64,000 nucleotides of DNA from Variovorax paradoxus B4 (GTDB taxonomy: Bacteria > Pseudomonadota > Gammaproteobacteria > Burkholderiales > Burkholderiaceae_C): NCBI RefSeq assembly GCF_000463015.1, contig NC_022247.1:1054001-1118000 (forward strand), written 5' to 3'. Positions 1 to 64,000 of the stretch are shown here, piece by piece. The notes beneath the pieces were generated by a model, which was given only the letters and a program-made list of their open reading frames with translations, ran no database searches and had not been told where the DNA came from. The stretch's first letter is position 1; each line of letters opens with the position of its first letter. The translations under genes were made by a program, and so were the position numbers.

Positions 1-1
1 T

Positions 2-595
2 GCCGAACTGGCGCAGCATCGTCGCTTTCGGCGCGTGCTCAACTGCTTCTGCTACACCGGCGGCTTCACGGTGGCCGCGCTCGCGGGCCTGCGGGCGGCG
101 GATGCGGTGGAGGGCGCCGAGCTGGTGTCGGTCGATTCATCGCAGCCGGCGCTCGAGCGGGCGCGGGCGCACCTGGCGCTGAACGGCTTCGGCGGCGAGG
201 GGTCGGGCCTGAAGACGGAATTCCTGGATGCCAACGTCAACACCGTGCTGCGCGAGTTCATCGAGCAGGGCCGAACCTTCGATGCCATCGTGCTCGATCC
301 GCCCAAGTTCGCACCCACGGCGGCCCATGCCGAGCGCGCCGCCCGCGCCTACAAGGACATCAACCGCCTCGCGCTCAAGCTGCTGGAGCCCGGCGGCGTG
401 CTGCTGACCTTTTCCTGCTCGGGCGGCATCAGCGCCGATCTTTTCCACAAGATCGTGGCTTCGGCCGGCATCGATGCACAAGTGGACGGCTACATCAGCG
501 AGCGCCTGGGCGCCGCGCCCGACCACCCCATGACCATCGAGTTCCCCGAGGGCGAATACCTCAAGGGGCTGGTGGTGGTGAAAAAGCTGGCCTGA
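2..595 (+). CDS. rlmI: RlmI-like class I SAM-dependent rRNA methyltransferase (5' end cut by window edge)
   Basis: Only the C-terminal ~197 residues are present; the frame is open to the left edge, so the real start lies outside. The visible part is the catalytic Rossmann fold. The SAM-binding stretch FCYTGGF lies near the beginning, followed by an acidic SVDSSQ strand. The DPPKFA motif (about residues 98-103 of the visible part) is typical of base methyltransferases that act on 23S rRNA cytosine. The end, with HPMTIEFPEGEYLKGL, resembles the end of E. coli RlmI. The expected N-terminal PUA domain is not in view. RlmI would methylate C1962 of 23S rRNA; RlmK-type relatives cannot be excluded from this fragment. 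Confidence 0.8.
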   Translation, partial: AELAQHRRFRRVLNCFCYTGGFTVAALAGLRAADAVEGAELVSVDSSQPALERARAHLALNGFGGEGSGLKTEFLDANVNTVLREFIEQGRTFDAIVLDPPKFAPTAAHAERAARAYKDINRLALKLLEPGGVLLTFSCSGGISADLFHKIVASAGIDAQVDGYISERLGAAPDHPMTIEFPEGEYLKGLVVVKKLA

Positions 596-702
596 AGCTC
601 GTTCCTGCCGCTGCCTTGACCCTGCGCCAACGCAACTGAGTGGCATTGGCTAAACTGCCGGCCCATCCCCTTTCTTCCTGTTTTCCGTTTCCGGAGCACA
701 CC

Positions 703-1752
703 ATGGCCCTCATTCCCGCCACCATCCTCACCGGCTTCCTGGGCTCGGGCAAGACCACGCTGCTCAAGCGCATCCTGACCGAGGCCCATGGCCAGAAGAT
801 CGCGGTGATCGAAAACGAGTTCGGCGAAGAGAACATCGACAGCGACATCCTCGTGACCGAATCGAAGGAGCAGATCGTGCAGATGAGCAACGGCTGTGTC
901 TGCTGCACCATCCGCGAAGACCTGCGCGAGGCGCTGCAGTTGCTGGCCGCCAAGAAGCGCAAGGGCCTGCTCGACTTCGACCGCGTGGTGATCGAGACCA
1001 CCGGCCTGGCCGACCCCGGCCCCGTGGCGCAGACCTTCTTCATGGACGACGAGATCGCCGAGAGCTACCTGCTCGACTCCATCCTGACGCTGGTCGACGC
1101 CAAGCATGCGCCGCAGCAGCTCAACGACCGCCAGGAGGCGCGCCGCCAGGTGGGCTTTGCCGACCAGATCTTCATCAGCAAGAGCGAGCTGGTGTCGGCG
1201 GAGGAGACCGATGCGCTCATTCATCGCCTGAAGCACATGAACCCGCGCGCGCCGCAGCAGAAGGCGCATTTCGGCGACGTGCCGCTGAAGGACATCTTCG
1301 ACCTGCGCGGCTTCAACCTGAACGCCAAGCTCGACATCGACCCCGACTTCCTCAAGGAAGAAGAGGACCATCACGACCATGACCACGCGCATGGCGAAAA
1401 TTGCGACCACCCCTCGCACAAGCACGAGGGGCACGGCCACCATCACCACACCGACGACGACGTCAAGAGCTTCGTCTACAAGGCCGACCGTCCCTTCGAC
1501 CCGGCCAAGCTGGAAGACTTCCTGGGCGCCATCGTCAACATCTACGGCCCGCGCATGCTGCGCTACAAGGGCGTGCTGAACATGAAGGGCACCGAGCGCA
1601 AGGTGATCTTCCAGGGCGTGCACCAGCTGATGGGCAGCGATTTGGGCCCGGAGTGGGGCAAGGACGAAGCGCGCCAGAGCCGCATGGTGTTCATCGGCAT
1701 CGAGCTGCCGCGCGAAATTCTCGAGCAGGGGCTCGAGCAGTGCCTGGTCTGA
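703..1752 (+). CDS. CobW/COG0523-family GTPase, probable zinc metallochaperone
   Basis: This is a 349-residue G3E-class GTPase. The P-loop GFLGSGKTT is at residues 11-19. The family metal motif CxCC (CVCC) is at residues 65-68. A strongly His-rich loop lies at about residues 223-250, before the CobW C-terminal domain. The ATG at 703 is chosen because GGAG lies about 8 bases upstream and the family N-terminus (ALIPATILTGFLGSGKTT) starts there; the open frame upstream has no family similarity. Such proteins load zinc or related metals into client proteins using GTP. The His-rich loop suggests metal binding rather than cobalamin synthesis, and no cobalamin genes are nearby. I saw no clear Zur site. 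A terminator follows. Confidence 0.88.
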   Translation: MALIPATILTGFLGSGKTTLLKRILTEAHGQKIAVIENEFGEENIDSDILVTESKEQIVQMSNGCVCCTIREDLREALQLLAAKKRKGLLDFDRVVIETTGLADPGPVAQTFFMDDEIAESYLLDSILTLVDAKHAPQQLNDRQEARRQVGFADQIFISKSELVSAEETDALIHRLKHMNPRAPQQKAHFGDVPLKDIFDLRGFNLNAKLDIDPDFLKEEEDHHDHDHAHGENCDHPSHKHEGHGHHHHTDDDVKSFVYKADRPFDPAKLEDFLGAIVNIYGPRMLRYKGVLNMKGTERKVIFQGVHQLMGSDLGPEWGKDEARQSRMVFIGIELPREILEQGLEQCLV

Positions 1753-1773
1753 CGAAGCATTGCCCGCATAAAC

Positions 1774-1811
1774 AAAAAGGCGCTGCCCCCGGAAGGGGCA
1801 ACGCCTTTTTT
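1774..1811. terminator. Bidirectional rho-independent terminator between the CobW-family gene and the DUF945 gene
   Basis: AAAAAGGCG and CGCCTTTTT arms flank an inner CTGCCCC/GGGGCA pairing, so the stem is flanked by A and T runs on both sides. It sits between two convergent genes and can serve both strands. Confidence 0.88.
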
Positions 1812-1822
1812 ATTGCCTGGGC

Positions 1823-3289
1823 TTACTTGCCCGGAGCGCCCAGCGGCTTGCCGTTGAGCCTCAGGCTGCCTTCGGCGTATTCGAGCTGCGCGGTGACGTC
1901 ATCGCCCTCGCGCTTGACGAAGCCCTTTTCCTCGCCTTGCTCGACCAGCCCCGCCATCATTTCGGGCGGCGGCGTCTGGCCGCTGTCGGCGCCGGTGGCG
2001 GCAATCTGCTCCAGCCATTGCATCGGCAGCCGCGCGCTGGCCTTGAGCACGCCGCGCTTCATGAGCAGCGCCATGCCGGGAGCCTGCAGGTCTTCGTCGG
2101 TCACGCCGGCCATGCCGGCCGTGTAGCTGATTTCGCCGCGCTTGCCGCCGATTTCGACCAGCATCCTGTCGAGCCCGATCTCGGGGCTGTACTTGGCCAT
2201 GGCCTTGAGGTCGGGCGCCAATTGGTCGAACAGCACCTTCATCGCCGCCTGCGAGGCCTTGTTGCCGCCCTTGCCGCAGCCGTTCGCGGCGCTCGACTGC
2301 ATCCAGGCATCGGCCAGCTTCTTGTAGCCGGCGGCGTGAATGCGGCGCCCGCCGCTGCTCATCTCGAACTTGTCAATCTTCGTGTCGCCGATCCTGCCGG
2401 CGCCCTTGACCGTGCCGGTCGATGCGTAGAGCCCGTCCGCGATGGTGGCTTCGGCGAACATGTCGATGTTCTGCAGCAGCACGGCCGGCAGGGCCTTGCC
2501 TTCGCTGCCCGCGGCGCCGCCCAGGCCCTTGGGGGCTGCGAACTCGAGGCTGTCGAGCCGGGCTTCGGTCTTGCCCGTGGCCAGGATCCAGCCGGCGCTC
2601 TTGTCCATGTCGGCCTTGCCGGCCAGCTTGCCCATCTTCAGCGTGGCGCCGGTGCGCGCATCGCTGACATCCAGCCCCGGCATCGTCAGGTCGTAGTGCA
2701 CGTGGGTCCGGGCGCCGTTCATCTCGATGCGGGCCTGCGCGCCTTGCCAGGCGAACTGGGCCTTGCCTTCTTCGGCCAGCCTGGCGGGCGCCACCGCCAG
2801 GTCGGTGGTGTAGGCGCCGTCGAACGCCACCTTGGTGCGCGCCGTCAGGGGCTTGGCCTTGCCGAAGATCTGTTCGGCCTTGGCCTGGCCCTTCACGTCC
2901 AGCACCAGTTCGCTGTCGATGGTGGCTGCCGCCAGCGTGCCGCCGGCGAACGGGCCATGGCGGATGGTGTCGCGGAAGGTGAAGCGCACCGCCTTGAACG
3001 GCGTGGCGGCTTCTTCCTCTTCGTCCTCCTCCTCGGCGGGCCTGATGGCAGGCACCTGCGCCGCGGCATCGGCTGCGCAGCCGAGCTCGAGCGTCACGGT
3101 GCTGACGGCGCCGAAGAAGCCGCGTTCGTAGCTGCGTTCGACCACGCGCACCAGCGCGGTCTGCTTCGGCACCTGGTCCAGCGCGGCCTCGTAGCTGGAC
3201 TTTACTTTCGAGCCGGCCAACCACGTGCCGCCACCATAGGCAAGCGCGATGGCCGCAGCCAGCGTGCCCAAAACTGCATTTTTGCTCAA
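1823..3289 (-). CDS. DUF945 (YdgA-like) family protein
   Basis: This is a 488-residue protein with an N-terminal hydrophobic segment (about residues 5-24, AVLGTLAAAIALAYGGGTWL) that looks like a signal anchor, then a long soluble region expected in the periplasm. The pattern GFFGAVSTVTLELG after the anchor and the overall length match the E. coli YdgA group (about 500 residues). The function of the family is not well established. A TTG at 3289 is preferred because a purine-rich AGAGAGA lies about 9 bases upstream and it places the anchor at the N-terminus; a frame upstream to 3373 is open but has no family-like content. The gene converges on the CobW-family gene and shares its terminator. Confidence 0.75.
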   Translation of the reverse strand: MSKNAVLGTLAAAIALAYGGGTWLAGSKVKSSYEAALDQVPKQTALVRVVERSYERGFFGAVSTVTLELGCAADAAAQVPAIRPAEEEDEEEEAATPFKAVRFTFRDTIRHGPFAGGTLAAATIDSELVLDVKGQAKAEQIFGKAKPLTARTKVAFDGAYTTDLAVAPARLAEEGKAQFAWQGAQARIEMNGARTHVHYDLTMPGLDVSDARTGATLKMGKLAGKADMDKSAGWILATGKTEARLDSLEFAAPKGLGGAAGSEGKALPAVLLQNIDMFAEATIADGLYASTGTVKGAGRIGDTKIDKFEMSSGGRRIHAAGYKKLADAWMQSSAANGCGKGGNKASQAAMKVLFDQLAPDLKAMAKYSPEIGLDRMLVEIGGKRGEISYTAGMAGVTDEDLQAPGMALLMKRGVLKASARLPMQWLEQIAATGADSGQTPPPEMMAGLVEQGEEKGFVKREGDDVTAQLEYAEGSLRLNGKPLGAPGK

Positions 3290-3626
3290 GATTGATTTCT
3301 CTCTTGTATGAATGGGATCGACCCGCGCCGCTCCCTCGGCGATTTCGGCAGGTCTTGCTGCCCCCTCCGGCAACGCGGCGATGCTACTGGAGGCAAGGGG
3401 GCTGCAACCACATCACCCTTCGTTTCGAGTTCTCTATACAATCGCGCGCCTGTTCCGGCAGCCACGCCTTCGTCCGATGGACGAGATGTGGCTTACGGCG
3501 CGGGGCGCCGCAGGTTCCTGGCGGGCTTTCGGGGGTATAACCCCGGGGTTCGCCACTGCGAGCACTCCGACGAGTGGAGCCCGCGCGGCTTGAAACCGCG
3601 GTGGTTCCCTTGGGAGGAGACACCCA
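3290..3626. other. Intergenic region between divergent DUF945 and dksA genes
   Basis: These 337 bases hold no supported gene. Two weak -10-like hexamers read towards dksA: TATACA at 3435-3440 and TATAAC at 3536-3541. Neither has a convincing -35 element. A strong ribosome binding site (GGGAGGAGA) ends just before the dksA start at 3627. GC-rich short inverted repeats (for example GGGGT-ATA-ACCCC near 3532) suggest a structured leader. Confidence 0.4.
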
Positions 3627-4667
3627 GTGAAAGCGCGTTCCAGTTCGTTCAAGGAGCCAGTCACCGTGAAGAAACCCGCCGCCAAGGCTACGCCAGCAAC
3701 CAAGCCCGCCGCCAAGAAAGCGGCGGCTGCAAAGCCGGCTGTACCCGCGGCAAAAAAGAGTTCTTCCGCTGCAAAGGCCCCGGCCACGAAACCAAAAAGC
3801 GCTCCAAAGAAGCCAGCAACGCCATCGGCCAAGGCCGGGACCGTTGCAAAGAAGCCCGTCAAGCCTGCAAAGTCTGCTGCGCCGCCGGTGGCATCCGCCC
3901 CGGCCAGGAGTGCAACCAAAACTGCAGTTGCGGGTCAACCGCCATCCAAAACCGTCGGCCGCACTGCTGCCGTTCCTTCTGCCCCTCCGATCCCAATGAA
4001 AAAAACGGCTGCCGCCTCTTCTTCCGCCACGGCGACACCTTCGATGCCCGCTCAGACCGCTGCACCCGCCCCCGCGCGAGGTGGCCGCGTGTCCCGGCTG
4101 TCGCAGCTGACCGTGCCTTCCATGCCGCAATCGGTGGCTTCCACCGCTGCCAAGTCTTCCTTCTCGCAGGCGCCTTCCCATGCGCTGGTGCCGCCGCCCC
4201 CCATCGCGGTGAAAAAAGACCCGAAGCTCGCCAACAACTGGAAGGCCAAGTCGGCTGCCGAGTTGACCGACGCCGAGGTGATCGCCATGCCCGATACCGA
4301 GTACATGAACGAAAAGCAGATGGCGTTCTTCCGCCTGAAGCTCGTGGAACTCAAGCGCGGCATCCTCGAAAACGCCGGCGAAACCACCGAGCATCTGCGT
4401 GAAGACACCGTGGTGGTGCCGGATCCGGCCGACCGCGCGACCATCGAGGAAGAGCACGCGCTCGAACTGCGCACGCGCGACCGCGAGCGCAAGCTGCTGA
4501 AGAAGATCGAGCAATCGATCCAGCGCATCGACGCCGGCGACTACGGCTACTGCGACGAGACCGGCGAGCCCATCGGCGTCGGCCGGCTGCTGGCGCGTCC
4601 CACCGCCACGCTGTCGCTCGAAGCGCAGCAGCGCCGCGAGCTCAAGCAGAAGATGTTCGGGGACTGA
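3627..4667 (+). CDS. dksA: RNA polymerase-binding transcription factor DksA with a long Lys/Ala/Pro-rich N-terminal tail
   Basis: The C-terminal part, from about residue 198, is a full DksA: a coiled coil with the tip motif PDPADRA, in which D266, D269 and A271 match the acidic tip that enters the RNA polymerase secondary channel, then the globular region and C-terminal helix. The zinc finger keeps only one cysteine (C309, in GYCDETGEP) of the four in E. coli, as in the cysteine-poor DksA forms of some other proteobacteria, so it probably works without zinc. Residues 1 to about 197 are an Ala/Lys/Pro-rich tail resembling bacterial H1-like proteins; common DksA is about 150 residues. GTG 3627 is chosen for the GGGAGGAGA seven bases upstream; GTG 3666 is an alternative. 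DksA with ppGpp would tune rRNA and amino-acid promoters. Confidence 0.9.
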   Translation: MKARSSSFKEPVTVKKPAAKATPATKPAAKKAAAAKPAVPAAKKSSSAAKAPATKPKSAPKKPATPSAKAGTVAKKPVKPAKSAAPPVASAPARSATKTAVAGQPPSKTVGRTAAVPSAPPIPMKKTAAASSSATATPSMPAQTAAPAPARGGRVSRLSQLTVPSMPQSVASTAAKSSFSQAPSHALVPPPPIAVKKDPKLANNWKAKSAAELTDAEVIAMPDTEYMNEKQMAFFRLKLVELKRGILENAGETTEHLREDTVVVPDPADRATIEEEHALELRTRDRERKLLKKIEQSIQRIDAGDYGYCDETGEPIGVGRLLARPTATLSLEAQQRRELKQKMFGD

Positions 4668-4704
4668 GCGGCCGAAGAGAACTGTTCGCCTCGAAATCTC
4701 GTCG

Positions 4705-6351
4705 ATGCCAAAGGAAGAGTCGGGCCGCCTTTTTTCCAAGGTGGCGAAATTCGTCCGCAATCCGCTCAAGGATTGGTCCGAGCTGAATGCAACTGCGGAT
4801 TCCACGCTGCCCGAGCAGGCCTACAGCCGGGAAATGCTCAAGGAGATGATCGAGCGGCGCCAGCGCAACGATTTCGTTCGCCGGCGCGAGTTCGACATGC
4901 TGCGCAAGCTTCGCCAGCGCGAAGCCGCCGCCCACGCATTCGAAGGAACGGTCACGCCGTCTTCCTTCAACCTGAACAGCACCACGGAAAAGTCCGAGGG
5001 GCGCGCGCTCACGCTCAAGAAGATCGACGAGATCGAGGAGCAGATGTCGCAGCAGTGGTGGAAGGGCCGCGGCCCCAACGGCGAGGTGCTGTCCAATGCG
5101 CCGCCCGACGCTGGCGCCGAAACCCTGCCGCCGCCCGTGGATGCGGACGAGCTGGCCAGCCTGCTTGCCGCGCCGACCTACGGCCCTGCGCCCGCGCCTG
5201 CCGCGCCTGCTGCGGGGAGTCCGGCGGTCAGCGGCGCATCGCTGCTGTCGGCGCGGCTCGCGCGCGACGGCGCGCTCGAAGAAGCCGTGATCCGCTTCGC
5301 GCACGGCGACGATGCCGGCGCCGAGGCCATTCTTCTTCAGGCCCTGGCCTCCGAGGGTGCAGCCACTGCGGGCGAGGCCGACCACGCCACCACCGAGCGC
5401 GACGATGCGCGCTGGCGCGCGTTGTTCGACCTGTACCGCGCCACCGGCGACGCCGCCAGGTTTGCCGCCGCCCGCATGCGCTATGCACAGCGCATGAAGC
5501 GCATGGGGCCCGACTGGGTCTCGCTCGACGAACTGGCGCGCAACGTGAAGGCGGTGGCCGCCAGCGAGCTTGCCGAACTGGCGCCGGTCGGCGCCGACTG
5601 GGTCAGCCCGGCACGCCTGGCGCGCGACGGATTGATCCAGCTCACGCGGGCGTTGTCGCAGGCCGGCTCGGTCTGGACGCTCGACTGGCGTGCGCTGCTC
5701 GCCATCGAGGCCGATGCCGCCGCGCCCCTGCGCGTGCTGTTTGCCCATTGGGCCGATTCGCCGGTTCAGCTGCGCTTCATCGGGGCCGCGAAACTGCTGG
5801 CCGTGCTGGCCGAGGCAACGCCCAGCAACGAGCGCGGCACGCAGGACGTCTGGTGGCAGCTGCACCTGGCTGCGTTGCGCATGATGAACATGCCCGACGA
5901 TTTCGAACTGGTGGCGCTCAACTACTGCATCACCTACGAGGTGTCGCCGCCGGCCTGGCAAGACCCGAAGGGCGCCTGCGCCTCGGTGGCCGCACCGGCG
6001 GCAGGCCATTCGGGCTCCGTGTGGTCGCTGCTCTCGGTCCATGGCGAATCGGAGAGCTTTCCCTCCACCGACACCGGCTTTGCTGCGCTGGCCGGCGATC
6101 TGCGCGGCGAAGCGCATTCGAGCCTGCAGCGGCTGGATGCGGACCTGCGCAACACCACGGCGCCCGTCATCTCGTGCGCCGCACTGCTGCGCATGGACCT
6201 GGCCGCCGCCAGCACGCTGCTCGGCTGGGTGCGGGCGCGGGACGCCCAGGGCGAGCGGGTCCAGTTCGTGGACGCCCACCGCCTGATCGCGGCGATGTTC
6301 GATCTGGTTGGCATCGCCGACCACGCGACGGTGGCCATCCGGAAGAACTAG
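4705..6351 (+). CDS. Conserved hypothetical protein with a C-terminal STAS-like domain
   Basis: This is a 548-residue cytoplasmic-looking protein. The N-terminus (about 1-110) is charged and rich in Arg/Glu, followed by a Pro/Ala-rich linker (about 130-175), a helical middle region, and a C-terminal stretch (from about residue 460) with a beta-alpha pattern like STAS domains (PVISCAALLRMDLAAASTLLGWV). The STAS assignment is inference from pattern. There is no signal peptide or membrane segment. It lies 37 bases downstream of dksA and 76 bases before hslV, so it may share transcripts with either. I do not recognise a function. A STAS fold would suggest a protein-interaction or regulatory role. 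Confidence 0.6.
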   Translation: MPKEESGRLFSKVAKFVRNPLKDWSELNATADSTLPEQAYSREMLKEMIERRQRNDFVRRREFDMLRKLRQREAAAHAFEGTVTPSSFNLNSTTEKSEGRALTLKKIDEIEEQMSQQWWKGRGPNGEVLSNAPPDAGAETLPPPVDADELASLLAAPTYGPAPAPAAPAAGSPAVSGASLLSARLARDGALEEAVIRFAHGDDAGAEAILLQALASEGAATAGEADHATTERDDARWRALFDLYRATGDAARFAAARMRYAQRMKRMGPDWVSLDELARNVKAVAASELAELAPVGADWVSPARLARDGLIQLTRALSQAGSVWTLDWRALLAIEADAAAPLRVLFAHWADSPVQLRFIGAAKLLAVLAEATPSNERGTQDVWWQLHLAALRMMNMPDDFELVALNYCITYEVSPPAWQDPKGACASVAAPAAGHSGSVWSLLSVHGESESFPSTDTGFAALAGDLRGEAHSSLQRLDADLRNTTAPVISCAALLRMDLAAASTLLGWVRARDAQGERVQFVDAHRLIAAMFDLVGIADHATVAIRKN

Positions 6352-6427
6352 GCCTGTTACAGGCCCTGGCCACATTCGGTAGCAGGCGCGGGGTTGCATT
6401 GCCTTGTGGCATCCCCAGATGGCTTCG

Positions 6428-6973
6428 ATGGAACAGTTTCACGGCACCACCATCGTGAGCGTGCGCCGCAAGACCCCCCAGGGCGATCAGGTCGCCATTG
6501 GCGGGGACGGGCAGGTCACTCTCGGCAATATCGTCATCAAGGGCACCGCGCGCAAGGTGCGCCGGCTCTATCACGGCAAGGTGCTCGCAGGCTTTGCCGG
6601 CGCCACGGCCGACGCCTTCACGCTCTTCGAGCGCTTCGAGGCCAAGCTCGAAAAGCATCAGGGGCACCTCACCCGCGCCGCCGTCGAGCTCACCAAGGAC
6701 TGGCGCACCGACCGCGTGCTGCGCAAGCTCGAGGCCATGCTGGCCGTGGCCGACGCCACCACCTCGCTCATCATCACCGGCAACGGCGACGTGCTGGAGC
6801 CCGAAGACGGCGTGATCGCCATCGGCTCGGGCGGCGCCTATGCGCAGTCGGCAGCCAAGGCGCTGATCGACAACACCGACCTCACGGCCGAGCAAATTGT
6901 GCGCAAATCGCTCACGATAGCGGGTGAAATCTGCATTTACACGAACATGAACCACACGGTGGAAGCGCTCTGA
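6428..6973 (+). CDS. hslV: ATP-dependent protease subunit HslV
   Basis: HslV is the 20S-proteasome-like peptidase of the HslVU complex. The 181-residue protein has a short propeptide (MEQFHG) before the catalytic Thr (T7 of TTIVSVRR), followed by GDGQVTLG and the conserved GSGGAYA. Start 6428 gives the usual betaproteobacterial N-terminus; ATG 6419 is an in-frame alternative and neither has a clear ribosome binding site. It lies two bases before hslU, so the two are co-transcribed and probably translationally coupled. Together they degrade misfolded and regulatory proteins, mainly during heat stress. Confidence 0.95.
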
Positions 6974-6975
6974 CC

Positions 6976-8304
6976 ATGTCCATGACTCCGCAGGAAATCG
7001 TCTCCGAGCTCGACAATCACATCGTCGGCCAGCCGGGAGCCAAGCGGGCCGTGGCCATTGCGCTGCGCAACCGCTGGCGCCGCCAGCAGGTCGAAGAGAA
7101 GCTGCGCGCCGAGATCACGCCCAAGAACATCCTCATGATCGGCCCCACGGGCGTGGGCAAGACCGAGATCGCGCGCCGCCTCGCCCGGCTGGCGGATGCG
7201 CCCTTCATCAAGGTGGAGGCCACCAAGTTCACCGAGGTGGGCTACGTCGGCAAGGACGTCGATTCGATCATCCGCGACCTGGCCGAAATTGCCGTCAAGC
7301 AGACGCGCGAATCCGAAAGCGCCAAGGTGCGCGCGCGCGCCGAGGACGCCGCCGAAGACCGCATCCTCGACGTGCTGCTGCCGCCCGCGCGCGGCGCCGA
7401 CGGCGCAACCCCCGCGCTGGACGGCCCCAACCCCACCCGGCAGGCCTTCCGCAAGAAGCTGCGCGAGCACCAGCTCGACGACAAGGAAATCGAGCTCGAC
7501 CTGGCCGAAACCCGCGCCCCGCTCGAGATCATGGGCCCGGCCGGCATGGAGGAAATGACCGAGCAGCTGCGCGGCATGTTCGGCCAGCTCGGCGGCGGCA
7601 AGCGCAAGACGCGCAAGCTCAAGATCGCCGAGGCGCTGCGCCTGCTGATCGACGAGGAAGCGGCCAAGCTCGTCAACGAGGACGAGATCCGCACGCAGGC
7701 CATCACCAACGCCGAGCAGAACGGCATCGTCTTCATCGACGAGATCGACAAGGTCGCCACGCGCAGCGAGGCGCAAGGCTCCGACGTGTCGCGCCAGGGC
7801 GTGCAGCGCGACCTGCTGCCGCTGGTCGAGGGCACGGCCGTGAGCACCAAGTACGGCGTGGTGCGCACCGACCACATACTGTTCATCGCGAGCGGTGCTT
7901 TCCACCTCAGCAAGCCGAGCGACCTGATTCCCGAGATGCAGGGGCGTTTTCCGATCCGCGTCGAGTTGCAGTCGCTCTCGGTGTCCGATTTCGAGAGCAT
8001 CCTCACGCAGACCCGCGCCTCGCTCGTGAAGCAGTACCAGGCGCTGCTCGCCACCGAGGGTGTCACGCTCGAATTCACGCCCGAGGGCGTCACGCGGCTG
8101 GCCAGCATCGCCTTCGAGGTCAACGAGCGCACGGAGAACATCGGCGCGCGCCGTTTGTCGACCGTGATGGAGCGTCTGCTGGATGAGGTAAGCTTCGACG
8201 CGACCCGCATCGAGGGGCAGACCATCCGCATCGATGCCGCTTATGTCGACGAGCGCCTTGCGGCACTAAGTCACGACGAAGATCTTTCGCGCTTCATCCT
8301 CTGA
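6976..8304 (+). CDS. hslU: ATP-dependent protease ATPase subunit HslU
   Basis: This is the AAA+ unfoldase partner of HslV, 442 residues, the normal length. Walker A GPTGVGKT is at residues 56-63 and the Walker B region is IVFIDEID. The I-domain lies between them (roughly residues 110-240), and the pore-loop motif GYVG is at about residues 90-93. The C-terminus SRFIL matches the tail that inserts into HslV. HslU unfolds substrates and feeds them to the HslV chamber. It is the last gene before the dcw cluster, which has its own promoter. Confidence 0.97.
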
Positions 8305-8392
8305 AGCCCGCTTTGCGGCCCCTGTAACGGCGGTCGTGCTTCACGCATCACATTCATTGCGTGAGCTAAGTGCTTAATTTTCAACGAAATTC

Positions 8393-8420
8393 GCCGATTT
8401 CCAGCTTTGGAAATCGGCGC
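8393..8420. repeat. Perfect 11-bp hairpin downstream of hslU
   Basis: CGCCGATTTCC and GGAAATCGGCG pair perfectly around a 6-base loop. No T-run follows, so it is not a classical terminator. It could be a mRNA 3' end stabiliser for hslVU or a protein-binding palindrome upstream of the dcw promoter. Confidence 0.6.
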
Positions 8421-8462
8421 TAAGTCGTTGATTCCATTACAAAAAATACCACCAACGGCCAG

Positions 8463-8490
8463 TTGCGTCTGAAGTGTTTCCTGCTACAGT
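8463..8490 (+). promoter_or_regulatory. Candidate sigma-70 promoter of the dcw cluster
   Basis: TTGCGT (8463-8468) and TACAGT (8485-8490) are separated by 16 bases. Transcription would start near 8497, inside the 10-bp repeat array, as expected for a promoter repressed by MraZ. The match is moderate. Confidence 0.5.
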
Positions 8491-8522
8491 GCAAAAAAGT
8501 GCAGTTAAGTGGGAAAAAGTGC
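8488..8522 (+). promoter_or_regulatory. Four MraZ-type direct repeats with exact 10-bp period
   Basis: AGTGC at 8488, AGTGC at 8498, AGTGG at 8508 and AGTGC at 8518 are exactly one helical turn apart; a fifth, off-phase GGTGC follows at 8527. E. coli MraZ binds direct repeats with the same 10-bp spacing upstream of its own gene. Spacing, position over the promoter and adjacency to mraZ support an autorepression site. Confidence 0.75.
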
Positions 8523-8574
8523 GGATGGTGCCTCTTTCGGGTGCCGCGGCATTCCCAATACAGGGGTTCTGGTC

Positions 8575-9003
8575 GTGTTTCAAGGCGCTTCATCGCTCAG
8601 TCTGGATGCCAAGGGGCGGCTCTCCGTGCCGACCCGGCATCGCGACGTCCTGAGCGCCACGGCGGGCGGCCAGCTCACGATCACCAAGCATCCGCACGGC
8701 TGCCTCATGGTGTTCCCGCGTCCCGAGTGGGAGAAATTCAGGGAGCGCATCGCTGCGCTGCCGATGTCGGCACAGTGGTGGAAGCGCGTCTTCCTCGGCA
8801 ACGCCATGGACGTGGAGATGGACGGCACCGGGCGCGTCCTGGTGTCGCCCGAACTGCGCGCCGCCACGGGCATCGTGCGCGAAACGCTGCTCCTGGGCAT
8901 GGGCAACCACTTCGAGCTCTGGGACAAGGCCACCTACGAGGCCAAGGAGGCCGAGGCCACCCAGGGCGAGATGCCGGATGTGTTTCAGGACTTCGCGTTC
9001 TGA
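8575..9003 (+). CDS. mraZ: Transcriptional regulator MraZ
   Basis: The 142-residue protein has two SpoVT-AbrB-type halves. The N-terminal half has the family pattern [15 protein letters not shown], and the second half repeats it as [15 protein letters not shown]. MraZ forms a ring that binds repeats upstream of its own operon and restrains dcw expression. GTG 8575 is chosen because AGGGG lies about 8 bases upstream and the family N-terminus [15 protein letters not shown] begins there; the frame continues upstream through the operator and is not expected to be coding. It is the first gene of the dcw cluster, eight bases before rsmH. Confidence 0.93.
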
Positions 9004-9011
9004 GGACCCAC

Positions 9012-9935
9012 GTGAACACTCCATGGACCCATACGACCGTCTTGCTGAACGAAGCGGTGGAAGCCCTTCTTTCCGGCAGCACGGCAGCCACCGGCACCTA
9101 CGTGGATGCGACCTTCGGGCGCGGAGGGCATGCGCGCGCGATCCTCGCGCGGCTGGCACCGGAAGGCAGGCTGATCGCATTCGACAAGGATGCGGAAGCG
9201 GTGGCCGAAGCAGCGCGCATCTCGGATGCGCGTTTTTCCATCCGGCACCAGGGATTCCGTTCGCTGGGCGAATTGCCCGATGCCAGCGTGGCGGGCGTGC
9301 TGATGGACCTGGGCGTGAGTTCGCCGCAAATCGACAACCCGGTGCGCGGCTTCAGTTTTCGTTTCGACGGTCCGCTCGACATGCGCATGGACACCACGCG
9401 CGGCGAGAGCGTGGCCGATTGGCTGGCAACGGCCGAACTTCAGCAGATTGCAGAGGTGATCCGTGACTATGGCGAAGAACGGTTTGCTGTTCAGATTGCA
9501 AAGGCGATTGTTGCTCGCAGACAAGAACGGGGCGCAATTTCAACCACCACCGAACTGGCCGAGCTCGTGGCTGGCGCGGTCAAAACCCGCGAGCCGGGCC
9601 AGAACCCTGCAACGCGCACATTTCAGGCTTTTCGGATTTTCATCAACGCCGAGCTTGAAGAGCTGCAACAGGCGCTAGAGGCGAGCCTCTCCGTGCTGCA
9701 GCCCCGGGGCCGGCTCGCGGTGATCAGCTTCCATTCGCTGGAAGACCGCATCGTGAAGCAGTTCATCGCCAGGCACTCGAAGGAGGTGTACGACCGCCGC
9801 GCGCCGTTCGCCGCCCCCAAGGCGATGAAGCTGCGCGCGCTCGAGCGCATCAAGCCCTCCGCCGCCGAAGTGCACGGCAACCCGCGCTCGCGCAGCGCGA
9901 TCCTGCGCGTGGCCGAGCGCACCCAGGAAGTTTGA
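9012..9935 (+). CDS. rsmH: 16S rRNA (cytosine1402-N4)-methyltransferase RsmH (MraW)
   Basis: This 307-residue SAM-dependent enzyme methylates C1402 in the decoding centre of 16S rRNA. Visible motifs are [12 protein letters not shown] (SAM binding), the [10 protein letters not shown] stretch and the C-terminal [19 protein letters not shown] start at 9012 gives the standard N-terminus [15 protein letters not shown]. It lies between mraZ and ftsL, with the ftsL start one base after its stop, so the genes are co-transcribed. Length and motifs are normal. Confidence 0.96.
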
Positions 9936-9936
9936 C

Positions 9937-10284
9937 GTGGCGCGCTTGAACCTGCTCCTGCTGCTCGCGGTGGTCGCCTCCGCGCTCTACCTCGTGCACA
10001 CGCAGTACCTGTCGCGCCAGCTCTACACCGAGCTCGACCGCACCCAGCAGGAAGCCCGGCGGCTCGAGCTCGACCACGACCGGCTGCAGGTGGAGAAGCG
10101 CGCGCAGGCCACGCCGTTGCGCGTGGAGAAGCTGGCCAAGGAGCAGCTGCAGATGCGCACCACCACGCCGGCCATCACGCAGTACGTGCGGCCCGACGGC
10201 ACGGTGATCCCGGCCGTGGTGGCGCCGCCGCCCGCGCCGCCCGCGTCTCCGGCGCCGAAACCCGTCGCGAGGACCCAGCGATGA
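9937..10284 (+). CDS. ftsL: Cell division protein FtsL
   Basis: This is a 115-residue bitopic membrane protein: a hydrophobic segment at residues 4-21, then a coiled-coil-like region (YLSRQLYTELDRTQQEARRLELDHDRL) and a Pro/Ala-rich tail. FtsL is poorly conserved in sequence; the assignment rests on size, topology and place between rsmH and ftsI. It forms the FtsQLB complex that activates FtsWI at the septum. GTG start; the stop overlaps the ftsI start (ATGA). Confidence 0.9.
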   Translation: MARLNLLLLLAVVASALYLVHTQYLSRQLYTELDRTQQEARRLELDHDRLQVEKRAQATPLRVEKLAKEQLQMRTTTPAITQYVRPDGTVIPAVVAPPPAPPASPAPKPVARTQR

Positions 10285-12029
10285 GCCGCCGCAGCGTCCG
10301 CTACACCACCAGTCCCTTGCTCGCGAGCAAGACGCCGGTCTGGCGCAGCAAGTTCATCGTCGCCGGCATCGCCTTCGGCTTCGTGGTGCTGGCGGGCCGC
10401 GCTGCCTACGTGCAGGTCTTCAACAACAGCTTCTTCCAGCGGCAGGGCGAAGTGCGCTTTGCGCGCACGCTCGAGCTGCCGGCCAACCGCGGACGCATCC
10501 TCGACCGCAACGGCCTCATCCTGGCATCCAGCGTGGTGGCGCCGAGCATCTGGGCCATTCCGGAAGACATCGAGCGCGACGACCCTGAGGTGCGGGCCAA
10601 GCTCAAGCAGGTGGCCAAGCTGCTCGAGATGCCGCAGAAGGACTTCGACAAGAAGCTCGAGGACGAGGACAAGACCTTCGTCTGGATCAAGCGCCAGGTG
10701 GACGAGCCCATTGCCAAGCAGATTGCCGCGCTCAACCTCAAGGGCCTCTACCAGCGCAAGGAATACAAGCGCCAGTACCCCGAGGGCGAGGCCGCGGCGC
10801 ACGTGGTGGGTTTCACCAACGTCGAGGACAACGGGCAGGAAGGCATCGAGCTCTCCTTCAACAAGGACCTGGCCGGCAAGGCCGGATCGCGCCGCGTCAT
10901 CAAGGACCGCCTGGGCCGCGTGGTCGAGGGCGTGGGCGAACAGGTGCCGCCGGTCGATGGCAAGGACATCCAGCTCAGCGTCGACAGCAAGGTGCAGTTC
11001 TTCGCCTACCAGAAGCTGCGCGACGCCGTGACCGCCCGCAGGGCCAAGGCGGGCAGCGTGGTGGTGCTCGACGCGGTCACCGGCGAGGTGCTGGCGCTGG
11101 CCAACTACCCGAGCTACGTGCCCGACAAGCGCCAGAACCTCACCGGCGAACAGCTGCGCAACCGCGCGCTCACCGACACCTTCGAGCCGGGCTCGACCAT
11201 GAAGCCGATCACCGTGGCCATGGCGCTGGAGGCCGGCCGCGTGAAGCCCTCGACGCTGATCGAGACCTCGCCGGGCCGCTTCCAGCTGGGCGGCTTCACC
11301 ATCAGCGACACGCACAACTACGGCACGCTCACGGTCGAGGGCGTGATCCAGAAGTCGAGCAACGTGGGCGCGCTCAAGATCGCCCAAAAGATGACCCCGC
11401 ACGAGATGTGGGACACCTACACCGCGCTGGGCTACGGTCAGAAGCCGCAGATCCAGTTCCCCGGCGCCGTCACGGGGCGCCTGCGCCCCTGGAAGACCTG
11501 GAAGCCGGTCGAGCAGGCCACCATGGCCTATGGTTACGGCCTGTCGGCGTCGCTGTTCCAGATGGCGCATTCGTACACCGCCTTCGCGCATGACGGCGCG
11601 ATCATTCCCGTCACCATCCTCAAGAACACGGAGTCGCCCGTGGGCGTGCGGGTGTTCTCGCCCTCGAATGCGCTGGCGGTGCGCAAGATGCTGCAGATGG
11701 CGGCAGGCCCGGGCGGCACCGGCACGCGCGCGCAGACCATCGGCTATTCGGTCGGCGGCAAGTCGGGCACCGCGCACAAGCAGGTTGGCAAAGGTTACGC
11801 CAGCAACAAATATCGCGCCTGGTTCACCGGCATGGCGCCGATCGAGAAGCCGCGGATCATCGTCGGCGTGATGATCGACGAGCCGAGCGACGGCCAGTAT
11901 TTCGGCGGCGTGGCCGCCGCGCCCGTTTTCAGCGAAGTCGTGCAGCAGACCCTGCGCATGATGAACGTTCCGCCCGACCTCGCGGTCAAACCTCTGGTGG
12001 TGACGCAGGGCGTCGACGAGAGTTTCTGA
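10281..12029 (+). CDS. ftsI: Peptidoglycan D,D-transpeptidase FtsI (PBP3)
   Basis: This septal class B penicillin-binding protein has 582 residues. After an N-terminal membrane anchor (about residues 27-46) comes the pedestal domain with RGRILDRNG. The transpeptidase domain has the nucleophile motif STMK (about S305-K308), SSN (about 359-361) and KSGT (about 494-497). It cross-links septal peptidoglycan made by FtsW. It overlaps ftsL by 4 bases and ends two bases before murE. All catalytic motifs are intact. Confidence 0.97.
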   Translation: MSRRSVRYTTSPLLASKTPVWRSKFIVAGIAFGFVVLAGRAAYVQVFNNSFFQRQGEVRFARTLELPANRGRILDRNGLILASSVVAPSIWAIPEDIERDDPEVRAKLKQVAKLLEMPQKDFDKKLEDEDKTFVWIKRQVDEPIAKQIAALNLKGLYQRKEYKRQYPEGEAAAHVVGFTNVEDNGQEGIELSFNKDLAGKAGSRRVIKDRLGRVVEGVGEQVPPVDGKDIQLSVDSKVQFFAYQKLRDAVTARRAKAGSVVVLDAVTGEVLALANYPSYVPDKRQNLTGEQLRNRALTDTFEPGSTMKPITVAMALEAGRVKPSTLIETSPGRFQLGGFTISDTHNYGTLTVEGVIQKSSNVGALKIAQKMTPHEMWDTYTALGYGQKPQIQFPGAVTGRLRPWKTWKPVEQATMAYGYGLSASLFQMAHSYTAFAHDGAIIPVTILKNTESPVGVRVFSPSNALAVRKMLQMAAGPGGTGTRAQTIGYSVGGKSGTAHKQVGKGYASNKYRAWFTGMAPIEKPRIIVGVMIDEPSDGQYFGGVAAAPVFSEVVQQTLRMMNVPPDLAVKPLVVTQGVDESF

Positions 12030-12031
12030 GC

Positions 12032-13585
12032 ATGCTGACACTCACTTCCCCCCCACTCGCCGCGCGCTGGCTCAAGGAGCGCGTACAAGGCGCGCTGCAT
12101 GCGGACAGCCGGCCGGTGGGCGCGGGCGACGGCTTCATCGCCTGGCCCGGTGCCGCCACCGACGGGCGCAGGCACGTGGCTTCGGCGCTGGCGCAGGGGG
12201 CGGCGGCCTGCCTGGTCGAACACGAGGGCGTCGACGCCTTCGGTTTCGAAGGCGACGGCCGCATTGCAAGCTACCCTGGCCTCAAGGCCGCCACCGGGCC
12301 GATCGCATCGGCCTTCTACGACAACCCCTCGGCTGCGCTTGAGGTGCTGGCCGTGACCGGCACCAACGGCAAGACCTCCACCGCATGGTGGCTCGCCGAA
12401 TCGCTCTCCACGCTGGCCGTGCCCGGCGGCGTTCGCGCGCCGCGGCTCGACGGCAGCGCCGAACGCGCCGTGCCCTCGCCGTGCGCGGTCATGGGCACGC
12501 TGGGCATCGGCGTGCCGCCGGAGCTCACCTACACCGGCCTCACCACGCCCGATCCGGTGATGATGCAGCGCGAGCTGCGCGCGCTCGTGGAGCGCGGCTT
12601 CGGCGCCTGCGCCATCGAGGCCTCGTCGATCGGCATCGCCGAACGCCGGCTCGACGGTGCGCGCATCGCGGTGGCGGTGTTCACCAACTTCACGCAGGAC
12701 CATCTCGACTACCACGGCAGCATGGAGGCCTACTGGCAGGCCAAGGCCGAGCTGTTCCGCTGGCCCGGGCTGCGCGCCGCGGTGATCAACATCGACGACG
12801 TGCACGGCACCAGCCTGTGCGCGAACCTGCTCGAAGCCGGCATCGGCGCGCTCGACGTCTGGACCGTGTCGGCCGCCGGCGCGCCGGCGCGGCTCATGGC
12901 GCGCGACGTCGGCTACGACGCGCAGGGCCTGCAGTTCTCGGTGGCCGAACACGATGGGGCCACGGTGGAGCGCATTTCGACCGGCCTGATCGGCCAGTAC
13001 AACGTGGCCAATCTGCTGGGCGTGCTCGGCACATTGCGGGCGCTGGGGCTGTCGCTCGCGCAGGCCGTGGCGGCCTGCGCCAACCTCACCAGCGTGCCGG
13101 GCCGCATGGAGCGCGTGGGCGCCGCTGCCAATGCGCCGCTGGCGGTGGTCGACTATGCCCATACGCCCGACGCCCTCGACAAGGCGCTGGCCGGCCTGCG
13201 TCCGCTCGCCCAGCAGCGCGGCGGCGTGCTCTGGTGCGTGTTCGGCTGCGGCGGCGACCGCGACCCGATCAAGCGCCCGATGATGGCGGCCGTGGCCGAG
13301 CGCCAGGCCGACCGCGTGGTCGTGACCAGCGACAACCCGCGCAGCGAGAACCCCGACGCGATCATCAGCCAGGTGCTGCTCGGCCTGTCGCGCCCCGAAG
13401 CGGCCCAGGTGCAGCCCGACCGCGCGGCCGCCATTGCCGAGGCCATTGCGCAGGCCGCGCCGCAGGACGTGGTGCTCCTCGCCGGCAAGGGCCATGAAGC
13501 CTGGCAGGAAATTGCCGGCCAGCGCATCCCGTTCTCCGACCGGACTCATGCGCTCGGTGCGCTCTCGAAGCGAGGTGCCGCATGA
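12032..13585 (+). CDS. murE: UDP-MurNAc-L-Ala-D-Glu:meso-diaminopimelate ligase MurE
   Basis: This 517-residue Mur ligase adds the third residue of the stem peptide. The ATP loop TGTNGKTST lies at about residues 109-117. The specificity motif DNPRSENP near the C-terminus indicates meso-diaminopimelate rather than lysine, as expected for a Gram-negative wall. The three Mur domains are present; a spacer around residues 130-145 (GVRAPRLDGSAERA) looks like an insertion compared with E. coli. It overlaps murF by 4 bases. Confidence 0.96.
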   Translation: MLTLTSPPLAARWLKERVQGALHADSRPVGAGDGFIAWPGAATDGRRHVASALAQGAAACLVEHEGVDAFGFEGDGRIASYPGLKAATGPIASAFYDNPSAALEVLAVTGTNGKTSTAWWLAESLSTLAVPGGVRAPRLDGSAERAVPSPCAVMGTLGIGVPPELTYTGLTTPDPVMMQRELRALVERGFGACAIEASSIGIAERRLDGARIAVAVFTNFTQDHLDYHGSMEAYWQAKAELFRWPGLRAAVINIDDVHGTSLCANLLEAGIGALDVWTVSAAGAPARLMARDVGYDAQGLQFSVAEHDGATVERISTGLIGQYNVANLLGVLGTLRALGLSLAQAVAACANLTSVPGRMERVGAAANAPLAVVDYAHTPDALDKALAGLRPLAQQRGGVLWCVFGCGGDRDPIKRPMMAAVAERQADRVVVTSDNPRSENPDAIISQVLLGLSRPEAAQVQPDRAAAIAEAIAQAAPQDVVLLAGKGHEAWQEIAGQRIPFSDRTHALGALSKRGAA

Positions 13586-15009
13586 GCAATTCGCCGCTGA
13601 TGTTCACACTGGCCCAGGCGCAGCAATGGATTCCCGGCGCACGCCTGGTGGGCGACGGCGCAACCACCATTGCCCGCGTCCATACGGACACCCGCACGCT
13701 CGCCGCGGGCGACCTGTTCGTGGCGCTCAAGGGCGAACGCTTCGATGCCAACGAGTTCCTGGCCGATGCCAAGGCGCGTGGCGCCGTCGCCGCCATTGCC
13801 CACGGCGGCCTGGAAGCGGCCGGCCTGGCCGGCCTGGAGGTATCCGATTCGCTGGCCGCGCTCGGTGCGCTTGCCGCAGGCTGGCGTGCGCAGTTCGATC
13901 TGCCGCTGATCGCCGTGACCGGCAGCAACGGCAAGACGACAGTCACGCAGATGATCGCGGCCGTGCTGGTTGCCTTCAGGGGCGACCGCGCACTCGCGAC
14001 GGCCGGCAATTTCAACAACGAGATCGGCGTTCCGCTGACGCTGCTGCGCCTGCGCGCGAAGCACCAGCATGCGGTGGTCGAGCTGGGCATGAACCACCCG
14101 GGCGAGATCGCCCGGCTGGCGGCCATCGCACGTCCGACGATTGCGCTGGTCAACAACGCCCAGCGCGAACACCTGGAGTTCATGGCCACCGTCGAGGCGG
14201 TGGCGCTCGAGAACGGCGCGGTGTTTTCCTTCGTGCCGGAGGGGGGCACCGCGGTGTTCCCGTACGGCGACGAGTTCACCCCGCTGTGGAACGACATGGC
14301 ACGCGACGGTGCCACGCGCCGCAGCATGACCTTCGGCGAGCATGAAGACGCCGACATCTCGCTGCTTGGCGCCGAGTGGCAGCAGGGCGCATGGCAAGTC
14401 CGCATCCGCACGCCGTTGGGCGACTTCGATGCGCAGCTGCACATCGCGGGCCGGCACAACGTCGTCAACGCGCTGGCGGCCACCGCGTGTGCGCTCGCTG
14501 CCGGCATTCCGCCCGAGGTCATTGCCCGCGGCCTCACGGCCTTCGTGCCTGTGAAGGGCCGCTCCAAGGCGAGTGAGGTGGTCCTGCCCGGCGGGCATTC
14601 GCTCACGCTGGTGGACGACAGCTACAACGCCAATCCCGATTCCGTGCGCGCGGCCATCGACGTGCTCGCGGCCTTGCCCGGCCCGCGCCTGCTGGTGCTC
14701 GGCGACATGGGCGAGGTCGGCGACCGGGCACCCGAATTCCATGCCGAGGTCGGCGACTGGGCGCGGCAGCGCGGCATCGAGGCCGTGTACGCGCTGGGCG
14801 CCGAAACCGCGCACAGCATTGCCGCCTTCAATGGCGGCGACAGCGGCCGCCATTTCCCGGACATCGAGGCGCTCGGCGCAGCGGTGCTGGCGCGGCTGCC
14901 CCAGGTGGGGAGCGTGCTCGTCAAGGGCTCGCGCTTCATGAAGATGGAGCGCGTGGTGCAAGCGATCGAGCAATCACAACAACAAAAGGAGGCCGGTCAT
15001 GACGCATGA
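13582..15009 (+). CDS. murF: UDP-MurNAc-tripeptide:D-alanyl-D-alanine ligase MurF
   Basis: This 475-residue Mur ligase completes the UDP-MurNAc-pentapeptide. The ATP-binding loop TGSNGKTTVTQ lies at about residues 113-123, followed by the ELGMNHPGEI and VDDSYNANPDS motifs typical of MurF. It overlaps murE by 4 bases and precedes mraY by 15 bases. A strong Shine-Dalgarno sequence and a tiny overlapping frame lie across its 3' end. Confidence 0.96.
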   Translation: MSNSPLMFTLAQAQQWIPGARLVGDGATTIARVHTDTRTLAAGDLFVALKGERFDANEFLADAKARGAVAAIAHGGLEAAGLAGLEVSDSLAALGALAAGWRAQFDLPLIAVTGSNGKTTVTQMIAAVLVAFRGDRALATAGNFNNEIGVPLTLLRLRAKHQHAVVELGMNHPGEIARLAAIARPTIALVNNAQREHLEFMATVEAVALENGAVFSFVPEGGTAVFPYGDEFTPLWNDMARDGATRRSMTFGEHEDADISLLGAEWQQGAWQVRIRTPLGDFDAQLHIAGRHNVVNALAATACALAAGIPPEVIARGLTAFVPVKGRSKASEVVLPGGHSLTLVDDSYNANPDSVRAAIDVLAALPGPRLLVLGDMGEVGDRAPEFHAEVGDWARQRGIEAVYALGAETAHSIAAFNGGDSGRHFPDIEALGAAVLARLPQVGSVLVKGSRFMKMERVVQAIEQSQQQKEAGHDA

Positions 15010-15031
15010 GCCGCGCGACACGACATGCTGA
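14985..15031 (+). promoter_or_regulatory. Strong ribosome binding site and 10-codon frame bridging murF and mraY
   Basis: AAAGGAGG (14985-14992) lies 6 bases before ATG 14999. That ATG opens a 10-codon frame ([10 protein letters not shown]) ending with TGA at 15029-15031, just across the mraY start at 15025. The strongest ribosome site here thus serves a minicistron rather than mraY directly, and mraY may be translated by coupling. This is inference from sequence only. Confidence 0.4.
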
Positions 15032-16203
15032 TGAGCCTGGCCCAATGGCTGCAAACGATTTCGCCCGAGTTCGGGTTCCTGCGCGTTTTCCAGTACCTCA
15101 CGTTCCGTGCGCTGATGGCTGCGCTGACGGCGCTGGTGGTCGGTCTGGTGGCCGGCCCCTACGTGATCCGCCGCCTGGCCGCGCTCAAGATCGGCCAGCC
15201 GGTGCGCGGCTACGGCATGGAAACGCACCTGACCAAGAGCGGCACGCCCACCATGGGCGGCGTGCTGGTGCTGTTCGCGATCGCCTTCGCCACGCTGATG
15301 TGGTTCGACCCTTCCAACCGCTTCGTCTGGATCGTGCTGTGGGTCACGCTGGGCTTCGGCGCCATCGGCTGGGTCGACGACTGGCGCAAGGTGGTGCGCA
15401 AGGACCCGGAAGGCATGCGCTCGCGCGAGAAGTATTTCTGGCAGTCGGTGGTGGGCCTGATCGCCGGCTTCTACCTGCTCTTCAGCATCTCGGAAAGCTC
15501 GAACTGGCGCGTGCTGCAGCTGTTCTTCGCCTGGGTGCAGTCGGGCTTCGACCTCGACTTTCCGCCCAAGATCAACCTCCTGGTGCCTTTCTTCAAGGAA
15601 GTGAGCTATCCGCTGGGCGGCATCGGCTTCGTGATCCTCACTTACCTGGTGATCGTGGGCGCGAGCAACGCGGTCAACCTGACCGACGGCCTCGACGGCC
15701 TGGCGATCATGCCGGTGGTGATGGTGGGCTCGGCGCTGGGGGTGTTCGCCTACGTCACGGGCAGCGCGGTGTATTCCAAGTACCTGCTGTTCCCCAACAT
15801 TCCGGGTTCGGGCGAGCTGCTGGTGTTCTGCTCGGCCATGGCCGGCGCGGGCCTCGCGTTCCTCTGGTTCAACACCCATCCGGCACAGGTCTTCATGGGC
15901 GACGTGGGCGCGCTGGCGCTCGGCGGCGCGCTGGGCACCATCGCAGTCATCGTGCGGCAGGAGATCGTGTTCTTCATCATGGGCGGCATCTTCGTGGTCG
16001 AGGCGATCTCGGTGATGGCGCAGGTCATGTACTTCAAGTACACCAAGAAGCGCTACGGCGAAGGCCGCCGCGTGCTCAAGATGGCGCCGCTGCACCACCA
16101 CTTCGAGAAAAGCGGCTGGCGCGAGACGCAGGTCGTGGTGCGCTTCTGGATCATCACGATGCTGCTGTGCCTCGTGGGCCTTTCGACGCTGAAGCTGCGG
16201 TGA
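15025..16203 (+). CDS. mraY: Phospho-MurNAc-pentapeptide transferase MraY
   Basis: This 392-residue integral membrane enzyme makes lipid I by moving phospho-MurNAc-pentapeptide to undecaprenyl phosphate. It has about ten hydrophobic segments. Family motifs are seen: [26 protein letters not shown] and the C-terminal [25 protein letters not shown] 15025 aligns with the E. coli N-terminus (ML..LA..L); ATG 15031 is possible. No good ribosome site precedes 15025. It sits between murF and murD. Confidence 0.96.
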
Positions 16204-16216
16204 GAAGAGAAAGCAC

Positions 16217-18304
16217 ATGCGGCATCTGAAAGACCTCCCCGTCCTGATCCTCGGCCTCGGTGCGTCCGGGCTGGCGATGGTGCGCTGGTGCGCGCGCCAC
16301 GGTGCGGTCGTCACGGTGGCCGATACGCGCGATGCACCCGCCCTGCTTGCAACGCTGCGGGCGGAGCTGCCCGATGTGGCGTTCGTCGGCGGGCCGTTCT
16401 CGGCCGCGCTGGTCGAAGGCACGCCGATCCGCGCCGTGTACCGCTCGCCGGGCCTGTCGCCCGCCACCATCGCACCGGTCGTCGATGCGGCGCGGGCCGT
16501 GGGGCTCGCGGTCGGCGGCGAGCTGGATCTGTTTGCGCGCGCGCTGCTGGACCTGCGGACCGTCGAAGTGCCGGTGGTGGAAGCAGAGCCTGAAGTGCAG
16601 GCCGAGCCTTCGGTGGAGACGCCGGCGGAATCCGTGGTCGAACCTGAAGCGCAAGGCGAATTGCCGTTGGGCGGCGAACCGGCGGAAGCTGCGGACGGGA
16701 CGACGGTCGAGGCGGTCGAAGTGCCGGAAACGCCCGAGACCCCGGAAATGGCCGAACCCGTCGCCGAACCCGCGCCCTCCGCGCAGACCGAAGCCATGCC
16801 GCGCGACCCGTCGCTGAGCGTTCCCGCCGCGCCGCCCGAAGAAGAACAACAACCATCGCAGGAAGAGGCGCCCGCGGCCGAGACGCAGGATGTCCCCTCG
16901 CCGACGCCAGTGCCGGCCTCCGCCACCGTGTCGCGTCTGCCGCCCCCCGGCCAGCCCTACGTCCCCACGGCCGCCAGGGAGGCCGCCGAGTTCGTCGCCA
17001 AGATCGCCGAACTCTCCGCCACCAACCCGGCCTCCGCCGCGGTCGAGGAAGAGGAAACGCCGCAGCTCAAGCTCGTGCCGATCGAGGAGCCGCCAGCGCC
17101 CAAGGGCTACACACCCGCGGTGCTCGCCATCACCGGCACCAACGGCAAGACCACCGTCACCGCGCTCACCGGCCAGCTGGTCGAGCGCGCAGGAAAGAGC
17201 GTGGCCGTGGCGGGCAACATCGGCCCGACGCTGCTCGACACCCTGGCTGCGCACATCGATGCCGAGACGCTGCCCGATGTCTGGGTGCTCGAACTCTCGA
17301 GCTTCCAGCTCGACGGCGTGCAGGGCTTCGAGCCGACCGCCGCCACCGTACTCAACCTCACGCAGGACCATCTCGACTGGCATGGCGACATGCCGAATTA
17401 CGCATCGGCCAAGGCGCGCATCTTCGGCACGCAGGGGCTCATGGTGCTCAACCGCGACGACCCCGGCGTGATGGCCATGCTGCCCCCGCCCGTCAAGGTG
17501 AAACTGCAGCGTCCACAGATCCGCGCCCACGTCACCTTTGGCGCCGCGATGCCGCTGCGTCCCGGGGACTACGGCATCGAGCGCGTCAACGGCATGGCCT
17601 GGCTGGTGCGCGCGCTCGAAGCCGACGAGACGCAGAAGCGCAAGCGCGGCGCGGTGGTCGAGGAAGAAATCTTCCTGCAGCGCCTGCTGCCGGCCGACGT
17701 GCTGCGCATCCGCGGCCGCCACAACGCCATGAACGCGCTGGCGGCGCTCGCGCTGGCCAGTGCCGCCGGTTGCCCGCTCGGTCCCATGCTCTACGGCCTG
17801 CGCGAATATCGCGGCGAGCCGCACCGCGTGGAGCCGATCGCGCTGATCGACGAGGTCGAGTACTTCGACGACAGCAAGGGCACCAACGTCGGCGCGACGG
17901 TCGCCGCCCTCAACGGCCTCGGCGAAGACCGCCGCGTGGTCGTCATCCTCGGTGGCGAGGGCAAGGGCCAGGACTTCGAACCGCTCGCCGCGCCCGTGGC
18001 GCAGTACGCGCGCGCCGTGGTGCTCATCGGCCGCGATGCGCCGCTGATCGAACAGGCGCTGGCCGCCACCGGCGCTTCGCTGATGCATGCGGGCTCGATG
18101 GAGGAGGCCGTCAAGCTGGCCGCCGCGCGCGCCAATCCCGGCGATGCCGTGCTGCTGTCGCCGGCCTGTGCGAGCTTCGACATGTTCAAGGACTACGAGC
18201 ACCGCGCGGCCGTGTTCCGCGACGCCGTGCAGGCGCTTGCGGACGACCCGAGCGAGGCGGCCTCGTCGAACGATTCCGATTTTTCTTCGGGAGACCCGGT
18301 GTGA
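16217..18304 (+). CDS. murD: UDP-MurNAc-L-alanine:D-glutamate ligase MurD, with a ~185-residue internal insertion
   Basis: MurD adds D-glutamate to UDP-MurNAc-L-Ala in the cytoplasm. At 695 residues it is far longer than E. coli MurD (438). Residues 1-111 form the N-terminal substrate domain ([21 protein letters not shown]). Residues ~112-297 are a Pro/Glu/Ala/Val-rich low-complexity insertion with no recognisable fold. The ATP loop TGTNGKTT (~306-313) and the central and C-terminal domains follow ([34 protein letters not shown]). A smaller charged addition lies near residues 470-490. The catalytic motifs look intact, so the enzyme is probably active with a long inter-domain linker. It overlaps ftsW by 4 bases. 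Confidence 0.93.
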
Positions 18305-19599
18305 GCACCACAGCCGCCGGCGCCACGCCCAACGCAAAGACCAGCCGTTTCGGCGGCTGGTTCAGGCGCGCGCGCAGCGGCATCGATTCGCTGCCGGTGC
18401 ACCTGCCGGTGCGGCTGGGCGGCGCCGGCGTCACGCAGACCAAGGCCGCGCCGATGCGCGTGCTGGGCTTCGACCAGGCGCTGGTCTGGGTCACCGTCGC
18501 GCTGCTCACCTGGGGCCTGGTGATGGTGTATTCGGCCTCCATCGCGCTGCCGGACAACCCGCGCTTCGCCCGCGCGGGCTACAGCGCGTCGTTCTTCCTC
18601 ACGCGACACGCGGCCTCGGTGGTGTTCGCGTTCGTCGCGGCGCTCCTGGCCTTCCAGATTCCCATGAAGACCTGGGAGCGCGCCGCGCCCTGGCTCTTCG
18701 TGGCCTCGCTGCTGCTGCTGGTGGCGGTGCTCATTCCGCACATCGGCATCAACGTCAATGGCGCGCGGCGCTGGCTGCCGCTGGGCTTCATGCGCTTCCA
18801 GCCGTCCGAGCTCGCCAAGCTGGCGATGGTGCTCTATGCCGCCAGCTACATGGTGCGCAAGATGGAGATCAAGGAGCGCTTCTTCCGCGCCGTGCTGCCG
18901 ATGGGCGTCGCGGTGGTGGTGGTCGGCATGCTGGTGATGGCCGAGCCCGATATGGGCGCATTCATGGTGATTGCCGTGATTGCCATGGGCATCCTGTTCC
19001 TGGGCGGCGTGAACGCGCGCATGTTCTTCGTGATCGCGGCGCTGGTGGTGGTGGCCTTCGGCACCATCGTCGCCACAAGTTCGTGGCGCCGCGAGCGCAT
19101 CTTTGCGTACCTCGATCCGTGGAGCGAGGAGCATGCGCTGGGCAAGGGCTACCAGCTGTCGCATTCGCTGATCGCCATCGGCCGCGGCGAGATCTTCGGC
19201 GTTGGCCTGGGCGGCAGCGTCGAGAAGCTGCACTGGCTGCCCGAGGCACACACCGACTTCCTGCTCGCGGTGATCGGCGAGGAGTTCGGCCTGGTCGGCG
19301 TGCTGCTGATCATCGGCATGTTCCTTTGGCTGACGCGCCGCATCATGCACATCGGCCGTCAGGCCATTGCGCTCGACCGCGTGTTCTCGGGCCTCGTGGC
19401 GCAGGGCGTGGGCGTGTGGATCGGCTTCCAGGCCTTCATCAACATGGGCGTGAACCTCGGCGCGCTGCCGACCAAGGGCCTGACCTTGCCGCTGATGAGC
19501 TTCGGCGGCTCGGCCATCCTGATGAACCTGGTGGCGCTGGCGGTGGTGCTTCGCATTGATTACGAGAATCGTGTGCTGATGCGCGGAGGCCGTATATGA
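18301..19599 (+). CDS. ftsW: Septal peptidoglycan polymerase FtsW
   Basis: This SEDS-family glycosyltransferase has 432 residues and about ten membrane segments. An N-terminal cytoplasmic extension of about 60 residues precedes the first helix ([22 protein letters not shown]). SEDS hallmarks are [20 protein letters not shown] and the C-terminal [10 protein letters not shown]. It polymerises lipid II at the septum with FtsI. A GTG start at 18301 overlaps murD by 4 bases; the murG start overlaps its stop. Confidence 0.95.
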
Positions 19600-20660
19600 C
19601 CGGGCGCACCGCACTCGTCATGGCCGGCGGCACCGGTGGCCACATCTTCCCGGGGCTCGCGGTGGCAGAGGCGCTGCGCGAGCGCGGCTGGCGCGTGCAC
19701 TGGCTGGGCGCGCCCGGCAGCATGGAAGAAAAGCTCGTGCCGCCGCGCGGCTTTGCCTTCGAGCCGGTCCAGTTCGGCGGCGTGCGCGGCAAGGGGCCGC
19801 TCACGCTGTTCCTGCTGCCGCTGCGGCTCCTGCGCGCGTTCTGGCAGAGCATCGGCGTGGTGCGCCGCGTCAAGCCCGACGTCGTCGTCGGCCTGGGCGG
19901 CTACATCACCTTTCCGGGCGGAATGATGAGCGTGCTGCTCAACAAGCCGCTGGTGCTGCATGAGCAGAACTCGGTGGCCGGCCTTGCCAACAAGGTGCTG
20001 GCGGGTGTGGCCGATCGCGTGTTCACGGCGTTCCCCAATGTGCTGAAGAAGGCGCAGTGGGTGGGCAATCCGCTGCGCGCGGCGTTCACCTCGCAACCCG
20101 AGCCGGCCGTGCGCTTCGCGGGCCGCAGCGGACCGCTGCGACTGCTGGTGGTTGGCGGCAGCCTGGGAGCCAAGGCACTCAACGCCGTGGTGCCACAGGC
20201 GCTGGCCCGCATCGAGCCGGCCACGCGCCCGCAGGTGCTGCACCAGAGCGGCGCCAGGCAGATCGACGAGCTGCGCGCCAACTATGCGGCAGCCGGCGTC
20301 GAAGGCGAGCTCACGCCCTTCATCGAAGACACTGCGCAGGCCTATGCCGACGCCGACATCATCGTCGCGCGCGCCGGGGCCAGCACCGTCACAGAAATCG
20401 CGGCCGTCGGCGCAGCAGCGCTGTTCGTGCCTTTTCCCTCGGCGGTCGACGACCACCAGACCACCAACGCGCGCTTCCTCGTCGATGCGGGCGGCGGCTG
20501 GCTGGTGCAGCAGGCCGACCTCACTCCTGAATTGCTGGCTGATTTGCTACAGAAAACCGGGCGCACTGCGCTGATCGACAAGGCCGCCAAGGCCAAAACC
20601 ATGCAGAAGACCGAAGCCGTAGAGGCCGTCGTCCGCGCCTGCGAGGAGCTTGCCAGATGA
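19596..20660 (+). CDS. murG: Undecaprenyl-PP-MurNAc-pentapeptide GlcNAc transferase MurG
   Basis: This 354-residue GT28 glycosyltransferase makes lipid II from lipid I and UDP-GlcNAc on the inner membrane face. The G-rich loop [15 protein letters not shown] is at the N-terminus; [21 protein letters not shown] and the UDP-GlcNAc-binding region with [12 protein letters not shown] and [14 protein letters not shown] follow. It overlaps ftsW and murC by 4 bases each. Confidence 0.97.
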
Positions 20661-22111
20661 AGCACGCGATTCGTCACATCCATTTCGTGGGCATCGGCGG
20701 CTCGGGCATGAGCGGCATCGCCGAGGTGCTGTTCAACCTGGGCTACCGCATCACCGGTTCCGACCTGGCCGACAGCGCCACCTTGCGCCGGCTCGCGGGC
20801 CTGGGCATCGGTACCTTCGTGGGCCACGCCGCCGCGCACATCGACGGCGCGGATGCGGTCGTCACCTCCACGGCGGTGCAGTCGGACAACCCCGAGGTTC
20901 TGGCCGCGCGCGAGAAGCGCATTCCGGTGGTGCCGCGCGCGCTGATGCTGGCCGAACTGATGCGCCTCAAGCAGGGCATCGCGATCGCGGGCACGCACGG
21001 CAAGACCACCACCACCAGCCTGGTGGCGAGCGTGCTCGATGCGGCCGGGCTCGATCCGACCTTCGTGATCGGCGGGCGTCTCAACAGCGCCGGCGCCAAT
21101 GCGCAGCTCGGCAGCGGCGACTACATCGTGGTGGAAGCCGACGAGTCGGACGCCTCGTTCCTGAATCTGCTGCCCATCATGGCGGTGGTCACGAACATCG
21201 ACGCCGACCACATGGAAACCTACGGGCACGACTTCGCAAAGCTCAAGAAGGCCTTTGTCGACTTCCTGCACCGCATGCCGTTCTATGGCGTGGCCATCCT
21301 GTGCACCGACGATCCGGCGGTGCGCGACATCGTGGCCGAAGTCACCTGCCCGGTGACGAGCTACGGCTTCGGCGAGGACGCCCAGGTGCGCGCGATCGAC
21401 GTGCGCGCGGTGGGCGGCCAGATGCATTTCACGGCGCAGCGGCGCAACGGCGTCACGCTGCCCGACCTGCCCATCGTGCTGAACCTGCCGGGCGAGCACA
21501 ACGTGCGCAATGCGCTCTCGGTGATCGCGGTGGCGGTGGAACTCGGCATTCCCGACGAAGCGGTGCAGCGCGGCCTGGCCGGCTTCAAGGGCGTGGGCCG
21601 CCGCTTCCAGAGCTATGGCGACGTGGCCGTGCAGGGGCAGCAGGCGGGCAGCTTCACCGTGATCGACGACTACGGACATCACCCGGTCGAGATGGCCGCA
21701 ACCATTGCCGCCGCGCGCGGCGCGTTCCCGGGACGCCGGCTGGTGCTGGCCTTCCAGCCGCACCGCTACACCCGCACGCGCGACTGCTTCGAGGATTTCG
21801 TCAAGGTCATCGGCAACGCCGATGCGGTGCTGCTGGGCGAGGTGTATGCCGCGGGTGAGCCGCCCATCGTGGCGGCCGACGGCCGCACGCTGGCGCGCGC
21901 CCTCCGCGTGGCGGGCAAGGTGGAGCCGGTGTTCGTCGACGACATCGGCGCGATGCCGCAGGCCATCCTGGACAACGCGCGCGCCGGCGACGTGGTGCTT
22001 TGCATGGGCGCAGGCTCCATTGGCGCCGTGCCGGGCAAGGTGGTTGAAATTGCAGCCGCGGCATCGCTGCCGCCAACAACGCGCACCAAGCGCAAGGGGG
22101 AGGCATCGTGA
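20657..22111 (+). CDS. murC: UDP-MurNAc:L-alanine ligase MurC
   Basis: This 484-residue Mur ligase adds the first stem-peptide residue. The N-terminal Rossmann motif is [14 protein letters not shown], the ATP loop is GTHGKTTTT (about residues 114-122), and [11 protein letters not shown] and DDYGHHPVE are typical of MurC. It is the same fold as Mpl encoded at 46.4-47.8 kb but lacks the Mpl-specific features. It overlaps murG and ddlB by 4 bases each. Confidence 0.96.
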
Positions 22112-23079
22112 GCCTTCAGGATCCAAAGCAATTCGGCAAGGTTGCCGTGCTGTTCGGCGGAAGCTCCGCCGAGCGCGAAATCTCGCTGCTGTCCGGCAAC
22201 GGCGTGCTCGAGGCGCTGCGCTCGCGCGGCGTCGATGCGCATGCCTTCGATCCCGCCGAGCGCGACCTGGTCGAGTTGCGGCGCGAGGGGTTCGCGCGCT
22301 GCTTCATCGCGCTGCACGGCCGGCATGGCGAGGACGGCACGGTGCAGGGCGCGCTCGAACTGCTCGGCATTCCCTACACCGGCTCGGGCGTGATGGCTTC
22401 GAGCGTGGCCATGGACAAGGTCATGACCAAGCGCATCTGGCAGGCCGATGGACTGCCGACGCCCAAGTACGTGCGCCTGGCTTTCGACCAGCAAAGCCGC
22501 GAGCAGATCCGCGCCGTGCCCGACGTGCTCGGCTTGCCGCTGATCGTGAAGCCGCCGCGCGAGGGCTCGTCGATCGGCGTGACCAAGGTCGAGGGCTATT
22601 CGCAGATGCAGGACGCGGTGGCGCTTTCGGCGAAGTACGACGCCGACGTGCTGTGCGAGGAATTCATCGAAGGCGAGGAAGTGACCTGCGCCGTGCTCGG
22701 CAGCGGCCTCGACGCGCATGCGCTGCCGGTGGTGCGCATTGCCGCACCCGAAGGCGCCTACGACTACCAGAACAAGTACTTCACCGACGACGTGAAGTAC
22801 CACTGCCCGAGCGGCCTGCCCGAAGCCGAGGAGCACGAGATCCAGCGCATCACGCTGGCCGCGTACCACACGCTCGGCTGCCGCGGCTGGGGCCGCGCCG
22901 ACGTGATGATCCGCGCGAGCGACCGCAAGCCTTTCCTGCTCGAGATGAACACTTCGCCCGGCATGACCAGCCATTCGCTGGTGCCCATGTCGGCGCGCGC
23001 GGCGGGCATTGCCTACGAAGACCTGTGCCTGCGCGTGCTGGCCTCGGCTTCGCTGGATGCCGCGGGGGGAGCGCAATAG
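22108..23079 (+). CDS. ddlB: D-alanine:D-alanine ligase DdlB
   Basis: This 323-residue ATP-grasp enzyme makes the D-Ala-D-Ala dipeptide used by MurF. Motifs include [17 protein letters not shown] at the N-terminus, [28 protein letters not shown] and the C-terminal metal-binding [21 protein letters not shown] start at 22108 overlaps murC by 4 bases. Length and motifs are normal. Confidence 0.96.
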
Positions 23080-23081
23080 CC

Positions 23082-23870
23082 ATGGCCGACAGCATTCCCG
23101 TGCCCTTCGACGTCAAGCTCATGAACATCGTCTCGAACCTTGCGTTCGTGGTGGTGGCGCTCATGCTGCTGGCGGCGGGCGCATGGTGGGTGCTGCGCCA
23201 GCCGTTCTTTCCCATCGGCGGCATCAAGGTCGATGGCGACGTGACGCACAACAACGCCGTGACGCTGCGCGCCAACGTCGCGCCGCAGCTCGCGGGCAAC
23301 TTCTTCACCGTCGACCTGGCGCGCGCGAGAACCGCCTTCGAGTCGGTGCCCTGGGTGCGCAAGGCGGTGGTGCGGCGCGAGTTCCCGAACAAGCTGCGCG
23401 TGACGCTGACCGAGCAGGTGCCGGTGGCCAACTGGGGCGACGAGGCCGCCTCGAAGCTGATCAACGGCTTCGGCGAGGTGTTCGAAGCCAACGTGGCCGA
23501 GGTGGACGACCGGCTGCCGCGGCTCGACGGTCCCATCGAGCAGGCCGGGCAGGTGCTCGGCATGTACCGCGTGATTGCACCGCTGTTCCAGCCCTATGAC
23601 TTCAGCGTGGAAGAACTCACGCTGTCGAGCCGGGGCAGCTGGAAGGTGGTGCTGGACACCGGCGCCGAGATCGAGCTGGGCCGCGGCCAGGCCGAGGAAG
23701 TGACGGCCCGCACGCAGCGTTTCCTGAAGACCGTGACCCAGGTCGCGGGCCAGTACCGCCGCACCGCGGCGGACGTCGAGGGGGCCGACCTGCGGCACAA
23801 CGACGCCTATGCGCTGCGTCTTCGCGGCGTCACCACGGTCGTTGCCGACCCCAAGACCAAGAAGAAATAG
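23082..23870 (+). CDS. ftsQ: Cell division protein FtsQ
   Basis: This 262-residue bitopic division protein has a short cytoplasmic N-terminus, one membrane helix (about residues 16-36), a POTRA domain beginning FFPIGGIKVDGDVTHNN, and the FtsQ beta domain with VPWVRKAVVRREFPNKLRVTLTEQVPVA. It links FtsL/FtsB to the early divisome. The ATG at 23082 is two bases after ddlB. The C-terminus ends in a basic tail (PKTKKK). Confidence 0.93.
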   Translation: MADSIPVPFDVKLMNIVSNLAFVVVALMLLAAGAWWVLRQPFFPIGGIKVDGDVTHNNAVTLRANVAPQLAGNFFTVDLARARTAFESVPWVRKAVVRREFPNKLRVTLTEQVPVANWGDEAASKLINGFGEVFEANVAEVDDRLPRLDGPIEQAGQVLGMYRVIAPLFQPYDFSVEELTLSSRGSWKVVLDTGAEIELGRGQAEEVTARTQRFLKTVTQVAGQYRRTAADVEGADLRHNDAYALRLRGVTTVVADPKTKKK

Positions 23871-23893
23871 ATAGCGAATACCGAGGACATTCA

Positions 23894-25123
23894 ATGCCCA
23901 AAGAATACAAAGACCTGGTTGTCGGACTCGACATCGGAACCGCCAAGGTGATGGTGGTCGTCGCCGAGGTGCTGCCTGGCGGCGAACTCAAGCTGGCGGG
24001 ACTCGGCATTGCGCCGAGCAATGGCCTCAAGCGCGGCGTGGTGGTCAACATCGACGCCACGGTGCAGAGCATCCAGCAGGCCTTGAAGGAGGCCGAGCTG
24101 ATGGCCGACTGCAAGATCAGCCGCGTCTACACCGGCATCACCGGCAGCCACATCCGCGGCATCAATTCGAGCGGCATGGTGGCAGTGAAGGACAAGGAAG
24201 TCACGCCCGCCGACGTGGCCCGCGTGGTGGAAACCGCGCGCGCCATCAACATCTCGAGCGACCAGCGCCTCCTGCTGGTGGAGCCGCAGGAGTTCGTGAT
24301 CGACGGCCAGGACGTGAAGGAGCCGATCGGCATGAGCGGCATGCGGCTGGAGGCCAAGGTGCACATCGTGACCGGCGCGCAGAGCGCGGCCGAGAACATC
24401 ATCAAGTGCGTGCGCCGCTGCGGCCTCGAGGTCGACCAGCTGATGCTGAACCCGCTGGCCTCGAGCCAGGCGGTGTTGACAGAGGACGAGCGCGAGCTCG
24501 GCGTGGTGCTGGTGGACATTGGCGCGGGCACCACCGACGTGGCCATCTTCACCAACGGCGCGATCCGCCACACCGCCGTGATCCCGATCGCCGGCGACCT
24601 GATCACCAGCGACATCGCGATGGCGCTGCGCACGCCCACCAAGGACGCGGAAGACATCAAGGTCGAGAACGGGTACGCCAAGCAGCTCCTGGCCGACCCC
24701 GACACTCAGGTTGAAGTGCCGGGCCTGGGCGACCGCGGGCCGCGCATGCTGAGCAAGCAGGCGCTGGCCGGCGTGATCGAGCCGCGCATCGAGGAAATCT
24801 TCTCGCTGGTGCAGCAGGTGGTGCGCGAGTCGGGCTACGAAGAGGTGCTGTCCTCGGGTGTGGTGCTCACGGGCGGCAGCGCGGTGATGCCGGGCATGGT
24901 CGAACTCGGCGAAGACATTTTCCTGAAGCCGGTGCGGCGAGGCATTCCGAAGTATTCGAGCGCGCTCTCCGACATGGTGGCGCAGCCGCGCGCCGCCACC
25001 GTGATGGGCCTGCTCGAGGAAGCCCGCTTCGCACGCATGCGCGGCTTCAAGGTCGCGCAGAAGAACGGATCCGTAAAGACTGCGTTCGGACGTTTCAAGG
25101 ACTTCATCGTGGGGAACTTCTGA
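23894..25123 (+). CDS. ftsA: Cell division protein FtsA
   Basis: This 409-residue actin-like ATPase tethers FtsZ to the membrane. The N-terminal phosphate loop GLDIGTAKVMVVVAEV, the second phosphate loop VDIGAGTTDVAIF and the adenosine motif GGSAVMPGM are visible. The C-terminus FGRFKDFIVGNF looks like the amphipathic membrane-targeting helix. A GAGGAC ribosome site lies just before the ATG. A 169-base gap separates it from ftsZ. Confidence 0.96.
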   Translation: MPKEYKDLVVGLDIGTAKVMVVVAEVLPGGELKLAGLGIAPSNGLKRGVVVNIDATVQSIQQALKEAELMADCKISRVYTGITGSHIRGINSSGMVAVKDKEVTPADVARVVETARAINISSDQRLLLVEPQEFVIDGQDVKEPIGMSGMRLEAKVHIVTGAQSAAENIIKCVRRCGLEVDQLMLNPLASSQAVLTEDERELGVVLVDIGAGTTDVAIFTNGAIRHTAVIPIAGDLITSDIAMALRTPTKDAEDIKVENGYAKQLLADPDTQVEVPGLGDRGPRMLSKQALAGVIEPRIEEIFSLVQQVVRESGYEEVLSSGVVLTGGSAVMPGMVELGEDIFLKPVRRGIPKYSSALSDMVAQPRAATVMGLLEEARFARMRGFKVAQKNGSVKTAFGRFKDFIVGNF

Positions 25124-25292
25124 CCATGAACCACTCCCCACTCTGGCTCGCACGCGGCGGTCCGCCCTTGCATTTCAACGAGCGATGGCGGCGCACAGGT
25201 CCACCGCCGCGACGACAGCTTCGTTGAACTCGTCAAGACACCAGAAAAATTCATAGATACACAACGGCAACTGCAAATTCAAGGAGTTAGAA

Positions 25293-26513
25293 ATGACCAT
25301 CGAAATGATCGAAGTCGAAGAATTCAACCAAGGCACTCAGATCAAGGTGATCGGAGTCGGCGGCGGCGGCGGCAATGCCGTGGCGCACATGATGGAGCGT
25401 GGCGTGCAGGGCGTGCAGTTCGTCTGCGCCAACACCGACGCGCAGGCACTGCAGCGCAGCAACGCGCACAAGATCATCCAGCTGGGCACCAGCGGACTGG
25501 GCGCGGGCAGCAAGCCCGACAAGGGCCGTGATGCAGCCGAAGCCGCGGTGGACGACATCCGCGCCGCCATCGACGGCGCGCACATGCTCTTCATCACGGC
25601 CGGCATGGGCGGCGGCACCGGCACCGGCGCGGCACCCGTGATCGCGCGCGTGGCCAAGGAAATGGGCATCCTCACGGTGGGCGTGGTGACCAAGCCCTTC
25701 GACTGGGAGGGCGGTCGCCGCATGACCAACGCCGACGCCGGCCTGGCCGAGCTCGAGGCGAACGTCGACTCGCTGATCGTGGTGCTCAACGAGAAGCTGC
25801 TCGACGTGCTGGGCGAGGACATCACCCAGGACGAAGCCTTCGCGCATGCCAACGACGTGCTCAAGAACGCGGTGGGCGGCATCTCGGAAATCATCAACGA
25901 GTACGGCGGCGTGAACGTCGACTTCGAAGACGTGCGCACCGTGATGGGCGAGCCCGGCAAGGCCATGATGGGCACGGCCGCCGCTGCTGGCCCGGACCGC
26001 GCGCGCATCGCCGCCGAGCAGGCCGTGGCCTGCCCGCTGCTCGAAGGCATCGACCTCTCGGGCGCCAAGGGCGTGCTGGTGCTGGTGACCGCATCGAAGG
26101 GTTCGCTGAAGCTGAACGAGTCGAAGCTCGCGATGAACACCATCCGCGCCTACGCCTCGCCCGATGCGCACGTGATCTACGGTGCGGCCTACGACGAAAG
26201 CCTGGGCGACCAGATGCGCGTGACGGTGGTCGCCACCGGCCTCTCGCGCGCTGATGCGCGCCGCCAGGCACCGACGCTCGAAGTGATCCGCACCGGCACC
26301 GACAACATCCCGTTCAACGTGCCCACGCTCGGCGCCGGCCATGCGGGCCACGCCGGCCACGGCGGTGGCAACCAGCCGAACTACGACGGCATGGCCGTTC
26401 CCAGCGTGTGGCGCACGAACCGCACCATGGCCGCGGCCAAGGTGGATGCGCTGTCGTCGGGCGGCATGGACGACTTCGAGATTCCGGCATTCCTGCGCCG
26501 TCAAGCCGATTGA
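25293..26513 (+). CDS. ftsZ: Cell division GTPase FtsZ
   Basis: This 406-residue tubulin homologue forms the Z-ring. The GTP tubulin-signature GGGTGTG lies at about residues 107-113. The C-terminal linker has a Gly/His-rich stretch (GHAGHAGHGGG), followed by the conserved peptide DFEIPAFLRRQ that binds FtsA and other partners. AAGGAG lies about 7 bases before the ATG, a strong ribosome site for an abundant protein. The 169 bases upstream probably hold an additional promoter, but I could not identify one with confidence. Confidence 0.97.
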   Translation: MTIEMIEVEEFNQGTQIKVIGVGGGGGNAVAHMMERGVQGVQFVCANTDAQALQRSNAHKIIQLGTSGLGAGSKPDKGRDAAEAAVDDIRAAIDGAHMLFITAGMGGGTGTGAAPVIARVAKEMGILTVGVVTKPFDWEGGRRMTNADAGLAELEANVDSLIVVLNEKLLDVLGEDITQDEAFAHANDVLKNAVGGISEIINEYGGVNVDFEDVRTVMGEPGKAMMGTAAAAGPDRARIAAEQAVACPLLEGIDLSGAKGVLVLVTASKGSLKLNESKLAMNTIRAYASPDAHVIYGAAYDESLGDQMRVTVVATGLSRADARRQAPTLEVIRTGTDNIPFNVPTLGAGHAGHAGHGGGNQPNYDGMAVPSVWRTNRTMAAAKVDALSSGGMDDFEIPAFLRRQAD

Positions 26514-26528
26514 CGGCAAGGCAACCGA

Positions 26529-26624
26529 ACGCAGAGGGCACGAAGGTTCGCAAGGGGTACGGGGAAGACCTGAAAGGGACTTCTGCCGGCTCTAGGCGCT
26601 GCGTTCGCTTCGTGCCCTTTGCGT
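26529..26624. repeat. Long inverted repeat in the ftsZ-lpxC gap (MITE-like)
   Basis: The arms at 26529-26545 and 26608-26624 are 17 bp and match at 16 positions when one is inverted; 62 bases lie between them. There is no T-run and no coding content. The arm sequence (ACGCAGAGGGCACGAAG) looks like dispersed intergenic repeats, but no second copy was found in this window. Confidence 0.6.
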
Positions 26625-26705
26625 CCATCGTCGGTCGCCTGGCATAGAACCCATGTCTATCGCTGCCATAGCGAGGGGAATAGGGCGGCACGGCCGCCAC
26701 GCGCC

Positions 26706-26711
26706 TAAAAT
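26706..26711 (+). promoter_or_regulatory. -10-like hexamer placed for a leaderless lpxC mRNA
   Basis: TAAAAT ends 7 bases before the GTG start of lpxC. With normal spacing, transcription would begin at or within a base of the start codon. No ribosome site and no clear -35 are visible. Confidence 0.45.
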
Positions 26712-26718
26712 CGTCGGC

Positions 26719-27642
26719 GTGCTGCAACAACGAACCCTCAAGTCGATCAGCCGCGCCGTGGGCGTGGGACTCCACAGTGGACAACGCGTGGAGCTGACGC
26801 TGCGCCCCGCTCCGGTGGACACCGGCATCGTGTTCCGGCGCGTCGACCTGCCCGAGCCGGTCGACATCCGCATGACCGCCGAAGCGGTGACCGACACGCG
26901 CCTGGCCTCCACCGTCTCGACCGGCGGCGCGAAGGTGCAGACGGTCGAGCACCTGATGTCGGCCTGCGCGGGCCTGGGCATCGACAACCTCTACATCGAC
27001 ATCACGGCCGACGAAGTGCCGATCCTCGACGGGTCGGCCTCGTCCTTCGTGTTCCTGCTGCAAAGCGCAGGCATCGAGCTGCAGAAGGCGCCGCGCCGCT
27101 TCATCCGCGTGACGCGCAAGGTCGAGGTGCGCGAGGGCGAGGGCGCCAACGAGAAGTGGGCCAGCCTGGAGCCCTATCACGGCTACAAGCTGAGCTTCGA
27201 GATCGACTTCGACCACCGCGTGGTCAATTCCACCGGCCAGCGCGTGGAGTTCGACCTCGGCACCGATTCCTACAGCCGCGACATCGCACGCGCGCGCACC
27301 TTCGGCTTCACCAAGGAAGTGGAATACATGCGCAGCAAGGGCCTGGCGCTCGGCGGCGGTCTCGACAACGCCATCGTGATGGACGACACCAAGGTGCTCA
27401 ATGCCGGGGGCCTGCGCTACGACGACGAGTTCGTGAAGCACAAGATCCTCGACGCCATGGGCGATCTGTACATCATCGGCAAGCCGCTGCTCGCGGCGTA
27501 CACCGCATTCCGTTCGGGCCACGCGCTCAACAACAAGCTGCTGCGCGAACTGCTGGCCCACAGCGATGCCTATGAGGTCGTCACCTTCGAAGACGAAAAG
27601 CGCGCACCGCGCGGTTTCGGCGAAGTGGCGAGGGCCTGGTAG
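26719..27642 (+). CDS. lpxC: UDP-3-O-acyl-N-acetylglucosamine deacetylase LpxC
   Basis: This 307-residue zinc deacetylase catalyses the committed step of lipid A synthesis. Zinc-ligand motifs EHLMSA and [10 protein letters not shown] are present, and VGLHSG is at the N-terminus. GTG 26719 gives the normal family start ([20 protein letters not shown]) and length (E. coli 305); the frame is open upstream to 26653, but that stretch has no family content. It follows ftsZ, as in many proteobacterial dcw clusters. Confidence 0.95.
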
Positions 27643-27655
27643 GCCGCGTTCGGCA

Positions 27656-27832
27656 ATGCTTCTTTTCCGCTGGGCCATCCTGCTGCTTCTGCTGGTGGCG
27701 GGCGTGTCGTTCGCGTTCTATGCGGGAACGGGCCAGATCAAGTACCGGCGCTTCGGTTGGATCGTGCTCAAGTGGACGCTGCTTGCGGCCTTCGGCTTCT
27801 TCGCGGTGCTGATCGCCGAACGCGTCGCGTAA
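27656..27832 (+). CDS. Small two-helix membrane protein
   Basis: This 58-residue protein starts at ATG 27656, 13 bases after lpxC. It has two hydrophobic helices: about residues 4-21 (FRWAILLLLLVAGVSFAF) and about 37-54 (LKWTLLAAFGFFAVLIAE), joined by a basic loop (QIKYRRFGW). I do not recognise a function. Its position suggests co-transcription with lpxC. Confidence 0.6.
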   Translation: MLLFRWAILLLLLVAGVSFAFYAGTGQIKYRRFGWIVLKWTLLAAFGFFAVLIAERVA

Positions 27833-27844
27833 TCTGGCTCGCCC

Positions 27845-27877
27845 CCAGAGGCCCGGCAAAGCCGGTTCCTCGGTGTT
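27845..27877. repeat. Dispersed 33-bp intergenic repeat, copy 1
   Basis: These 33 bases are identical to 51058-51090. The repeat includes a CCGGC-AAA-GCCGG hairpin. It lies between the small membrane protein gene and the convergent lysR gene. Confidence 0.85.
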
Positions 27878-27910
27878 TCACGAAAAATACCGTGTGGCCA
27901 GTGATCGATC

Positions 27911-28867
27911 TCAGTCGGCCAGGGTCTGCAACGCCTGCACCTGCTGCGCCAGCAGCGCGCCCTTGCGGTGCGCGGGCACCAGCAGCATGAGCGTGTCGCC
28001 CAATGCCTTCGGCCGCCCCCAGGGCGCATGCAGCCTGCCTTGCGCGAGCAGCGGCGCCACCAGCCGTTCGCGGCCCATGAGCACGCCTTCGCCGTCGAGC
28101 GCCGCCTGCAGCGCAAGGCTGTAGAGCGAGAAGTCCGGGCCGGCCGCCAGTGCATCGGCCTCCGCCGCGGTGGTGCCGGGGCGCACGGCCCGCAGCCAGC
28201 GCGCCCAGTCGTCGTGCCACACGGTGTCGTGCAATCCGCCGCAGCGCGCCAGCACTTCGATCAGGTCGCCGAGCGGGCGCGGACGGCCGCTTGGCAGCGC
28301 CTGCTGGAGGCGCGGGCTGCACACCGGCACGAGCCGGTCGCGTGCGAGCAGCATGCCCTGCGCGCCGACGGCCGTTTCGATGCGATCGCCGGCGCGTGCA
28401 TAGAAGAGGCCGAGGTCGAAAGGTTCGCGGCGGAAGTTCGGCGGCTGCTCGAGCGCCGTCACGGACACCTGCACGCCGGGCAGCGCCGCCTTGAGCCGCG
28501 AAAGCCGCGGCGACAGCCACAGCTGCGCCATCGCCGGCAGGGCCGCGACCTGCAGCGTGCTGCGGCGCGCGGCGGTTTGCGTTTCGTGCCGCAGTGCCTG
28601 CACCGCGAGGCCGAGCTGGTCGACCGCGGCGCTGAGGGCGGGCAGTGCGCGCCGTCCGTGCGCGCTGAGCCGAATGCCCTGGCTGTGCCGCTCGAACAGC
28701 GCGCCACCGGCCCAGGTCTCCAGCGTCTTGATCTGCTGCGCGACGGCGGCCGGCGTGACGAACAGCTCTTCGGCGGCGCGCGAGAAGCTGCCGTGGCGTG
28801 CCGCAGCCTCGAAGGCGCGAACGGCCGTGTGCGGGGGCAGGCGAGGGCGGGGTGGTGCGAGCGGCAT
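27911..28867 (-). CDS. LysR-family transcriptional regulator (GcvA-like)
   Basis: This 318-residue regulator has an N-terminal winged helix-turn-helix (about residues 10-68, TAVRAFEAAARHGSFSRAAEELFVTPAAVAQQIKTLE) and a C-terminal substrate-binding fold. ATG 28867 is chosen because the helix-turn-helix begins about ten residues later; further upstream the frame runs into the divergent gene's leader. It is divergent from the SHMT-like gene with a 112-base gap, the usual arrangement for a LysR regulator and its target. The GcvA resemblance and the glycine/serine-type neighbour suggest control of amino-acid metabolism. The effector is unknown. Confidence 0.85.
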   Translation of the reverse strand: MPLAPPRPRLPPHTAVRAFEAAARHGSFSRAAEELFVTPAAVAQQIKTLETWAGGALFERHSQGIRLSAHGRRALPALSAAVDQLGLAVQALRHETQTAARRSTLQVAALPAMAQLWLSPRLSRLKAALPGVQVSVTALEQPPNFRREPFDLGLFYARAGDRIETAVGAQGMLLARDRLVPVCSPRLQQALPSGRPRPLGDLIEVLARCGGLHDTVWHDDWARWLRAVRPGTTAAEADALAAGPDFSLYSLALQAALDGEGVLMGRERLVAPLLAQGRLHAPWGRPKALGDTLMLLVPAHRKGALLAQQVQALQTLAD

Positions 28868-28979
28868 GCGATGTGGACCCCAAGTTTTCCTAGGGCTCGG
28901 GCCCAGATTATCCGTGTTGCCCGCAGTGATGGTGCAGGCGACCATCCAGCCACCCACCACTTCCAGAGAGATCCGCCGC

Positions 28980-30312
28980 ATGCCCGCCGCCCTCCAACGC
29001 CGTCCCTGGGTTCCTGCTGCCAGCGAAGACCACGTGCTCGCCATCGCCGGCGATGCGGCCGCGCGCGATGCGGCGGGCATCGTCGCCGAGATCGAAAGGC
29101 TCGCCGACGACAACCACCGCATCCATGACCGCGAGGGCCTGAACCTCAACCCCGCCACCAACGTGATGAACCCGGCCGCCGAGGCGCTGCTCTCGCGCGG
29201 CCTCGGCTCGCGTGCCTCGCTGGGCTATCCGGGCGACAAGTACGAAGTGGGGCTGGAGGCCATCGAGCGCATCGAGGTCATTGCGGCCGAACTGGCCGCC
29301 GAGGTGTTCGGCTCGAAGTTCGCCGAAGTGCGCGTGAGTTCCGGCGCGCTGTCGAATCTCTACGTGTTCATGGCGACCTGCCAGCCCGGCGACACGATCA
29401 TTGCGCCGCCGCCGGCCATCGGCGGCCATCGGCGGCCACGTCACGCACCATGCGGCCGGCGCGGCCGGGCTCTATGGGTTGAAGACGGTGCCTGCGCCGG
29501 TGGATGCCGACGGCTACACGGTCGACGTGGCCGCGCTGGCGAGACTCGCACGCGAAGTGAGGCCGAAGCTCATCACCATCGGCGGCAGCCTGAATCTCTT
29601 TCCGCACCCGGTGCCGGCGATCCGCGAGATCGCGGACAGCGTGGGCGCCAGGCTGCTGTTCGACGCCGCGCACCTCTCGGGCATGGTGGCCGGCAAGGCC
29701 TGGCCGCAGCCGCTCGAGGAGGGGGCGCATGCGATCACCATGAGCACCTACAAGAGCCTCGGCGGTCCGGCGGGCGGGTTGATCGTGTCGAACGACGCGG
29801 CGCTGATGGAGCGCATCGACGCCATCGCCTACCCCGGCCTCACGGCCAACTCCGATGCGGGACGCACCGCGGCGCTGGCCCGCGGCCTGCTCGACTGGAA
29901 GGTGCACGGCAAGGCCTATGCCGCGGCAATGCGCGAGACCGCGCAGGCGCTGGCACGCGCCCTCGACGCCGAGGGCTTGCCGGTGTTCGCGAAGGCGCGC
30001 GGCTTCACGCAGTCGCACCAGTTCGCGCTCGAGGCCGCGCGGTGGGGCGGTGGGCAGCGCGCTGCGAAGAAACTGGCGCAAGGCGGTTTGCTGGCCTGCG
30101 GCATCGGCCTTCCGATCGCACCGGTGGAAGGGGACATCAACGGCCTGCGTCTCGGCGTGCCGGAGATCGTGCGGCTGGGCTTCACGCCCGACGACATGCC
30201 GCAGCTTGCGTCGTGGATCGCGCGTGCGCTGGAAGGCGATACGGCGTCCGTGGCAGCCGAGGTGCGCGAGCGCCGCACGCGGCTGGGCAGCCTGCGCTAC
30301 ATCGTGCGCTGA
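28980..30312 (+). pseudogene. Serine hydroxymethyltransferase-like PLP enzyme, frameshifted
   Basis: The reading frame from ATG 28980 (AGAGAG nine bases upstream) encodes an SHMT-type N-terminus (NLNPATNVMNPAAEALL, SLGYPGDKYEVG) up to about 29412. The matching C-terminal part continues in another frame to 30312, with LLFDAAHLSGMVAGK and the PLP-lysine region STYKSLGGPAGG. A 10-bp tandem duplication at 29413-29432 causes the shift; removing one copy restores ~440 residues. The residues around the lysine differ from housekeeping GlyA (THKTLRGPRGG), so substrates may differ. Alpha-methylserine aldolases of this fold are known from Variovorax, but that is only a candidate role. Confidence 0.8.
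29413..29432. repeat. 10-bp tandem duplication breaking the SHMT-like gene
   Basis: CGGCCATCGG occurs twice in direct succession (29413-29422 and 29423-29432), followed by a partial third copy (CGGCCA). With one copy the frame reads PPPAIGGHVTHHAAG continuously. Confidence 0.9.
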
Positions 30313-30313
30313 G

Positions 30314-30862
30314 TCAGCGCGAACGTCCCTGCCGGTACGTGCCGGCGTGCGTCTTCGACAGCTCGGCGGCCTCGGCCAGCCGCGCCATCGACCGGCCCAC
30401 CTGCGCATGCGTGATGGCAATGCCCAGCGCGTCGGCCGCATCGGCGCCCGGCAGGCCCGGCAGGTCGAGCAGCCGCTTCACCATCTCCTGCACCTGCGCC
30501 TTGGCGGCCTGGCCGTGGCCCGCCACCGCCTTCTTCATTTGCAGCGCTGTGTATTCGGCCACCGTGAGATTGCTGTTGACCAGCGAGGTCACGCAGGCGC
30601 CGCGTGCCTGGCCCAGCAGCAGCGTCGACTGCGGATTGACGTTGACGAAAATGATCTCGACCGCCGAGGCATCGGGCTGGTAGCGCGCGGTGATTTCCGC
30701 GATGCCATCGAACAGCACCTTGAGCCGCGCCGGCAGGTTGCCGCTGCCCAGGTGGCGCGTGCTGATGGTGCCGCTGGCCACGTAGCGCAGCGCGTGGCCG
30801 TCCGCGTCCACCACGCCGAAGCCGGTGGTCAGGAGGCCGGGGTCGATGCCGAGAATGCGCAT
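30314..30862 (-). CDS. ruvC: Crossover junction endodeoxyribonuclease RuvC
   Basis: This 182-residue Holliday-junction resolvase begins [16 protein letters not shown], where D7 is the first catalytic acid. [21 protein letters not shown] holds the second acidic residue, and the C-terminal [12 protein letters not shown] supplies the last acids. It resolves recombination intermediates with RuvAB, whose genes are not in the window. Its stop lies one base from the SHMT-like gene (convergent), and it is one base downstream of the CdsA-like gene. Confidence 0.94.
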
Positions 30863-30863
30863 G

Positions 30864-31853
30864 TCAGAGGTTGAAGTACCAGCGGATCGAGTGAAAGAAG
30901 ATCGGGGCTGCGAAGCACAGCGCATCGACGCGGTCGAGCAGGCCGTTGGCGCCGGTCACGCCCACGCCTTTCTTGCCCCAGTTGGGAATGCCGCGATCGC
31001 GCTTGAGCGCCTTCATCACGAGGTGGCCCATGGAGCCCGAGATGCAGGCGATGACGGACACCGCGAGGGCCTGGCCGAACTTGAAGGGCGTGATGAACGA
31101 GAACAGCGCGCCCACCAGGCTGGCCACCACGATGCCGATGCCCCAGCTGGTCCAGTTGAAGCTGCGGCTCACGTTGGGCGCGAACGGCTTGCGCTGGGTG
31201 CGGCGCGAGATCACGTGCTGCACCAGCACCGAGGTCTGCACCACGAACACCAGGAAGAACACGAGAAAGGCGCTCTTGCCCTCGTAGCCCGGAAAGCTCA
31301 GCAGCAGCAGTGCGGGCACATGGCTCATGCCGTAGACGCAGACCATGATGCCCCACTGCAGCTTGGCGTTGCGCTCGAGGAAATGGCTCGGGTCGTCGGC
31401 CAGTGCACTTGCGACCGGGATCGCGAGGAACACGTAGACCGGAATGAACACGGTGAACAGGTCGAAGCGCGCGGTGGCGACGAGCCAGAACTGGATTGGC
31501 AGCACGACGAAGAAGGCCAGGATCAGGCTGCGATGGTCGCCGCGCCGCGTGGGCGAGAGCGTGATGAACTCGCGCAGTGCGAAGAACGCGATGAGCGCGA
31601 ACAGCACGGTGGCCACCGTCTCGCCAAGGGCCCAGCCGACCCAGAACACGATCACCATGAACCAGGTGGTGCCCAGCAGCTTGCGGTAGTGCGCGAGCTC
31701 GGCCTGCCAGGCGGCGTCGTGCACGGGGTTGCGGCGTTCCTTGAAGCTCAGGAAGAGGGCCGCGGTGCTCGCGATCACGAGCAGGCCGAAGACGATGAGG
31801 AACAGGGCCGCGACCTGCTGGGTCGGGGTGAGGCTGCGCAGGAACTGGTTCAT
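30864..31853 (-). CDS. CdsA-like phosphatidate cytidylyltransferase
   Basis: This 329-residue membrane protein has about eight hydrophobic segments. The C-terminal region [17 protein letters not shown]...GLLDRVDAL corresponds to the CDP-diglyceride synthase signature, with the LLDRVD core intact. It would convert phosphatidic acid and CTP to CDP-diacylglycerol. The adjacent PlsC-like gene (13 bases upstream) makes phosphatidic acid, so the pair forms a two-step module. This divergent YnbB-like form may be a second CdsA; no other copy is in this window. Confidence 0.82.
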
Positions 31854-31866
31854 CGCAAGGTTTCGC

Positions 31867-32742
31867 TCAGACGTCGCGCAATGCGATCACCGCAGCACGG
31901 GCGCGATCGAGGAAGGGGCGGCGCTCTTCGCCTTCTTCGACGCGCAGCGGCGCGCCGAAGGTGACCGAGCACAGAATCGGCACCGGCACGATCTCGCCCT
32001 TGGGCATGACGCGCTGCACGTTGTCGATCCACGCCGGCACCAGCACCACCTCGGGAAACATCGTCGCGAGCGTGTAGAGGCCCGACTTGAACTTCTGCGG
32101 CTCTCCCGTGTGGCCGCGCGTTCCCTCGGGAAAGATGATGATCGAGTCGCCGCTGCGCAGGGCCTCGACCAGCGGTGCCAGCGGGTCGGAGGCGGGGGCT
32201 GCAGCGGGTGAGGGCAGCTCCGGTTCCATGGCTGGCGGCGCAACCGGCGGCAGAGGCGGCGGAGCGGGGAGGTCGAGCCGCCCTTGCACCTCGTCGAACG
32301 CTTCGGGTGTGACATCGACGATAGGCGGTGCCATCGGCAGCAAGGGCTCCATCGAAGGCTCGATGCGCTCGGCTTGCGGCGCAGCGGCGGCGCGTGCGGG
32401 CGGCGGTGGGGGTGCCTCGGGTTCTGCCGGTGCTGTCGGTTGCCCGGCCGCGGCCGGCACCGTGGCTGCACGCTCCACGTACACCGCATTGAACACCTCG
32501 GTCGTGATCCAGCGCTTGAACGGCGTGTTGGCCCAGTAGTCGCGCGCCGCAATGGGCCGCGTGATGGTGCGCAGCTCCTCGGGCAGGGCCGCCCAGATCA
32601 TCACCAGGTCGGCGTGGCTCTGGTGGTTGGCGAAATAGATGCGCTGTTCGGCCTTCGGCGGGCAGCCGTACCAACGCGCCTGGGCGCCCGTGAGCAGACG
32701 GACGATCCCCAACAGCAACCAACCTGTGAGCTTTGCCAGCAT
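31867..32742 (-). CDS. PlsC-like 1-acylglycerol-3-phosphate acyltransferase with Pro-rich internal insertion
   Basis: This 291-residue acyltransferase has an N-terminal hydrophobic helix (residues 1-20), motif I NHQSHAD (39-45, NHx4D) and motif III FPEGTRG (204-210). Residues ~93-187, between motifs II and III, are a Pro/Ala/Glu-rich low-complexity stretch that is absent from ordinary PlsC. ATG 32742 is chosen because the membrane helix starts there and TATCAT lies 7 bases upstream; ATG 32763 is an upstream alternative. It acylates lysophosphatidic acid to phosphatidic acid, the substrate of the CdsA-like neighbour. Confidence 0.83.
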   Translation of the reverse strand: MLAKLTGWLLLGIVRLLTGAQARWYGCPPKAEQRIYFANHQSHADLVMIWAALPEELRTITRPIAARDYWANTPFKRWITTEVFNAVYVERAATVPAAAGQPTAPAEPEAPPPPPARAAAAPQAERIEPSMEPLLPMAPPIVDVTPEAFDEVQGRLDLPAPPPLPPVAPPAMEPELPSPAAAPASDPLAPLVEALRSGDSIIIFPEGTRGHTGEPQKFKSGLYTLATMFPEVVLVPAWIDNVQRVMPKGEIVPVPILCSVTFGAPLRVEEGEERRPFLDRARAAVIALRDV

Positions 32743-32748
32743 GGGCGC

Positions 32749-32755
32749 GATGATA
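32749..32755. promoter_or_regulatory. Overlapping divergent -10-like elements (PlsC-like and DUF2809 genes)
   Basis: The 7 bases GATGATA hold GATGAT (plus strand), 7 bases before the DUF2809 ATG, and TATCAT (minus strand, 32755-32750), 7 bases before the PlsC-like ATG. Both genes may be leaderless and compete for polymerase. The plus-strand match is weak. Confidence 0.35.
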
Positions 32756-32761
32756 CGGGGC

Positions 32762-33187
32762 ATGCGATGGCGTTTCGATCCTCTTTCTCTGGTGTGGGCG
32801 GTGGCCCTGTTCCTTGTTCTCGTGCTGCTGGCCACCGTCGGCGCGCGCTGGGGCTGGCTGCGGCGTTTTTTCGGCGACGTGCTGGCCGTGGCGTGGGTCT
32901 ACGTCGTCTTCAAGACCTTCGTTGCCGCGCGCGTGCTGCCACTGGCGCTGGCCGCGCTTGGCGTGGGCCTGGCGGTCGAGCTGGGGCAGTTCCTGGCGGC
33001 GGCCTGGCACCTGCACATTCCGAACCGCGCCCTGCGCATCGTGCTCGGCAGCACGGCCGACTGGTGGGACGTGCTGGCCTATGTGATCGGCTTCGCGGCC
33101 GTGCTGGCCATCGAAGCGCTGCGCGAAGCCCTCAGGGCAGTTCGGCCGACGGCATCCGCGCCACGATCGTCGACGCCCGCCCGCTGA
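32762..33187 (+). CDS. DUF2809 family membrane protein
   Basis: This 141-residue protein has about four membrane helices. The conserved LRIVLGSTADWWDVLAYVIG near the C-terminus and VELGQFLAA in the middle fit the DUF2809 family, whose function is unknown. ATG 32762 is the first codon that puts the hydrophobic segment at the N-terminus. Its last 56 bases overlap the 3' end of the convergent mtgA gene. Confidence 0.7.
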   Translation: MRWRFDPLSLVWAVALFLVLVLLATVGARWGWLRRFFGDVLAVAWVYVVFKTFVAARVLPLALAALGVGLAVELGQFLAAAWHLHIPNRALRIVLGSTADWWDVLAYVIGFAAVLAIEALREALRAVRPTASAPRSSTPAR

Positions 33188-33875
33188 GGTAGGACGAGCC
33201 GATGCGGCGCTCGAAGAACTTGGGGCTCGGCAGCATCACGGCAAGGCGCGCGGCTTCGGCCGCGCTCAGGCGCGAGGCGGGCTTCCTGAAGTAGTGCTGG
33301 GCCGCCGCTTCGGCGCCGAACACGCCTTCGCCCCATTCGACATTGTTGAGGTAGATCTCGAGGATGCGCCGCTTGTCGAGCAGCACCTCGAGCACCATGG
33401 CGAGCATCAGCTCCTGGCCCTTGCGCAGCAGCGTGCGCTCGCCGGAGAGCAGCAGGTTCTTCGCAAGCTGCTGCGTGATGGTGGAGCCGCCGCGCAGCTG
33501 CACCGGTCGCACCGGCTTGCCACGTGCGATGGCACGCGCCGCGCGCTTGGCTGCGAGCTCTTCGGCCTTGGCATTGCGCTGGCGCGCCCGCTCGATGGCT
33601 TCCCATTCCACGCCGTTGTGGTCGATGAAGTCGGCGTCCTCGCTGGCGATGACGGCGCGCTTGAGGTTGTCGCTGATCTGCGCATAGGGCACCCACTCCT
33701 GGCGCCATGCGCCCTTGCTGCCCTGGTGAATGGCGATCTGCCAGGCTTCGGTGCGCTGGAACGCGGTGCTCTGCGGAGCGACCACCGCCATGGCCGCGAT
33801 GCGCGCCACGAAGAAAAGCTCCATCGCCACGCCCGCCACCAGCAGGCAGGCCACCAGCCGCAGCAGCCGCTTCAT
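33132..33875 (-). CDS. mtgA: Monofunctional biosynthetic peptidoglycan transglycosylase MtgA
   Basis: This 247-residue GT51 enzyme has an N-terminal membrane anchor (about residues 6-24). Catalytic motifs are ASEDADFIDHNGVEW (first Glu), RGGSTITQQLAKNL and ILEIYLNNVEWGEGVFGAE. It polymerises lipid II into glycan strands outside the inner membrane without transpeptidase activity. It overlaps aroE by 4 bases, as is common in betaproteobacteria, and converges on DUF2809 with a 56-base antisense overlap. Confidence 0.94.
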   Translation of the reverse strand: MKRLLRLVACLLVAGVAMELFFVARIAAMAVVAPQSTAFQRTEAWQIAIHQGSKGAWRQEWVPYAQISDNLKRAVIASEDADFIDHNGVEWEAIERARQRNAKAEELAAKRAARAIARGKPVRPVQLRGGSTITQQLAKNLLLSGERTLLRKGQELMLAMVLEVLLDKRRILEIYLNNVEWGEGVFGAEAAAQHYFRKPASRLSAAEAARLAVMLPSPKFFERRIGSSYLSGRASTIVARMPSAELP

Positions 33876-34729
33876 TGGCCGGTGGCGAGCGAGGCGCGCA
33901 ATTCGGCCAGCACCTGCGCGGACGGCGGCCGCACGCCGCGCCAGATCTCGAAGGCCTCGGCCGCCTGTTCGACCAGCATGCCGAGCCCGTCGCGCGGCAC
34001 GGCGCCGTGCGCTTCGGCCCAGGCCATGAAGCCGGCGGCCGCGGGCCCGTACATCAGGTCGACCGCGAGCGCACCGGGGCGCAGCACCTGCGCGCGCACC
34101 GGCACCGTGTCGCCCGCGAGGCTGGAAGCCGTGGCATTGACCACCACGTCGAAATTGCCCGGCACCTCGTCGAGCGCCCAGGCTTCGAGCGCTGCGCCAT
34201 GGCGCAGCGCCAATGCCGCATGGCGCTGCACCAGCGCCATGGCCTTGCCGACCGTGCGGTTGGCCACCACGATGCGCGAGGCGCCGGCGTCGAGCAGCGG
34301 CCCGAGCACGCCTGCCGCGGCACCGCCCGCGCCGATCAGCAGCAGCTCGCGGCCCGCCAGCGGCACGGCGGCATTGCGCACGATGTCGTTGACGAGCCCG
34401 ATGCCGTCGGTGTTGTCGGCATGGATGCTGCCGTCGGCTTCGAAGCGCAGCGTGTTCACCGCCTGCGCAAGCACGGCGCGCTCGCTGGTGTGCTGCGCGA
34501 GCGCGGCGGCGTCGAACTTGAAGGGCACGGTCACGTTGCAGCCGCGCGCCGTGTCGCCATGCTCGGCGGCTTCTCGCCGGAAGGCGGCAACGCCTTCGGC
34601 AAAGGCGCCGACCGGAACGAGCCGGCGGCTGTAGTCCATCTGCTGGTCGCAGAGTTCGGCAAACCGGGCATGGATGCGCGGCGAGCGGCTGTGCTCGACG
34701 GGGTTGCCCATTACGCAGTACAGGTCCAT
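33872..34729 (-). CDS. aroE: Shikimate dehydrogenase AroE
   Basis: This 285-residue NADP-dependent enzyme reduces 3-dehydroshikimate. It shows MGNPVEHSRSP (substrate), NVTVPFKFDA with the catalytic lysine, NTDGIG and the nucleotide motif LIGAGGAAAGV followed by VANRTVGKA. It is in a four-gene minus-strand run (RNase II, TonB-like, aroE, mtgA) with short spacings. It shares the aromatic pathway with aroG at 44.8 kb but is not linked to it. Confidence 0.94.
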   Translation of the reverse strand: MDLYCVMGNPVEHSRSPRIHARFAELCDQQMDYSRRLVPVGAFAEGVAAFRREAAEHGDTARGCNVTVPFKFDAAALAQHTSERAVLAQAVNTLRFEADGSIHADNTDGIGLVNDIVRNAAVPLAGRELLLIGAGGAAAGVLGPLLDAGASRIVVANRTVGKAMALVQRHAALALRHGAALEAWALDEVPGNFDVVVNATASSLAGDTVPVRAQVLRPGALAVDLMYGPAAAGFMAWAEAHGAVPRDGLGMLVEQAAEAFEIWRGVRPPSAQVLAELRASLATGQ

Positions 34730-34751
34730 GGCGCCGTAGATCCGCTGTTGG

Positions 34752-35603
34752 CTATTGGGAGGAGAGCTCGATGGTCTCGTCGCGCGTGAACTTGAAGCGC
34801 GACTGCAGCACGATCTGGTCGGTCTCTTTTCGCATCGCGTCGGTGAATTTTCCGAAGCTGCCGATGCTGTGCACGATGGCCTTGGCGCGGCGGTCGAGCA
34901 TGGTGTCGCCCGAGCTTTCGTCGACCACGGTGTCGAGGATCTTGCCGTCGTGGTTGATGGTGATCGTCATCTTGAGTTCGCCGTAGAGCTTCCTGCCGGC
35001 GGCCGTGGGGAAGTTTTCGGTGCCCCGCAACTCGATGCGCCGGCGCAGCGTGTCCACGTAGATGGCGTAGGCCGCCTCGCGGGTGGAAGGGCTCAGGTAG
35101 CGCTTCTTGGGGCGCGCGTTTTCTTCGTTCACGCGCCGTTCGATCTCGGCCAGCAGCTCCACCATCTGGCGCCGCTTTTCCTCGCGGGCGACGGCTTCCT
35201 TCGGGTTGCCCGAGGCGCGCGGGTCGGGCGCGGGCATGGCGGCCAGGTCGCGCTTGAGCTGCGCGAGCAGCTGCATCTGCTGGGCCTGCATGGCCTCGAC
35301 CTGGCGCCGGGCCTCCTCGATCGAGTCACCGACGGCAGTGAAGCTCGACGGCGGCAGGGGGCTGGTGGCGCGGCCCCGTTCGAGGTCGCCGCCGCCCGCG
35401 AGCGAGGTCTGCGCCATCACGCGGGCCTTGGCGTCGGGCTTGTCGTTGGTCTTGCTGTTGACCAGGATCACCTCGAGCGGCGTTTCGCTGAAGACCCGGT
35501 TGAACGATTCGGGATCGACGAAACGCACCGCAAGAAGTGCGGCATGCGCGATGACCGACACGCCGAGTGCGATCTGCAGCGTGCTCAGATCCCTGAGGTT
35601 CAT
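34752..35603 (-). CDS. TonB-like energy transducer protein
   Basis: This 283-residue protein has an N-terminal membrane helix (about residues 9-27), a Gln/Glu/Arg-rich coiled-coil-like middle (about residues 95-160) and a C-terminal TonB-like domain (YVDTLRRRIELRGTENFPTAAGRKLYGELKMTITINHDGKILD). The usual Pro-rich spacer is weak. It may drive outer-membrane transport or act in envelope maintenance; no ExbB/ExbD or receptor genes are nearby. ATG 35603 lies 37 bases after the RNase II-like gene. Confidence 0.78.
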   Translation of the reverse strand: MNLRDLSTLQIALGVSVIAHAALLAVRFVDPESFNRVFSETPLEVILVNSKTNDKPDAKARVMAQTSLAGGGDLERGRATSPLPPSSFTAVGDSIEEARRQVEAMQAQQMQLLAQLKRDLAAMPAPDPRASGNPKEAVAREEKRRQMVELLAEIERRVNEENARPKKRYLSPSTREAAYAIYVDTLRRRIELRGTENFPTAAGRKLYGELKMTITINHDGKILDTVVDESSGDTMLDRRAKAIVHSIGSFGKFTDAMRKETDQIVLQSRFKFTRDETIELSSQ

Positions 35604-35640
35604 GGACGACGCTCCTCGGCGCTCATTGGATGACCGGTGC

Positions 35641-37701
35641 TCATGCGGGCGTGTTCTCCGGTGCCGCCTCGCTGTCGGTGAGGTCGACTGCAATGGCGAT
35701 GGGGCCGGCGACTTCTTCCTCTTCCTCGTCGCCGCCTTCCTCCTCGGCCGCGACATCCGCCTTGGGCGCGTCGAGGCGTTCGAGCACGGTACCGTGCACG
35801 TCGAGCGCGATTTCGTCGATCTCACCGAGCTTCACGCGCAGGCGTGCGCCGCGTTCCTGCTGGCCCGCCACCGGGAACACCAGCGGCAGGGTGTCCGCGC
35901 GCACCAGTGCGCCGTTCGGAATGTCCTTGATGGCGGTCGCCTCGAGCTCGGTGATGCCTTGCTGCTCCAGGTACTTGAGCGTCCAGAAGCGCTCCATGCC
36001 GCCCTGGTAGGCGTTATACGTTGCGTAGGCGGCGTCGAAGCCCGAGAGAATGGAGAACAGGTCCGCATCCTTCGGCTTGAACGGCGCCGCCAGCGCGGCG
36101 GTCTTGCCGTGGCGCGCGGCGGCAATGATCTGCCACTGGTTCACGAGGTCGGTGTAGCGGCGCAGCGGCGAGGTGCTCCAGGCATAGCTCTTCACGCCCA
36201 GGCCCGCATGCGGCAGGGCCCGCGTGCCCATGCGCACCTTGATGCCGGGCGCCAGGCTGGCCTGGCTGCGGTAGAGCCCGGGCACGCCGAGTTCGCCGAG
36301 CCAGCCGCCCCAGCTGCTGTTGGCCAGGATCATGGCTTCGGACACGATCAGGTCGAGCGGCGCGCCGCGCTGGCGCGTGGTGATCTGCACCTGCTCGCTG
36401 CCGTTCGGTTCGCCGTCGTTGCCGACGAGGCGGAAGTTGTAGTCGGGCCGGTTGAAGTTCTCGGGCTTGCCGCGCACCACTTCGCGCTGGGCCTTCAGCT
36501 GCTTCGCGAGGCGGAACAGGAAGGAGAGCGGCGCGCGCAGCTTCGCAGCGGCTTCGGGCGTGTCCCCGTTCGTGAACGCGGCGTCTTCGAGCCAGGGCTG
36601 CGTGACCACCGCGTCGAGCTGGTCGTGCCGCAGGTTGGCCACGATCGGCACGCGTTCGAGTTTGGTCTCGGTCGATTGCAGCTCCAGCGTGGCCTCGTCG
36701 AAGCGCGCATAGAGCGACACCGCCGGACGGTCGCCGCCTTCGAGCAGCGTGTAGGTGCTCACGACATCGTCGGGCAGCATGGTGATCTTGTGGCCCGGCA
36801 TGTAGACCGTGGACATGCGCGCGCGCGCCACCTGGTCGATGGCGCTGCCCGGCGTCAGCGCCAGGCCGGGCGCGGCAATGTGGATGCCTACGGTGACGGT
36901 GCCGCTCCCCAAGCCCTGCACCGAAAGCGCATCGTCGATTTCGGTGGTCTGCGAGTCGTCGATCGAGAACGCCTGCACGTCGTCAGCCAGCGGCAGGTCG
37001 TCCACGATGGCCGGCGCGGAGAGCGCCGGGAATCCCGTGCCCTTGGGAAAGTTCTCGAACAGGAAGCGCCGCCAGTGGAACTGGTAGGGCGAATCGATGG
37101 CGCCGGCGCGCTCCAGCAGCTCGAGCGGGGGGCGCTGCGTGGCGCGCGAGGCATCGACCACGGCCTTGTATTCGGGCGCGTTCTTGTCGGGCTTGAACAG
37201 GATCTTGTAGAGCTGCTCGCGGATCGGCTGCGGACAGATGCCCTCGCCCAGCTGGCCGGCCCACTCGACGATCTGCGCCTGGACCACCTTCTTCTTCTCG
37301 ATGGCGGCCAGCGCCTGCTGCAGGATCTCGGCCGGCGCCTTCTTGAAGCGCCCCTTGCCCGCGCGGCGGAAGTAGTGCGGCGCCTCGAAAAGCGCGAACA
37401 GCGCGGCGGCCTGCTGCGCGAGCGTGGGTTTGTCGCTGAAATAGTCGGATGCGAGATCGGCAAAACCGAACTCGCCCTCCGAGGCGAACTCCCAGGCCAG
37501 GTCGAGGTCCATCGTGGCCGCGAGCGCGCGCGCCTCGCCGATCAGTTCGGCCGGGGCCGGCTTCTCGAAACGCAGAACGATGTTGGCGCCCTTGACCTTG
37601 ACGCGCTTGCCGGTGTCGAGCTCGACCTGCGCCGATGCTTCGGCCTCCGACAGCACGCGGCCGCCGAGGTACTTGCCGGCTTCTTCAAACAATACAAACA
37701 T
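35641..37701 (-). CDS. RNase II/R-family 3'-5' exoribonuclease
   Basis: This 686-residue protein has an N-terminal cold-shock-like segment, then the RNB catalytic domain with AFSIDDSQTTEIDDALSV (the acidic metal-binding cluster) at about residues 245-262 and TSPLRRYTDLVNQWQ at about 510. The C-terminus has an S1-like region and an acidic tail (EEEGGDEEEEE). It degrades single-stranded RNA from the 3' end. The sequence is divergent from E. coli Rnb and Rnr, so no symbol is given. A GACAAT hexamer lies 6 bases before the ATG. Confidence 0.85.
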   Translation of the reverse strand: MFVLFEEAGKYLGGRVLSEAEASAQVELDTGKRVKVKGANIVLRFEKPAPAELIGEARALAATMDLDLAWEFASEGEFGFADLASDYFSDKPTLAQQAAALFALFEAPHYFRRAGKGRFKKAPAEILQQALAAIEKKKVVQAQIVEWAGQLGEGICPQPIREQLYKILFKPDKNAPEYKAVVDASRATQRPPLELLERAGAIDSPYQFHWRRFLFENFPKGTGFPALSAPAIVDDLPLADDVQAFSIDDSQTTEIDDALSVQGLGSGTVTVGIHIAAPGLALTPGSAIDQVARARMSTVYMPGHKITMLPDDVVSTYTLLEGGDRPAVSLYARFDEATLELQSTETKLERVPIVANLRHDQLDAVVTQPWLEDAAFTNGDTPEAAAKLRAPLSFLFRLAKQLKAQREVVRGKPENFNRPDYNFRLVGNDGEPNGSEQVQITTRQRGAPLDLIVSEAMILANSSWGGWLGELGVPGLYRSQASLAPGIKVRMGTRALPHAGLGVKSYAWSTSPLRRYTDLVNQWQIIAAARHGKTAALAAPFKPKDADLFSILSGFDAAYATYNAYQGGMERFWTLKYLEQQGITELEATAIKDIPNGALVRADTLPLVFPVAGQQERGARLRVKLGEIDEIALDVHGTVLERLDAPKADVAAEEEGGDEEEEEVAGPIAIAVDLTDSEAAPENTPA

Positions 37702-37707
37702 GCCCGG

Positions 37708-37713
37708 ATTGTC
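37708..37713 (-). promoter_or_regulatory. -10-like hexamer placed for a leaderless RNase II-like mRNA
   Basis: On the minus strand GACAAT ends 6 bases before the ATG at 37701. No ribosome site is seen in the short interval. Confidence 0.4.
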
Positions 37714-37765
37714 CCAGACTTGGGGAAGCGCCCAGCCCCGGCCGCCGCGCGATGTTTGCCGGGCT

Positions 37766-38359
37766 TCAGACGGGATTGATGAACGCGATCACGTCGTCGA
37801 GGTGGTTTTCCTCGAAATCGGACAGCGCATGGTCGCCGCCCTCGAGCAGCTTGATGTTGCTGTCGGGGTAGCGTGCCGAGGTTTCGTGCCAGTCGAGCGC
37901 TTCATCGCCCTTGGCGATGATGGCCAGCACGCGCTCGGGGCGGGTGAGTGCGCCGACCTCCATGGTGCGCAGCTCCTGGATGTACTCGGGCCGGAAATAG
38001 AAGTGCTCGGCCGGGTCGTGCCACGCGGTCTGGTCGCCGATGTAGCGCGCGAGGTCGCGCGCCGGGTGCACCGCCGGGTTCAGCAGCACGGTGCGGCAGC
38101 GCGTCATGCCGGCCACGTAGGTGGCATAGAAGCCGCCCAGCGAGGAGCCGACCACGGCCATCGACTTGCGCGGCCAGTCCGCGATGCCCTTCATCACCAT
38201 GTCGATGGCTTCGCGCGGAGAGGGCGGCAATTGCGGACACCACCACTGCAGGTCGGGGTGCTCCCGGGCCACGCGCGCGGCCATCAGCCGCGCCTTGGTG
38301 GAGCGGGGCGAGGAGCGGAATCCGTGCAGGTACAACAGATGAGTGGCTTGCGGGTCCAT
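37766..38359 (-). CDS. YqiA/YcfP-family alpha/beta hydrolase (esterase)
   Basis: This 197-residue small alpha/beta hydrolase has YLHGFRSSPRSTKA near the N-terminus (oxyanion region), the nucleophile elbow GSSLGGFYA (about residues 71-79), an acidic KGDEALDW and a final GGDHALSDFE with the catalytic His. The family is esterase-like with poorly defined natural substrates. ATG 38359 is chosen from family alignment; the frame runs on upstream without family content. A 64-base gap separates it from the RNase II-like gene. Confidence 0.82.
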   Translation of the reverse strand: MDPQATHLLYLHGFRSSPRSTKARLMAARVAREHPDLQWWCPQLPPSPREAIDMVMKGIADWPRKSMAVVGSSLGGFYATYVAGMTRCRTVLLNPAVHPARDLARYIGDQTAWHDPAEHFYFRPEYIQELRTMEVGALTRPERVLAIIAKGDEALDWHETSARYPDSNIKLLEGGDHALSDFEENHLDDVIAFINPV

Positions 38360-38703
38360 GCGGGGCGGAGACTGGAAGTGGTGCGGTCGACGACACAGCT
38401 CCGTTGAAGGAGCCGGTCGATTTTGCATGAGGACCGTGCGCCCGACGCAGTCCCCGGCGCACGGGGCTTCGATATGAGGACTTCCTGCACGCAGGTCTTG
38501 GTTTGCCACGGTTGAGGAAGCTCTGGATTCCTGGTTTCAGACTCGGCATGGGCCATATCGAGAGGCCAAAAGTATTCAGCTGAGGCGTGCAGCCGAACTC
38601 GCAAGTCAGTGCGAGTTTCAGGGCCCGCGCAGGTGTCCGCATCCCATGAAAACGGGAGGTCCACCGGCCCTTTTGCCATGCGCCGAAGCTTATGCTCAAG
38701 CCC
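38360..38703. other. Intergenic region between divergent esterase and response regulator genes
   Basis: These 344 bases hold no supported gene. At 38596-38617 an 8-bp inverted repeat (AACTCGCA, 6-base loop, TGCGAGTT) looks like a possible operator for the downstream regulator. TATGCT at 38691-38696, 7 bases before ATG 38704, is a possible -10 for a leaderless transcript. Confidence 0.45.
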
Positions 38704-39429
38704 ATGAATATCGAGGCCATGGATCCCGGGAAGACGCACCGCTGGGGCGTGCTCGTGGTCGAGGACGACAGCCGCGCGCGCGCCTTCTTCGAGGCGAGCG
38801 TGCAGCGCAGCGCCAGCCTTTTCTGGCTTGGAAGCGCCGGCACGGTGCACGAAGCATTGGCGTGGATGGCCCAGACCACCATCATTCCCGACGTGCTGCT
38901 CGTCGATCTCGGCATGCCCGACGGCAGCGGGCTCGACGTGATCCGCGAGGCCGTGGCGCGCTTTCCCGGTTGCGAGCCGCTGGTGATCTCGGTCTTCGGC
39001 GATGAGGAAAACGTGCTTGCCAGCATCGAGGCCGGCGCCGTCGGCTACATCCACAAGGACGCCGCGCCGGAGGACATTGCACAGACCATCGTGGAGATGA
39101 AGGCCGGTGCCTCGCCCATCTCGCCCATGATTGCGCGGCGGGTGCTGGCCAAGTACCGCAGCCTGCAGCTGGCGGGAACGCTCGCCGCCGCCCCGCCCGA
39201 GGCGGCCATCGGCAACACCGCGCCCAGCCTGCTGTCCGCTCGCGAGCACGAGGTGCTGACCTTGATAGCGCGCGGTTTTTCCTACGCCGAAATTGCACGC
39301 CTCAAGGGCCTGAGCGTGCACACGGTGCAGACACACATCAAGAATCTCTACGGCAAGCTGGCCGTGCATTCCAAGAGCGAGGCCGTGTTCGAGGCCACGC
39401 GCCTCGGCTTGTTGTCCCACCCGGGGTGA
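38704..39429 (+). CDS. NarL/FixJ-type response regulator
   Basis: This 241-residue protein has an N-terminal receiver domain (acidic pocket E20-D21-D22, phosphoacceptor D68 in LLVDLGMPDG, lysine in IHKDAAPED) and a C-terminal LuxR-type helix-turn-helix (about residues 178-235, LSAREHEVLTLIARGFSYAEIARLKGLSVHTVQTHIKNLYGKL). ATG 38704 is favoured over an in-frame ATG four codons upstream, which lies in the -10-like TATGCT. The histidine kinase gene overlaps its stop by 4 bases, so the pair is co-translated. Target genes are unknown. Confidence 0.88.
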   Translation: MNIEAMDPGKTHRWGVLVVEDDSRARAFFEASVQRSASLFWLGSAGTVHEALAWMAQTTIIPDVLLVDLGMPDGSGLDVIREAVARFPGCEPLVISVFGDEENVLASIEAGAVGYIHKDAAPEDIAQTIVEMKAGASPISPMIARRVLAKYRSLQLAGTLAAAPPEAAIGNTAPSLLSAREHEVLTLIARGFSYAEIARLKGLSVHTVQTHIKNLYGKLAVHSKSEAVFEATRLGLLSHPG

Positions 39430-41291
39430 GTCGCGTGGCCGGGCGCATGTTCGGAATGCCGGCGAGGGCATTTTTTGCGCTGTGGCTCGCGGCAGTCCTG
39501 ATGGTCGCGGCGGATGCCGCGATGGCCGCACCGGCGCAGGGCCCGATCGAACTTCGGCGCGGCACCGTGTCGACCACTGTCGACGGCGTGACGCACAAGG
39601 CGCCGGTCGAGCTTTCCTACCACTGGGACCGCCAGCACGGAGGCCGCCCGGGCCACGCGACGTTCGAACTGCCGTTCACGCTCGAGGCTGCGCCCGAGGC
39701 GCCCTGGGGCATCTTCATTCCCCGCGCAGGCAGCGTTCTCGAGGTGTGGCTCAACGACGCGCTGCTGCAGGTCTACGGCGACCTGGCCCGCGGCAATGGG
39801 GCGGACTACGCCAAGGCGCCTCTGTACGTGCCGGTTCCGGGGCACTTGCTGAAAGCCGGCGAGAACCGCCTGCAGGTTCGCATACGCGCCGACAGCGCCC
39901 GCAGGGCCGGGCTTTCGCGCGTGACCATCGGAGCCGCGACGCCGGTGCGCACCGATCTCTTCGAGAGCGCCTATGCCTGGCGCTTTACCGGCTCGGTGCT
40001 CCTGACCGCTTTCAGCCTGATCGTCGGCAGCATCGCACTGGCGCTGTGGCTCACCCAGGTGGACGCCGCCGCCATCGGATGGCGCCGGCGCGACAGCCTC
40101 TATTTCTGGGCCGCGCTGGCCGAGTTCTGCTGGGCGATCCGGGTGGCCGACGGCGTGATTGCCGAACCGCCTCTCCCCTGGGGTGCCTGGGGTGTGCTCA
40201 TGGCCACCTGCTATGCGGGCTGGGCCGCGTCCGCCATGATGTTCTGCTATCGCCTCGCAGGCTGGGACCGCCGCCCGCGCATGCGCTGGCTGCGCTGGCC
40301 GATGGCTGGCGTGGTGGCCGGAACCTTCGGGGCGAGCGCAATGGCGCTTTACCACGAAGAGCCCTATTGGCTCACCGGCTGGCTCGCGCTGGAGATCGGG
40401 TTCGTTGCGCTGTTCGTCGGTGCCTTCGCCGTGGCAACCATCCGGCGGCCGAACGTGGGCCGCCTGCTCGTGGCTGCCGCCGCGCTGGTGACGCTGGGCT
40501 TCGGCACCCGCGACTGGCTTGTGATCCGCCTGAGCGACGCCTACGGCGAGACCACCTGGGTGCGCTATTCCTCCGTGTTCTTCGGCATCGCGCTGCTCCT
40601 GATCGTCTTGCGGCGCTTCCATGCCGCGAGCGTCCAGGCGCGCGGCTCGGTCGCCGCCCTGGCCGAACGCGTCGCGCAGCGCGAGCGCGAACTCGCATCC
40701 ACCTTCGCCGCGCTGGAACAGGTGGCGCGCGACCAGGCGCGCACCCACGAGCGCGAGCGCATCCTGCGCGACATGCACGATGGCGTGGGCTCGCACATCA
40801 GCTCGGCCATCCGGCAGTTGCAGTCGGGCCAGGCCAGCCCGGAGGAACTGCTGCGGACGCTGTGCGACTCGCTCGACCAGCTCAAGCTGGCCATCGACTC
40901 CATTCACCTGCCGCCGGGCGACGTCGGCGCCCTGTTGGCGGCGCTGCGCTACCGGCTGGAGCCGCGCCTGGCGGCCGCGGGCATTCAGTTCGAATGGGCG
41001 TTGGACGAGGTGCCCGACGTGAAGCGGCTCGATGCGCAGGCCATGCGGCAATTGCAGTTCCTGCTGTTCGAGGCGATTTCCAACGTGTTGCAGCATGCCC
41101 AGGCGAAGACCCTCCGGATCGAAGCCGAAGCGGTGGCCGGCACCGTGCAGCTGCGCGTGATCGACGACGGCCGGGGATTCGACGCGCAGCGCGTGCCCAG
41201 GGCGCTTGCGGAGCGCGCCGCCGCCATCGGCGCCCGGCTGGCGCTCGAAAGCCGACCGGGGCGCACGGTCGTTCAGCTCGGCTTCGGCTGA
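39426..41291 (+). CDS. 7TMR-DISM-like sensor histidine kinase (HisKA_3 type)
   Basis: This 621-residue sensor has a signal sequence (about residues 11-34), a periplasmic beta-rich domain of about 150 residues (FIPRAGSVLEVWLNDALLQVYG), about seven membrane helices (190-400), then a coiled coil and a HisKA_3 dimerisation domain with H451 in ERILRDMHDGVGSH. The ATPase part has EAISNVLQHAQAK (N box) and VIDDGRGFD. This layout matches the 7TMR-DISM class. The GTG start overlaps the response regulator by 4 bases. The signal is unknown; carbohydrate-like ligands are typical for such periplasmic domains. Confidence 0.85.
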   Translation: MSRVAGRMFGMPARAFFALWLAAVLMVAADAAMAAPAQGPIELRRGTVSTTVDGVTHKAPVELSYHWDRQHGGRPGHATFELPFTLEAAPEAPWGIFIPRAGSVLEVWLNDALLQVYGDLARGNGADYAKAPLYVPVPGHLLKAGENRLQVRIRADSARRAGLSRVTIGAATPVRTDLFESAYAWRFTGSVLLTAFSLIVGSIALALWLTQVDAAAIGWRRRDSLYFWAALAEFCWAIRVADGVIAEPPLPWGAWGVLMATCYAGWAASAMMFCYRLAGWDRRPRMRWLRWPMAGVVAGTFGASAMALYHEEPYWLTGWLALEIGFVALFVGAFAVATIRRPNVGRLLVAAAALVTLGFGTRDWLVIRLSDAYGETTWVRYSSVFFGIALLLIVLRRFHAASVQARGSVAALAERVAQRERELASTFAALEQVARDQARTHERERILRDMHDGVGSHISSAIRQLQSGQASPEELLRTLCDSLDQLKLAIDSIHLPPGDVGALLAALRYRLEPRLAAAGIQFEWALDEVPDVKRLDAQAMRQLQFLLFEAISNVLQHAQAKTLRIEAEAVAGTVQLRVIDDGRGFDAQRVPRALAERAAAIGARLALESRPGRTVVQLGFG

Positions 41292-41309
41292 GGTGCCCCG
41301 CGGGGCGCG

Positions 41310-41315
41310 GATAAT
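41310..41315 (+). promoter_or_regulatory. -10-like hexamer upstream of rodA
   Basis: GATAAT ends 8 bases before the rodA ATG (41324), within the 32-base gap after the sensor kinase. No ribosome site is visible between them. Confidence 0.4.
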
Positions 41316-41323
41316 CCGCCCCC

Positions 41324-42478
41324 ATGTCCGCAGTGTTCAACCAGCCTTCCCTGGCGCGCCGGGTCGCACCCATCTTCCAGGGGTTCGACGGCTTTCTGGC
41401 CTTCGCCGTGCTGTTGCTGGTCTTTGCCGGGCTGTTGACCATGTATTCGTCGGGCTACGACCATGGCTCGCGCTTCGCCGACCACGGCCGCAACATGCTG
41501 CTGGCAGGCTTCATCATGTTCGTGGTGGCCCAGGTGCCGCCGCAGCGGCTGATGGTGGCCGCCGTGCCGCTCTATACGATGGGCGTGGCGCTGCTGGTGG
41601 CGGTGGCGCTGTTCGGCATCACCAAGAAGGGCGCGCAGCGCTGGATCAACGTGGGCGTGGTGATCCAGCCCAGCGAAATCCTCAAGATCGCAATGCCGCT
41701 GATGCTCGCCTGGTGGTTCCAGCGCCGCGAGGGCCAGCTGCGGCCGCTCGACTTCGTGGTGGCCACGGTGCTGCTGGCGGTGCCGGTCGGGCTCATCATG
41801 AAGCAGCCCGACCTGGGCACCTCGCTGCTGGTGCTGGCGGCCGGGCTGGCAGTGATCTTCTTTGCCGGGCTGCCCTGGAAGCTGATCGTGCCGCCGGTGG
41901 TGATCGGCGCCGTGGCGGTCACGCTGATCGTGGGCTTCGAGTCGCAGCTGTGCGCCGACGGCGTCGACTGGCGCGTGCTGCACGACTACCAGAAGCAGCG
42001 CGTGTGCACACTGCTCGACCCGAGCAAGGACCCGCTGGGCAAGGGCTTCCACATCATCCAGGGAATGATCGCCATCGGTTCGGGCGGAGTCGGCGGCAAG
42101 GGCTTCATGCAGGGCACGCAGACGCACCTCGAATTCATTCCCGAGCGCACCACCGACTTCATCTTCGCCGCCTATTCCGAGGAGTTCGGGCTCGTCGGCA
42201 ACCTGGCGCTGATCGGGGCCTTCATCCTGCTGATCTTCCGCGGCCTGGCCATCGCCGCGACGGCGCAGACCCTGTTCTCGCGTCTGCTGGCGGGCGCGGT
42301 CACGATGATTTTCTTCACCTATGCCTTCGTCAACATGGGCATGGTGAGCGGCATCCTGCCGGTGGTGGGCGTGCCGCTGCCGTTCATCAGCTATGGCGGC
42401 ACTGCCATGGTCACGCTGGGGCTGGGGCTGGGCATCCTGATGTCGATTGCCCGGGCCAGGAAGCTCGCCCAGAACTAG
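41324..42478 (+). CDS. rodA: Rod-shape peptidoglycan polymerase RodA (MrdB)
   Basis: This 384-residue SEDS protein has about ten membrane segments. It has GAQRWINVG, QPSEILKIAMPL, KQPDLGTSL, FIPERTTDFIFAAYSEEFGLVG and the C-terminal LPFISYGGTAMVT. Compared with FtsW in the same window it has the RodA-type insert between helices with HDYQKQRV and LDPSKDPLGKGFH. It polymerises lipid II for lateral wall growth with PBP2. The PBP2/mreBCD genes are not next to it; the neighbour is tldD. Confidence 0.95.
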   Translation: MSAVFNQPSLARRVAPIFQGFDGFLAFAVLLLVFAGLLTMYSSGYDHGSRFADHGRNMLLAGFIMFVVAQVPPQRLMVAAVPLYTMGVALLVAVALFGITKKGAQRWINVGVVIQPSEILKIAMPLMLAWWFQRREGQLRPLDFVVATVLLAVPVGLIMKQPDLGTSLLVLAAGLAVIFFAGLPWKLIVPPVVIGAVAVTLIVGFESQLCADGVDWRVLHDYQKQRVCTLLDPSKDPLGKGFHIIQGMIAIGSGGVGGKGFMQGTQTHLEFIPERTTDFIFAAYSEEFGLVGNLALIGAFILLIFRGLAIAATAQTLFSRLLAGAVTMIFFTYAFVNMGMVSGILPVVGVPLPFISYGGTAMVTLGLGLGILMSIARARKLAQN

Positions 42479-42520
42479 CGCTTAGTGCCCTTGGGCCCGG
42501 CACGGAAGAGGGCGGCTGCC

Positions 42521-42526
42521 TAGAAT
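42521..42526 (+). promoter_or_regulatory. -10-like hexamer placed for a leaderless tldD mRNA
   Basis: TAGAAT ends 6 bases before the tldD ATG (42533). No ribosome site lies in the interval. Confidence 0.45.
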
Positions 42527-42532
42527 GGCGGA

Positions 42533-43993
42533 ATGATCTCTCGCGAACCCACCATCGAGCGCCTCGCCACGGCGCAACAGCTCCTGCTCACGCCCTTCGG
42601 CCTCGACGAATCGCACCTGAGCAAGGCCCTGGCCGAGATCACCGCGCACAGGGTGGATGACGCCGATCTGTACTTCCAGTACACGCGCAGCGAGGGCTGG
42701 AGCCTCGAAGAGGGCATCGTCAAGACCGGCAGCTTCAGCATCGACCAGGGCGTCGGCGTGCGCGCGGTCAGCGGCGAGAAGACGGCCTTCGCCTATTCGG
42801 ACGACATCTCCGAGGCTTCGCTGCTCGACGCGGCCCGCACGGTGCGCTCGATTTCCTCCGCAGGCCGCACCGGCCGCGTGAAGACCGCAACCCGCAAGAT
42901 CGCCTCGAGCCGGTCGCTCTACAACGGCATCGACCCCATTTCCACCCTCGACAGCACGGCCAAGGTCAAGCTGCTCGAAAAGGTCGAGAAGCTGGCGCGT
43001 TCGCGTGACCCGCGCGTGGCGCAGGTCATGGCGGGCCTCGCGAGCGAATACGACGTGGTGCTGGTGGCGCGTGCCGACGGCACGCTGGCGGCCGATGTGC
43101 GCCCGCTGGTGCGCCTGTCGGTCACCGTGATCGCCGAGCAGAACGGCCGGCGCGAGGTCGGCTCCGGCGGCGGCGGCGGGCGCTTCGGCCTCGCCTACTT
43201 CAACGACGCGCAGATCGCCGAATACGTCGACCAGGCCGTGAAGGCCGCATTGACCAACCTCGATGCCCGTCCGGCGCCCGCCGGCGAGATGACCGTGGTG
43301 CTCGGTTCCGGCTGGCCCGGCATCCTGCTGCACGAAGCCATCGGCCACGGCCTGGAAGGCGACTTCAACCGCAAGGGCTCCAGCGCCTTCTCGGGCCGCA
43401 TCGGCCAGCGCGTGGCGGCCAAGGGCGTGACGGTGCTCGACGACGGCACCATTGCCGACCGCCGCGGTTCGCTCAACGTCGACGACGAAGGCAACGCCAG
43501 CCAGCGCAACGTGCTCATCGAGGACGGCATCCTCAAGGGCTACATCCAGGATTCGCTCAACGCGCGCCTCATGAAGGTCAAGCCCACGGGCAACGGCCGC
43601 CGCGAGAGCTATGCCCACGTGCCGATGCCGCGCATGACCAACACCTACATGCTCGGCGGCGACAAGGACCCGAAGGAAATCGTGGCCAGCATCAAGAAGG
43701 GCCTCTATGCCACCAACTTCGGCGGCGGGCAGGTCGACATCACGAGCGGCAAGTTCGTGTTCTCGGCCAGCGAGGCTTTCTGGGTCGAGAACGGCAAGAT
43801 CCAGTATCCCGTGAAGGGCGCGACCATCGTGGGCAACGGCCCCGATGCGCTCACCCGCGTGACCATGATGGGCAACGACATGGCGCTCGATTCGGGCGTG
43901 GGCACCTGCGGCAAGGAAGGCCAGAGCGTGCCGGTCGGCGTCGGCCAGCCCACCTTGCGGATCGATGGTTTGACCGTAGGCGGAACGGCCTGA
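42533..43993 (+). CDS. tldD: Metalloprotease TldD
   Basis: This 486-residue member of the TldD/PmbA family has the zinc motif HEAIGH (in ILLHEAIGHGLEGDFNRKGSSAFSG) at about residue 265, and a long C-terminal domain ending GQPTLRIDGLTVGGTA. TldD pairs with TldE/PmbA to process small peptides such as microcins and to degrade unfolded peptides; no tldE is in the window. Length is normal. The next gene starts 47 bases later. Confidence 0.95.
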   Translation: MISREPTIERLATAQQLLLTPFGLDESHLSKALAEITAHRVDDADLYFQYTRSEGWSLEEGIVKTGSFSIDQGVGVRAVSGEKTAFAYSDDISEASLLDAARTVRSISSAGRTGRVKTATRKIASSRSLYNGIDPISTLDSTAKVKLLEKVEKLARSRDPRVAQVMAGLASEYDVVLVARADGTLAADVRPLVRLSVTVIAEQNGRREVGSGGGGGRFGLAYFNDAQIAEYVDQAVKAALTNLDARPAPAGEMTVVLGSGWPGILLHEAIGHGLEGDFNRKGSSAFSGRIGQRVAAKGVTVLDDGTIADRRGSLNVDDEGNASQRNVLIEDGILKGYIQDSLNARLMKVKPTGNGRRESYAHVPMPRMTNTYMLGGDKDPKEIVASIKKGLYATNFGGGQVDITSGKFVFSASEAFWVENGKIQYPVKGATIVGNGPDALTRVTMMGNDMALDSGVGTCGKEGQSVPVGVGQPTLRIDGLTVGGTA

Positions 43994-44009
43994 GGGCTTG
44001 CTAAGCTCC

Positions 44010-44035
44010 GCTCCTCGATTTTTACAAAGAGGAGC
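44010..44035 (+). promoter_or_regulatory. Hairpin that would hide the ribosome binding site of the BamE-like lipoprotein gene
   Basis: GCTCCTC (44010-44016) pairs perfectly with GAGGAGC (44029-44035), around a 12-base A/T-rich loop. GAGGAG (44029-44034) is the ribosome site, 6 bases before ATG 44041. The fold would block translation initiation unless opened. Confidence 0.5.
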
Positions 44036-44040
44036 ATTCG

Positions 44041-44577
44041 ATGAGGATCAGGATCAACTCGTCTGCGGCCCTGTGGGCCGTGACTGCCGCGGTGGCATTG
44101 TTGGCGACGGCGGGCTGCGCATCCCGCGGCGGTTCGGGCGGCGGCCAGCCCGCGGCGGCACCCGCTGCCGCGCCGGCGGCATCGGCCCGTGGCGGCGCCA
44201 AGGCCGGCATGGATGCCAAGGGCAATGTGATCGATTCCTCCAAGGTCGAAGCCGGCAGCGGGCGCACCGTCAAGGGCCTGAATGGCTACGAAGGCGAGAT
44301 CACCGGCAATCCGGCGCGCAACAGCAGGTTCACCCGGCTGCAGATCGGCATGAGCGCCAGGCAGGTCACCGACCTTGCCGGCCCGCCGACCGACCAGGGC
44401 GCCTACGTGACGGGCAAGGCCTTCATCCCGTTCTATTTCGGCAGCGACCGCCATCGCTACGAGATGACCTACAAGGGCCAGGGCCGCCTGGTCTTCGCGG
44501 GCGGCGGCATGGGCGACTACTCCAGCGGCAACCTGATCTGGATCATTCACAACCCCAACGAATCCGGCTACCGTTGA
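44041..44577 (+). CDS. BamE/SmpA-like outer-membrane lipoprotein
   Basis: This 178-residue lipoprotein precursor has a signal peptide and lipobox LLATAGC with the lipidated Cys at about residue 26. An Ala/Gly/Pro-rich spacer leads to a BamE-like domain starting RFTRLQIGMSARQVTDLAGPPTDQGAY, the family pattern for folds that contact BamA or related envelope machines. It is probably a BamE paralogue rather than BamE itself. A terminator follows directly. The start is unambiguous because of the GAGGAG site. Confidence 0.8.
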   Translation: MRIRINSSAALWAVTAAVALLATAGCASRGGSGGGQPAAAPAAAPAASARGGAKAGMDAKGNVIDSSKVEAGSGRTVKGLNGYEGEITGNPARNSRFTRLQIGMSARQVTDLAGPPTDQGAYVTGKAFIPFYFGSDRHRYEMTYKGQGRLVFAGGGMGDYSSGNLIWIIHNPNESGYR

Positions 44578-44587
44578 GCCGTTCGTA

Positions 44588-44613
44588 GCCGGGCCTTTGC
44601 CCGGCCTTTTGTT
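44588..44613 (+). terminator. Rho-independent terminator after the BamE-like lipoprotein gene
   Basis: GCCGGGC (44588-44594) pairs with GCCCGGC (44599-44605) around CTTT, followed by a CTTTTGTTTT tract. Confidence 0.88.
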
Positions 44614-44621
44614 TTCCGTGC

Positions 44622-44627
44622 TACATT
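44622..44627 (+). promoter_or_regulatory. -10-like hexamer for the aroG leader transcript
   Basis: TACATT ends 8 bases before the leader-peptide ATG (44636), so transcription would start almost at that ATG. It lies just after the preceding terminator, as expected for a fresh promoter. The -35 is unclear. Confidence 0.4.
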
Positions 44628-44635
44628 TCGCCCAC

Positions 44636-44710
44636 ATGTCCGCCCTCCGCGCTTATTTCTTTGCCTACTTTTGGTTCCCGGTTTCCGGCGGACGAGAGGC
44701 GAGCGCGTAA
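44636..44710 (+). CDS. Aromatic-rich leader peptide of the aroG attenuator
   Basis: A 24-codon frame (ATG 44636, TAA 44708-44710) encodes a peptide with seven aromatic residues in eight positions: YFFAYFWF at residues 7-14 (codons 44654-44677). Such runs of regulatory codons mark attenuation leader peptides. Here Phe, Tyr and Trp are the three end-products of the aromatic pathway started by AroG. A terminator hairpin (44731-44766) follows, and CCGGCGG at 44685-44691 inside the frame can pair with its 5' arm. It is too short to be expected as a stable protein. Confidence 0.8.
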   Translation: MSALRAYFFAYFWFPVSGGREASA

Positions 44711-44766
44711 AGCAAACGAACACCCTCCCAAAACCGCCGGCGCCTCGAGCCCCGGCGGTTTTTTTA
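44685..44766 (+). promoter_or_regulatory. Transcription attenuator of aroG (antiterminator and terminator)
   Basis: Terminator: CCGCCGG (44734-44740) pairs with CCGGCGG (44752-44758), followed by a run of T to 44765. Antiterminator: an identical CCGGCGG at 44685-44691, inside the leader frame, can pair with 44734-44740 instead. A ribosome stalled on the early aromatic codons would leave 44685-44691 free and favour read-through into aroG. A ribosome reaching the stop would cover it and let the terminator form. The logic is that of classical trp/phe attenuators. Confidence 0.75.
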
Positions 44767-44802
44767 TGCCCTGACGATATCCACTCAAACAAGGAAAGCA
44801 CC

Positions 44803-45921
44803 ATGAGCACGAACACTGCCCCCGCCGGCGACAGCTGGTATGCGAGCGTCGAAAAAACCAGCAAGACCGACGACGAACGCATCAAGGACATCAACGTGCT
44901 GCCCCCTCCCGAACATCTGATCCGCTTCTTTCCGATTCGCGGCACGCCGGTCGAAACGCTGATCGAGGGCACCCGCCGCAACATCCACAACATCATGGCG
45001 GGCAAGGATGACCGGCTGCTGGTGGTCATGGGCCCCTGTTCGATCCACGACCCGGCCGCGGCGCTCGAATACGCCCGCCGCCTGAAGGTCGAGCGCGAAA
45101 AGTACGCCGGAACGCTCGAGATCGTGATGCGCGTGTACTTCGAGAAGCCGCGCACCACGGTCGGCTGGAAGGGCCTGATCAACGACCCGTACCTCGATGA
45201 GAGCTATCGCATCGACGAGGGCCTGCGCATGGCGCGCCAGCTGCTGATCGACATCAACCGGCTCGGGCTGCCGGCAGGCAGCGAGTTCCTCGACGTGATC
45301 TCGCCCCAGTACATCGGCGACCTGATCGCCTGGGGCGCCATCGGCGCGCGCACCACCGAAAGCCAGGTGCACCGCGAACTGGCCTCCGGCCTCTCGGCGC
45401 CCATCGGCTTCAAGAACGGCACCGACGGCAACATCCGCATCGCCACCGACGCCATCCAGGCGGCGGCGCGCGGCCACCACTTTCTCTCGGTGCACAAGAA
45501 CGGCCAGGTCGCGATCGTGCAGACCAACGGCAACCGCGACTGCCACGTGATCCTGCGCGGCGGCAAGGCGCCGAACTACGACGCCGCCAGCGTCGAGGCC
45601 GCCTGCAAGGACCTCGAGGCCGCCAAGCTGCCCCCCACGCTGATGGTCGACTGCAGCCATGCCAACAGTTCCAAGCAGCACCAGAAGCAGATCGACGTGG
45701 CCAAGGACATCGCCAACCAGATCGCCGCGGGTTCGAACCGTGTCTTCGGCGTGATGGTCGAAAGCCACCTGCAGGCCGGCGCGCAGAAGTTCACGCCGGG
45801 CAAGGACCAGCTCTCGGGGCTCGAATACGGCAAGAGCATCACCGACGCCTGCCTGGGCTGGGACGATTCGGTGCAGGTGCTCGACACCCTGTCGCAGGCC
45901 GTGAAGCAGCGCCGGCGTTAA
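44803..45921 (+). CDS. aroG: 3-deoxy-7-phosphoheptulonate (DAHP) synthase, AroG/AroF/AroH type
   Basis: This 372-residue type I DAHP synthase condenses phosphoenolpyruvate and erythrose-4-phosphate, the first step of the aromatic pathway. Motifs are MGPCSIHDPAAALEYA, VMRVYFEKPRTTVGWKGLINDP, GARTTESQVHRE, SVHKNGQVAIVQTNGN and MVDCSHANSSK. ATG 44803 has AAGGAAAG about 8 bases upstream; the open frame further 5' runs through the attenuator and is not coding. Which amino acid feeds back on the enzyme cannot be told with confidence. Its stop overlaps the convergent cupin gene by 4 bases. Confidence 0.95.
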   Translation: MSTNTAPAGDSWYASVEKTSKTDDERIKDINVLPPPEHLIRFFPIRGTPVETLIEGTRRNIHNIMAGKDDRLLVVMGPCSIHDPAAALEYARRLKVEREKYAGTLEIVMRVYFEKPRTTVGWKGLINDPYLDESYRIDEGLRMARQLLIDINRLGLPAGSEFLDVISPQYIGDLIAWGAIGARTTESQVHRELASGLSAPIGFKNGTDGNIRIATDAIQAAARGHHFLSVHKNGQVAIVQTNGNRDCHVILRGGKAPNYDAASVEAACKDLEAAKLPPTLMVDCSHANSSKQHQKQIDVAKDIANQIAAGSNRVFGVMVESHLQAGAQKFTPGKDQLSGLEYGKSITDACLGWDDSVQVLDTLSQAVKQRRR

Positions 45922-46427
45922 AGCATTGCGGCCAGTTCGGGCCAGTGGTGCCGCATCGCTGCGGCCTCATCGCTGTCCGGCGGCACCAGGGAAAAGTCGG
46001 CGAAATCGAAGCCCGGGCCGACCATGCAGGCGACCAGCGTGTAGTCGCCGCTGGTATGGCCCTGGATCGGGCGGGCGGCCTGCCACTGGCCGGCCGGCAC
46101 CACGTGCTGGGGGCGCGTGCCGTGCGCATCGACCGGGCCCAGCCGCACATGGGCCGGCGCCGTGCGCAGCGCGGCGTCGCAGGTCCAGAGCGCCAGCGGC
46201 ACGCCTTCGAGATGCACCCACACTTCGTCCGACAGCACCCGGTGCCAGCGCGAATGCTGCCCGGCCTCGAGCAGGAAGTAGATGCTGGTGAGCGCGCTGC
46301 GCGCAGCCCGGCCATCGGCGGGCAGGACGCTCGCTGCCGAGCGGAACACCTCGCCGTACCAGCCGCCCTCGGGGTGCGGTTGCAGCTTGAGGGCCTCGAT
46401 CAGTTCGCGGGCGCGCATGGCCGTCAT
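45918..46427 (-). CDS. DUF985 (cupin_5) family protein
   Basis: This 169-residue single-domain cupin has LKLQPHPEGGWYGEVFRS at the N-terminus and the typical SIYFLLEAGQHSRWHRVLSDEVWVHLEG core. The family contains epimerase-like and sugar-related proteins, but the function is not established. ATG 46427 is chosen because it overlaps the mpl stop by 4 bases (ATGA), implying co-transcription with mpl. Confidence 0.82.
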   Translation of the reverse strand: MTAMRARELIEALKLQPHPEGGWYGEVFRSAASVLPADGRAARSALTSIYFLLEAGQHSRWHRVLSDEVWVHLEGVPLALWTCDAALRTAPAHVRLGPVDAHGTRPQHVVPAGQWQAARPIQGHTSGDYTLVACMVGPGFDFADFSLVPPDSDEAAAMRHHWPELAAML

Positions 46428-47836
46428 GGCGCGGCGGCCGCGCGCAGCGCCGCGAGCAGCTTCTCGTGCACCCCGCCGAAGCCGCCGTTGCTCATGCACA
46501 CGATATGGTCGCCCGGCCGGGCCGCCGCCACGATCCGGGCGACCAGCGGCTCGATGGCACCGGCCACCTGCGCGCGCTTGCCCATGGGGGCCAGGGCTGC
46601 TGCGGCATCCCAGTCGAGCCCGGCCGTGTGGCAGAACGACAGTTCGGCCGACTCCAGGCTCCATGGCAGCTGCGCCGCCATGACGCCCAGTTTCATCGTG
46701 TTGCTGCGCGGCTCGAAGGCCGCGAGGATGCGCTCGCCTTGCCTGCCGGCCTCATCGAGCTTCTTGCGCAGCCCGTCGAGCGTGGTGCGGATGGCGGTGG
46801 GGTGGTGGGCGAAATCGTCATAGACAGTGATTGCGCCGCCGCTGCGTTCGACGGTGCCGCGCAGTTCCATCCGGCGGCGAACGTTTCTGAAGCTGCCCAG
46901 CGCACGCGCCGCATCGGCGGGCGCGACGCCCACATGCTCGGCCGCCGCGATGGCGGCCAGTGCATTCATCTGGTTGTGCAGGCCCGAGAGCGCCCACTCC
47001 ACCCGGCCGACGGCTTCACCTTGGTGCAGCACATCGAAGGCATCGTGCGAACCGCGAGCCTGCCATCCGCTGTTCGGGCCGCCGGCGCCGAAGCGCGCGA
47101 CCTCGCTCCAGCAGCCCTGGGCCAGCACGCGCTGCAGGCTTTCTTCCGTGGCATTCACCACCAGCCGCCCGGTGCTGGGGACGGTGCGCACGAGATGATG
47201 GAACTGCCGTTCGATGGCGGCAAGGTCATCGAAGATGTCGGCGTGGTCGAATTCCAGATTGTTGAGGACCGCCGTGCGCGGGCGGTAGTGCACGAATTTG
47301 CTGCGCTTGTCGAAAAAGGCGGTGTCGTATTCGTCCGCCTCGATGACGAAGGCCGGGCCCTCGCCGAGCCGCGCCGAAACGCCGAAGTCGAGCGGAACCC
47401 CGCCGATCAGGAACCCCGGCGCCTTGCCGGCTTTCTCCAGCACCCAGGCCAGCATCGACGTGGTGGTCGTCTTGCCGTGGGTGCCGGCGACCGCCAGCAC
47501 GTGGCGCCCGAGCAGCACGTGCTCGGCCAGCCATTGCGGGCCGCTGGTGTAGGGCTTGCCGGCGTCCAGGATGGCTTCCATCAGCGGAAACTTGGGGGTG
47601 CCGTCGGGCAGCCGGGCCCTCGAAACCACGTTGCCGACCACGAAAACGTCGGGTGAAAGCGCGAGCTGGTCCGCACCGAAGCCCTCGATCAGATCGATGC
47701 CGAGCGATCGAAGCTGGTCGCTCATGGGCGGGTACACGCCGGCGTCGCAGCCCGTGACCCGGTGGCCTGCCTCGCGCGCCAGGGCGGCCAATCCGCCCAT
47801 GAACGTGCCGCAGATGCCAAGAATATGAATGTGCAT
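46424..47836 (-). CDS. mpl: UDP-MurNAc:L-alanyl-gamma-D-glutamyl-meso-diaminopimelate ligase Mpl
   Basis: This 470-residue Mur-ligase relative reattaches recycled tripeptide to UDP-MurNAc. The N-terminal Rossmann motif is HILGICGTFMGGLAALA, the ATP loop is [12 protein letters not shown] (about residues 117-128), and DDFAHHPTAI and the C-terminal VCMSNGGFGGVHEKLL distinguish it from MurC. With AmpD (59.7 kb) it forms the wall-recycling set in this window. TAGAAT lies 6 bases before the ATG. Confidence 0.95.
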   Translation of the reverse strand: MHIHILGICGTFMGGLAALAREAGHRVTGCDAGVYPPMSDQLRSLGIDLIEGFGADQLALSPDVFVVGNVVSRARLPDGTPKFPLMEAILDAGKPYTSGPQWLAEHVLLGRHVLAVAGTHGKTTTTSMLAWVLEKAGKAPGFLIGGVPLDFGVSARLGEGPAFVIEADEYDTAFFDKRSKFVHYRPRTAVLNNLEFDHADIFDDLAAIERQFHHLVRTVPSTGRLVVNATEESLQRVLAQGCWSEVARFGAGGPNSGWQARGSHDAFDVLHQGEAVGRVEWALSGLHNQMNALAAIAAAEHVGVAPADAARALGSFRNVRRRMELRGTVERSGGAITVYDDFAHHPTAIRTTLDGLRKKLDEAGRQGERILAAFEPRSNTMKLGVMAAQLPWSLESAELSFCHTAGLDWDAAAALAPMGKRAQVAGAIEPLVARIVAAARPGDHIVCMSNGGFGGVHEKLLAALRAAAAP

Positions 47837-47842
47837 CGGCCG

Positions 47843-47848
47843 ATTCTA
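47843..47848 (-). promoter_or_regulatory. -10-like hexamer placed for a leaderless mpl mRNA
   Basis: On the minus strand TAGAAT is followed by 6 bases and the mpl ATG at 47836. No ribosome site is present. Confidence 0.45.
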
Positions 47849-47926
47849 GGGAGGCGGCGAGCGGTGTTCGCGTCCCGGTCCTCGCCCTTTGTACCGATGT
47901 TTGTGCGAGGGGCGCCGTACTGCGGG

Positions 47927-47932
47927 CAAAAT
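47927..47932 (+). promoter_or_regulatory. -10-like hexamer placed for a leaderless mRNA of the 47939 gene
   Basis: CAAAAT ends 6 bases before ATG 47939. It is divergent from the mpl element within a 102-base gap. Confidence 0.4.
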
Positions 47933-47938
47933 GTCTCG

Positions 47939-48538
47939 ATGGACACGTCCACCAAGCACGAGATTGCCGCCGCAGCAGCCCGCCTCGTCGTCGAGGAGGG
48001 GCTGGAGTATGGTCCGGCCAAGCGCCGGGCGCAGCGGGACCTGGGCCTGTCGTCGCGCACGGCGCTGCCGAACAACGACGAGGTGGAGGCCGAGGTCCGC
48101 GACTACATCGCGCTCTATTGCGCCGACACCCAGCCGCAGGAGCTGCGTGCGCTGCGGCTGCTCGCGCTCGAATGGATGGAGCGCATGGCGGCGTTCCGCC
48201 CGCATGTGGGAGGCGCGGTCTGGCACGGCACCGCCACGCGGCTGTCAGACATTTATATTCAATTGTTCTGCGATGATTCCAAGTCGGCCGAGATCGCCCT
48301 GATCGATCACCACGTGGACTACGAGCCGCGGATGGTCACCGGTTTTCATGGCGAGCAGGTGGAAGCCCTGAGCGTTCACGCCGCAAGCCGTGCATTGGGC
48401 GAGGAAATCGGGGTGCACCTGCTGGTGTATGACCTCGACGACCTGCGCGGTGCGCTTCGGCCCGACGCCCAGGGGCGGGCGCCGCGTGGCGACCTGGCGG
48501 CGCTGCGCCGGCTGATCGAAAGTGAAAAGGACAAGTGA
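47939..48538 (+). CDS. Conserved hypothetical protein, possible nucleotidyltransferase-like fold
   Basis: This 199-residue soluble protein begins MDTSTKHEIAAAAARLVVEEGLEYG. The stretch VWHGTATRLSDIYIQLFCDD (about residues 96-115) resembles the nucleotidyltransferase pattern of a Gly/Ser loop followed by acidic residues on a strand, but this is a weak pattern match. No membrane segment. It is immediately followed by the TlpA-like gene (stop and ATG adjoin), so the two are co-transcribed. I do not know the function. Confidence 0.6.
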   Translation: MDTSTKHEIAAAAARLVVEEGLEYGPAKRRAQRDLGLSSRTALPNNDEVEAEVRDYIALYCADTQPQELRALRLLALEWMERMAAFRPHVGGAVWHGTATRLSDIYIQLFCDDSKSAEIALIDHHVDYEPRMVTGFHGEQVEALSVHAASRALGEEIGVHLLVYDLDDLRGALRPDAQGRAPRGDLAALRRLIESEKDK

Positions 48539-49084
48539 ATGACTTCTTCGCCCACACGGCGAGGCCTCCTCTATGGCGGCGTGGCAGTCGCGGCCGCTGC
48601 GGCCGGCCTGGGCGGCGCGTGGTGGCGTGAGCGCAGCAGCGGCCCCAAGGGCGAAGTGCTGGACGCGAGCTTCTGGAGCCAGCGTTTCGAGCGGCCGGAG
48701 GGCGGTGAGCTGCTTCTTTCCGATTTGCGGGGCAAACCGCTGCTGCTCAATTTCTGGGCCACGTGGTGTCCCCCCTGCGTGGAAGAAATGCCGATGATCG
48801 ATCGCTTCTTTCGCGAACATGGCGCGAACGGCTGGCAAGTGGTCGGTTTGGCGATCGATCAGCCCAGCGCAGTCCGTAAATTCCTGCAGAAGACGCCGGT
48901 CAGCTACCCCACCGGCCTGGCGGGCCTGCAGGGGACGGAACTGGTCAAGAACCTGGGCAACACGGGGGGCGGATTGCCTTTCACGCTGGTCCTCAATGGC
49001 GCAGGCGCGGTGGCGGCTCGTAAAATGGGCAAGCTCGAAGCGGCCGACCTGGACGCTTGGCGGCGTGAACTGGTTCACGGTTAG
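48539..49084 (+). CDS. TlpA/ResA-like thiol-disulfide oxidoreductase
   Basis: This 181-residue protein has an N-terminal hydrophobic signal or anchor with an Arg pair (TRRGLLYGGVAVAAAAAGLGGAWW, possibly Tat-like) and a thioredoxin fold with the active-site WCPPC (C77, C80), then the cis-Pro region GGLPFTLVL. It would act in the periplasm as a reductant, for example in cytochrome c maturation or disulfide balance. It directly follows the hypothetical gene. An inverted repeat (49119-49141) lies downstream. Confidence 0.87.
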   Translation: MTSSPTRRGLLYGGVAVAAAAAGLGGAWWRERSSGPKGEVLDASFWSQRFERPEGGELLLSDLRGKPLLLNFWATWCPPCVEEMPMIDRFFREHGANGWQVVGLAIDQPSAVRKFLQKTPVSYPTGLAGLQGTELVKNLGNTGGGLPFTLVLNGAGAVAARKMGKLEAADLDAWRRELVHG

Positions 49085-49118
49085 AATCAGATACACACTC
49101 GGCATTTAGCCGCCAATC

Positions 49119-49141
49119 GCTAAAAATCACCGATTTTTAGC
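49119..49141. repeat. Perfect 10-bp palindrome upstream of accB
   Basis: GCTAAAAATC (49119-49128) and GATTTTTAGC (49132-49141) pair perfectly around ACC, 43 bases before the accB start. It could be an operator, or a weak terminator for the TlpA-like gene. Confidence 0.6.
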
Positions 49142-49184
49142 CAAGTTACATCCTATTGACCGGCAAAGTCGGCACTGGAGCTCC

Positions 49185-49646
49185 ATGGATCTGCGCAAAC
49201 TCAAGACACTGATCGATTTGGTGTCGGAATCCAATATTTCCGAACTGGAAATCACCGAAACCGAAGGCAAGGTCCGCATCGTCAAGGGCGGTGGCGCTGC
49301 CCCGGTGCAGTATGTACAAACTGTGGCGGCAGCACCTGCCGCGGCTCCTGCTGCCGGAGCGCCGGCGGCACCCGCGCTTGCCAGCCCACCCGCGCCCGAA
49401 GCCGCGCCTGCCGGCCACGCCATCAAGTCGCCGATGGTGGGTACTTTCTACCGCTCGTCCAGCCCGGGCGCTCCGGCCTTCGTCGAAATCGGCAGCAAGG
49501 TCAACGAGGGCGACACGGTCTGCATCATCGAAGCGATGAAGATCCTCAACGAAATCGAAGCTGACAAGTCCGGCACGATCACCCAGATCCTCGGCGAAAA
49601 CGGTCAGGCGGTCGAATACGGCCAGCCACTGTTCATCATCGAGTGA
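49185..49646 (+). CDS. accB: Acetyl-CoA carboxylase biotin carboxyl carrier protein AccB
   Basis: This 153-residue protein is the carrier of acetyl-CoA carboxylase. After an N-terminal domain and an Ala/Pro-rich linker (about residues 48-77), the biotinyl domain has [13 protein letters not shown], with the biotinylated lysine at K119. It provides the biotin that AccC carboxylates for malonyl-CoA synthesis. GGAG lies about 7 bases before the ATG. accC starts two bases after its stop. Confidence 0.96.
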
Positions 49647-49648
49647 CC

Positions 49649-50998
<1,350 letters not shown>

Positions 50999-51036
50999 AC
51001 ACCCCCAGGCTGCGCGCACTTCGTGTCGCTTCGCCA

Positions 51037-51090
51037 GCCCCCTTGCAGGGGGCAGCACCAGAGGCCCGGCAAAGCCGGTTCCTCGGTGTT
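51037..51090. repeat. Dispersed repeat, copy 2, with an additional G/C hairpin
   Basis: A GCCCCCT-TGC-AGGGGGC hairpin (51037-51053) is followed by the 33 bases (51058-51090) identical to 27845-27877. The element fills most of the accC-prmA gap. It may act as a transcript-end or stabilising structure. Confidence 0.8.
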
Positions 51091-51112
51091 CCTGGCGAAG
51101 AGGGGCTTTGTC

Positions 51113-51997
51113 ATGTTTGAACTTCGTCTCATGGCGCCGGAAGACCGGGTCGAAATGGTCAGCGACGCGCTCGACGCACTCGATGCGCTGAGCGTGTCGG
51201 TGGAAGACGCCGACGCGCAGACCGATGCCGAGCAGGCGCTGTTCGGTGAGCCCGGCATGCCGCCGCCCAAGGAAGGCTGGCAGCGTTCGCGCGTGATTGC
51301 GCTGTTTGCCGATGAAGCGCTTGCGAAAGAGGCGGCGTCGGTGCTCGCGCTGCAGGACTTCTTCGAAGGCTGCGCGGTGCTCGGCGTGGCGCCGGTGCCC
51401 GAGCAGGACTGGGTGCGGCTCACGCAATCGCAGTTCGCGCCGGTCGAGATCACGCCCGAATTCTGGATCGTGCCCACCTGGCATGAGCCGCCCGAGCAGG
51501 CAAGGCAGGTGATGCGGCTCGACCCGGGGCTTGCCTTTGGCACCGGCACCCATCCCACCACGCGCATGTGCCTGCGCTGGATCGCAAGGCAGGGTTCGTT
51601 CGCCGGCCAGCGCGTGCTCGACTACGGCTGCGGGTCCGGCATCCTGGCCATTGGCGCGGCGAAGTTCGGCGCGACCGACATCGATGCCGTCGACATCGAC
51701 GAGGCGGCCGTTTCGTCGACCCGCCTCAACGCCGAAGCCAACGGCGTGCGCCTGAACGCCGGCCTGCCCGAAGCGGCCAGGGGCAGCTACGGCACCGTGC
51801 TGGCCAACATCCTGGCCACGCCGCTCAAGGTGCTTGCGCCATTGCTGCGCAGCCACGTGGCGCCCGGTGGATCGCTGGTGCTGGCCGGCATCCTCGAGCG
51901 CCAGGCCGACGAGCTGAAAGAGGCCTACGCGCCTTATGCCGCGCTCGAAGTCAGCGACAGCGAGGATGGCTGGATCCTCATGACGGCGCGCTGCTGA
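51113..51997 (+). CDS. prmA: Ribosomal protein L11 methyltransferase PrmA
   Basis: This 294-residue SAM-dependent enzyme trimethylates L11. The N-terminal substrate domain (FELRLMAPEDRVEMVSDALDALDALSVSVED) is followed by a methyltransferase domain with LDPGLAFGTGTHPTT, VLDYGCGSGILAIGA and VLANILATPLKVLAP. ATG 51113 gives the family N-terminus. It follows accC, separated by a repeat element, as is typical in proteobacteria. Confidence 0.95.
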   Translation: MFELRLMAPEDRVEMVSDALDALDALSVSVEDADAQTDAEQALFGEPGMPPPKEGWQRSRVIALFADEALAKEAASVLALQDFFEGCAVLGVAPVPEQDWVRLTQSQFAPVEITPEFWIVPTWHEPPEQARQVMRLDPGLAFGTGTHPTTRMCLRWIARQGSFAGQRVLDYGCGSGILAIGAAKFGATDIDAVDIDEAAVSSTRLNAEANGVRLNAGLPEAARGSYGTVLANILATPLKVLAPLLRSHVAPGGSLVLAGILERQADELKEAYAPYAALEVSDSEDGWILMTARC

Positions 51998-52055
51998 GGA
52001 CGCACGCGCCTGCCGTTTCGCGTTTGATCCCACTGGCGCGGCGAGGGCCCAACCC

Positions 52056-52061
52056 TACAAT
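52056..52061 (+). promoter_or_regulatory. -10-like hexamer upstream of the DUF3426 gene
   Basis: TACAAT ends 9 bases before ATG 52071; transcription would start within a few bases of the start codon. No ribosome site is seen. Confidence 0.4.
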
Positions 52062-52070
52062 CGCCCCGTC

Positions 52071-53411
52071 ATGAGCCTCGTCACGCGCTGCCCCGCCTGT
52101 GCCACCACCTTCAAGGTGGTGCGCGACCAGCTTCGCATTTCGGATGGCTGGGTGCGCTGCGGGCGCTGCAGCCACGTGTTCGACGCCACGCTCGACCTGC
52201 ACGAGGCGCCCGATGGCCCGCCGGCTGCGAGCGCTGCGTCTCCATCGGTATCGGCACCCGCCGCACCGATCGAGCCGTCCTCCTCCGATGCCACCGAGGA
52301 CGCGGATTTCTTCGACGACGAACCCGAGCATCGCGAGCCGCCGGAGGCTGCCGCGCCTTCCGAGGCCGAGCCGGTGCCAGCACCAGAGCCCGAGCCTGCG
52401 TCAACACCTGCTCCCGCACCTGCGCCCACCTTCGCCTTGCCGGCGCACGGCATCGTCGCCGACGAGCTGTGGACCGACTTCGAGGCCAACGAGCCTGAAT
52501 GGCGGCCGCCGGCGAGTTCGCTGCCGCCGTTTCCGAACATCGACCTGAATCTGGCGGCCCCGCCTTCGCCGCCGCCCCCGCCGCCTCCCTTGCCGGCCCT
52601 GCGCCTCAAGGCGCGGGAAATGACGGCCTCCGCCAGCGAAGAGGACGAAAAGCACGAGCCCGAGCAAGACCGCGATCAGGTGCAGATGCAAAAGGCGCTG
52701 CGCCGGGCCCGCATCAAGTCGGCCAAGATCGCAAGTGCCAAGGCGCGCGACGAGCGCGCTGCCGCAAAGGTGTCGGCCTCGATGGTGCGGGAGGCGAGCG
52801 AGCCCGAGCCGGGCTTGCGTCCTTCGCCCCTGCCATCGGTCCGCGACGATGCGGAAGATTCGGAGCGGCTTCCTTTCTCCGACAACAGCGAGAACGCAGG
52901 CCGCGGCATTGCGGGTTTCTGGCAGCGCCCTGGCGCACGGCGCGGGCTCTGGCTGCTGGCCGTGCTCGCCGTCCTGCTGCTCGTCGTGCAGGTCTTGCGC
53001 CACGAGCGCGATGGCATCGTCGCCCGCCAGCCGAACCTGCGTCCCGCGTTCGCTTCGCTGTGCCGTGTGGCTGGCTGCGAACTCACGGCGCTGCGGCAGA
53101 TCGGCGACATCGTGATCGAGGGCGCGGCCTTCGCGCGCGAGAAAACCGGCAACAACGACTACCGGCTCAGCTTCACGCTGCGCAATGGCGCGGCCGTTCC
53201 TCTGGCCATGCCGGCCGTCGAGCTTTCGCTGCTCGACACGCAGGAACGCGCCGTGGTGCGCCGCGTGTTGATGGCCTCGGACTATGGCGCACCGGCGGTG
53301 CTTCCGGCGCGCTCCGATCAGGCCGCGTCATTGCCGCTGAGCTTGTCGGCAGCGGAGGCGGCTGCGCTGCCGCCCATCGCCGGCTACCGCGTCGAAGCGT
53401 TCTATCCTTAG
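52071..53411 (+). CDS. DUF3426 / MJ0042-type zinc-ribbon membrane protein
   Basis: This 446-residue protein has an N-terminal zinc ribbon (C7/C10 and C30/C33 in CPAC and CGRC), a long Pro/Glu/Ala-rich disordered middle (about residues 45-290), one membrane helix (about 302-322, GLWLLAVLAVLLLVVQVL) and a periplasmic DUF3426 domain (RQPNLRPAFASLCRVAGCEL). The role is unknown. The topology (cytoplasmic zinc ribbon, periplasmic domain) suggests an envelope-linked sensor or assembly factor. Confidence 0.85.
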   Translation: MSLVTRCPACATTFKVVRDQLRISDGWVRCGRCSHVFDATLDLHEAPDGPPAASAASPSVSAPAAPIEPSSSDATEDADFFDDEPEHREPPEAAAPSEAEPVPAPEPEPASTPAPAPAPTFALPAHGIVADELWTDFEANEPEWRPPASSLPPFPNIDLNLAAPPSPPPPPPPLPALRLKAREMTASASEEDEKHEPEQDRDQVQMQKALRRARIKSAKIASAKARDERAAAKVSASMVREASEPEPGLRPSPLPSVRDDAEDSERLPFSDNSENAGRGIAGFWQRPGARRGLWLLAVLAVLLLVVQVLRHERDGIVARQPNLRPAFASLCRVAGCELTALRQIGDIVIEGAAFAREKTGNNDYRLSFTLRNGAAVPLAMPAVELSLLDTQERAVVRRVLMASDYGAPAVLPARSDQAASLPLSLSAAEAAALPPIAGYRVEAFYP

Positions 53412-53469
53412 GCCTGGCTCGCGCGCTCTTTTTCTCATCCATTCTCCATTCCTACCCAACGGCTCACCC

Positions 53470-54372
53470 ATGGCAGCAGTGATTTGCGGTTCCCTCGCGT
53501 TCGACACCATCATGACCTTCGAGGGCCGGTTCGCCGACCAGATCCTTCCGGACCAGTTGCACATCCTCAATGTGTCGTTCCTGGTGCCGGGCCTGCGGCG
53601 CGACTTCGGCGGCTGTGCCGGCAACATCGCCTACAGCCTCAATGCGCTGGGCGGCGCCGCCTTGCCGATGGCCACCCTCGGCAGCGACGGCGCCGACTAC
53701 CTCGAGCGCATGCGCGCGCTGGGCATCAGCACCGAGTTCGTGCGCCAGCTCGACGACACCTTCACCGCGCAGGCGATGATCATGAACGACGTCGACAACA
53801 ACCAGATCACCGCGTTCCATCCCGGTGCGATGCAGCAGGCGCACCTCACGAAGGTTGCCGCGCGCGAAGACATCCGCGTCGGCATCATCGCGCCCGACGG
53901 CCGCGAGGCGATGCTGCAGCATGCGGAGCAGTTTGCCGCAGCCGGCATCCCGTTCGTGTTCGATCCGGGCCAGGGCCTGCCGATGTTCGACGGCGAGGCG
54001 CTCAAGCACTTCGTCGACCTGGCGAGCTGGGTCGTCGTCAACGACTACGAAGGAAAGATGCTGTCGCAGCGCACCGGCTGGAGCCTGGCCGAGATCTCCA
54101 GGCGCGTGCGCGGCCTGGTCGTCACGCTGGCGGCCGAAGGCTGCGAGGTCTGGATCGATGGCGAGCGCGAGCATGTGCCAGGCGTGACCCCGACCGCGGT
54201 GGTCGAGCCTACCGGTTGCGGCGATGCCTGGCGCGGCGCGCTGTTGTTCGGTCTGGAGAAGGAATGGCCGCTCGCGCAGTGCGCGGCACTCGGCAACCGC
54301 ATCGGTGCGCTCAAGATCGCGCAGCGCGGGCCGCAGAACTACCAGATCGACCTGAAGGCGCTGGGCCTCTGA
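53470..54372 (+). CDS. PfkB-family carbohydrate/nucleoside kinase
   Basis: This 300-residue ribokinase-fold enzyme has FGGCAGNIAYSL (substrate and N-terminal loop) and the C-terminal PTGCGDAWRGALLFG with the catalytic base D252. It resembles adenosine- and ribokinase-like members, but the substrate cannot be settled here. The first codon is ATG 53470, with no clear ribosome site. A strong terminator follows. Confidence 0.88.
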   Translation: MAAVICGSLAFDTIMTFEGRFADQILPDQLHILNVSFLVPGLRRDFGGCAGNIAYSLNALGGAALPMATLGSDGADYLERMRALGISTEFVRQLDDTFTAQAMIMNDVDNNQITAFHPGAMQQAHLTKVAAREDIRVGIIAPDGREAMLQHAEQFAAAGIPFVFDPGQGLPMFDGEALKHFVDLASWVVVNDYEGKMLSQRTGWSLAEISRRVRGLVVTLAAEGCEVWIDGEREHVPGVTPTAVVEPTGCGDAWRGALLFGLEKEWPLAQCAALGNRIGALKIAQRGPQNYQIDLKALGL

Positions 54373-54395
54373 GCCGCCCGCTTGTAGGCGCCCAT

Positions 54396-54432
54396 AAAAA
54401 AAACCCGGCACCGTGAGGTACCGGGTTTTTTT
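54396..54432. terminator. Bidirectional terminator between the PfkB-family and histone-like genes
   Basis: AACCCGG and CCGGGTT arms with inner pairing around a GTGA loop are flanked by an A-run on the left and a T-run on the right, so the hairpin can end transcripts from both convergent genes. Confidence 0.92.
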
Positions 54433-54455
54433 GCCGTCAAGGCCGCTGAGGAGAC

Positions 54456-54899
54456 TCAGGGCTTGCTGGCCGTCGGAAACGGCCAGGCTGCCTGGGGGTT
54501 CAGCGTCGTTTGCGCAGCAGGAGCAGGCGCTACGGCAGCCTTGGCGGGAGCCTTCGCAGCCTTCTTCGCAGCAGGCTTCTTGGCGGCAGCGGCAGGCTTG
54601 GCAGCGGGCTTTTTCGCGGCTTTCTTGGCCGCAGCCTTTTTCGCAGGAGCCTTCTTGGCGGCAGCCTTCTTCGCAGGGGCCTTCTTGGCAGCGGCCTTCT
54701 TTGCCGGAGCTGCCTTCTTGGCGGCTACCTTCTTCGCAGGCGCCTTCTTGGCGGCTACCTTCTTCGCTGCGACCTTCTTGGCCGGAGCCTTCTTCGCAGC
54801 TACCTTCTTGGCGGGAGCCTTCTTAGCGGCCGCGACCTTCTTTGCCGGAGCCTTCTTTGCAGCGGCTTTCTTAGCCGGCGCTTTCTTTGCAGTTGCCAT
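54456..54899 (-). CDS. Histone H1-like Lys/Ala/Pro-rich protein
   Basis: This 147-residue, extremely basic protein is made of [14 protein letters not shown] repeats for about 115 residues, then a short Pro/Ala/Gln tail ([16 protein letters not shown]). It resembles bacterial H1-like DNA-binding proteins (such as AlgP-type tails and the Lys/Ala-rich proteins of Bordetella and Ralstonia). It would bind DNA or RNA through its charge; copy number of the repeat commonly varies between strains. AAGGAGA lies before the ATG at 54899. A terminator lies downstream. Confidence 0.85.
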
Positions 54900-55095
54900 T
54901 TCTATTTCTCCTTGATCAAGTTGAAAAAATCAACCTATTGAAGCACTCCACGCACGTTGGTAGCGTGAAGCGATTCATGGCGTTGGAATCTGAGCTCCAG
55001 CACCATGAACACCTGAGCCCTCGTCCATGCCGCGCTCTTCGGCGCGATCGGTGGCAAGGGCAATTCTTGAATTCATTAATTCTTGTCGGAAAGAT

Positions 55096-56268
55096 TCAAT
55101 CCCAGGAGAGCGCGCCACCCGATTGGTACTCGATCACGCGGGTCTCGAAAAAGTTGCGCTCTTTCTTCAGGTCAATCATTTCGCTCATCCAGGGGAACGG
55201 GTTTTCCTCGTTCGGGAAGAGCGTTTCGAGGCCGATCTGCTGTGCACGCCGGTTGGCGATGTAGCGCAGGTAGCCCTTGAACATGGAGGCGTTCATGCCG
55301 AGCACGCCGCGCGGCATGGTGTCTTCGGCGTATTTGTACTCGAGCTCGACGGCCTTCATGAAGAGGGCCTTGATCTCGGCCTTGAACTCGTTGGTCCAGA
55401 GGCCGGGGTTCTCGAGCTTGAGCTGGTTGATCAGGTCGATGCCGAAATTGCAGTGCATCGACTCGTCGCGCAGGATGTACTGGTACTGCTCGGCGGCGCC
55501 GGTCATCTTGTTCTGACGGCCCAGCGCGAGGATCTGCGTGAAGCCGACGTAGAAGAAGAGACCTTCCATCAGGCAGGCGAACACGATCAGCGACTTGAGC
55601 AGCGTCTGGTCGGTTTCGTGCGTGCCGGTCTTGAAGAGCGGGTCGCTGATGGCGTCGATGAACGGGATCAGGAACTGGTCCTTCTCGCGGATCGAGGGCA
55701 CTTCGTTGTAGGCGTTGAAGATCTCGCTCTCGTCCAGCCCGAGCGACTCGACGATGTACTGGTACGCGTGCGTGTGGATCGCTTCCTCGAACGCCTGGCG
55801 CAGCAGGAACTGGCGGCATTCGGGTGCCGTGATGTGGCGGTAGGTGCCCAGCACGATGTTGTTGGCGGCCAGCGAGTCGGCGGTCACGAAGAAGCCGAGG
55901 TTGCGCTTGACGATGCGGCGCTCGTCTTCGGTCAGGCCGTTCGGGTCTTTCCAGAGCGCGATGTCGCGCGTCATGTTCACTTCCTGCGGCATCCAGTGGT
56001 TGGCGCAGGTGGCGAGGTATTTTTCCCAGGCCCACTTGTACTTGAACGGCACCAGCTGGTTGACGTCGGTCTGGCCGTTGATGATGCGCTTGTCGGAAGC
56101 CTTGACGCGCTGCGCTGCGACGGGCGCCGCGGGCTGTGCAATCGACGAGGTCGGAGCGTCCACCGATCGGCCTGCGGGCAGGCCGCTGGTCGATGCGTGG
56201 TGTTGCTGCAATCCTTGTTGCATATCCTTTGATAAGGAGGGCTTGACTTCTTCGTCCCAGGTCAACAT
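55096..56268 (-). CDS. nrdB: Class Ia ribonucleotide reductase small subunit NrdB
   Basis: This 390-residue di-iron protein provides the tyrosyl radical. Metal-ligand regions are visible ([19 protein letters not shown] and [16 protein letters not shown]), with the R2 C-terminal tail needed for R1 binding. ATG 56268 ([12 protein letters not shown]) is preferred over a TTG at 56280. Residues about 12-60 form a Pro/Ala/Ser-rich N-terminal extension. It is 178 bases downstream of nrdA on the minus strand. Confidence 0.95.
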
Positions 56269-56446
56269 AGAAAAATCCAATGCTCAATTATCGGAGCAAC
56301 GATGTGAGTTGCAAAGTGCTCGTTCACATCGCGCTCCATTTATGTGGTTGTTATGTTGCTCTCATGCATCGCGCGATGTCAGTCGATGCCGTGATCGACT
56401 GAGAGTTCGCGCGTCGTGCATGCACCTCTCTGACTTCACCGGCGCG
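56269..56446. other. nrdA-nrdB spacer with two palindromes
   Basis: This 178-base gap has no gene. It holds an 8-bp inverted repeat CGATGTGA/TCACATCG with a 16-base loop (about 56300-56331) and a second 8-bp inverted repeat CAGTCGAT/ATCGACTG around GCCGTG (56380-56401). They could be processing, stability or operator elements. Confidence 0.5.
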
Positions 56447-59362
56447 TCATTGGCATGCTTCGCAAGTCGGATCGTCGACGCCGCAGAACGCGATGTCGGT
56501 GGCAGGCATCGCACTCATCTGCGCCTTCGCTGCGGCAGCCGCGGCTTCGAGTGCGCTCATGCCCGAAGAGGCATCGCTGCCCGACGACACCGCATTGAGG
56601 CGGCCCGATTGCACGGTGGATTTCTCGGCGTGCGTCGCGCTCTGCGTGCGCAGGTAGTAGGTGGTCTTCAAGCCGCGCAGCCATGCGAGCTTGTAGGTGT
56701 CGTCGAGCTTCTTGCCCGATGCGCCGGCCATGTAGATGTTGAGCGACTGCGCCTGGTCGATCCACTTCTGGCGGCGCGAGGCGGCTTCGACCAGCCAGGT
56801 GGTTTCGACTTCGAACGCGGTGGCGTAGAGCGCCTTCACATCCTGCGGCACGCGGTCGATCGGACGCAGCGAACCGTCGAAGTGCTTCAGGTCCATCACC
56901 ATGACGTCGTCCCACAGGCCCAGGCGCTTCAGGTCGCGCACCAGGTAGTGGTTGATCACGGTGAATTCGCCCGACAGGTTCGACTTGACCGAGAGGTTGC
57001 CGAAGCAGGGCTCGATGGAAGCGTCGACGCCGATGATGTTCGAGATGGTCGCGGTCGGAGCGATGGCCACGCAGTTGGAATTGCGCATGCCGTCGGCCTT
57101 GATCTTCTGGCGCAGGGCGTCCCAGTCGAGCGTGGCCGAACGGTCGACCTCGACGTAGCCGCCGCGCGCCTTCTCGAGCAGGTCGAGCGTGTCGATCGGC
57201 AGGATGCCCTTGTCCCAGAGCGACCCCTTGTAGCTCGAGTACTTGCCGCGTTCGCGGGCCAGGTCGGTCGATGCCCAGTAGGCGTGGTAGCAGATGGCTT
57301 CCATCGACTCGTCGGCGAACTGCACGGCTTCCTGCGAGGCGTAGGGAATGCGCAGCTCGTAGAGTGCGTCCTGGAAGCCCATCAGGCCCAGGCCGACCGG
57401 ACGGTGGCGCAGGTTCGAGTCGCGCGCCTTCTTCACGGCGTAGTAGTTGATGTCGATCACGTTGTCGAGCATGCGCATCGCCGTGGAGATCGTCTTCTTG
57501 AGCTTTTCCTGGTCGACCTTGCCGTCCTTCAGGTGCTGCAGCAGGTTCACCGAGCCGAGGTTGCAGACGGCCGTTTCGGTGTCGCTGGTGTTGAGCGTGA
57601 TCTCGGTGCACAGGTTCGACGAGTGCACGACACCGGCGTGCTGCTGCGGCGAGCGCACGTTGCAGGCGTCCTTGAACGTGATCCACGGATGCCCGGTTTC
57701 GAACAGCATCGTGAGCATCTTGCGCCACAGGTCCGAGGCCTGGATGGTGCGCGCGGGCTTGATCTCGCCGCGCGCGGCCTTTTCTTCGTAGGCGGTGTAG
57801 GCCTTCTCGAAGTCGGCGCCGAACAGGTCGTGCAGGTCGGGCACGTTGGAGGGCGAGAACAGCGTCCAGGTGCCCTTTTCCATCACGCGGCGCATGAAGA
57901 GGTCGGGAATCCAGTTGGCCGTGTTCATGTCGTGCGTGCGGCGGCGGTCGTCGCCGGTGTTCTTGCGCAGCTCCAGGAACTCCTCGATGTCGAGGTGCCA
58001 GGTTTCGAGGTAGGTGCAGACGGCGCCCTTGCGCTTGCCGCCCTGGTTCACCGCCACGGCCGTGTCGTTGACCACCTTGAGGAACGGCACCACGCCCTGC
58101 GATTCGCCGTTGGTGCCCTTGATGTGGCTGCCCAGCGCGCGCACGCGGGTCCAGTCGTTGCCCAGGCCGCCCGCAAACTTCGAGAGCAGCGCGTTTTCCT
58201 TGATCGACTCGTAGATGCCGTCGAGGTCGTCGGGCACCGTGGTCAGGTAGCAGCTCGACAGCTGCGAGCGCAGCGTGCCGGCGTTGAAGAGGGTGGGCGT
58301 GCTCGACATGAAGTCGAAGGACGACAGCACTTCGTAGAACTCGATGGCGCGGGCTTCGCGGTCGATTTCGCCGAGCGACAGGCCCATGGCCACGCGCATG
58401 AAGAACGCCTGCGGCAGCTCGATGCGGGTCTTGCGCACGTGCAGGAAGTAGCGGTCGTACAGCGTTTGCAGGCCGAGGTAGTCGAACTGCAGGTCGCGCT
58501 CGGCCTTGAGCGCAGCGCCCAGGCGGGGCAGGTCGTACTGCAGCAGCTTCTCGTCGAGCAGCTCGTTCTCGACGCCCTTCTTGATGAACTGCGGAAAGTA
58601 GTCGGCGTAGGCGGTGGCGCGGTCGACCGGCATCACTTCGCGGCCGACGATCTCCTTGAAGATCGTGTGCAGCAGCAGGCGGGCGGTCGCGAAGGTGTAG
58701 TCGGGGTCTTTCTCGATCAGCGTGCGGGCCGCCAGGATCGAGGCCTTGTAGACCTCGTCGAGCGGCACGCCGTCGTACAGGTTGCGCATGGTCTCGGCGA
58801 CGATCGGCGCGGCGGTGATGCTGTCGCCCAGGTTTTCGCAGGCCGATTCGATCAGGCCCTTGAGCTGGTTCAGGTCGAGCGCGACGCGTTCGCCGTTGTC
58901 CAGCACGTGCAGCGTCGGCGTGGCCGGCGCTTCCTGCTCGACCTGCTTGGAACGCTCCTGCGTGCGGCGCTCGCGGTAGAGCACGTAGGCGCGCGCGATT
59001 TCATGGTGCCCGCCGCGCATCAGGCCGAGTTCGACCTGGTCCTGCACGTCTTCGATGTGGAAGGTGCCGCCGCCCGGACGCGAGCGCACCATGGCGCGGA
59101 TCACGCCTTGCGTGAGCGCGTCGACGGTTTCGCGCACGCTGGCCGAAGCCGCGCCCTGGGTGCCATGCACGGCCAGGAAGGCTTTCATCATCGCGATGGC
59201 GATCTTGTTGGGTTCGAAGGGAACCACGGCGCCGTTGCGGCGGATGATCTGGTAGTGCGCGAGGTTCTGTCCGGCGGGCGAGCCAGCGGTGTCGCGCTGC
59301 TGCTGCGTGGGCGTGGAGGGAACGGCACGCGAGGTCGATGGGGTGTTCAGGGCTGTTTGCAT
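56447..59362 (-). CDS. nrdA: Class Ia ribonucleotide reductase large subunit NrdA
   Basis: This 971-residue catalytic subunit reduces ribonucleoside diphosphates. An N-terminal ATP-cone (from about residue 37, YQIIRRNGAVVPFEPNKIA) is followed by a second ATP-cone-like segment (about 148-230), as in P. aeruginosa NrdA. Catalytic motifs are SSNLCTEITLN, AVCNLGSVNL, RNSNCVAIAPTATIS and the C-terminal cysteines (CGVDDPTCEAC). ATG 59362 has GAGAGGAAG closely upstream; TTG 59383 is less likely. Two NrdR boxes overlap its promoter. Confidence 0.96.
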   Translation of the reverse strand: MQTALNTPSTSRAVPSTPTQQQRDTAGSPAGQNLAHYQIIRRNGAVVPFEPNKIAIAMMKAFLAVHGTQGAASASVRETVDALTQGVIRAMVRSRPGGGTFHIEDVQDQVELGLMRGGHHEIARAYVLYRERRTQERSKQVEQEAPATPTLHVLDNGERVALDLNQLKGLIESACENLGDSITAAPIVAETMRNLYDGVPLDEVYKASILAARTLIEKDPDYTFATARLLLHTIFKEIVGREVMPVDRATAYADYFPQFIKKGVENELLDEKLLQYDLPRLGAALKAERDLQFDYLGLQTLYDRYFLHVRKTRIELPQAFFMRVAMGLSLGEIDREARAIEFYEVLSSFDFMSSTPTLFNAGTLRSQLSSCYLTTVPDDLDGIYESIKENALLSKFAGGLGNDWTRVRALGSHIKGTNGESQGVVPFLKVVNDTAVAVNQGGKRKGAVCTYLETWHLDIEEFLELRKNTGDDRRRTHDMNTANWIPDLFMRRVMEKGTWTLFSPSNVPDLHDLFGADFEKAYTAYEEKAARGEIKPARTIQASDLWRKMLTMLFETGHPWITFKDACNVRSPQQHAGVVHSSNLCTEITLNTSDTETAVCNLGSVNLLQHLKDGKVDQEKLKKTISTAMRMLDNVIDINYYAVKKARDSNLRHRPVGLGLMGFQDALYELRIPYASQEAVQFADESMEAICYHAYWASTDLARERGKYSSYKGSLWDKGILPIDTLDLLEKARGGYVEVDRSATLDWDALRQKIKADGMRNSNCVAIAPTATISNIIGVDASIEPCFGNLSVKSNLSGEFTVINHYLVRDLKRLGLWDDVMVMDLKHFDGSLRPIDRVPQDVKALYATAFEVETTWLVEAASRRQKWIDQAQSLNIYMAGASGKKLDDTYKLAWLRGLKTTYYLRTQSATHAEKSTVQSGRLNAVSSGSDASSGMSALEAAAAAAKAQMSAMPATDIAFCGVDDPTCEACQ

Positions 59363-59444
59363 TCGCTTCCTCTCGGTTGGCAATTCTTGTTGGATGGCGA
59401 CGCCTTGGTTGGGCGTCGCGCCGGCGTTGTTGACCGGACGGAGG

Positions 59445-59460
59445 ACACTATATCTAGGGT
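59445..59460. promoter_or_regulatory. NrdR box 1
   Basis: ACACTATATCTAGGGT matches 14 of 16 positions of the NrdR consensus (acaCwAtATaTwGtgt). It overlaps the -10 element of the nrdA promoter. Confidence 0.82.
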
Positions 59461-59475
59461 CTGAGGGGTGTACAA
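59447..59475 (-). promoter_or_regulatory. nrdA promoter (sigma-70)
   Basis: On the minus strand TTGTAC (59475-59470) and TATAGT (59452-59447) are separated by 17 bases. Transcription would start near 59440, about 78 bases before the nrdA ATG. Confidence 0.75.
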
Positions 59476-59476
59476 C

Positions 59477-59492
59477 CCACTAGATGTAGTGT
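59477..59492. promoter_or_regulatory. NrdR box 2
   Basis: CCACTAGATGTAGTGT matches 13 of 16 NrdR consensus positions and begins 32 bp (three helical turns) after box 1, the usual spacing for paired NrdR boxes. Confidence 0.8.
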
Positions 59493-59711
59493 TTTCCTGT
59501 GGATACAACCCTGCCGATTTTTCTTTCGGCCCGGGACACGGCCGTCGATGCCGCATGAATACTGGCCTATGTTGTCGCAACCCGCATGGGCCGTGGCTTG
59601 CAGGCCGATTTGGGCTTGCAGGGCGCATGGTTGCTGCGTACGGCGGTTGCAATTTTCTCATTGCTGCGCCGCGAGATCGGCGCATCGCGAGGCGCCGCGC
59701 GATTGAAAAAA

Positions 59712-60329
59712 TTAGCGCTGCACCACCTGCGGAGGAAACATGTGTGGATTCCAGCCGAGGTGCCCGCGCAGCAATTGCCAATCGAAGCCGGCACCGGGGT
59801 CCTGCTTCCGGCCCGGTGCGATGTGCTCGTGGCCGGCGATGTGCGCGATGGCGTAGTGCTGCGCAATGGCGGGGCAGAGGCTGGCCAGCGTCTCGTACTG
59901 CGCCTCTTCGAACGGCTGGCCCTCCAGGCCTTCGAGCTCGATGCCGATGGAGTCGTCGTTGCAGTTCTCGCGGCCGCGCCACGACGACACGCCGGCATGC
60001 CAGGCGCGCTCGTCGCAGCTCACGAACTGCCAGAGTTCGCCGTTGCGCCGCACATAGAAATGCGAAGAAACCTCGAGGCCGCGAATCGATTGGAAGTAGG
60101 GATGCGCGTCCCAGTCGAGCTGGTTGGTGAAGAGCTGCTGCACCGCCTCGCCGCAGTATTCGCCGGGCGGCAGGCTGATGGAGTGCAGCACGATCAGGTC
60201 GGTCTGCGCGCCGGCGGGACGAGGTCCGAAATTCGGCGAGCGCAGCGCCTTGGCAAAGCGGTACCAGCCGGCGCGCCAGAGCCCGTCGTGGTTGCCCGGA
60301 TTCGCCGCGGGGGCCTCAGTCGTCGGCAT
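59712..60329 (-). CDS. ampD: 1,6-anhydro-N-acetylmuramyl-L-alanine amidase AmpD
   Basis: This 205-residue cytoplasmic zinc amidase of the N-acetylmuramoyl-L-alanine amidase type (amidase_2) has the metal ligands in IVLHSISLPPG and GHEHIAPGRKQDPGAGFDW, with the catalytic Glu in the ELEGLEG region. It cleaves the stem peptide from anhydro-muropeptides during wall recycling; in enterics its loss induces AmpC. ATG 60329 overlaps the pilR stop by 14 bases; a GTG at 60344 is possible. The place after pilSR is typical for Comamonadaceae. Confidence 0.93.
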   Translation of the reverse strand: MPTTEAPAANPGNHDGLWRAGWYRFAKALRSPNFGPRPAGAQTDLIVLHSISLPPGEYCGEAVQQLFTNQLDWDAHPYFQSIRGLEVSSHFYVRRNGELWQFVSCDERAWHAGVSSWRGRENCNDDSIGIELEGLEGQPFEEAQYETLASLCPAIAQHYAIAHIAGHEHIAPGRKQDPGAGFDWQLLRGHLGWNPHMFPPQVVQR

Positions 60330-61890
60330 GGCTGGTGCTGGCACCTTCGTCGCCGCCGGGCGTGGTGATGCCCAGCCGCGCGATGCGGTAGCGGATCTGG
60401 CGCAGGCTCATGCCGAGCCGTGCGGCGGCGGCCGTTCGATTGAAGCCGCTTTCATGCAGCGCGCGCACGAGGATCTCGCGCTCCTGCTGATCGAGGTAGG
60501 CCTGCAGGTCGGAGGGAAGGGCGGGCGCCGGGGACTTGGGTTCCGCAACGGCCGCGGCGATCGCGGCGATCGGAGCGGGCGCCGGAGGCGCCTCGCTGCC
60601 GAGCGCCGAAGCAGAAGGCGCGGATGCGGCAATGGCCGTCTCGGCCGGCGCCGTGGCAGTGCCCGGCCCTGGCGCCATCAGGTCCAGATGCAGTTCGTCC
60701 CCGTCGTTGAGCGCCACTGCGCGGTGCAGCAGGTTTTCGAGTTCCCGCACGTTGCCGTCGAGCCGGTGCTGGGCAAGGCGGCGCAGCAGTTCGGCGGAAA
60801 GATGCGGCACCGGCAGCCCGCCGTCCTGCGCAATGCGCGCGAGCAGCGCGGCGCAAAGGGCGGGCAGGTCTTCGCGCCGCTCGCGCAGCGCAGGCACCGC
60901 AATCTCGATCACGTTGAGCCGGTAGAACAGGTCCTGCCGGAAGCGGCCGGCCAGGACTTCTGCGTGAAGATCCTTGTGCGTGGCGCTCACGATGCGCACG
61001 TCGACCGCGTCTTCCTGCGTCGAGCCGATGGAGCGCACGCTGCGCTCCTGGATCGCGCGCAGCAGCTTGGACTGCATCGCCAGCGGCAGGTCGCCGATTT
61101 CGTCGAGAAAAAGCGTGCCGCTGCGCGCGGCCTGGAAGTAGCCGTCGCGGTCTTGCGACGAGCCGGTGTAGGAGCCCTTGCGGGCGCCGAAGAACTCGGC
61201 TTCGAGCAGGTTCTCGGGAATGGCGCCGCAGTTGACCGCGACGAACGGACCTTCGCTGCGCTGGCTGCAGGCGTGCACGGCGCGCGCCACCAGTTCCTTG
61301 CCGGTGCCCGATTCGCCGCGCACCAGCACCGGCGCCATGCCGCGCGCGACCTTGGCAATGCGCGACTTGACCAGGCGCATCGGTTCCGAGTCGCCCACCA
61401 GCCGGTCGAGCGCAGCGACGCCGCTGCCTGGAACGGCGGCGGTGTCGGCGCGCGGCTGGCCCGCGGGCGCCGCCTGCCAGGCCTTGGCCGGCAGTGCCTG
61501 CTGCGCCTGCACCGCGGAAGCGACCACGGCGCGGAACTGCTTCAGGTCGACCGGCTTGGTCAGGTAGTCGAATGCGCCGGCCTTCAGCGCCTCGACCGCG
61601 TTCTCGGCGGAGCCGTAGGCCGTCATCACCACGCAGCGCTCGCTGCGCTGGTTCTTCTGGATGCGGTGGATGATTTCCATGCCCTGTCCATCGGGCAGCC
61701 GCATGTCGGTGATCACCGCATCGAATTGCCCGGCCTCCAGGTGCTGCCAGGCTTCCGAAACGCTACCGGCAGCCTCGACGCGATAGCCTTCGCGCAGCAG
61801 GGTCAGTTCGTACAGCGTGCGCAGGTCGGGTTCGTCGTCGATGACCAGGATGTTGGCCGGACGCTGCATGGGAGGATGGGGAGTGCTCAC
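60316..61890 (-). CDS. pilR: Sigma-54-dependent response regulator PilR
   Basis: This 524-residue regulator has a receiver domain (phosphoacceptor D62 in VITDMRLPDG, lysine in YLTKPVDL), a AAA+ domain (Walker A GESGTGKE at about 190-197, Walker B-type GTLFLDEIGDLP) and a C-terminal Fis-type helix-turn-helix (NRTAAAARLGMSLRQIRYRI). The sigma-54 contact loop reads GSYTGS instead of GAFTGA. An Ala/Pro-rich linker (about 425-475) precedes the helix-turn-helix. PilR with PilS turns on pilA in type IV pilus systems; no pil structural genes are in this window. Confidence 0.9.
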   Translation of the reverse strand: MSTPHPPMQRPANILVIDDEPDLRTLYELTLLREGYRVEAAGSVSEAWQHLEAGQFDAVITDMRLPDGQGMEIIHRIQKNQRSERCVVMTAYGSAENAVEALKAGAFDYLTKPVDLKQFRAVVASAVQAQQALPAKAWQAAPAGQPRADTAAVPGSGVAALDRLVGDSEPMRLVKSRIAKVARGMAPVLVRGESGTGKELVARAVHACSQRSEGPFVAVNCGAIPENLLEAEFFGARKGSYTGSSQDRDGYFQAARSGTLFLDEIGDLPLAMQSKLLRAIQERSVRSIGSTQEDAVDVRIVSATHKDLHAEVLAGRFRQDLFYRLNVIEIAVPALRERREDLPALCAALLARIAQDGGLPVPHLSAELLRRLAQHRLDGNVRELENLLHRAVALNDGDELHLDLMAPGPGTATAPAETAIAASAPSASALGSEAPPAPAPIAAIAAAVAEPKSPAPALPSDLQAYLDQQEREILVRALHESGFNRTAAAARLGMSLRQIRYRIARLGITTPGGDEGASTSHADD

Positions 61891-61894
61891 GGCG

Positions 61895-63592
61895 CTATTG
61901 TGTCAGCCGGTTTTCGCTTGGCGCAAAGCTGACGAAGAATTCGTTGCCCTCGGGGCCGCCCGCGACCAGCGCGCGCCGCTCGTAGCCGATGGTGGCGCCA
62001 TGGCGCCGGCACAGCTCGCGGCACAGGAAGAGGCCGAGCCCGCTGGAGCGGCTTTCGGACGAGAAGAAGGGCTCGAACAGGTGGCGCTGCACCGCCGGCT
62101 CCAGCGGCGCGCCGTCGCTCCACACCTGCAGGCTGGGGCGGCCGGAACTGCCGCGCTGCGTGGTGGTGACGACCTGGATCGAGCCTGCTCGGCTGCTGGC
62201 GTAGCGCGCCGCATTGTCGAGCAGGTTCACGAGCAGGCGGCGCAGGTGCTCGACATCGAAGCGGACCTCGATGTCGGCGGCATCCAGCGCAATCAGCACG
62301 CCCTGGCGCTGCGTCTGGCGCCCCCACTCTTCGGCCAGCACCTGTACGGCGGGATCGAGCACGACCTGCTCGCCGAGCGAGAGCACGCGCTGCTGGCGCG
62401 CGCGAGAGACGTCGAGCACGTCGTCCACGATGCGGGCGAGCCGCTGCGCGTTGTGCTGCACCATGCTGGTCAGCTTGCGGTGCGCGGGATCGGTGAGGTC
62501 TTCGTTGAGCAGGGCGCTGGCCTGCGTGATGGCCGCCAGCGGGTTGCGGATCTCATGCGCCACGGCGGCCGACATGCGGCCCATCGCGGCCAGCTTTTCG
62601 GTGCGGATGCGGGCCTCGAGTTCGCGCAGGTCCTGCAGGAACATCACGCAAAGGCTGTCGACGTGCCGGTCGCTGGTGGGCGTGAGCCGCGTGCGCACAC
62701 GCACCTCGCGCGCAGCCCCGCGGGCCTGCGCCACGGGAATTTCCTCGCTTTGCGGCGCGCGGCGCGCAAAGGTCTGGCGCGCCAGCGCCGCCAGCGCATG
62801 CCAGGCGGGTTGCGCATGCAATGCAAACGGCAGGTTGAGCCGGGCCAGTCCTTGTCCGAGGATCGCGTCGGCCGCCGGATTGGCCGCATGCACCATGCCT
62901 TCGGCGTCGATCACCAGCACGCCTTCGCTCAGTGTCTCGATCACCAGATCGTTGACCTGTGCCTGCATCTGCGCGCTGCTGCGGTTGCGCAGCGCGGTCT
63001 CTTCCTCGCGAGCCAGCCGGCGCGCCAGTTCGTGCGCCAGCAGGGCCACCACGAAGAGCCCGGTGCCGGTGAGCGCCGCCTGCACGAAGCGGGTGGAGGA
63101 ATCGCCGGGCTGCTGCAGCCAATGCCAGCCGGCATCGGCCAGCAGCAGCAGCGTGACCGTGGCCGTGGTGCCCAGGCCCACGGTCACCGTGCCCAGCACG
63201 GCGCTCATGAGCACCGGCAGCGCGAACAGCGGCGTGTAGTTGATGTTGCCGCCCTGGAGCACCTGGAGCGCGGTGAAGGTGCCGAGGTCGATGCCGATGG
63301 TGAGGAACCAGAGCGTGCCGAAGGCCCGGATCGGCGGCGTGAAATGCGCGTAGCGGGCGCCCAGCCAGGTGGCAACCAGGTAGCCGGCCGAAAGCGCCAT
63401 GGCCAGCGGCTGCATCGTCTGGCCGAGCGCCATGGCCACGCCCTGCAGCAGCACGAGCACCAGCGCAACGAAGCAGCGTGCCGCCATGAAGCCGCGCCAC
63501 AGCCGCAGCAGCGCGGCGCTCTCGCCGCGCCCCGGCTCGAGCGTGTTCCAGTCGGTGACGGGCTCGCCGCGCGACCAGAGGGAAGAGTTCAC
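61895..63592 (-). CDS. pilS: Sensor histidine kinase PilS
   Basis: This 565-residue kinase has about six membrane helices in its first 200 residues, a PAS-like region (about 215-320), the phosphoacceptor motif AAVAHEIRNPLAAITQ (H346) and an ATPase domain with LLVNLLDNAARYA (N box) and SSGLGLFLCRELCRRHGATIGY (G2). GTG 63592 is chosen because AAGGG lies 8 bases upstream and membrane helices follow shortly; the upstream open frame has no family content. It is the partner of the downstream PilR, four bases apart. Confidence 0.9.
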   Translation of the reverse strand: MNSSLWSRGEPVTDWNTLEPGRGESAALLRLWRGFMAARCFVALVLVLLQGVAMALGQTMQPLAMALSAGYLVATWLGARYAHFTPPIRAFGTLWFLTIGIDLGTFTALQVLQGGNINYTPLFALPVLMSAVLGTVTVGLGTTATVTLLLLADAGWHWLQQPGDSSTRFVQAALTGTGLFVVALLAHELARRLAREEETALRNRSSAQMQAQVNDLVIETLSEGVLVIDAEGMVHAANPAADAILGQGLARLNLPFALHAQPAWHALAALARQTFARRAPQSEEIPVAQARGAAREVRVRTRLTPTSDRHVDSLCVMFLQDLRELEARIRTEKLAAMGRMSAAVAHEIRNPLAAITQASALLNEDLTDPAHRKLTSMVQHNAQRLARIVDDVLDVSRARQQRVLSLGEQVVLDPAVQVLAEEWGRQTQRQGVLIALDAADIEVRFDVEHLRRLLVNLLDNAARYASSRAGSIQVVTTTQRGSSGRPSLQVWSDGAPLEPAVQRHLFEPFFSSESRSSGLGLFLCRELCRRHGATIGYERRALVAGGPEGNEFFVSFAPSENRLTQ

Positions 63593-63686
63593 TGGCGCAC
63601 CCTTGGCGCTGCGCGCCTTCCCGCCAAGCGGGAGCGAGCTTGCTTGGGGCGGCCCGGCGCTGCGCTCATGGGTGTGCAGTGCTCGC

Positions 63687-63947
63687 TCAGCCGCGCTCGG
63701 CGGCCTGGCGGTGCGCAGCACTGCAGTAGACCGCGTCGCCCGGTCCGGCGAGCGCATCGCTCGCGGGCAGGTGCAAGCCGCAATGGGCGCAGCGCAGCAT
63801 GGCCTGCGGCGGCGCCGGCGCGGCAGGGGGGCGCTGGGCGGCGCGGGCCGCCTGCTCGCGCAGGGTCTCGCGCATTTCCTCCCGGCGGTTCTTGCGCCAG
63901 AGCCAGATCGCCACCCAGAGCACTGCGAGAACGAGCAGGTATTTCAT
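63687..63947 (-). CDS. PP0621-like small protein with zinc-binding cysteines
   Basis: This 86-residue protein has an N-terminal membrane helix (about residues 2-17, KYLLVLAVLWVAIWLW), a basic linker (RKNRREEMRETLREQAARAAQ) and a C-terminal zinc-ribbon-like set: C53 and C56 in RCAHCGLHLP, then a Cys and a His further on (VYCSAAHRQAA). It matches the small PP0621-type proteins found next to pilS. Function unknown. ATG 63947 overlaps the stop of the next gene upstream by 4 bases. Confidence 0.82.
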   Translation of the reverse strand: MKYLLVLAVLWVAIWLWRKNRREEMRETLREQAARAAQRPPAAPAPPQAMLRCAHCGLHLPASDALAGPGDAVYCSAAHRQAAERG

Positions 63948-64000
63948 GTCGCGCCGCGCGCCAGCACCACTTCGAGCACGAAGCGCGAGCCCACATACGC
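63944..64000 (-). CDS. C-terminal end of a probable YpjD/CcsA-type cytochrome c assembly protein (cut by window edge)
   Basis: Only the last 18 residues and stop are visible (YVGSRFVLEVVLARGAT). The pattern YVGSRFVLEV is like the end of YpjD/CcsA inner-membrane proteins, which commonly precede the PP0621-like and pilS genes in this group. The stop overlaps the next start by 4 bases. The rest lies outside the window. Confidence 0.6.
   Translation of the reverse strand, partial: AYVGSRFVLEVVLARGAT

Follow-up and report, generated by a model that had tools for sequence, protein, structure and literature searches.

The DNA upstream of aroG in the stretch of 64,000 nucleotides analyzed here, which is called the window throughout, has been found to hold an element that, as judged from its sequence, is very likely a ribosome-mediated transcription attenuator of this gene. 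The same arrangement precedes aroG in more than 100 related bacteria. An attenuator had been proposed at this place in an earlier sequence-only reading, and the proposal is supported by a conserved reading frame, by the aromatic codons within it, and by paired segments that co-vary. As in attenuators of the trp/pheA class, codons for the end products of the pathway are clustered in a short leader ORF, as read from the letters alone, and a terminator lies between this ORF and the gene. One leader is likely to sense Phe, Tyr and Trp together.

Organization of the aroG Leader Region

The leader ORF (44636–44710, + strand; MSALRAYFFAYFWFPVSGGREASA followed by a stop codon) extends over 24 codons from an ATG at 44636–44638 to a TAA at 44708–44710. 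Its codons 7–14 read Y F F A Y F W F, with aromatic residues at seven of the eight positions, and the predicted regulatory codons 7–13 correspond to 44654–44674. The previously described frame of 24 codons with this aromatic run has been confirmed by direct reading of the sequence, and frames of this type have proven rare in shuffles. ATG frames of 8–40 codons with at least five aromatic residues in eight occur once in the window, the one case being the leader itself, and 20 mononucleotide shuffles of the window have given a mean of 0.05 at this threshold and of 0 at six or more in eight. A chance ORF in place of the leader has been ruled out by these shuffles.

A distance of 92 nt separates the leader stop codon from the start of the regulated gene aroG (44803–45921, + strand), which encodes a type I DAHP synthase of 372 aa. 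Its product scores 536.4 bits against TIGR00034 aroFGH (cut-off 173.2) and 545.8 against the AroG equivalog NF006723, just below the cut-off of 568, and since the latter is narrowly missed, the name aroG is used here in the sense of type I DAHP synthase. A Shine-Dalgarno-like AAGGA has been located in the sequence at 44791–44795 (+ strand), with a predicted anti-Shine-Dalgarno duplex of −5.4 kcal/mol. Between tldD and aroG lies a further ORF of 178 aa (44041–44574), which has a lipoprotein-like start and no match in NCBIfam or Pfam. The terminator of this ORF, located by a terminator scan (44588–44615, + strand), separates it from the leader promoter. A second DAHP synthase of the aroFGH type is encoded in the same genome (locus L082, contig C1:159611–160642, − strand). 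A scan around its start has revealed no aromatic leader but only the tail of an upstream protein frame, and the leader element is therefore not the sole gate to the pathway.

Distribution in Near and Distant Relatives

Near relatives have been represented by 80 aroG loci, the best 80 of 592 relatives in a public genome collection, with Variovorax as the closest named genus, and a leader has been defined as an ATG frame with at least four aromatic residues in eight at most 450 nt upstream of aroG. Such a leader is present at 74 of the 80 loci. The six loci without it are L021, which lies at a contig edge, four Polynucleobacter loci (L066, L071, L073, L074), at which aroG by eye starts about 40 nt past the end of a tldD-like gene, and the Cupriavidus chromosome-2 locus L079. 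Two other Polynucleobacter assemblies (L057, L063) have retained the leader. In a record of Solimonas sp. SE-A11 (L018), an aroG of 84% identity comes with the same kind of leader, an occurrence that points to transfer or to a mixed assembly. The expectation from the earlier reading that relatives would conserve the aromatic codons and the paired segments has held, as frame, codons and segments are kept and the segments co-vary. Inspection by eye has further shown that a GGCGG-NN-GAGAGG stretch is kept past the aromatic codons with a reading frame that differs between relatives, and that in some of them the stop codon falls inside this stretch. As it is kept despite the frame changes, the stretch seems to be conserved as RNA and not as peptide.

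For more distant genomes, two RNA models have been employed, R1, built from the near leaders, and R2, to which more diverse members have been added. In the genome of the window itself, R1 recovers the window with an E value of 8.9e-23 and the next match at 0.2; with R2, the next match after the window (E 0.007) is a terminator-only piece. Within the same family, 146 of 150 genomes give an R2 match at E ≤ 1e-5, a count of the model match alone, the downstream gene being set aside. Across the order, full-length R2 matches at E ≤ 3e-10 have been obtained in 46 of 200 genomes from 14 families, the source genome included, and strong full-length matches are absent from the remaining 154 genomes of this sample. 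In the class outside the order, full-length R1 matches are confined to two genomes of family f63 among 274 searched. In 200 genomes of the phylum, R2 matches one more f63 genome, the third, as well as 12 genomes that lie outside the class and come from three families; these 12 we infer to belong to the Alphaproteobacteria, and 11 of their matches have been fetched, G658 being left out. All 59 strong full-length matches fetched (45 + 2 + 12) have aroG directly downstream, the leader of one of the 45 (L131) having been identified by eye, and nine distinct weaker matches (L145 and L165–L172, with L144 being the same place as L172) do not lie at aroG; both counts refer to matches fetched, and many partial, terminator-only matches fall outside them.

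Several of these loci merit a separate description. The genome of L131 (G194) is small (1.2 Mb) and has retained the leader MAAKLYFYFFANLKLAEGDGC together with a terminator. L165 and L166, from family f28 of the order, show an aromatic-rich leader (MVTFSVVYNVYFYWYRSSGGAKGC and a relative of it) and a terminator before an ORF of about 200 aa; no aroG is present in the 2.1 kb fetched, and the L165 protein has no Pfam match. At L168 and L169, the leader MTSTNSRPFLLLLAENDLSGPLLRLAR, which contains a run of Leu codons, is followed by a terminator and by a leuA-like gene that to the eye resembles one for 2-isopropylmalate synthase, and this leader has no obvious Shine-Dalgarno sequence.

Alternative Pairing Segments

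Four segments, all on the + strand, have been delimited. Segment 1 (GUUCCCGG, 44674–44681) has been assigned from the predicted fold and from arm swaps as the 5′ arm of an anti-antiterminator hairpin 1:2. Segment 2 (44685–44699) comprises CCGGCGG at 44685–44691 and an outer GAGG at 44696–44699 and can pair with segment 1 or segment 3. Segment 3 (44724–44740), made up of CCTC at 44724–44727 and AACCGCCGG at 44732–44740, is both the 3′ arm of the antiterminator and the 5′ arm of the terminator, and segment 4 (44752–44765), with CCGGCGGTT at 44752–44760 and a T-run at 44759–44765, completes the intrinsic terminator. That 44685–44691 is identical to the 3′ arm of the terminator and able to pair with its 5′ arm had been stated before and is correct (CCGGCGG against CCGCCGG at 44734–44740); the terminator with its T-run ahead of the DAHP synthase gene has likewise been verified by sequence and RNA folding. 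The terminator fold (44712–44771) has a predicted energy of −21.3 kcal/mol (z −3.35), equalled by 1 of 200 shuffles. The fold of 44678–44751 joins CCGGCGG:CCGCCGG with a GAGG:CCUC helix at −24.4 kcal/mol and has no extra stability over shuffles (z −0.72).

In the window, segment 1 is predicted to pair with 44685–44693, and the resulting hairpin 1:2 would, on these modelled folds, be the anti-antiterminator of the classical scheme. Alignment A1 contains 67 of the 74 leaders with a terminator, the window included, and in the minimum-energy folds of these leaders at least two of the five GGCGG bases pair upstream, just past the last aromatic codons, in 66 of 67 cases; at least three bases beyond GGCGG are also paired there in 61 of 67, usually as GAGAG:UUCUC. 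RNAalifold applied to A1 has returned the terminator alone. The scheme of the sequence-only reading stands as regards the terminator and the 2:3 pairing, but it had omitted hairpin 1:2, which default termination would require, and its list of parts lacked the second antiterminator helix (GAGG:CCTC) and an extended −10 box at 44619–44627. TCCGCC at 44639–44644, at the start of the ORF, has been considered as segment 1 and rejected, as relatives compared by eye seem not to keep it and the hairpin beside segment 2 recurs across them instead. The pattern GGCGGNNGAGAGG has been found at 14 places in the source genome and at 9 in a reversed control, so that the motif alone is not specific. In a diverged leader (L067:1258–1397), segments 2 and 3 lengthen together (GGGGCGGCT with AGCCGCCCC), and the antiterminator core comprises nine pairs.

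Co-evolution of the Segments

Segments 2, 3 and 4 vary jointly in relatives, reading CCGGCGG/CCGCCGG/CCGGCGG in some and CTGGCGG/CCGCCAG/CTGGCGG in others. The statistics that follow have been derived from 118 leaders, a set that omits L029, in which no terminator was found, and L131, for which the wrong frame was chosen, both of which are included in a set of 120. At the first variable position, segments 4:3 are C:G in 88 of the 118 leaders and T:A in 23, and segments 2:3 are C:G in 65, T:A in 17 and an A:G mismatch in 19. Arms have also been exchanged between species (89–113 distinct arm pairs, 5000 swaps), with z values that may be inflated by the relatedness of the leaders: swapped arms pair more weakly for 2:3 (z −10.3, 0/5000), and the corresponding values are z −9.2 (0/5000) for 3:4 and z −6.2 (0/5000) for the whole arms of 1:2 over all leaders. 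The outer helix of 1:2 alone has given z −3.1 over all leaders (7/5000) and no significance in either subset (1781/5000 and 725/5000). Two earlier 1:2 swap tests on near relatives only were not significant (1436/5000 and 784/5000), and the significant test differs from them in its arm limits and in the addition of distant leaders. Five control pairings and an unexpected 1:3 pairing have all remained within |z| 2.

In alignment A2, which holds 58 sequences picked for diversity, cells changed on both sides number 30 for 3:4 (10.5 in shuffles, 0/500) and 18 for 2:3 (8.2 in shuffles, 0/500). The same 58 leaders show no excess of 2:3 pairs with a both-side change (276/500 shuffles) and none of further 3:4 pair types (256/500), and in 22 of them the 2:3 pair that varies most is left unpaired. 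A mutually exclusive antiterminator that covaries, as is characteristic of attenuators of the trp/pheA class, has thus been observed in 2:3.

Codon Content and Predicted Stall Positions

The influence of a stalled ribosome has been modelled by folding the transcript through to the last base of segment 3 while masking the ribosome, whose footprint has been assumed to reach from 17 nt upstream to 12 nt downstream of the start of the A-site codon. The predicted probability of 2:3 in the window is 0.83–1.00 for stalls at codons 7–13 (Tyr, Phe, Trp), 0.04 at Phe14, 0.00–0.01 at codons 15–24 and 0.002 with no ribosome. Stalls at codons 2–6 score 0.90–0.98, and consequently any early stall would antiterminate. 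Of the aromatic run YFFAYFWF in the earlier reading, codons 7–13 are thus predicted to antiterminate and Phe14 not to be regulatory. Over the 118 leaders, the antiterminating share declines from 0.95 for codons that start about 15 nt ahead of GGCGG to 0.04 for those some 9 nt ahead, and the distance from the end of the last aromatic codon to GGCGG has a median of 10.5 nt, which puts this codon right at the edge. In 107 of 118 leaders, a stall on the first aromatic codon is predicted to favor 2:3, and in 78 a stall on the last; 737 of the 815 aromatic codons are inside the permissive zone. A ribosome on the stop codon is predicted to re-expose segment 2, with a P(2:3) of 0.75 in the window and a value exceeding 0.5 in 49 of 118 leaders, and 2:3 is still favored without a ribosome in 31 of 118; default termination would accordingly rely in part on early formation of 1:2 or on ribosome release.

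Counted in silico by permissive codons, 84 of the 118 leaders contain F, Y and W, 26 contain F and Y, four F and W, and four F alone, so that codons of more than one end product occupy the regulatory zone, as is expected of a multivalent leader. Synonymous usage in 75 leaders amounts to 211 TTT and 115 TTC for Phe and to 64 TAC and 46 TAT for Tyr. As both codons of each are used, the amino acid seems to be the feature that is kept.

Promoter and Probable Leaderless Start

An extended −10 element, TG-C-TACATT, precedes the leader at 44619–44627 (+ strand), and transcription is predicted to start at 44634–44636, at the ATG or 1–2 nt before it. The −10 hexamer has been recognized in 74 of 75 leaders, in 73 of those 74 at 6–9 nt from the ATG; in the 74, a T and a G are invariant 3 and 2 nt ahead of the hexamer, and no −35 element is conserved. 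A strict TANNNT is present 6–9 nt before the ATG in 74 of 75 near leaders and in 21 of 45 distant ones, 24 of the 45 being without it at this spacing, and the other spacings between 2 and 15 nt have yielded one match overall and none among the distant leaders. A sigma-70 scan of the region has returned no full two-hexamer promoter. By eye, several leaders outside the class display a −35 resembling TGACA and a −10 resembling TATA, followed by 6–7 nt to the ATG. A Shine-Dalgarno 4-mer upstream of the leader ATG is absent in 118 of 120 leaders. From the fixed spacing between the −10 box and the ATG, transcription should start at or just before the leader ATG, and because a −10 box 6–9 nt from the ATG coincides with the lack of a Shine-Dalgarno sequence, which are the marks of a leaderless gene and are both found in the window, the leader is probably translated leaderless.

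Proposed Mechanism and Alternative Explanations

In the proposed mechanism, RNA polymerase would start at or beside the A of the leader ATG, and a ribosome would begin on the leaderless transcript. With ample charged Phe-, Tyr- and Trp-tRNA, the ribosome would clear codons 7–13, segment 1 would pair with segment 2 behind it, and the free segment 3 would pair with segment 4; once this 3:4 terminator has formed, transcription would end at about 44765. If any one of the three amino acids were short, the ribosome would be expected to stall on codons 7–13, where it would block the pairing of segment 1 and leave segment 2 free, and 2:3 would form before segment 4 is made, with the polymerase continuing into aroG.

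It seems rather unlikely that such an attenuator senses in practice phenylalanine alone, the Tyr and Trp codons being tolerated and physiologically minor. Of the 815 aromatic residues 521 are Phe, more than of any other kind, Trp is missing from 26 of 118 leaders, three of which have Phe alone, and the Phe_leader model of Rfam is collinear with the element at a very low score; however, F, Y and W are encoded together in 90 of 118 leaders, the permissive zone holds 93 of 99 Trp and 182 of 195 Tyr codons, and Y, F and W also occur in the 11 fetched leaders that lie outside the class. The leaderless trpL of S. meliloti, which gives rise to the trans-acting rnTrpL and peTrpL (excerpts of PMC7298713), offers a model for a leader that would serve mainly in trans, as terminated RNA or as peptide acting on other genes, with cis attenuation being secondary. 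For the aroG leader this is improbable, given that 59 of 59 strong matches fetched lie at aroG and that what has been conserved is above all the segments on which switching in cis depends.

The unusually aromatic peptide might also be thought to act from within the exit tunnel and to stall the ribosome on free aromatics, for which TnaC with tryptophan is a precedent (excerpts of PMC8429421). We consider such an arrest of the nascent peptide very improbable, because the order and number of the aromatic residues vary by eye with no fixed pattern, because the regulatory zone follows codon position relative to segment 2, and because the direction of the response would not suit a biosynthetic gene, an excess of the ligand leading to antitermination. 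That the terminator present here merely belongs to the upstream gene and is accompanied by a chance reading frame is hardly credible, as the upstream ORF has its own terminator (44588–44605) and the frame, the promoter spacing and the segments are conserved across families.

On the basis of the ribosome-mediated attenuator, a wider reading can be formulated, to which we assign about even chances. A single ancestral, leaderless three-amino-acid attenuator would gate aromatic biosynthesis in two or more classes of proteobacteria, working as an OR gate of charged tRNA-Phe, tRNA-Tyr and tRNA-Trp, in which Trp occupies the last codon still effective in the window, and possibly replacing dedicated repressors of the E. 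coli type, and with a leaderless start its set point would depend on leaderless initiation as well. If true, this would explain how a large bacterial group sets the flux into the shikimate pathway and would provide a natural three-input sensor that can be used or removed in engineering. The element is moreover widespread and below every Rfam threshold, and it would be a well-suited test case for the question of whether attenuators rely on leaderless initiation, and for what reason. Short leader ORFs are presumably rarely annotated, and the aroG leader has for this reason probably been overlooked.

Comparison with Known Attenuators

The enterobacterial pheA leader combines a short Phe-codon-rich ORF, alternative hairpins and a terminator before a gene of the aromatic pathway. 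Its Rfam model (RF01859, Phe_leader) aligns end to end with 44635–44767, with a score of 16.0 bits (E 3) that misses the gathering threshold of 55 and rules out membership in this family. In contrast to the pheA leader, the aroG leader controls a DAHP synthase, adds Tyr and Trp codons and has no Shine-Dalgarno sequence. None of the 11 Rfam matches at E ≤ 10 is to the Trp leader, and nothing in Rfam 15 reaches gathering in the window.

A single leader reads several related amino acids sharing a pathway in ilvGEDA of E. coli, branched-chain ones there and aromatic ones here, a likeness by description only. Multivalent attenuation of ilvGEDA appears in the title of Lawther and Hatfield 1980 (as cited in excerpts of PMC3783181). 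The sequence-only reading had called the sensing of three amino acids unusual, which is fair for aromatics, but the principle has precedents in ilvGEDA and in the Phe-Tyr-Phe leader of C. glutamicum aroF. The trp attenuator of E. coli (trpL) follows the same switching logic (excerpts of PMC1183508). It reads Trp only, whereas the aroG leader is probably leaderless and precedes a different gene. The aroG gene of E. coli is under TyrR control. For the same species, attenuators are named at pheA and trpE, and its aroG is a target of Lrp and GcvB (excerpts of PMC11878033).

With trpL of S. meliloti, the source of rnTrpL, the aroG leader shares an ATG at the 5′ end of the transcript, which has been mapped there (excerpts of PMC7298713 and PMC10117765) and is predicted here; the S. 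meliloti leader reads Trp only and precedes trpE(G). In C. glutamicum, of another phylum, a putative leader peptide with Phe-Tyr-Phe lies before the DAHP synthase gene aroF, with no mention of Trp in the excerpts of PMC4046766 and a likeness that is by description only. The uORFC-13-1 motif before aroF of Acholeplasma may comprise a Phe-reading uORF and a terminator; it has 24 representatives from Acholeplasma and environmental sequences and, unlike the aroG leader, a possible RBS (excerpts of PMC8632094). Regulatory RNA motifs have also been predicted at the DAHP synthase genes aroF and aroH of Shewanella, the aroF entry citing a hypothesized E. coli attenuator that senses Tyr-tRNA, and these are likened to the aroG leader by description only; the excerpts of PMC2659441 give no leader peptide for them. 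Among the matches listed in the open-license literature, there is no report of the aroG leader element, an earlier prediction elsewhere being possible, and the excerpts of PMC2965389, PMC1262725, PMC1273637 and PMC4833913 do not mention aroG or aroF. The attenuator is of a known kind. Within this kind, the aroG leader family is marked out by the gene it precedes, by the three amino acids and by a probable leaderless start, and it seems to be a new and widespread member.
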